Source: a virus | DNA: 22,070 nt | Virus record (IMG/VR): IMGVR_UViG_3300032223_001703 | Coordinates: 1 to 22,070 of that record | Strand: one strand, 5' to 3' | In this document: piece after piece, positions 1 to 22,070 of the stretch | How the letters are laid out: every line of letters begins with the position of its first letter | How positions within the stretch are numbered: the stretch's first letter is position 1 | The notes under the pieces: model-generated | Seen by the model: only the letters and a program-made list of their open reading frames with translations | The model's database searches: none | Told to the model about the DNA's origin: nothing | Made by a program: the position numbers and the translations under genes

Positions 1-396
1 ATTGGTTATTAAGTTATTGGTTATTGGTTGGTTGAACGCTCGTTGAACGCTCGTTGAACGCTCGTTGGCTTGCGCTCGTTTTTCAGCACTTGCCTTACCT
101 GCTTTTGAAGCAGTATCTAATCGCGCATGAAAGTATTGAATCTCAAGATCACACCTTGAATGTATAAATCCTTCTTTAGTTTCAGTAAAGAAATCTGCAA
201 TGATATTTTTAATAGCAATTTGCTCATCGTCTGTCCTTGCGTTAATTAATCGAAACAATCTTGTTAAATCTAAAGGTAAAGGAGATTCATTTAGATAATA
301 TTGATCTAGTAACTGTCTATAACAACCATGCTCTAACAGAGTTAAATGCATAGTGTCCTTGCGATAGTCAGCTATATTGTGTTGAAAATAGTGCAT
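1..396 (-). CDS. DUF1376 (YdaU-like) phage replication protein, C-terminus cut by window edge
   Basis: The reverse strand is open from an ATG at 396 to base 1 (132 codons) with no stop, so the C-terminus lies outside the window. The start MHYFQHNIADYRKDTMHL, then LLEHGCYRQLLDQYYLNESPLP (residues 21-41), fits the DUF1376 pattern of a short aromatic N-terminus, a GDY/ADY turn and YR.LLD.YYL.E..LP. Family members are found in phage and prophage replication regions, often just before a DnaC-like loader; a role in replication initiation is inferred from that. The ribosome site AGAAGGAAATTTG before ATG supports the start. The tail from about residue 100 is low complexity and contains three 11-bp direct repeats. 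It lies 44 bases downstream of the VRR-NUC gene and is probably co-transcribed with it. Confidence 0.8.
   Translation of the reverse strand, partial: MHYFQHNIADYRKDTMHLTLLEHGCYRQLLDQYYLNESPLPLDLTRLFRLINARTDDEQIAIKNIIADFFTETKEGFIHSRCDLEIQYFHARLDTASKAGKASAEKRAQANERSTSVQRAFNQPITNNLITN
31..63. repeat. three tandem 11-bp direct repeats inside the DUF1376 gene
   Basis: The unit gttgaacgctc occurs three times head to tail at 31-41, 42-52 and 53-63, and a degraded copy follows. On the coding (minus) strand the three copies make 33 bases, so the frame is kept while each copy is read in a different frame (codons 112-122, ERSTSVQRAFN). The flanking bases 1-30 are also repetitive (ttattgg units). Confidence 0.9.
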
Positions 397-440
397 CAAA
401 TTTCCTTCTCTTATCGTGTTTCAAGGAACAAGTTAAAGCA

Positions 441-800
441 TTATTTTAGATTTTTCAAGTAATTTTTTATCTTTTCTCGCGCTTCCTCGAACCCAAAACA
501 CACTTCCGCATCATAATTCATTGATTTAGCAAGGGAAATGAAGTCCAATTGATTTTGTTGGATTTTTGCACCTTTCGCTGATTTCATCTCAATGAATAGT
601 CCATGCTTATCTTTATTAGGAATCATCAGGAAGAGATCGGAAACGCCTGCCAACGCACCTTCTCGTTTAAGACGCATTGCCGTTGTTATATGACGCGCGC
701 CGCCATTGGGGATAGCCCATAAGCATTTGGAATATTGAGCGTATTCCAAGCGAAACCATTGCACCAAAAGACATTGTTCTAGGTGTTCGTTATTTTTCAT
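441..800 (-). CDS. VRR-NUC domain nuclease
   Basis: A 119-aa single-domain VRR-NUC (virus-type replication-repair nuclease) protein of the PD-(D/E)XK superfamily. Visible family marks are the WAIPNGGAR segment (residues 28-36), LKREGALAGVSDLFLM with the catalytic Asp55, FIEMKS with Glu71 and Lys73, and the conserved Gln84 in QQNQLDF. The C-terminal FGFEEAREKIKNYL is the usual amphipathic helix. Phage members are thought to cut branched or flapped DNA during replication and recombination. It is the first gene of the leftward early unit, divergent from the plus-strand operon. The ribosome site before ATG is weak (GTGG about 13 bases upstream). The length is typical for phage forms. Confidence 0.9.
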   Translation of the reverse strand: MKNNEHLEQCLLVQWFRLEYAQYSKCLWAIPNGGARHITTAMRLKREGALAGVSDLFLMIPNKDKHGLFIEMKSAKGAKIQQNQLDFISLAKSMNYDAEVCFGFEEAREKIKNYLKNLK

Positions 801-910
801 GTTGGGAAGCTTACCACAAATAATTTAAAAATAATTTGCACCTTTTTAGGATTCTGTTATTCTTATTCCACAGTAACAAATTTATTAACGAAACTTTTAA
901 AGGAACTAAC
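801..910. promoter_or_regulatory. divergent intergenic region with a possible rightward promoter
   Basis: These 110 bases separate the leftward VRR-NUC/DUF1376 unit from the rightward early operon and must carry promoters for one or both. A weak rightward candidate is TTGCAC (836-841), a 16-base spacer and TATTCT (858-863); the matches to sigma-70 are poor. I see no clear operator repeat. The location argument is stronger than the box match. Confidence 0.35.
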
Positions 911-1225
911 ATGGGATATTTTAGCGATTTAGATATTGAAATACAAGAATCAAAGATTTATCAAGATGCCGCAGTTTGCAGTAATGAATTAGGTATTAAT
1001 TTAGAAAATTGGTTATGCGATGATCTTACTTTGCATGACATAACTGATTTAACACCTAAACAAATTGTTGATGAAGCGAAATATGTTTTATCAACATTTT
1101 TTGAAAGTGGTCATTCTAATAATGACATTTTAAATTGTGAATTTTCTGAAGATAGAAAATATGCAAAAAAAGAAGTAAAATCATTAAAAGCATTTATTAA
1201 AAAATACGACAATAAAGGAAACTAA
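911..1225 (+). CDS. small phage protein of unknown function, first gene of the rightward early operon
   Basis: A 104-aa acidic protein beginning MGYFSDLDIEIQESKIYQD. The frame is open upstream to 836, but the start at 911 is chosen because AAAGGA sits 6 bases before that ATG and the upstream translation (MHLFRILLFLF) comes from promoter-like DNA. The same initiation context (AAAGGAA-CTAACATG) recurs at the next gene. I recognise no domain. A central helix-rich part (ITDLTPKQIVDEAKYVLSTFFESG) and a lysine-rich C-terminus are visible. There is one base between its stop and the next ATG, so the two are probably translated together. Confidence 0.75.
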   Translation: MGYFSDLDIEIQESKIYQDAAVCSNELGINLENWLCDDLTLHDITDLTPKQIVDEAKYVLSTFFESGHSNNDILNCEFSEDRKYAKKEVKSLKAFIKKYDNKGN

Positions 1226-1226
1226 C

Positions 1227-1442
1227 ATGATTACAAGACAACACTTTGAAGCATTCGCAAAAGAAATAAACGCAATAGATTCTCAAGCTATGCGCCAAGA
1301 ATTCGCAATTATCTCATCTCGTATATTCGGGCATTTTAATCCTAATTTTAATCGTTGCAAGTATCTTGAAGCTTGTGGTTATTACACAGGCAAAAAGCAA
1401 CACAAGTATGAAAATATTACTCTTAATAGGGAGATTGCATAA
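1227..1442 (+). CDS. small phage protein of unknown function
   Basis: A 71-aa protein beginning MITRQHFEAFAKEINAI, preceded by AAAGGAAACTAAC. It contains two cysteines (in NRCKYLEACGYYTG), too few to argue for a metal site. Short proteins opening with an MI/T-K/R-x-HFEAFA-like helix are common in early phage regions, but I cannot assign a function. Its stop overlaps the next start by one base (TAATG). Confidence 0.75.
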   Translation: MITRQHFEAFAKEINAIDSQAMRQEFAIISSRIFGHFNPNFNRCKYLEACGYYTGKKQHKYENITLNREIA

Positions 1443-1777
1443 TGCAAATCCTTAACCTTTACCCTGAAGATTTTGAAAATCCTAAAACATGGCGCGATGT
1501 ATGCGATTGTTTAGAAATTCACCCTGAATCAACTGAAGCTTCAATTCTTTTTGTTCGAGCTTCTAGCGAATCAATCCCTCAAGTTAATGAAATTGCTATT
1601 ATTTGGGATATTAATGATGTTAAATCGCTTGATCTTGAGCTTGATGACGAGCAATGTCGAGAAGTGCTTATTCGTGCTAAAGATAAGCATGATGCAAATC
1701 AAGGCATTAATTGGAATGTTTTAGAGCATTTTGCTCAACTTGTAAGAATTGAAAGTATTGAAAAAGGAGCTTGGTAA
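1442..1777 (+). CDS. phage protein of unknown function
   Basis: A 111-aa acidic protein (MQILNLYPEDFENPKTWRDV...) with start overlap TAATG and the ribosome site AGGGAG seven bases upstream. It shows mixed alpha/beta character with no signal peptide or membrane span. The segment DDEQCREVLIRAKDKHDANQGINWNVLE looks helical. No known motif seen. Its stop (1775-1777) shares one base with the next start, continuing the coupled series of early genes. Confidence 0.75.
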   Translation: MQILNLYPEDFENPKTWRDVCDCLEIHPESTEASILFVRASSESIPQVNEIAIIWDINDVKSLDLELDDEQCREVLIRAKDKHDANQGINWNVLEHFAQLVRIESIEKGAW

Positions 1778-1977
1778 TGATTACATCTAAACAAGATGCT
1801 TTAGTAACTGCTTTAGCTCTAGCTATAACTGCACCAAATGATGAGAAAGCTGACGAATGCGTTAAAATAGCTGATGACTTATCAAAAAGCATGGATCGTA
1901 AAGATGTTGAATTAGCAATGAAAACTGTTTTAGATAAACTTGTTGAATCTTTGGAAGGAACATGGAATGTCAAATAA
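1777..1977 (+). CDS. small phage protein of unknown function
   Basis: A 66-aa helical protein, MITSKQDALVTALALAITAP, then a heptad-like C-terminal part. A TTG at 1771 would add two residues, but ATG 1777 has the correctly spaced AAGGAG at 1764-1769, so it is preferred. The residues resemble a small two-helix protein (alanine- and lysine-rich). No motif or function can be given. A small membrane-peptide gene starts inside its last codons. Confidence 0.75.
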   Translation: MITSKQDALVTALALAITAPNDEKADECVKIADDLSKSMDRKDVELAMKTVLDKLVESLEGTWNVK

Positions 1978-2077
1978 AACAATTGTGGTTTTAGCTATTG
2001 CTTTTTGGTGTTATTTTTGGTTTGCTTTATACTTATTACAAGTAAATTCAGATTTCCTTTACAAATTAATAAGATAG
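1967..2077 (+). CDS. 36-aa single-span membrane peptide
   Basis: The frame is ATG 1967 to TAG 2075-2077, overlapping the previous gene by 11 bases. The product is MSNKTIVVLAIAFWCYF, then WFALYLLQVNSDFLYKLIR. Residues 5-25 form one strongly hydrophobic, aromatic-rich segment, with a short charged tail. GGAAGGAAC stands 6 bases or more upstream of the start. It fills an otherwise empty gap in a tightly packed operon, which supports it being a gene. Role unknown; tiny membrane proteins of this kind are common in phage early regions. Confidence 0.6.
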   Translation: MSNKTIVVLAIAFWCYFWFALYLLQVNSDFLYKLIR

Positions 2078-2084
2078 GTATAAT
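2058..2084 (+). promoter_or_regulatory. possible internal promoter in the early operon
   Basis: TTTACA (2058-2063, 5/6 to the -35 consensus) is followed after 15 bases by a perfect TATAAT (2079-2084). The spacer is short for sigma-70, which lowers confidence. A start point near 2091 would lie past the ATG at 2085 and just before the strong ribosome site of ATG 2118. Confidence 0.35.
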
Positions 2085-2117
2085 ATGTCCATAAATCAAC
2101 AAGTTACGGAGGCTCAA

Positions 2118-2471
2118 ATGGCTGACCAACAGGTAGTTGAAAATAAAATACATATTCAAGCTTTAATAAGACCTGATCCTGATTTTTTTGACGAATCTGA
2201 AGAAATCAAAAACATTGCAGAGCTAGTTGAATATTATTTAACTTTTCAATGTAAAAACTTTGGTGATCTGTATTCTGATTTTCAAGGTGATAGCGTTTTA
2301 CTCTCTAAAATGCATAGCATTATGTTTGATTCTAAAGATGATGAATTAGGCAGATTAAGAGATGAGCTTAATAAGGTGATTTCTGAAATGGCTTATTTTG
2401 TGCATAGCAATTATTTAACTAATCGCTGGGCTAAAAATATCTATGATGAAACGCTTGCAAGTGTAGTATAA
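2118..2471 (+). CDS. phage protein of unknown function
   Basis: A 117-aa acidic protein starting MADQQVVENKIHIQALIRP. The frame is open back to an ATG at 2085, but ATG 2118 has a textbook GGAGG (2108-2112) five bases upstream, while 2085 has only a weak AGG and overlaps a TATAAT box. The start at 2118 is therefore preferred; 2085 remains possible. The sequence is helix-rich, with SKMHSIMFDSKDDELGRLRDELNKVISE as a likely coiled or packed helix. No family recognised. It precedes the recombination genes. Confidence 0.7.
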   Translation: MADQQVVENKIHIQALIRPDPDFFDESEEIKNIAELVEYYLTFQCKNFGDLYSDFQGDSVLLSKMHSIMFDSKDDELGRLRDELNKVISEMAYFVHSNYLTNRWAKNIYDETLASVV

Positions 2472-2478
2472 TTTTTAT

Positions 2479-2493
2479 TGAGCATATTGCTCA
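2479..2493. promoter_or_regulatory. short perfect inverted repeat before the ERF gene
   Basis: TGAGCA-tat-TGCTCA is a perfect 6-bp inverted repeat with a 3-base loop in the 48-base gap before the ERF gene. No T-run follows, so it is not an intrinsic terminator. It could be an operator half-site pair or an mRNA hairpin. Confidence 0.35.
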
Positions 2494-2519
2494 TAATATA
2501 AAATAAGATAAGGAACTAT

Positions 2520-3083
2520 ATGAGAACCTCTGATTCAATTAAGTCAATTGCACCTGCTTTAGTGCAGGCTCAAAAAGGGATTACTTTTGCTTCAAAAGAC
2601 GGAGTAAACCCACATTTCAAAAATAAATATGCATCGCTTTCAAGTGTTATTGATGCTATTAAACCTGCTCTTAATGATGCAGGGATCGTATTTGTTCAAA
2701 CTGCAAGCCCTAGTGATGATAACAAACTTCATCTAACAACTCGCTTGATTCATTCAAGTGGTGAATGGATTGAAGATGTTGCAACTTGTCCTTTATCTAA
2801 ACAGGACGCTCAAGGATTTGGCAGTTGCATGAGTTACTTGCGCCGTTATAGTTTAGCGTCAATTACAGGTCTATATCAAGATGACGATGATGCTCAATCA
2901 GCTTCAACACCTTCTTTTAATATCGATTCATTAATCAATATACTGCACTCTTCTAAAGACATGGCAGAGCTTCAAGTTAATTATCTTAATGCGTTAGCTC
3001 AAGTTAAAAATAACCCTAAAGCTAGTGCTGATATTGCTCGTGAAAAAGATAAAATGAAAGGAATGCTCAATGCTATTGAATAA
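2520..3083 (+). CDS. erf: ERF-family single-strand annealing recombinase
   Basis: A 187-aa protein with the ERF core at residues 1-125. Visible hallmarks are IAPALVQAQKGITFASKDG, the NPHFKNKYASL motif (residues 30-40), VIDAIKPALNDAGI, and the GFGSCMSYLRRYSLASITGL segment (99-118), followed by an acidic DDDD run typical of the family. ERF proteins anneal complementary single strands in phage recombination, often acting with a 5'-3' exonuclease; the YqaJ-type nuclease two genes downstream is the obvious partner. The C-terminal third is variable and helical. The start is supported by AAGGA seven bases upstream. Its end overlaps the next small gene by 14 bases. Confidence 0.93.
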   Translation: MRTSDSIKSIAPALVQAQKGITFASKDGVNPHFKNKYASLSSVIDAIKPALNDAGIVFVQTASPSDDNKLHLTTRLIHSSGEWIEDVATCPLSKQDAQGFGSCMSYLRRYSLASITGLYQDDDDAQSASTPSFNIDSLINILHSSKDMAELQVNYLNALAQVKNNPKASADIAREKDKMKGMLNAIE

Positions 3084-3198
3084 CTTTTACGGCATTAAAT
3101 TGCCTGTATGGGTAAGCGACATATCTCAAATTGAAAGACGGCATATAAAAGTGCAATTTTTAAAAAGATTGATTGATATGAAAAGAGATCAAAAATGA
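3070..3198 (+). CDS. 42-aa basic peptide between erf and the exonuclease gene
   Basis: The frame is ATG 3070 to TGA 3196-3198. The product begins MLLNNFYGIKLPVWVSDI and ends with a very basic helix (VQFLKRLIDMKRDQK). AAGGA lies seven bases before the start, inside the end of erf, and its stop overlaps the exonuclease start as ATGA. It thus bridges a 111-base gap with coupling on both sides, which supports a real gene. No family recognised. Confidence 0.6.
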   Translation: MLLNNFYGIKLPVWVSDISQIERRHIKVQFLKRLIDMKRDQK

Positions 3199-3839
3199 CA
3201 TCAAATCAAATCGAGCAAGGCTCTGACGCATGGTTTTTAATGAAGCTAGGCAAAATAAGTGGTTCTCGCATATCTGATCTTTTAACTGAAGGTCGGGGTA
3301 ATAAAGAATCGCTTACAAAAAAGAAGTATCGTAACGAATTAATCAGAGAAAGACTTACAGGAAAGCGTATTCCTAGCTTTAAAACGGCTTTAATGAATAG
3401 GGGTATTGATTTAGAACCGCTTGCTAGGTCAGCTTACGAACATAAGTTTCAGATGATGGTAGATCAAATTGCTTTTGTTGATCACCCTACAATTGCAATG
3501 GCAGGTTGTAGCCCTGACGGATTAGTTAATAAAGATGGACTTCTTGAAATAAAATGTCCGTCACCCGAAAATCATGTGGATAACCTTCTCAATAATGGAA
3601 TCCAACTTGATCAATATTACGATCAGGTTCAATGGCAATTAGTATGCACTCAACGAACATGGTGCCATCTCATTAGCTTTGATCCTGAAATGCCTGAACA
3701 CTTGCAAATTTATAGCAAGGTAATAACACTCGATAAAGAGTGGAAACAACGAGCTGAAAGCGCGGTGATCGCGTTTAATGCTGAAATAGAAACTACATTA
3801 ACTCAACTAAAGGAAATACAAAATGGCAATAACCCATGA
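3195..3839 (+). CDS. YqaJ-type (lambda Exo-like) recombination exonuclease
   Basis: A 214-aa PD-(D/E)XK nuclease of the YqaJ/lambda exonuclease family. The N-terminus carries QGSDAWFLMKLGKISGSRI (residues 8-26), the usual substrate-end motif; RGIDLEPLAR gives the conserved Glu74; GCSPDGLV gives Asp108; and LLEIKCP gives Glu118 and Lys120, the metal-binding and catalytic set. YYDQVQWQLVCT (about 140-151) is the conserved helix after the active site. It should resect double-stranded ends 5'-3' to produce single strands for the ERF protein. The length is normal for phage members. The start overlaps the preceding small gene (ATGA). Confidence 0.93.
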   Translation: MTSNQIEQGSDAWFLMKLGKISGSRISDLLTEGRGNKESLTKKKYRNELIRERLTGKRIPSFKTALMNRGIDLEPLARSAYEHKFQMMVDQIAFVDHPTIAMAGCSPDGLVNKDGLLEIKCPSPENHVDNLLNNGIQLDQYYDQVQWQLVCTQRTWCHLISFDPEMPEHLQIYSKVITLDKEWKQRAESAVIAFNAEIETTLTQLKEIQNGNNP

Positions 3840-4050
3840 CCTAATCGCTAAAACAGGCGAGTATGTAAACAAAGATGGAGAAACCAAAGCTCGCTGGACT
3901 AAAGTAGGTGTCGCAATGTCTAATAAACAAGGTGGAACATCTATTCTTATTGAATCAATCCCTGTAAATTTTGACGGATGGGTAACAATGAGAGAGCCGC
4001 AACCTAGAGCTGAAGGTTCTTCTACAGGCGGTTCAGATATTCCATTTTAA
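3823..4050 (+). CDS. small putative ssDNA-binding protein with an SSB-like C-terminal tip
   Basis: A 75-aa protein overlapping the exonuclease gene by 17 bases, with AAAGGA upstream. The N-terminal part (HDLIAKTGEYVNKDGETKARW, then KVGVAMSNKQGGTSILIE) has the alternating strand pattern of a small beta-barrel, and the final residues GGSDIPF match the acidic-Ile-Pro-Phe tail by which SSB proteins recruit partners. Similar short proteins are seen in phage recombination operons. Canonical OB-fold SSB is longer (about 110 aa plus tail), so this may be a minimal form or a partner protein. Function is inferred from tail and context. Confidence 0.6.
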   Translation: MAITHDLIAKTGEYVNKDGETKARWTKVGVAMSNKQGGTSILIESIPVNFDGWVTMREPQPRAEGSSTGGSDIPF

Positions 4051-4081
4051 TGATTTTACTGATGGTTTTGTATCGCAAAAA

Positions 4082-4115
4082 AGCAATAATTTGCTAGACA
4101 AGTAATTTTACTTGT
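4082..4115. promoter_or_regulatory. two adjacent inverted repeats upstream of pqqA
   Basis: AGCAA-taat-TTGCT (4082-4095) and ACAAGTAA-tt-TTACTTGT (4098-4115) are perfect palindromes of 5 and 8 bp arms. They lie between the SSB-like gene and pqqA. TATAAA (4116-4121), preceded by TGT, directly abuts the second and looks like an extended -10. However, a start near 4128 would leave almost no leader before ATG 4136, so a hairpin in a read-through mRNA or an operator is just as likely. Confidence 0.4.
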
Positions 4116-4135
4116 TATAAATGAAAGGCTAAATT

Positions 4136-4207
4136 ATGTGGACAACTCCGTCAGTTCAAGAAATGAGATTTGGATTTGAAGTTACTATGTATGTAATGAA
4201 TAAATAG
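4136..4207 (+). CDS. pqqA: PqqA, precursor peptide of the cofactor pyrroloquinoline quinone (PQQ)
   Basis: The frame ATG 4136 to TAG 4205 encodes exactly 23 aa, the length of the short PqqA form. Residues read MWTTPSVQEMRFGF, then EVTMYVMNK. The opening MW..P, the central R-x-G-x and EVT-x-Y match PqqA: Glu15 and Tyr19 occupy the two positions that PqqE cross-links and that become the PQQ skeleton. The positions are the same in Klebsiella PqqA (MWKKP...GLEVTLY). AAAGG sits seven bases upstream. PqqA is made on the ribosome, held by PqqD, cross-linked by the radical-SAM enzyme PqqE, trimmed, and completed by PqqB and PqqC. None of those partners is in this window, so the peptide would have to feed the host enzymes. 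It is the last gene of the early operon and precedes a terminator. Confidence 0.9.
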   Translation: MWTTPSVQEMRFGFEVTMYVMNK

Positions 4208-4302
4208 TAGTTTTAAATAATTCGTGGCAGACGAGTTGAAATAAACTGCACAGGGTAATAATGATAGTCAATACCCCGACCAACAAGATTCTATCTATAA
4301 GA
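4208..4302 (+). other. structured 3' region of the pqqA transcript
   Basis: No protein frame with a ribosome site is seen between pqqA and the terminator. Two possible hairpins are visible: ATTCGT-ggcag-ACGAGT (4220-4236, with one G-T pair), and GGGTA (4253-4257) with TACCC (4272-4276). Outer bases GTTG (4235-4238) and CAAC (4281-4284) could close the second. It may stabilise the tiny mRNA or be a small RNA; this is inference. Confidence 0.35.
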
Positions 4303-4329
4303 AGGGAAGCTTAAAACGCTTCCTTTTTT
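4303..4329 (+). terminator. intrinsic terminator of the early operon / pqqA
   Basis: GGAAGC-ttaaaac-GCTTCC (4305-4310 with 4318-4323) is a perfect 6-bp stem followed at once by six T (4324-4329). On the opposite strand no T-run follows the stem, so it works mainly for rightward transcripts. Confidence 0.85.
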
Positions 4330-4394
4330 ATTAAAGTTTCATGCAAATTGTTTTCATTCTTTTGTATATAAATCAATTACTTGAGTGAAAACGG

Positions 4395-4414
4395 ATGTAA
4401 AGTATACTTTACAT
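4395..4414. promoter_or_regulatory. perfect 20-bp palindrome where early and late operons converge
   Basis: ATGTAAAGTATACTTTACAT is self-complementary over all 20 bases and reaches the stop codon of the last leftward gene. Read leftward it could fold as an 8-bp stem with a TATA loop, but is followed by CCGTTTTC, a weak U-tract. It is either a poor terminator for the late operon or a symmetric protein-binding site. Confidence 0.5.
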
Positions 4415-4605
4415 TATTTTATATAATGATCGCCTTCTGAATTAATGCCTATAATATTTGCTTTATCTTCATCCCAGCTAGTTGTTTCATCCGAATCAAA
4501 ATACTCTTCTTTATTACCAAAAATACGATCATGTCCTTCATCGTAAAGTTTTTTTTGTTTAAGCTTTGGATTTGATCCTTTACCAGCTTCACTATATTTG
4601 CTCAT
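4414..4605 (-). CDS. small conserved phage protein, AGKGS...DRIFG type
   Basis: A 63-aa hydrophilic protein beginning MSKYSEAGKGSNPK, with YDEGHDRIFGNK at residues 21-32. This pairing of an N-terminal SEAGKGS with a downstream DRIFG is a recurring small phage protein; its function is not known to me. AAGGAGAACCT before ATG is a strong ribosome site. The gene overlaps the HNH gene by 14 bases and is the last of the late transcript. Confidence 0.75.
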   Translation of the reverse strand: MSKYSEAGKGSNPKLKQKKLYDEGHDRIFGNKEEYFDSDETTSWDEDKANIIGINSEGDHYIK

Positions 4606-4957
4606 AGGTTCTCCTTACCCAATTAGCGAAATTAATTAAATCTTCTTTATTAGCAGTATGTTTCATTGTATTAGCTTTAGATGATATGACTTGAACATTG
4701 CCCTTTGTATAACCTTTAGTGTTGTCTATACGATCAAGGCTAGGGCTTAAATCTCTATTACCATCAATGAGTGTTTTTAAAGGCAGTCCAAGAATAGGAC
4801 ATATTTCAGGAATGATTATATCGGATATTTCTATATCGAAAGGAATACCTTTCATTTTTGAACGATAATGAGCTTGTTGCAATAGATTTTTTTCACGATT
4901 ATTGGATTTCCAATTTCGCAAATATTCGCAACGATTGCTCTTATCTTTTAAAGACAT
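4592..4957 (-). CDS. HNH-type phage endonuclease
   Basis: A 121-aa protein with a C-terminal nuclease-like module: EICPILGLPL (about residues 51-60), SPSLDRIDNTKGYTKGNVQV (about 72-91) and SSKANTMKH. The LDRID-x-x-KGY-x-x-GNV-x-V-x-S-x-x-AN-x-x-K pattern is a known variant of the HNH fold in phages, in which LDRID takes the usual DHI position. The N-terminal half is basic and helical (DNA contact is likely). Such enzymes may be packaging-associated nickases or selfish endonucleases; which applies here cannot be told. Its start abuts the stop of the membrane protein upstream, and the ribosome site is weak. Confidence 0.7.
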   Translation of the reverse strand: MSLKDKSNRCEYLRNWKSNNREKNLLQQAHYRSKMKGIPFDIEISDIIIPEICPILGLPLKTLIDGNRDLSPSLDRIDNTKGYTKGNVQVISSKANTMKHTANKEDLINFANWVRRTYEQI

Positions 4958-5191
4958 TTATTTGTCGGCTTTGGTATTCAACTTATCAAATAATTTCTCA
5001 AGCATATCGTCAATTTTATCTAGGCGAGCATCTAGGTCAGCTTTACGGACATAATTAGTAGGTAATTCAACTTCAATTCTTTGTATATCTTCTTTGAGAT
5101 TTTGAACGGCATCCCACATTTGCCTAACAAACCAACCACCAACTGACAAGGCAACACCTAATACGATGTTGATAATTAAATTCATGTCCAT
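4958..5191 (-). CDS. small membrane-anchored coiled-coil protein, holin/lysis-region type
   Basis: A 77-aa protein with one N-terminal membrane span (about residues 4-22, NLIINIVLGVALSVGGWFV), followed by a charged helix with heptad spacing (NLKEDIQRIEVELP, then DLDARLDKIDDMLEKLFDKL). The layout of membrane anchor plus cytoplasmic or periplasmic coiled coil, with the LPTNYVRKADL linker, is a recurrent phage protein near the end of tail operons. Holin-like or XhlA-like roles have been suggested for similar layouts, but no lysozyme is visible in this window to support lysis. Confidence 0.65.
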   Translation of the reverse strand: MDMNLIINIVLGVALSVGGWFVRQMWDAVQNLKEDIQRIEVELPTNYVRKADLDARLDKIDDMLEKLFDKLNTKADK

Positions 5192-5205
5192 TTTATTTCT
5201 TTCTA

Positions 5206-5394
5206 CTAATTAATAATATGCCTTTCGAGAGCAACAAAAAGACTGTCGCCAGAAGATATATAGCAAATACTACCATCAGATAATAGCACCACCAAAAAAT
5301 GCTTATTATCGTAATAATCAGAGCCAATATCCTTGATTGTTTTATTTTGTAGAAAATTGAAAATATCATCGACTGTTTCATGGGAAGTTGGCAT
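5206..5394 (-). CDS. small phage protein of unknown function
   Basis: A 62-aa protein, MPTSHETVDDIFNFLQNKTI..., with a strand-rich centre (HFLVVLLSDGSICYISS). It overlaps the previous gene by 17 bases and is preceded by GAAAG. A competing frame at 5193-5381 gives a hydrophobic product but has TTCCC and no ribosome site before its ATG, so I take this frame. No family recognised. Confidence 0.6.
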   Translation of the reverse strand: MPTSHETVDDIFNFLQNKTIKDIGSDYYDNKHFLVVLLSDGSICYISSGDSLFVALERHIIN

Positions 5395-5821
5395 CTAAAC
5401 TTTCTATCACTATTTCAGGACTAACAAATTTATTTGCATCATGTTCCGTTTGTTCCCACCATAAGAATTGGTTTTGAACTAAATTATTCCGATCCTTTAA
5501 AAGATTGATATTTTCAGAATGTCCAAAGATCAGAGGATCAGAAACAGACCATAGAACTATACCATATTTTTTTAAATCCCAAGCAAAATGTTGGAAAAAA
5601 GAATCGCAAGATATCCATGTTTTGCACTCATAAACAAGCTCTCGCAATTCAGATAAAGATAAATTCTTTCTAAAGTCATCAACTAATTGTTCTTCACCTT
5701 CTATGCCAACTTGAACAATAGGTTCTTTAATTAATTTAATAAGTTTTTTCCAATAAGGATAATTTTTAGGATTAATTTTATTATTTCTTAAAGCTTTAGA
5801 ATAAGGGCTAATAATAATCAT
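5378..5821 (-). CDS. GT9-like glycosyltransferase, C-terminal half
   Basis: A 147-aa protein resembling the C-terminal (nucleotide-sugar binding) domain of GT9/heptosyltransferase-like GT-B enzymes: IISPYSKALRNN at the start, NPKNYPYWKKLIKLI, VQVGIEGEEQL, NLSLSELRELVYECKTWIS, CDSFFQHFAWDL, GIVLWSVSDPLIFGHSENINLL. The matching N-terminal domain is missing here but is seen as the last 80 residues of the preceding gene. The two genes overlap by four bases (ATGA), so the two halves are probably made together and may assemble. The substrate is unknown. Confidence 0.75.
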   Translation of the reverse strand: MIIISPYSKALRNNKINPKNYPYWKKLIKLIKEPIVQVGIEGEEQLVDDFRKNLSLSELRELVYECKTWISCDSFFQHFAWDLKKYGIVLWSVSDPLIFGHSENINLLKDRNNLVQNQFLWWEQTEHDANKFVSPEIVIESLDANFP

Positions 5822-6786
5822 AGATATAACTTTCTATAAGCATCTTCTAAAGTTCCTTTCCAATTCCATTGCGCCATTTTTTTATAAATACTCCATTGAT
5901 CTATATCACCAAATAATGCTCTTGCTTCAGCAATAGAACGACCTGCTATTATTTCAGGATAACAAGTAAAAATTTCAGCATTCTTTAAGTCAGGCATTAC
6001 ATGGCTAAATACAATATGATCTCCCATACCGCAATTAAGCACTACAATCTTTTTGTCTTTATAATTAATTGTGTTTCTAAATATTTGCTCATCTTGATCG
6101 TATAACTTTTGATTTGTTTCTGATCTGATTCCTCCTTGTGGATTTTTAAGATGCCAAGTAGTTGCATTAGGAACGGCTAAAATCTTATAGCCTTTTTGAA
6201 ATAGTCCGTAGGTAAATAAAGTTTCTTCTCTATGAGCTACTCTTGAAAGTCCTAGATTGTAATCATGCACTTTAGCGCGATAAAGAAAAGAACAATGAAG
6301 ATGCTCAATTTCTTTTACTTTGTGAATAAAATGCCATTGAATATTAGGCTCTGTATTTATATTTTCTATTTTGCCTGTAGGTTTAAAGCTTTCAAATTGT
6401 AATGGCGGTGTTAGTATTGCGCCACCTACTGCGCCTACTTTTTTGCTTGTGTAATTAAATAAAGTTTGTAAGACATTGGGTTCGGGTATCGCATCATCAT
6501 CAACGCGCCATACCCAATCAAATCCCATAGTGTTAGCCATTTGATGAATATGATGCTGACCTTTTTTATTAGCAAATAACCATTCCCATTTAATATCTTT
6601 AATATCAAGCATTTGAAAAAAATAGCTATACACCAATTCTTTTCGCATATCTTGTGGCTCATCATTGTCATCAAAGATAATGAGCTTATCAACCTTTTTA
6701 GTTTGATTGATAATAGCGTTAAGAGCTAAAGGTAAAGTAGTTTGATAACGACCTCTAGTGGCTATAGAACAAAGAACTTTATTCAC
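5818..6786 (-). CDS. GT-A (family 2-like) glycosyltransferase with a C-terminal GT9-like half domain
   Basis: A 322-aa protein. Residues 1-230 are a GT-A glycosyltransferase: VLCSIATRGR at the start, LIIFDDNDEP (about 35-44), and WVWRVDDDAIPEPN carrying the DxD metal-binding motif at 96-98. Residues 246-322 switch to the opening of a GT-B/GT9-like domain: KIVVLNCGMGDHIVFSHVMP, FTCYPEIIAG, SIAEARALFG. The start is GTG, preceded by the strong site GAGGTGGGATA. It overlaps the methyltransferase upstream by 8 bases and the GT9 half downstream by 4. Likely role: transfer of sugar to a phage or host-surface molecule; the acceptor is not evident. Confidence 0.85.
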   Translation of the reverse strand: MNKVLCSIATRGRYQTTLPLALNAIINQTKKVDKLIIFDDNDEPQDMRKELVYSYFFQMLDIKDIKWEWLFANKKGQHHIHQMANTMGFDWVWRVDDDAIPEPNVLQTLFNYTSKKVGAVGGAILTPPLQFESFKPTGKIENINTEPNIQWHFIHKVKEIEHLHCSFLYRAKVHDYNLGLSRVAHREETLFTYGLFQKGYKILAVPNATTWHLKNPQGGIRSETNQKLYDQDEQIFRNTINYKDKKIVVLNCGMGDHIVFSHVMPDLKNAEIFTCYPEIIAGRSIAEARALFGDIDQWSIYKKMAQWNWKGTLEDAYRKLYL

Positions 6787-7408
6787 TATCCCACCTCATA
6801 ATCATAAGGTTAAATCTATTTCCTTCTTTTATTTCAGCAGGTTCTTTTGACACATAACCTTCTTCATTAATATATTCATATTTAAAATCAGGAAAGTGCG
6901 ATTCATTTAATTCATGAAGTTTATGATGTTCACCCCAAAATCCTACAGGCTCATTGTGTGGCGTTGTCAATAGAAGTCGTTTGCAATGTTGTTTGAGTTT
7001 TTGTGCTATTTCAAGACCATTATCAAGATGCTCAATCAATTCAAAAGCGATTATGGTGTCGTATTGTTCAAGCGGGTAGGTGTTTATATCGGCATGAACA
7101 AAAGATGCGTTTAAACCCCATTGCTGTTCGTTTGCGACACTAATAATGACAGGATCGTAATCTAATCCTATATAGTTTGTATCATTAGGAAGGAATTGAG
7201 AGCCGTAACCTGTTGAGCAACCTATCTCAAGAATGTTTTTGCCTAATAGATTGCGATTAGCCCAAAGATAACGAGTGGCTTCTCTAGGATAAACGGGATC
7301 GCCTTTTAAAAAAACTGCCCGCTCATAATTGTTTGTTAATAAAAATCTATAATGATTTGGATCGTGCTTTTTAAAGTATGCTAAAGCATCTTGTGTTATT
7401 TTATCCAT
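6779..7408 (-). CDS. class I SAM-dependent methyltransferase
   Basis: A 209-aa Rossmann-fold methyltransferase. Motif I is ILEIGCSTGYGS (residues 59-70), the ribose-binding acidic position follows in YIGLDYDP (Asp83), FVHADIN (103-109) is motif III-like, and YDTIIAFELIEHLDNG (116-131) is motif II/post II. LLLTTPHNEP follows. The class is often found beside glycosyltransferases in sugar or lipid modification clusters, and the gene overlaps one here. It lacks DNA-methylase target motifs (no DPPY/NPPY), so DNA modification is unlikely. AAAGA precedes the ATG. Confidence 0.88.
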   Translation of the reverse strand: MDKITQDALAYFKKHDPNHYRFLLTNNYERAVFLKGDPVYPREATRYLWANRNLLGKNILEIGCSTGYGSQFLPNDTNYIGLDYDPVIISVANEQQWGLNASFVHADINTYPLEQYDTIIAFELIEHLDNGLEIAQKLKQHCKRLLLTTPHNEPVGFWGEHHKLHELNESHFPDFKYEYINEEGYVSKEPAEIKEGNRFNLMIMRWDSE

Positions 7409-7427
7409 ATTTTGTTCTTTTATAATA

Positions 7428-8141
7428 TTAATGAAATGGGCATTTTTTTTCTTTATTTTGTAATATTTTTTTTCTTATTCTATAATTATTTACAAAAGTA
7501 ATTTCATCAGTCATATCTTGAAATTCTTTAAATTCAATTAAATGATTTTTTATTTTAATTTTTTTTTCAGTCAAAGGAATAATATTTAATAATGGATCGT
7601 TATATTTTAATAAAATTTCTTTATATTGATTTAACTTTAATAACAAATTTATATTTGCAGTATTTTGATATTTAAACTCAACAATTCCTTCTACAATATT
7701 AATATCATTAAAAGGATTAGAATTCCAATAAGGTTTTTTAAATAAAAAATTAATTTCTTTATTACATTTTATTTTCCATGGTGCATTTAATTTTAAATGT
7801 CCAACTTCATTTGGATCAACAAAATATTCCCATTGCTTTGAATTATGGACTATAGCAGTTGATGATGTATTTGCAAAATTCCATTTATAATTTTTATTTT
7901 CAATAGAAATTGCTAAATCACACCATAATGGCATTATGATTCCATTTTTATAATAATCAATGAAACCACTACATTTTTTTAATGTTGCTGATTTATGAAT
8001 TCCACTTTCAAATTCTTTTGGCATTGTATAAAACCATGAAGGATAATAATTTGATGCCTCTTGTATTGGTGCAAAATCTAAAACAGTTTTATCATTAGTA
8101 AAACAATCTAAAATAATTTCTTGTCTTTTAAAAAAAAACAT
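7428..8141 (-). CDS. conserved phage protein of unknown function
   Basis: A 237-aa protein with conserved-looking elements YYPSWFYTMPKEF, ATLKKCSGFIDYYKNGIIMP, MPLWCDLAI, VGHLKLNAPWKIKC and FLFKKPYWNSN. I recall relatives of this layout (PTW..TP, then T.K.C.G..DY...G...P.W.D) in other phage genomes, including those of aquatic bacteria, but know of no defined role. The gene is markedly A+T-rich and lysine/asparagine-rich. AAGGATAAGAT before ATG is a good ribosome site. It stands between the long fibre gene and the sugar-modification genes. Confidence 0.7.
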   Translation of the reverse strand: MFFFKRQEIILDCFTNDKTVLDFAPIQEASNYYPSWFYTMPKEFESGIHKSATLKKCSGFIDYYKNGIIMPLWCDLAISIENKNYKWNFANTSSTAIVHNSKQWEYFVDPNEVGHLKLNAPWKIKCNKEINFLFKKPYWNSNPFNDINIVEGIVEFKYQNTANINLLLKLNQYKEILLKYNDPLLNIIPLTEKKIKIKNHLIEFKEFQDMTDEITFVNNYRIRKKILQNKEKKCPFH

Positions 8142-8163
8142 ATCTTATCCTTTTTTATATTTA

Positions 8164-11100
8164 TTAATCTTTTGTAGCTATAATAACATCAACATATTGA
8201 ACTGCCAAATTAATTGCTGTTCCTGTAAAAGTATGAGTATGTGCAGTTCCCGTAAAAGTTCCACCTGTATGGCTATGAGAGCCACCACCACCTGTTGCAC
8301 CTGTATTACCTGAACTAGTTAATTTATAAGAAGCAAAAGGTGAATTGGTTGCGCCATCTGTAAATTGGGCAGCTGCAGTATGAGTATGTGAAGGAATATC
8401 AGCAGTTGCTAAAGTATAAGCGCCTGTAGAGCCAATAGTTCCTGTTGCGGTTGTATTTGCATTAGTTCCATTTACTGCTTGAGATGCAAAAGCAGTTGTA
8501 AATGCTACTGATCCACCTGATGATGCAGTTCCACTTACCACTCTTAATGCTTTATCGTTATGCGTTGCTGATTTTGTCCAACCTGTAGGAGCAGTAGTTT
8601 GAACAAATATCATAGCGGTTGTTGCTGGAAATGCGGTACTTGCAGCTCCGCTATATCCTGAATAACCTGAATACCCGCTTATTCCTGAACCGCTATAGCC
8701 ACTATAACCCGATATACCTGATCCACTATAACCTGAATATCCTGATATTCCTGATGCGCCATTAGTGCCATTAATTCCGCTATATCCTGAAAATCCTGAT
8801 GTTCCAACAGCTCCACTAAAACCACTATAACCGCTAATTCCTGATCCGCTGTATCCTGAATAACCGCTTATACCTGAACCACTATATCCACTATAGCCTG
8901 ATATGCCACTTCCGCTAAATCCTGAATAACCACTTATGCCACTTCCACTATATCCGCTGAAACCGCTAGTTCCAACTGTTCCGCTGTAGCCACTAAATCC
9001 GCTAGTTCCTACTGCACCACTATAACCTGAATATCCGCTTATACCTGATGTTCCATTAGCTCCGCTAAATCCGCTGATCCCTGATGTTCCGTTGATTCCG
9101 CTATAACCTGATAAACCTTGCGCTCCGCTGAAACCACTATAGCCTGATATTCCACTTCCTGAATAACCTGAATACCCACTAATTCCTGATCCTGAATAAC
9201 CCGAATATCCGCTTATGCCACTTCCGCTAAATCCGCTATAGCCTGAAATACCACTAGCTCCGTTATTTCCGCTATATCCTGAAAATCCGCTGATGCCTGA
9301 TCCTGAATAACCCGAATATCCGCTTATGCCTGATGCACCATTAGTTCCATTTATTCCTGAATAGCCGCTGATTCCGCTTGCTCCGTTGATACCTGAATAT
9401 CCACTATATCCGCTTGCACCTACAGCTCCGCTATATCCACTAAATCCTGAAACTCCGTTAGCTCCGCTAAATCCGCTGATTCCGCTTGCGCCGTTTATTC
9501 CTGAATATCCTGAATCGCCTTTTAATCCGCTGTATCCGCTGAATCCGCTATAGCCTGAAAGACCAGGCGTTCCTACTTCACCACTAAATCCACTATATCC
9601 TGATTGTCCTACCTGTCCGCTGTATCCACTGAATCCTGATATTCCACTATATCCGCTATATCCACTGTCACCTACTAAACCTGAATATCCACTGTATCCT
9701 GAATATCCGCTAGTTCCATCATCACCTTTTAATCCGCTGAAACCAGAGTATCCGCTATATCCTGATGTTCCTTGCTCTCCGCTGTATCCACTATAACCAC
9801 TGAATCCTGAATAGCCTGATATACCATTAATGATTGCTAAAAATAATTGTTGATTGTTTGTAAATCCTGTTGTGCCTGTTCCGCTAGATGAAACTAAAGA
9901 TACAGGAACAGTCCAATAACTATTAGAAGTGCCAGCATTGATATTTGTTGTAGCGCCTGTTATTAACCATACTTGATTGTTTGAGCTTACATTTCTATCT
10001 TGAATAATAAATTGTTCGGTTTGATCTAGTCCAGCCAAGAAAATATCAATATCAGTATTATCATCAGTAAGATGACTGATATTAATTTGAGTGCCAAGAA
10101 TTTGCACTGCATTATTCCATAATAAATGTCCATTAGCTGGCTGACCACTATATGAAGTAGTTCTAGCTTGATATAAAAATAAACTTGATGAGCCGCCTGT
10201 AGCTCCTACTGCGCCTGAATATCCACTATCACCTGATATTCCGCTAAATCCACTAATTCCACTATATCCGCTGTCGCCACTATAGCCACTAAATCCTGAA
10301 ATTCCTGATGCTCCTACTTCGCCCGACCATCCACTAAATCCTGAATCGCCCGACAATCCATCAGCTCCGCTATAACCACTATAGCCGCTATATCCGCTAG
10401 TTCCTACTTCGCCGCTAAATCCACTGTAGCCTGATTCGCCACTAAATCCGCTGATTCCAGACGCGCCAATTTCACCGCTGAATCCGCTATAGCCTGATTC
10501 GCCTGATGCGCCATCTTGTCCTGAATATCCTGATAATCCATTTATTCCGCTGAATCCGCTATATCCGCTTTCACCGCTGTAGCCGCTAACTCCGCTTCCG
10601 CTGAATCCGCTATATCCGCTATCGCCTTGCGGAACAAATAAAGTCCAAAAATAAGGATCATAAGGCGGTTCAGGCTCGCCAGGAGGAACAATTCCATTTG
10701 CAATATAAGTATTGTTATTATAAGTAACAATGTCATTTAAATTATATCCAGCAAAAATGCTCCATGCGCCTTTAAAATATAATCCAATACCTGAATATCC
10801 GCTGTAGCCCGATATTCCGCTGTCGCCACTATAGCCCGATATTCCGCTATCGCCTGAAAATCCTGATATTCCACTGTAGCCCGATTTGCCACTATATCCT
10901 GACAATCCATCTTGTCCGCTATAACCTGATTGACCATCTTGTCCGCTAAATCCTGATTCGCCTTTTTCGCCCGAATATCCGCTGTAACCGCTATCGCCTT
11001 GAATTGATTCGCCTGAATATCCACTGTAGCCCGATTCGCCTGACCAACCTGATATTCCGCTATAACCATTTTGTCCGCTGTAACCGCTTAATCCATTTAC

Positions 11101-11352
11101 TCCGCTATAACCCGAAATGCCACTTGCGCCATTTTCCCCACTAATTCCTGAAAATCCGCTATAACCACTGTATCCACTAATTCCTGATGCACCTGAATAT
11201 CCATATCCACTGAATCCTGAATAGCCCGAATAACCTGATAAACCTGATGCTCCTGTTACACCGCGATCAATCGTGATTGCAGTTGCAGAAGTAGGTGTTA
11301 CATTGACAGTTAAATTATTACTATCAACAACATCAATAGAATAATTAGCCAT
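8164..11352 (-). CDS. collagen-like tail fibre with Gly-X-Ser triplets and a C-terminal collar-like domain
   Basis: A 1062-aa modular protein. Residues 1-30 are a short N-terminal attachment part. Three collagen-like blocks (about 31-187, 242-383 and 508-905) are made almost wholly of G-X-S triplets (GYS, GFS, GIS, GES, GAS). The first break (about 188-241) resembles a small carbohydrate-binding module (FKGAWSIFAGYNLNDIVTYN, then W). The second (about 384-507) is a globular insert (LLWNNAVQILGT, FIIQDRNV, QLFLAIINGISG) of a type found in collagen-like phage fibres. Residues 906-1062 form a tail-collar-like end (TAPTGWTK, IPSHTHTA, GGGGSHSHTGG) paralogous to the protein at 12491-12970. The product is probably a trimeric receptor-binding fibre. 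The ribosome site is weak (GGTGAAC). Confidence 0.88.
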   Translation of the reverse strand: MANYSIDVVDSNNLTVNVTPTSATAITIDRGVTGASGLSGYSGYSGFSGYGYSGASGISGYSGYSGFSGISGENGASGISGYSGVNGLSGYSGQNGYSGISGWSGESGYSGYSGESIQGDSGYSGYSGEKGESGFSGQDGQSGYSGQDGLSGYSGKSGYSGISGFSGDSGISGYSGDSGISGYSGYSGIGLYFKGAWSIFAGYNLNDIVTYNNNTYIANGIVPPGEPEPPYDPYFWTLFVPQGDSGYSGFSGSGVSGYSGESGYSGFSGINGLSGYSGQDGASGESGYSGFSGEIGASGISGFSGESGYSGFSGEVGTSGYSGYSGYSGADGLSGDSGFSGWSGEVGASGISGFSGYSGDSGYSGISGFSGISGDSGYSGAVGATGGSSSLFLYQARTTSYSGQPANGHLLWNNAVQILGTQINISHLTDDNTDIDIFLAGLDQTEQFIIQDRNVSSNNQVWLITGATTNINAGTSNSYWTVPVSLVSSSGTGTTGFTNNQQLFLAIINGISGYSGFSGYSGYSGEQGTSGYSGYSGFSGLKGDDGTSGYSGYSGYSGLVGDSGYSGYSGISGFSGYSGQVGQSGYSGFSGEVGTPGLSGYSGFSGYSGLKGDSGYSGINGASGISGFSGANGVSGFSGYSGAVGASGYSGYSGINGASGISGYSGINGTNGASGISGYSGYSGSGISGFSGYSGNNGASGISGYSGFSGSGISGYSGYSGSGISGYSGYSGSGISGYSGFSGAQGLSGYSGINGTSGISGFSGANGTSGISGYSGYSGAVGTSGFSGYSGTVGTSGFSGYSGSGISGYSGFSGSGISGYSGYSGSGISGYSGYSGSGISGYSGFSGAVGTSGFSGYSGINGTNGASGISGYSGYSGSGISGYSGYSGSGISGYSGYSGYSGAASTAFPATTAMIFVQTTAPTGWTKSATHNDKALRVVSGTASSGGSVAFTTAFASQAVNGTNANTTATGTIGSTGAYTLATADIPSHTHTAAAQFTDGATNSPFASYKLTSSGNTGATGGGGSHSHTGGTFTGTAHTHTFTGTAINLAVQYVDVIIATKD
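8640..11260. repeat. in-gene tandem repeat tracts coding Gly-X-Ser triplets
   Basis: The tract consists of roughly 9- and 18-base units read on the minus strand as (G-X-S)n, broken at about 10625-10790 and 9830-10205 by non-repeat modules. Unit sequences differ by many synonymous changes (for example ccgctatatcc, ccactatagcc, cctgaataacc), so the protein is far more uniform than the DNA. Confidence 0.9.
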
Positions 11353-11353
11353 G

Positions 11354-11833
11354 TTAGTTCACCACGCCATCTGATCTAACTAAAAATAATAAAAAGATAA
11401 TAATATCTTGAGCGGGAGTTAATCCTGAAGATGGAAAACCAATTTTAATGCGACCACTAAAGCCTACACAATTTTCAGCATTAATGTCGAGTTGAGGATC
11501 GCTATCAATAACATCCCAAGTGGATTCATCAATAACTAAAGTAAAAGTGCCTGCCGCGCCATCAACATTTTCAATGCTTAATGCAACGGGATCAGGTGGT
11601 GGTGTGTAATCAGCTATGTCAAAAGTAAGACCATAACGACTATCATGGATATTAGTAACTGATCTGCGAATGATAGTAGCATTTATTGTAGCGTCTGTTA
11701 AATCAACAGGTGTGCCATTAGTATTAAATGCTAAATTCCAAAATGTTTTTTGATTATAGACAAGCTCGCCAGCAATGATTTCATTATCAAAACCTGACAC
11801 TTGTTGAAGGGTATTTTTATTAAAGATAGCCAT
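11354..11833 (-). CDS. putative tail/baseplate structural protein
   Basis: A 159-aa beta-rich protein: MAIFNKNTLQQVSGFDNEII, then LVYNQKTFWNLAF, PVDLTDATINATIIRRS, AAGTFTLVIDESTWDV and NCVGFSGRIKIGFPSSG. The pattern of TFWNL....G.PVDLTDATI....IRR and later strands recalls N-terminal modules of siphovirus fibre or upper-baseplate proteins. It is next to the fibre gene with one base between, so a fibre-connector role is plausible but not proven. GAGGAAAAT precedes the ATG. Confidence 0.6.
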   Translation of the reverse strand: MAIFNKNTLQQVSGFDNEIIAGELVYNQKTFWNLAFNTNGTPVDLTDATINATIIRRSVTNIHDSRYGLTFDIADYTPPPDPVALSIENVDGAAGTFTLVIDESTWDVIDSDPQLDINAENCVGFSGRIKIGFPSSGLTPAQDIIIFLLFLVRSDGVVN

Positions 11834-11886
11834 ATTTTCCTCACTAGGTTAATAACGCCCCTATATGCTTACAGAAGGCGAATGGT

Positions 11887-11915
11887 ATTATCTTATATTA
11901 TAAAAAACTATACAA
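11887..11915 (-). promoter_or_regulatory. possible leftward promoter ahead of the fibre gene pair
   Basis: On the minus strand TTGTAT (11915-11910), a 17-base spacer and GATAAT (11892-11887, 5/6) lie in the 74-base gap between 11834 and 11907. This is one of the few real gaps in the late operon. A start near 11880 would give a leader of about 47 bases. Confidence 0.35.
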
Positions 11916-12162
11916 TTGACGGAATAGTGTGATCTGCATCATAAGCTTCTTGCCAAACTGCTTCACAATTTAAAGCCCATTGTGGTAATTCTATTATAGT
12001 TTCATTAATTTTTCCATCATTAAATTCAAGCCAACCTGATATTTCATTCCATTGTAAAGCATGAATATCATCAGGAATGCCACAAGTTGATAAATCAAGA
12101 TTAGAATAACATAATCCGTCTTTATAAACTGCTTTATCACTAGGAATTATTGTCAATCGCAT
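11908..12162 (-). CDS. small conserved phage protein of the tail region, unknown function
   Basis: An 84-aa acidic protein: MRLTIIPSDKAVYKDGLCYS, then LDLSTCGIPDDIHALQWNE, SGWLEFNDGKINETI and LPQWALNCEAVWQEAYDA. The layout of DGLCYS.LDLS..GIP..IHALQW....GW.EF is, as I recall, widespread in phages beside tail-fibre genes, without an assigned role. It overlaps the previous gene by 23 bases and has a weak ribosome site, so translation is probably coupled. Confidence 0.7.
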   Translation of the reverse strand: MRLTIIPSDKAVYKDGLCYSNLDLSTCGIPDDIHALQWNEISGWLEFNDGKINETIIELPQWALNCEAVWQEAYDADHTIPSIV

Positions 12163-12487
12163 TTTTTTCTACCCTTATTAAATTATTAGTTATTCCGGCA
12201 GTAGCTAATAAAACTTTATTGCTTTGTTCGTTAGCTTTTACCATTTCATTTCTAAAAGATTCTACTGCCGCACCTGTTTGTCTTTGTTGTTGACTATTTT
12301 CTATTAAAAGCATAGGTGTCCATGCAAAAGCACAATCACCATTTTTTACTTCCTCGCCTGTTTGTGGATTTTTTCCATGCACATAAACCCAAAATCTACA
12401 CGCTACTAATTCACCATCTTTTATTGATCCATCTTCTATACATTCACCGCCCATTAATGGACATAATATTTTCTTGTCTTTTGCCAT
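12140..12487 (-). CDS. small cysteine-containing phage protein of unknown function
   Basis: A 115-aa protein with four cysteines spread over its first half: ILCPLMGGECIEDG, ELVACRFWVYVHGKNPQTGE and GDCAFAWTPMLLIE. The arrangement could hold a metal ion or iron-sulfur group, which is only a guess. The second half is a helix (QQQRQTGAAVESFRNEMVKA, then NEQSNKVLLATAG). Similar short proteins are seen in other phage tail regions. AAGGAT precedes the ATG. Confidence 0.7.
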   Translation of the reverse strand: MAKDKKILCPLMGGECIEDGSIKDGELVACRFWVYVHGKNPQTGEEVKNGDCAFAWTPMLLIENSQQQRQTGAAVESFRNEMVKANEQSNKVLLATAGITNNLIRVEKNAIDNNS

Positions 12488-12490
12488 TTT

Positions 12491-12970
12491 TTAATCCTTA
12501 CTTGCAATTATAAAGTCATAGTATTTTACATCATTTGAAAATGTATGTGTATGTGATCCACCGCCACCTTCGCTTCCTGTATTTCCTGCTGATGGATAAA
12601 CCATTTTTGGAGAAGCAAAAGCAACATTTGTCGCTCCATCAGTGTATATAGTGGGTGCAGTATGCGTATGTGATGGAATTTGAGCAATAGAAAGTGTAGT
12701 TGCTCCTGTTGATCCACTAGAGTTCCAAGTTGAAAATGCTACAGTTCCACCGCTTGATACTGATCCTGTTACAAGCCTTAAAATACTATCATTAATAGTT
12801 GCACTTGTATCTTTTGTCCATCCTGTAGGAGCGGCAGTTTGATTAAATGACATTCTAGTTGTGCTTGGGAATCCTAAAGAGCTTGTATTATAAAGCCCTG
12901 TAGTAGCATTTAATTGACCTGAAGTATTAACAAAATTTGCTAATTGACTTAAATTATAAGCTTGTGTCAT
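12491..12970 (-). CDS. tail-collar-like fibre tip protein
   Basis: A 159-aa protein whose residues 40-159 parallel the C-terminus of the long collagen-like fibre: TAAPTGWTK, RLVTGSVSSGGTVAFST, IAQIPSHTHTAPTIYTDGAT, GGGGSHTHTF and a final DFIIASKD (versus DVIIATKD). The His-rich HTHT and GGGGSHTHT strings are features of metal-binding beta-helical fibre tips. The N-terminal MTQAYNLSQLANFVNTSGQL, then GLYN, is a short attachment part common to structural proteins. It is probably a short fibre or alternative tip. AAGGAAAAT precedes the ATG. Confidence 0.8.
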   Translation of the reverse strand: MTQAYNLSQLANFVNTSGQLNATTGLYNTSSLGFPSTTRMSFNQTAAPTGWTKDTSATINDSILRLVTGSVSSGGTVAFSTWNSSGSTGATTLSIAQIPSHTHTAPTIYTDGATNVAFASPKMVYPSAGNTGSEGGGGSHTHTFSNDVKYYDFIIASKD

Positions 12971-12979
12971 TTATTTTCC

Positions 12980-15900
12980 TTATGCCGCACCTGCGCGAGC
13001 GAATGTTTGTTGTTGTAAAATATAACTACTTGTTGGTGTATTAGTTAAAGTATAGCTATTTGTTGAAGTAGTATAATCAACAGTTATTTTATATAATACT
13101 CCATTTGCGAATAAATTGAAACCGCCACTAGTAAAGTTAAATGAATAAAAAGCAAGTCCTGAAGTTGTATAAGTTATAACATTTTGAGGTGTTCCTGTAG
13201 GGGTTGTTGTGTTATTTCCACTAAATTGAATAATAGTTAAATTACCACTAGAAACTGCTGGCATATTAGTGTAAGTATTTCCTACAATATCATAATCTTG
13301 GTCAGGCACTACAGTTCCATTTAAAAATGGTAACTCATAACCTGAATTAAATTGCCAAGTAGTAGGTGTATAAGTTGATGCTGAAGTTAATGTAGTTTCA
13401 AATCTACTAAATACAGGGTAGCTTGAACCTGAAGCTCTATAAGTATATATATTATTGCCTATTGAAGCGGTTATTGCACCTGTAAAAGTAATAGTGCGAG
13501 TTGTATAATTAACAGTTGAAACAGTATAAGTTGTAGGTGTGCCACTATTACTAAATGTCATTAAATCGCCAGCATTAATGTATTGATAAGGCATACCTGA
13601 AGCATTCCAAACTATACTTGAAGCACCTACTGTTGCTACTTGTAAATGCGTATTATCATAAAAAGCACCGCTTGATATTGCTCTCATTGAAACAATAGTA
13701 ATAATGTTATTTAAAGTAGCACCTACGCTTAAAGTAACTGTGCCTGTCGCGCCACTTGTATCTGTATATTCTGTTGAGCTTAATAAACAACCATTTGAAA
13801 ATACTAAACATTGTCCTGAAATATAAGTAGAATTTCTTGTTACACTAAATACAGTTTGTCCGCTTGTTGCAGTAAAATTATCAACAGTCATATAAAAATT
13901 ATCAGGTGTCGTAAATCCTACCACTCGACCATAAATATCAACAGTAATAGTTGCGGCTGATCCTGTGTAAGTAACAGGTCCACCAAAATCTAGGAATTGA
14001 TCTAAAGATGCAATTAATTGACCATTATCAGTATTTATAATCTTTACTTGTCCTGTGCCTGAAGTTGTAGTTCCTGTTTTAATAATTTGTCCTGTGCCTA
14101 CATCTAAATCAATAATGTTTGTGCCATTGGGTAAAGCTGACCATAATCTAGGATCAAAGTCTGCAATAGTTGTTGGAACAAAAGCGCCTGTGCCTGAAGC
14201 ATAATCAGCAAAATCAGTATCAAAACTAAACTTTCGACCTGTTCTGTTTATATAAACAAGATATTTATTAGTGCCAAAAGATGGATCAGCTAAATACCAT
14301 TTATAAACTGCTGGATCAGTTTGTGGTGTAGTTGATGATTGATTTGCTAATCCATAATAAAGTCTGCCTGTAGGGCTTAAACTAAAGTTACTTGTGCCTG
14401 TAATGTTGTCAGCATAAGCCACAGATAAATATCTTTCTGTATATTGAAATGTTGTTGGTCGCCATCTTAAAATTGTTGATGCTAAAGAATAATGACTTGA
14501 TGCAAGATTATTAACCATACGAGAAAAGAAATACCAATTTCCTGCTGGTATATTAAATAATTGAACATCAGGCATAAATGTATCAACAACATAAGGAACG
14601 CCTGCTGGTTGCACTTCTGTTGTGCCTGCAAATATAAGTTGACTTGCGGTTGGGTATTGATAAGCAGAATAATAAATTTCAGCATATTCGGATATGCCCG
14701 CGCTTGAAGTTTGTATTTGTATTGAAAATGCAGGGTTTGTAGCAGAAGGATATTGAGCAATAACAACAGGCGGATAAACTGTGCCAAAAGTTGTAGGGCT
14801 TGGAAGTCCTGTATTATCAGCAGGTGTAAATTGAGTAACATTATAATCATCATAAACCGCAGGATTATATTCGGATAAACTTAATGTTGCAGTTACAGTT
14901 CCGTTTTCACCAAATTTTTCAACTACTTTTAATATTCTAAATAATTTAGCTGACCAGCCATAATTGACATTAGTAACTGTAACAATATCGCCTGCTTCTA
15001 GTTCAAGTCCAATATAGTTAATTTCGCATTGAATTTGTAAATCTTCTCTAGCGGCTTCAAGCATTCTATTAGCAATATATTGAGCCGTTACAGAATTATT
15101 AGTTAAATAAAGACTAACTGATTGTTTATTAACAGGTTCATTAGGAAATAAAAGACTAGGATTTAATTCTGCTAAATCAAAAGTTGCCGCATTAAATGAA
15201 TCTTGTTGAGTGCCATCAGGAAATTTTGTTTCAATAATATTAAACGAGTTTGCAATATCAATAGGGCTAATAGATATAGGTCCAAGAATATTACTATCAT
15301 TAATATCCATAGCTACAGAATAAGTTGAGCTTTGAACAATAACACCCCAAAGACCTGTAATCTCATTATATTTAACCAAACAATCACAACAATCTGCCAT
15401 TGACTGAATATTTTTCATTATTTTTTGAGCAGTATCTAAAGTGCCATTAAATTCAAATCGTTTAGTAGTTGCTGAACCACCACCGTAAGGCGTATAAGTT
15501 ATAACTGTATTTGAATAAGTATTAAGTGCTGTAAGGCTTGTTGTATCAATATTTGCTAATGGTATTGCCGCACCATAACGAGTAGAAGTTAAATAATCTA
15601 AAAAGCAATCGCCTGGAGCTTTTCTTGCATTAGTTAATTCAAAATTAGTAGCTTGAAGTCCTACAAGATTTCTTGATTGAGAATATTGAAGTTGAATAAT
15701 TGCAAAAGCACAATTAGTCATTTTTTTATTACTATCCCATGTATAAGTAAGATTGGGATCACTCATAACTGTTATAGCTGATTTTGCCGTATTAGAAGGA
15801 TTGTATGATCCATTTTTATAAAGATATATATTCATATATCCTAATATATCTTGAGTTTCGCTTGTGCTTGGATCGTAAAGTCCTGTTACTTTAGTTAAAT

Positions 15901-16273
15901 CAACATTATCAAAAATACATTTTTTACCACCCCAATATACATCACCAAAAGTTATAGTGTCGGGTGTTCCGCCTGTTTCTGTATTAGTTACTTCACACAA
16001 AGAAAAAACATAATAAAGAGTTTGATTGTCAGTAGTAATAGAAAGGTCTGTGATAATACCGCCTGTCCAAGCATGACCATAGATTACAGGAAGTTTATTG
16101 TCCCCAGCAGGCGGAGTTTGAGCGCGAGAGCCAGGATTAGGTTCGGGTTGTTGAGCGGCTTGACTAGGCGGACTAGGTGCAAGTAATTTAGATAAAATAG
16201 CACTAGCCACCATCTGAATAGCAAAACTAATCGGATTAAATGCTGAAAATGCACTTATGATTTTATCTACCAT
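12980..16273 (-). CDS. tail tip / host-specificity protein (lambda J-like)
   Basis: A 1097-aa tail-tip attachment protein. It starts with a hydrophobic helix (IISAFSAFNPISFAIQMVAS), then a Pro/Gln-rich linker ending PGSRAQTPPAGDNKLPVIYG (about 47-66), and continues GHAWTGGIITDLSITTDNQTLYYVFSLCEVT, the usual beginning of J-like proteins. The middle carries the hub domain, with CDCLVKYNEITGLWGVIV and LELEAGDIVTVTNVNYGWSAKLFRI. The C-terminal half is beta-rich and Thr/Ser-rich, probably fibronectin-like and tip domains. Lambda J recognises the receptor and anchors the tail tip. The position after the L-like gene and before the fibre genes agrees. It overlaps the GNAT gene by 11 bases. Confidence 0.88.
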   Translation of the reverse strand: MVDKIISAFSAFNPISFAIQMVASAILSKLLAPSPPSQAAQQPEPNPGSRAQTPPAGDNKLPVIYGHAWTGGIITDLSITTDNQTLYYVFSLCEVTNTETGGTPDTITFGDVYWGGKKCIFDNVDLTKVTGLYDPSTSETQDILGYMNIYLYKNGSYNPSNTAKSAITVMSDPNLTYTWDSNKKMTNCAFAIIQLQYSQSRNLVGLQATNFELTNARKAPGDCFLDYLTSTRYGAAIPLANIDTTSLTALNTYSNTVITYTPYGGGSATTKRFEFNGTLDTAQKIMKNIQSMADCCDCLVKYNEITGLWGVIVQSSTYSVAMDINDSNILGPISISPIDIANSFNIIETKFPDGTQQDSFNAATFDLAELNPSLLFPNEPVNKQSVSLYLTNNSVTAQYIANRMLEAAREDLQIQCEINYIGLELEAGDIVTVTNVNYGWSAKLFRILKVVEKFGENGTVTATLSLSEYNPAVYDDYNVTQFTPADNTGLPSPTTFGTVYPPVVIAQYPSATNPAFSIQIQTSSAGISEYAEIYYSAYQYPTASQLIFAGTTEVQPAGVPYVVDTFMPDVQLFNIPAGNWYFFSRMVNNLASSHYSLASTILRWRPTTFQYTERYLSVAYADNITGTSNFSLSPTGRLYYGLANQSSTTPQTDPAVYKWYLADPSFGTNKYLVYINRTGRKFSFDTDFADYASGTGAFVPTTIADFDPRLWSALPNGTNIIDLDVGTGQIIKTGTTTSGTGQVKIINTDNGQLIASLDQFLDFGGPVTYTGSAATITVDIYGRVVGFTTPDNFYMTVDNFTATSGQTVFSVTRNSTYISGQCLVFSNGCLLSSTEYTDTSGATGTVTLSVGATLNNIITIVSMRAISSGAFYDNTHLQVATVGASSIVWNASGMPYQYINAGDLMTFSNSGTPTTYTVSTVNYTTRTITFTGAITASIGNNIYTYRASGSSYPVFSRFETTLTSASTYTPTTWQFNSGYELPFLNGTVVPDQDYDIVGNTYTNMPAVSSGNLTIIQFSGNNTTTPTGTPQNVITYTTSGLAFYSFNFTSGGFNLFANGVLYKITVDYTTSTNSYTLTNTPTSSYILQQQTFARAGAA

Positions 16274-16697
16274 TATTCACTCGCCAAAGATTTTGTGTTT
16301 TAATCATTCCAAATTTTTCTAAATTAGTATCACCATAAGAGCCTATAATGGCTTCAGATATCTCGCCATCATAAAGCATACAATCAGCTATTCTTGCATA
16401 TTCTTTAATTAATCTAACTAACAATATTTTACTTCTACTGTGCATTAAAATTTCTTGTAATTGATATATACCTTTACACCAAATACATTCTATTTTTACT
16501 GCTATTAATATTCCCGTTTGTTCCTCATCAATTAATATAAAACCTTGTCCTGCTATTATATTTGTAATGAGTTGCATTACATGATTTCTTGACCATTTTA
16601 TAGGATCATGCGCCATTGGATTATTAGATTGGATCGCAAAATCTTTTATTAAGTCTATTATCTTGTCTATATCGTATTTGTTAGCTTGTCTTATCAA
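16263..16697 (-). CDS. GNAT-like N-acetyltransferase, degenerate
   Basis: A 144-aa protein with the GNAT opening (IRQANKYDIDKIIDLIKDFA) and central strands (GQGFILIDEEQTGILIAVKI). The acetyl-CoA pyrophosphate loop (usually R/Q-x-x-G-x-G/A) is not clear: the matching place reads ILMHSRSKILLVRLIKEYA, without the glycines. The fold may persist without catalysis. The start is TTG, overlapping the previous stop as TTGA; the next in-frame ATG (residue 28) would remove the conserved N-terminus. It lies where lambda-type tails carry the K/I genes. Confidence 0.6.
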   Translation of the reverse strand: MIRQANKYDIDKIIDLIKDFAIQSNNPMAHDPIKWSRNHVMQLITNIIAGQGFILIDEEQTGILIAVKIECIWCKGIYQLQEILMHSRSKILLVRLIKEYARIADCMLYDGEISEAIIGSYGDTNLEKFGMIKTQNLWRVNNGR

Positions 16698-17326
16698 CTT
16701 CTATAAACGCTTGGATCACGATCCCTACCAAAGAAATAATTAATATTTTGAATGACAGAAACTCTATCCATTGAAGTATCTGTAGGTGTAAAAAATTGCC
16801 ATGAGTTATTATTGGTATATCTGCCTGCGGTTCTGTTTTGTAGAATAATTTGTATGCTTGATGCGCTTACATTAATTGCGCCATAATACATTCTTGCTTC
16901 TTCAAACCATTGCTCTGTAATATTAAATGAATTGACATAGCCTGTAAAAAACTTATAAAGACCGCCTGTGCCGCCTGTAGTTATAAGCTCATTATTGTCA
17001 TCAAAAAATCCATGCCACATTTCAACAAGAGAACCTTTAATTTTATTGCTTAATACCCAACCTAATTCGGCAGTATTAATACCCACTAAAGTAATTGAAG
17101 TTTCATTTGCGGTTGATTTAATATCTCGTTGAACATCGCCTACTTTAACCAATGCGCCTAGCGCATCAAAAGGCTCGGCATCAACGGCAGGAATTGTAAG
17201 TGCGGAAGGAGTAGAAGCTAAACGATATATAACAGTATCACCCAAAGCATCTTGAGTAGTAACGCGAATAAAATCCGCCATTCTAATATTATTCGTATTT
17301 TGTAGTGGTGTTATATTGTTTGACAT
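16694..17326 (-). CDS. minor tail protein, tail-tip (lambda L-like position, DUF2163-like)
   Basis: A 210-aa beta-rich protein: MADFIRVTTQDALGDTVIYR, then ALTIPAVDAEPFDALGALVK, VGDVQRDIKSTANETSITLV, GSLVEMWHGFFDDNNELITT and LYKFFTGYVNSFNITEQWFE. The strand pattern with VGDVQRDIKST...ITL and W.GFFD..G fits tail-tip proteins of the DUF2163/lambda L sort; homology to L itself is uncertain. It overlaps the gene before it by one base and the GNAT gene after it by four. Confidence 0.65.
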   Translation of the reverse strand: MSNNITPLQNTNNIRMADFIRVTTQDALGDTVIYRLASTPSALTIPAVDAEPFDALGALVKVGDVQRDIKSTANETSITLVGINTAELGWVLSNKIKGSLVEMWHGFFDDNNELITTGGTGGLYKFFTGYVNSFNITEQWFEEARMYYGAINVSASSIQIILQNRTAGRYTNNNSWQFFTPTDTSMDRVSVIQNINYFFGRDRDPSVYRS

Positions 17327-18009
17327 TATAAAACCGCTTCTATTGCCTTAAATGTGCCATTCCATTGAATGAATGAATCATTAGTCATAGGGATAAGAAC
17401 ATAGTTAGGATATTGCTGAAGAATTACAGGAAATGTAACACCTGTAAATGTTGATCCACCAATAGATTGCGTAGTGCCATATTGACCAATCACCGCATTC
17501 ATAGGGCTTAAAAGTGTAGTCATAATAGTTCTGTGAACAGGAATATTAACTGTAGAGCCTGATCCTCTTTGAACATTAGCAGTTGCTATATATGCATATC
17601 TACCAATTTGTAAAAAATCACCTATTTTCACAATGTATTTTGTTGAAGTAATTGATGGTAAAGAACCTAATACAATAGTTTTATTTGCTGATGATGTTTG
17701 ATATTGACAAGCGCCAATTTGAGCTGATGTCATATCACCTTGATAATAAATATAATTAGCCCAACCTGTAGTTCCAAAATTAAGATATTGTTCGTATTCA
17801 CGATCAGTCGCTCTTAATGATGATAGCAATTGTCTATTTTGAGAATACAAAAGATAATTCATAGGCTTCATATCAAAGCCAAAAGGTTGCACACCAATAA
17901 TTTCAGAAGTAGAAATTCTTTGATTTCGACTCATCATTTGACCAATAAATCTTTGATCGTTAATACCTACGGATTCAGCTATGGAAAGGATTGTATTTAA
18001 AGTAGCCAT
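17326..18009 (-). CDS. tail protein between tape measure and tip (lambda M-like position)
   Basis: A 227-aa protein directly after the tape measure gene (3 bases between them). It has a short helical N-terminus (MATLNTILSIAESVGINDQR), then mostly beta strands: KPMNYLLYSQNRQLLSSLRA, TTGWANYIYYQGDMTSAQIG, VKIGDFLQIGRYAYIATANV and TVNIPVHRTIM. The VKIGDFLQIGRYAYIAT-type strand pair is seen in distal-tail-like proteins. Assignment as a distal tail / M-like component is by position. CGAGATAATAT precedes the ATG. Confidence 0.6.
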   Translation of the reverse strand: MATLNTILSIAESVGINDQRFIGQMMSRNQRISTSEIIGVQPFGFDMKPMNYLLYSQNRQLLSSLRATDREYEQYLNFGTTGWANYIYYQGDMTSAQIGACQYQTSSANKTIVLGSLPSITSTKYIVKIGDFLQIGRYAYIATANVQRGSGSTVNIPVHRTIMTTLLSPMNAVIGQYGTTQSIGGSTFTGVTFPVILQQYPNYVLIPMTNDSFIQWNGTFKAIEAVL

Positions 18010-18012
18010 ATA

Positions 18013-20061
18013 TTATCTCGATTGTGGAAGTCCGCGTTGAGCTGATTGATTAGCCGCCCATACACCTTGTTTATTTTTAGACAAAAATTGTAAACCTGAC
18101 TGTGTGTCAATAGCACTCATGTTGGCAATGTAAGGACCATTATAAACGATTTGTGGTTGATTTTGTCCCATCATTTGATTGGAATTTGTATTAGATACAA
18201 TTTTACCTGATTGATTAGGTATAAACATTTCAGGACCATTCTCGCCTACCATTGAAGGTTGTCCAGCATTAATATCATTACCACCTGCTGAATGCAATAA
18301 TGAAGGAATATAAAGATCACCTAATGATGAATTTACACCTGCCGTTGATAATGCACCGCCACCACCACCAAATACTCCACTAATTAAGCTACTAAAAAAA
18401 TCACCACTACCACCAAATAATCCCATAATAGATTTAGCCGCCGCTTGCGCTTGTATGCGCGCTATTTCGTGAATAATAGATTGAGCAAAAGATTTAAAGT
18501 TAAGTTTACCTGTTTCAAAAAAGGTTGTTAAAGTATCTTCAAGACTTTTTGCCATGTTATTAAATGCTTGAGCCGCTTGCTCACCTGTTTTTTGTGAATC
18601 ATTCATATATTGTTGATAAGCATTTTTCCAACCTTCAACAAAATTAGTTTGTATTTCTTTTTGTTTATCAGCTAAAGCAAGCTCATCAACATAAGTTTGT
18701 TTTGCTAAATCTCTGCGCTCTGCATAAAGTTGATTAATAAGTTTTAATTCGTGACCTTCCTTACCTTTAATTGCTCCAGCTTGTTCTGATTTTAATGAAG
18801 CTATTTGTTGTTCATATTTAAGCTGAATTTCTCTTTGTTGAGTAGTGTATTGATCAACATTATATGCATCAAGTTTAATTTGTGTGCTTTGTTTTTCAAA
18901 GTCAATTTTTTGAGATTCAAGTTTAATTTGAGCGTTTAATTGTCCATAAAGTCTATCATTAAGTTCTGCAAGCTTTTTAGCATTTTCAATTTTATCTGAA
19001 TCAGCTTGAGCTTTTTTAACATCTATTAAATTACCTTTATCTCCTACTTTGACATCGCCTTTAGTAAGCGCAAGATCAAGTTGCCCCATTTCCCCTTTAT
19101 TTAAGTCTTTAGAATAAAGAGCTGATACAAGTGCAATAACATAAGGATTAGAAGCAAATTTAATAATTTTATCTAAAAATGGACTAACGCCTAAACCTGT
19201 AATTGCAAAATCTTCAAGTTTTTTAATTGCGTAATATAATTCACCTATTGCTGCAGTAGTGCTTAAAATACCTTTAATAACAAGATAACTACCTATAGCT
19301 TCAAGAGCCATTCTAAAAGCATCAACACTAATTATAAAATTACCATTACCTGTAAATTTAGAAATAATGTCACCAAATGCAAGTGTAAGATTTTGCATTG
19401 ATGTTTTTAATTGATCATCAATTGCCGCTAAACGAGCAACTGCTTTTTCTTGTTCATAATATTTATCAGTTACTTGTCCTAAATTATCTAGGAACGATTG
19501 CGCACCAAATGTTTTACCACCTTTACCTAAAAATTCTTGAGTAAATTGAGAGCGTTTATATTGATCATCAACTGAAGCAATACCTTGAGCCAATCTTTTA
19601 AATGCATCTTCAGGTTTAAGCCCTACAAGCTCTTTTAAGCTTATATGCATTTGATTTAAATGATTAATTAATTGTGTGTTATTACCTGTTTGAGCTTCAG
19701 CAATTTTGCTATAAACAGAAGCCATAACTTTGCCTGTAGCTTCAGCCGCCACACCTGACATTTCAAGTGCCGCTCTATATTCAAGCAATTTATGAATAGA
19801 TATTCCAAAAGCATCTGCCATATCTTGCACTTCACGAGATAAAGCAAAAGCTTGTTGCGTAAGTGTTGCAATGCCTATACCTGTAAGATTAAAGCTACCA
19901 GCAAAAGAACCAAACATTCTTTGAACAACATTAAGCTCTTTACCTAAATTGTTAAATGCAGTTTGTAAGTCTTTAGCTTGCTTTTTAGCTTTGTTAGTAG
20001 CTTGATCCCATTCTACTGTAACAAGCCCTAATTTAACGCTTAATGAACCAATGGTTGCCAT
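18013..20061 (-). CDS. tail tape measure protein
   Basis: A 682-aa helical protein. The N-terminus (MATIGSLSVKLGLVTVEWDQ, then ATNKAKKQAKDLQTAFNNLG) and residues 75-180 (LSREVQDMADAFGISIHKLL, EYRAALEMSG, LVGLKPEDAFKRLAQGIASV) are typical of phage tape measures. Hydrophobic helices occur at about 250-275 and 300-320. Residues 350-470 form a long charged helical or coiled region. The lambda-H-like C-terminal part (GKLNFKSFAQSIIHEIARIQ, then AQAAAKSIMGLFGG) is at about 505-540, ending in a glycine-rich tail. At about 1.5 angstrom per residue the tail would be near 100 nm. It sets tail length and is ejected with the DNA. Confidence 0.92.
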   Translation of the reverse strand: MATIGSLSVKLGLVTVEWDQATNKAKKQAKDLQTAFNNLGKELNVVQRMFGSFAGSFNLTGIGIATLTQQAFALSREVQDMADAFGISIHKLLEYRAALEMSGVAAEATGKVMASVYSKIAEAQTGNNTQLINHLNQMHISLKELVGLKPEDAFKRLAQGIASVDDQYKRSQFTQEFLGKGGKTFGAQSFLDNLGQVTDKYYEQEKAVARLAAIDDQLKTSMQNLTLAFGDIISKFTGNGNFIISVDAFRMALEAIGSYLVIKGILSTTAAIGELYYAIKKLEDFAITGLGVSPFLDKIIKFASNPYVIALVSALYSKDLNKGEMGQLDLALTKGDVKVGDKGNLIDVKKAQADSDKIENAKKLAELNDRLYGQLNAQIKLESQKIDFEKQSTQIKLDAYNVDQYTTQQREIQLKYEQQIASLKSEQAGAIKGKEGHELKLINQLYAERRDLAKQTYVDELALADKQKEIQTNFVEGWKNAYQQYMNDSQKTGEQAAQAFNNMAKSLEDTLTTFFETGKLNFKSFAQSIIHEIARIQAQAAAKSIMGLFGGSGDFFSSLISGVFGGGGGALSTAGVNSSLGDLYIPSLLHSAGGNDINAGQPSMVGENGPEMFIPNQSGKIVSNTNSNQMMGQNQPQIVYNGPYIANMSAIDTQSGLQFLSKNKQGVWAANQSAQRGLPQSR

Positions 20062-20573
20062 TATGCTTTGCCTTCACCAATCTTGTTAATTTGAATCATT
20101 AAAGCTTGACCTAATCTAGTTTGAATTTTTTGAATATTATTATTAAGAGCAGGACGCAAAAATTCATGTTTAGGTGTTTTTTTGTTACCAAACTCGTTTG
20201 AAATACCTACAGGGCGTTTTTTAGTCCAATAAGATTGAAATTTACCTTTTTTATTTAAGATAGTTTCTAAAACAGAATCATCTCTAATAGGGCTTGAGGT
20301 TACACGCGCGATATAAGATTCACCTAAATAGGTTACTGAAGCTTTATCACGCATTTGAGGACGATGAGCTTTCATATAAATATGATCAGCTAATTGACCT
20401 GTTGATTTAGGTGCATATACTTTAGCATCTTGCAAAACAGGCTCCATAGCGTAAAGCATAACATTGCGCCAAATGCGATCAGTTTTAGTTTTACCAATTT
20501 CATCACGCAACTCGTCCATGCGTTTAAAAAGATTTTCAAATCCTGTTATATTTGCTTGATAATCAATTGACAT
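20061..20573 (-). CDS. HK97 gp10-like tail completion protein
   Basis: A 170-aa protein: ITGFENLFKRMDELRDEIGK, then ARVTSSPIRDD and a middle DAKVYAPKSTGQLADHIYMK, which is the AK..aP..TG.L...I signature of the HK97 gp10 family. GISNEFGNKKTPKHEFLRPA near the end matches the YV.FG...tp..pFmrPA signature. Family members join head and tail or cap the tail tube during assembly. It normally lies before the major tail protein, whereas here it sits between chaperone and tape measure. It overlaps the neighbours by one base on each side. Confidence 0.85.
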   Translation of the reverse strand: MSIDYQANITGFENLFKRMDELRDEIGKTKTDRIWRNVMLYAMEPVLQDAKVYAPKSTGQLADHIYMKAHRPQMRDKASVTYLGESYIARVTSSPIRDDSVLETILNKKGKFQSYWTKKRPVGISNEFGNKKTPKHEFLRPALNNNIQKIQTRLGQALMIQINKIGEGKA

Positions 20574-20884
20574 TATTTTTTAAATCTATCCATTTTAAAA
20601 TTAGGTGCTTGCGTCATAAATAACAATAATGAGTTATTAACGCTATTATCCTCAACATCAGGGTTAATAGAATAATTGTCAATCCACGGGAAGATTTCAC
20701 TTGATTTATAAGCTCGCGTATTGGGTGCGCGCATATAATTGTAAAGAGCGGTTGTAATAGGTGTTAATGCATTGTATATAGCTTTATTACCTAATAAGCC
20801 ATCAGCATACATAACCTGTAGCTCCGCAAACAGTTCCTCATCCAATGAATTAATGTATTGTTCTGTATGACCATTAAAAATCAT
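20573..20884 (-). CDS. T-like domain of the tail assembly chaperone (read by -1 frameshift)
   Basis: A 103-aa reading frame following the G-like gene: MIFNGHTEQYINSLDEELFAE, then VMYADGLLGNKAIYNALTPI, TTALYNYMRAPNTRAYKSSE. It has no convincing ribosome site (ACGGCGGCA before ATG). The frame is open upstream of its ATG without stop to the A9 run at 20921-20929, and it is the -1 frame of the G-like gene. It is therefore most likely made as the C-terminus of a G-T fusion of about 287 aa. The T domain of lambda binds the tail tube protein during assembly. A separate product from ATG 20884 cannot be excluded. Confidence 0.75.
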   Translation of the reverse strand: MIFNGHTEQYINSLDEELFAELQVMYADGLLGNKAIYNALTPITTALYNYMRAPNTRAYKSSEIFPWIDNYSINPDVEDNSVNNSLLLFMTQAPNFKMDRFKK

Positions 20885-20889
20885 TGCCG

Positions 20890-20931
20890 CCGTTACTTGT
20901 AAACGGAGTGATTTTCTTAATTTTTTTTTAC
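20890..20931 (-). promoter_or_regulatory. programmed -1 frameshift site (A9 slippery run and hairpin)
   Basis: The last codons of the G-like gene are GTA AAA AAA AAT TAA; the A9 run occupies 20921-20929. A -1 slip at AAA AAA gives K-L-R-K-S-L-R-L-Q-V-T-A-A followed by the T-like frame, with no stop. Downstream, CCGTT (20906-20902) pairs with AACGG (20894-20890) across a 7-base loop. Confidence 0.75.
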
Positions 20932-21435
20932 ACTATCGTAAGTTGGTTTAATTGCTTTATCAATCTCATCAACTATTTTTTTAATTACTTCATCAGGAAA
21001 CTCTTGCTCAATTTGATCAAAAGTTTCATTTATAGGTTCGCCTGTTTCAGATATTAAAAGATGAAAATACTCTTCAACTTTTGTTTGCCACATTATTGAC
21101 ATTGTTGCAACACTTCTTATTGAATTGCCATCAACTATCATGTCATCATCTCGAACAATAATAAAGTCTTTATTTTTATTGATTTGTTCTAAAAATCCTT
21201 CACCGCCATCAGCGATGCTTTTTCTTACAGGTGCAGAAAGCTTATTATATAAATCTTCAATTTTATCTTTATCAGTTGCAACTATAGTTTCATTCATTAA
21301 TTCCATCTCTTGTTTAAGAGGGATTCTTACTTTTAAATCAAATTCCGCTTCATTGGCTTGAATATGAATTGTTTTTATCTTAACTTGATCTTTTACGGCA
21401 GTATATTTACTACCTAATTTGTCAGCAAACGCCAT
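20917..21435 (-). CDS. tail assembly chaperone (lambda G-like)
   Basis: A 172-aa acidic protein: MAFADKLGSKYTAVKDQVKI, then FDLKVRIPLKQEMELMNETI, GFLEQINKNKDFIIVRDDDM and QTKVEEYFHLLIS, ending with helices DEVIKKIVDEIDKAIK. The location between tail tube and tape measure and the frameshift at its end identify it as the short form of the G/GT chaperone, which coats the tape measure before tail tube polymerisation. The strong site AGAGGAGTTTGT precedes the ATG. The 3' end carries the A9 slippery run. Confidence 0.8.
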   Translation of the reverse strand: MAFADKLGSKYTAVKDQVKIKTIHIQANEAEFDLKVRIPLKQEMELMNETIVATDKDKIEDLYNKLSAPVRKSIADGGEGFLEQINKNKDFIIVRDDDMIVDGNSIRSVATMSIMWQTKVEEYFHLLISETGEPINETFDQIEQEFPDEVIKKIVDEIDKAIKPTYDSVKKN

Positions 21436-21446
21436 ACAAACTCCTC

Positions 21447-21698
21447 TTATTGTTGTGATTTAATTATTTTTTCGTATATAGCATTATTAACTCTTTGAGC
21501 GTATTCAACACACTCTTCAGGTTTTAATTTATCTGCATGAAGTTTAGCAATTTCGTGAGCTAATGCAATTCCTGTAATGCGTTGTTCAGGGAACCCAAAC
21601 CAATTCTTTTGACCAGAATTGGCTCGGTTCACTAAATAATCTAGCATTCCATTGTTAAGTAAATAACTGCTTAAATCGTTTTCTGTCTTAACTTGCAT
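21447..21698 (-). CDS. small phage protein between tail tube and chaperone genes
   Basis: An 83-aa helical protein: MQVKTENDLSSYLLNNGMLD, then YLVNRANSGQKNWFGFPEQR and LAHEIAKLHADKLKPEECVE. AAAGGATAAGATA before ATG is a strong ribosome site, as for highly made tail proteins. I do not recognise a family. Its position next to the major tail gene suggests a tail assembly role, by context only. Confidence 0.65.
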   Translation of the reverse strand: MQVKTENDLSSYLLNNGMLDYLVNRANSGQKNWFGFPEQRITGIALAHEIAKLHADKLKPEECVEYAQRVNNAIYEKIIKSQQ

Positions 21699-21713
21699 TA
21701 TCTTATCCTTTAA

Positions 21714-22070
21714 TTAAGCGTTATTTGACCAACCATATTGGTTGCCTCTTGGATGAATCGTAAATGAGCATTTAGCTTCAGCAGTTGGGTTAGTATCTAC
21801 ATCCCATTGACCTACTCGACCATTAAATGCGTAAGCAACTTCATTACCTGTGCCATCTGTAGCAACAATAACAAAAGTGCGATCAATTGTGCCATTGTAA
21901 GCATCTTGACGCATTTCAAGCAATTGTGTGTCAGCAGGATTCCATGCCGCAGTAATTGTCATTGATGTTGGTGGTGCTTGTGTAGGGATTTTGTCAGATT
22001 GACGGCTACCAGCCACATTAAAGTTAGCCATTGCATCATCTTGACCAAAAGCTGGAATAGCTTCTACAGG
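21714..22070 (-). CDS. major tail (tube) protein, N-terminus cut by window edge
   Basis: The minus frame is open from base 22070 to the stop at 21714-21716. An ATG at 22031 could be taken as the start, but the 13 codons before it (PVEAIPAFGQDDA) are open and coding-like, so I treat the gene as partial. The product has TSMTITAAWNPADTQLLEMR, then QDAYNGTIDRTFVIVATDGT, AYAFNGRVGQWDVDTNPTAE and AKCSFTIHPRGN, matching the C-terminal core strands of lambda V-type tail tube proteins (AWNP.D..ll..r.a...G..r.F.i...dG....yaF.g.V......). Being most abundant, it is normally the first tail gene. Confidence 0.8.
   Translation of the reverse strand, partial: PVEAIPAFGQDDAMANFNVAGSRQSDKIPTQAPPTSMTITAAWNPADTQLLEMRQDAYNGTIDRTFVIVATDGTGNEVAYAFNGRVGQWDVDTNPTAEAKCSFTIHPRGNQYGWSNNA

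Follow-up and report, generated by a model that had tools for sequence, protein, structure and literature searches.

We show that a viral contig related to Methylophilaceae phage P19250A carries a complete 24-codon gene, pqqA, encoding the 23-residue peptide from which the methanol-oxidation cofactor PQQ is made, and that this gene is also present in every cultured methylotroph phage that we could retrieve and in at least 120 stretches of IMG/VR viral contigs. Our analysis confirms the first-pass annotation of a pqqA gene within a phage genome, and supports its proposal that the gene acts as an auxiliary metabolic gene in an infected methylotroph, although this function remains an inference in the absence of expression, PQQ or infection data. 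The finding is less novel than that annotation implied, since a viral PqqA was reported in 2020 in a virus population from Lake Baikal (PMC7678222). What is new here is the unannotated gene in the cultured phages, its spread over unrelated lineages, the presence of empty sites in close relatives, and the demonstration that the catalytic residues are invariant.

Results

A complete pqqA gene is present in a P19250A-like phage

The sequence analyzed, referred to here as the window, is a 22,070-nucleotide virus record (IMG/VR IMGVR_UViG_3300032223_001703). The frame under study encodes MWTTPSVQEMRFGFEVTMYVMNK, and a profile search showed that this peptide matches both the Pfam family PF08042 (E=9.8e-11, 41.8 bits, cut-off 21.1) and the NCBIfam family TIGR02107 (E=2e-11, 43.4 bits, cut-off 20) over their whole length. 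The same family search gave no hit in 14 control genomes, so chance is not a reasonable explanation for these matches. An Rfam search of the window and of the pqqA region returned nothing significant, and a search of PDB sequences with the 23-mer gave no hit.

Examination of the surrounding region (Table 1) showed that pqqA is preceded on the same strand by genes encoding an ERF annealing protein, a YqaJ exonuclease and a small conserved protein, which we call ssb-like by its position and by the name given to its counterpart in ctXG6705, since it has no Pfam match. Tail genes and an endonuclease lie on the other strand, beyond the terminator. The terminator noted downstream of pqqA by the first-pass annotation was confirmed, although it is located some 90 nt after the stop codon and not immediately after it, and is shared with the operon. 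The placement of pqqA in an early operon is an inference from gene content. By sigma-70 promoter matching, we found no convincing promoter just upstream of pqqA in the window, and no match in Venkman, although a good match is present in MEP401.

Table 1. Features of the window at and around pqqA.
Position	Strand	Feature	Details
2520..3083	+	ERF single-strand annealing protein	PF04404
3195..3839	+	YqaJ-type viral exonuclease/recombinase	PF09588
3823..4050	+	ssb-like small gene	Directly upstream of the cassette; 75 aa; phrog_37570, unknown function
4051..4296	+	Optional pqqA cassette, approximate extent	Between the ssb-like stop and the terminator; absent in L011 and L031
4098..4115	+	Perfect inverted repeat	ACAAGTAA-TT-TTACTTGT; 20 nt before the start codon
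4123..4128	+	Shine-Dalgarno-like GAAAGG	7 nt before the start codon
4136..4207	+	pqqA, 23-residue PQQ precursor peptide	MWTTPSVQEMRFGFEVTMYVMNK; Glu15 and Tyr19 are the expected cross-linked residues
4297..4331	+	Intrinsic terminator (approximate)	GC core 4305-4323, T run 4324-4329; -16.3 kcal/mol, z=-4.2; closes the rightward gene cluster and possibly the leftward one too
4414..4605	-	Conserved small gene on the far side of the terminator	90% nucleotide identity to its counterpart in the empty-site phage L031
4592..4957	-	HNH/endonuclease VII-like protein	phrog_3322
8164..11352	-	1062-aa protein made largely of collagen-like S-G-Y/F-S-G repeats	Likely tail fibre; internal degenerate tandem repeats

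The closest annotated relative of the window is Methylophilaceae phage P19250A, whose recorded host is Methylophilaceae bacterium IMCC19250, and the host of the phage represented by the window is inferred from this kinship. P19250A has the same gene order, with MWTTPAATEMRFGFEVTMYVMNK encoded in the gap between P19250A_0030 and P19250A_0029, where nothing is annotated. We also note that P19250A_0031 (KX815270 28452-29108; 9642-10298 in phage locus L002 of our set) is annotated as a diguanylate cyclase/phosphodiesterase, but is a YqaJ recombinase (PF09588, 71.8 bits).

pqqA is found in several unrelated lineages of methylotroph phages

A tblastn search of 50,697 phage records with the 23-mer identified nine cultured methylophage records (P19250A, Venkman EXVC282S, MEP301, MEP401, MEP402 and four Melnitz), one metagenomic phage, and two contigs filed as Acinetobacter phage MD-2021a (CAKLQF020000010 and CAKLQH020000055). 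The hit in the first of these two contigs lies in a bacterial pqqABCD operon beside ppk, i.e., host DNA filed as a phage record, and the second, which was not opened, carries the identical peptide; both were rejected as host DNA. A query with the Acinetobacter-type peptide found the same set, so among named phages pqqA appears confined to methylotroph phages at this sensitivity, with the proviso that MEP431-434, Venkman EXVC038S and HIM624-A, which are listed in the taxonomy, did not appear in any search. In the seven phage records that we opened, no sense-strand pqqA is annotated, and in Melnitz EXVC044M and in ctXG6705 the feature under the match is an ORF on the opposite strand. The annotated hypothetical ORFs that run antisense over pqqA (MZ577097 76100-76195 and MW202481 2067-2195) are probably spurious calls that displaced the real gene.

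We then compared gene neighbourhoods in 159 pqqA-bearing phage or viral contigs. Requiring at least two shared neighbours, these form 17 groups, with the largest being the P19250A/Venkman/MEP301/ctXG6705 group, and with Melnitz-like and MEP401/402-like groups apart. The orientation and location of the gene also differ between the isolates: pqqA lies with the ssb-like gene in the window and P19250A, is opposite to the neighbouring genes in Venkman and MEP301, is the first gene of a cluster in MEP401/402, and is beside a tRNA in Melnitz. In the stretches queried, pqqA is the only DNA that MEP301 shares with MEP401/402 and P19250A, and that MEP401 shares with P19250A, Venkman, MEP301 and Melnitz. 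The gene has therefore moved between unrelated phages, or entered them several times. A jumbo-size viral contig of 356 kb with a T4-type gp23 capsid gene also carries pqqA (MWTKPTAQEMRFGFEITMYVMNR), and a contig with the P19250A-type ssb-like gene, pqqA and 3′ module (CAIYXB010000030, MAG Loclat_bin-07551) is binned as bacterial MAG sequence.

The pqqA cassette is optional and has mosaic flanks

In order to determine the prevalence of pqqA without selecting for it, we examined contigs fetched by the neighbouring YqaJ gene. Of 33 P19250A-type loci that are complete, 31 contain pqqA, with five further contigs that end before the site and five distant relatives left out of this count. The two exceptions, the contigs designated L011 and L031, are clean empty sites in which the ssb-like stop is followed directly by the terminator; in L031, 26 nt replace 363 nt. 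These findings show that the cassette is optional, i.e., moron-like.

The flanks of the cassette are mosaic, with several unrelated 5′ and 3′ modules combined with the same gene. A hairpin of unrelated sequence but similar position stands about 12-28 nt before many phage pqqA starts: 28 of 76 distinct phage upstreams have arms of 6 bp or more, compared with 6.3 expected from shuffles, whereas in hosts the figures are 13 of 78 compared with 4.8. This hairpin is possibly an mRNA stabiliser or operator, but the idea that it is a general pqqA regulator was not upheld, as host copies show it much less often. A recurring 3′ module, GGTGAATAGCGTTCYTCRGAAA...TATTTACC, apparently with paired ends, follows pqqA in many P19250A-like phages; other phages have unrelated 3′ modules, and the corresponding region of the window (4208-4335) is strongly structured (z=-3.8, terminator included).

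The PqqA peptide is conserved by selection

Loss of the Glu/Tyr pair in related phages was named by the first-pass annotation as a result that would refute its reading, and this was not observed. Among 26 distinct alleles from cultured phages and the neighbour-ascertained contigs, a set not gathered by a motif scan, W2, T3, P5, E9 to E15, T17, M18 and Y19 never change, while codons do. Within the P19250A lineage, ascertained through the neighbouring gene, pN/pS is about 0.11. The values for all phages (0.13) and for residues 9-19 (0.03) are biased, because most contigs were fetched by that motif, and are not used as evidence. Residues 6-8 vary, and some phages add an extra N-terminal residue.

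Phage peptides are of the host type. The commonest Methylophilaceae sequence, MWTTPAATEMRFGFEVTMYVMNK, is identical to that of P19250A, and the window peptide differs from it only at positions 6 to 8, sharing its length, W-x2-P leader, E-M-R-F-G-F-E-V-T-M-Y core and basic end. One allele is shared letter for letter between a host MAG contig and viral contigs. A tree of the 66-nt coding stretch showed that phage and host alleles are not randomly mixed (29 label changes, compared with 57 in shuffles), but only 19 of 170 nodes have support of 0.9 or more, so the number and direction of transfers cannot be read.

Hosts contain 1 to 12 pqqA genes but usually a single pqqE

In 32 host genomes, pqqA was found 1 to 12 times, typically three times in streamlined OM43-type genomes of about 1 Mb, although these genomes were chosen because they matched the motif and so do not show how many hosts lack it. 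Of 13 candidate host genomes tested for PqqE, ten have exactly one full-length match, one has two, one has only fragments, and one single-cell genome has none over the cut-off. In the complete genome of OM43 LSUCC0665, the one genome in which the full set was examined, pqqBCDE lie together at about 765-768 kb, with the three pqqA genes at 52 and 875 kb, i.e., about 100 kb or more away. That Methylophilaceae keep several pqqA genes (3-12 copies) and one set of the other genes has been published (PMC4109929), as has the presence of five pqqA copies with differing expression in an industrial methylotroph (PMC9851590). Amplifying the consumed substrate is thus already a host habit, and the phage copy fits it, although the host copies are chromosomal, whereas this one is mobile and under phage control.

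Neither the window nor any of the 22 other pqqA-bearing virus records tested encodes a bona fide PqqE, with only weak generic radical-SAM matches in two large contigs. One pqqA-bearing viral contig of 72 kb (L309, G081:C1:33000-44000) also encodes a full-length, 624-aa XoxF-like dehydrogenase of the PQQ methanol/ethanol family (990-2864), followed by a full-length, 946-aa formate dehydrogenase alpha subunit (2944-5784; TIGR01591, 885 bits). Searches of this contig for gp23 and for one terminase family found nothing, so its viral nature rests on its IMG/VR entry and on phage-family matches, including a tail assembly chaperone gene nearby. This is much like the Baikal virus population VP_266, which encodes methanol dehydrogenase and PqqA (PMC7678222), although a formate dehydrogenase is not mentioned in the passages of that paper that we read.

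Discussion

Our results are best explained by a genuine pqqA carried as an optional cassette by phages of methylotrophic Methylophilaceae, which serves as a substrate-only auxiliary metabolic gene, and we hold this view with good though not full confidence. PqqE abstracts a hydrogen from Glu16 of PqqD-bound PqqA and joins it to Tyr20 (Methylorubrum extorquens numbering; PMC10906245), which correspond to residues 15 and 19 of the window peptide. We infer that on infection the phage peptide is bound by host PqqD, cross-linked by host PqqE, and finished by a host protease, PqqB and PqqC. Each PqqA molecule is consumed to make one PQQ, so an extra, phage-driven gene copy would raise or keep up PQQ, and with it XoxF/MxaF methanol dehydrogenase activity, when host transcription fails. 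Several points weigh against this inference, which is made without expression, proteomic or PQQ measurements from any infected cell. PQQ is a stable, reusable cofactor, so a short infection might not need new synthesis; overexpression of pqqABCDE in Methylovorus gave only a limited PQQ increase (PMC9851590), so PqqA may not be limiting; OM43 strain H5P1 is grown in medium containing 1 nM PQQ (PMC9004378), so phages may not need the gene; and two related phages lack the gene, so it is dispensable.

The alternative raised by the first-pass annotation, that the phage peptide is a decoy that ties up PqqD/PqqE, which would throttle PQQ synthesis and shut down methanol oxidation or starve rivals, is weakened but not excluded, and we regard it as unlikely. 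The N-terminal leader that binds PqqD (PMC10906245) is conserved, and PqqE is usually single-copy in hosts. However, a decoy would not need Glu and Tyr to be cross-linked, yet both are invariant and the peptide closely matches that of the host; adding a true substrate to a pathway normally feeds it, and an obligate methylotroph would be expected to need this energy source during phage production. It is similarly doubtful that pqqA persists only as a short stretch of homology shared by host and phage genomes and used for module exchange. The mosaic flanks, the sharing of pqqA alone between MEP301, MEP401/402 and P19250A in the regions compared, and the allele common to a host and viral contigs are in keeping with such a role, but synonymous sites are highly diverged (pS 0.44-0.54) while the peptide is kept, whereas selection for DNA homology would preserve nucleotides instead, and ribosome sites are kept. 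Equally improbable is the recruitment of a PqqA-like peptide for another task, such as a signal or a regulator of host dehydrogenase maturation; variation at residues 6-8 and the extra N-terminal residue of some phages would allow this, but all residues tied to PqqE chemistry are kept, no extra domain exists, and the host system for using the peptide is present. Host DNA in a chimeric contig or misassembly, as seen for an INPHARED “Acinetobacter phage” hit, is refuted by synteny, since the same locus with the same phage genes is found in cultured P19250A and in 31 other related contigs.

The PqqA described here differs from that of VP_266, a T4-like virus and predicted Methylophilaceae phage that also encodes methanol dehydrogenase, in that the window belongs to a P19250A-type tailed phage in which no other PQQ or methanol gene was found. 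It differs from host PqqA genes of the Methylophilaceae type in being encoded by a phage without pqqBCDE, next to recombination genes, and with a 5′ hairpin that host copies show less often. The VP_266 study, which also read the viral PqqA as an auxiliary metabolic gene, stated that P19250A encodes none of its auxiliary metabolic genes (PMC7678222); the sequence contradicts this for pqqA. Term searches of the Venkman, MEP301, MEP401/402 and Melnitz papers found no mention of a phage pqqA, and no other report of phage PqqA was found in the literature searched, which did not cover most subscription journals or the description of P19250A (Moon et al. 2017).

A broader reading, which we consider only slightly more likely than not, is that pqqA is a near-universal, freely exchanged signature gene of phages of obligate methylotrophs, held by at least four otherwise unrelated phage lineages, because supply of the consumed PqqA peptide, and not of the enzymes, is the general bottleneck for methanol oxidation in infected cells. 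OM43 and LD28 methylotrophs are abundant coastal and lake bacteria, and if nearly all their phages carry pqqA, then viral control of methanol oxidation turns on a gene that annotation misses because it has 24 codons. Our findings change the record for the cultured methylophages, which can now be tested directly, and show that precursor-peptide genes of RiPP-type cofactors are a blind spot in surveys of viral metabolic genes.
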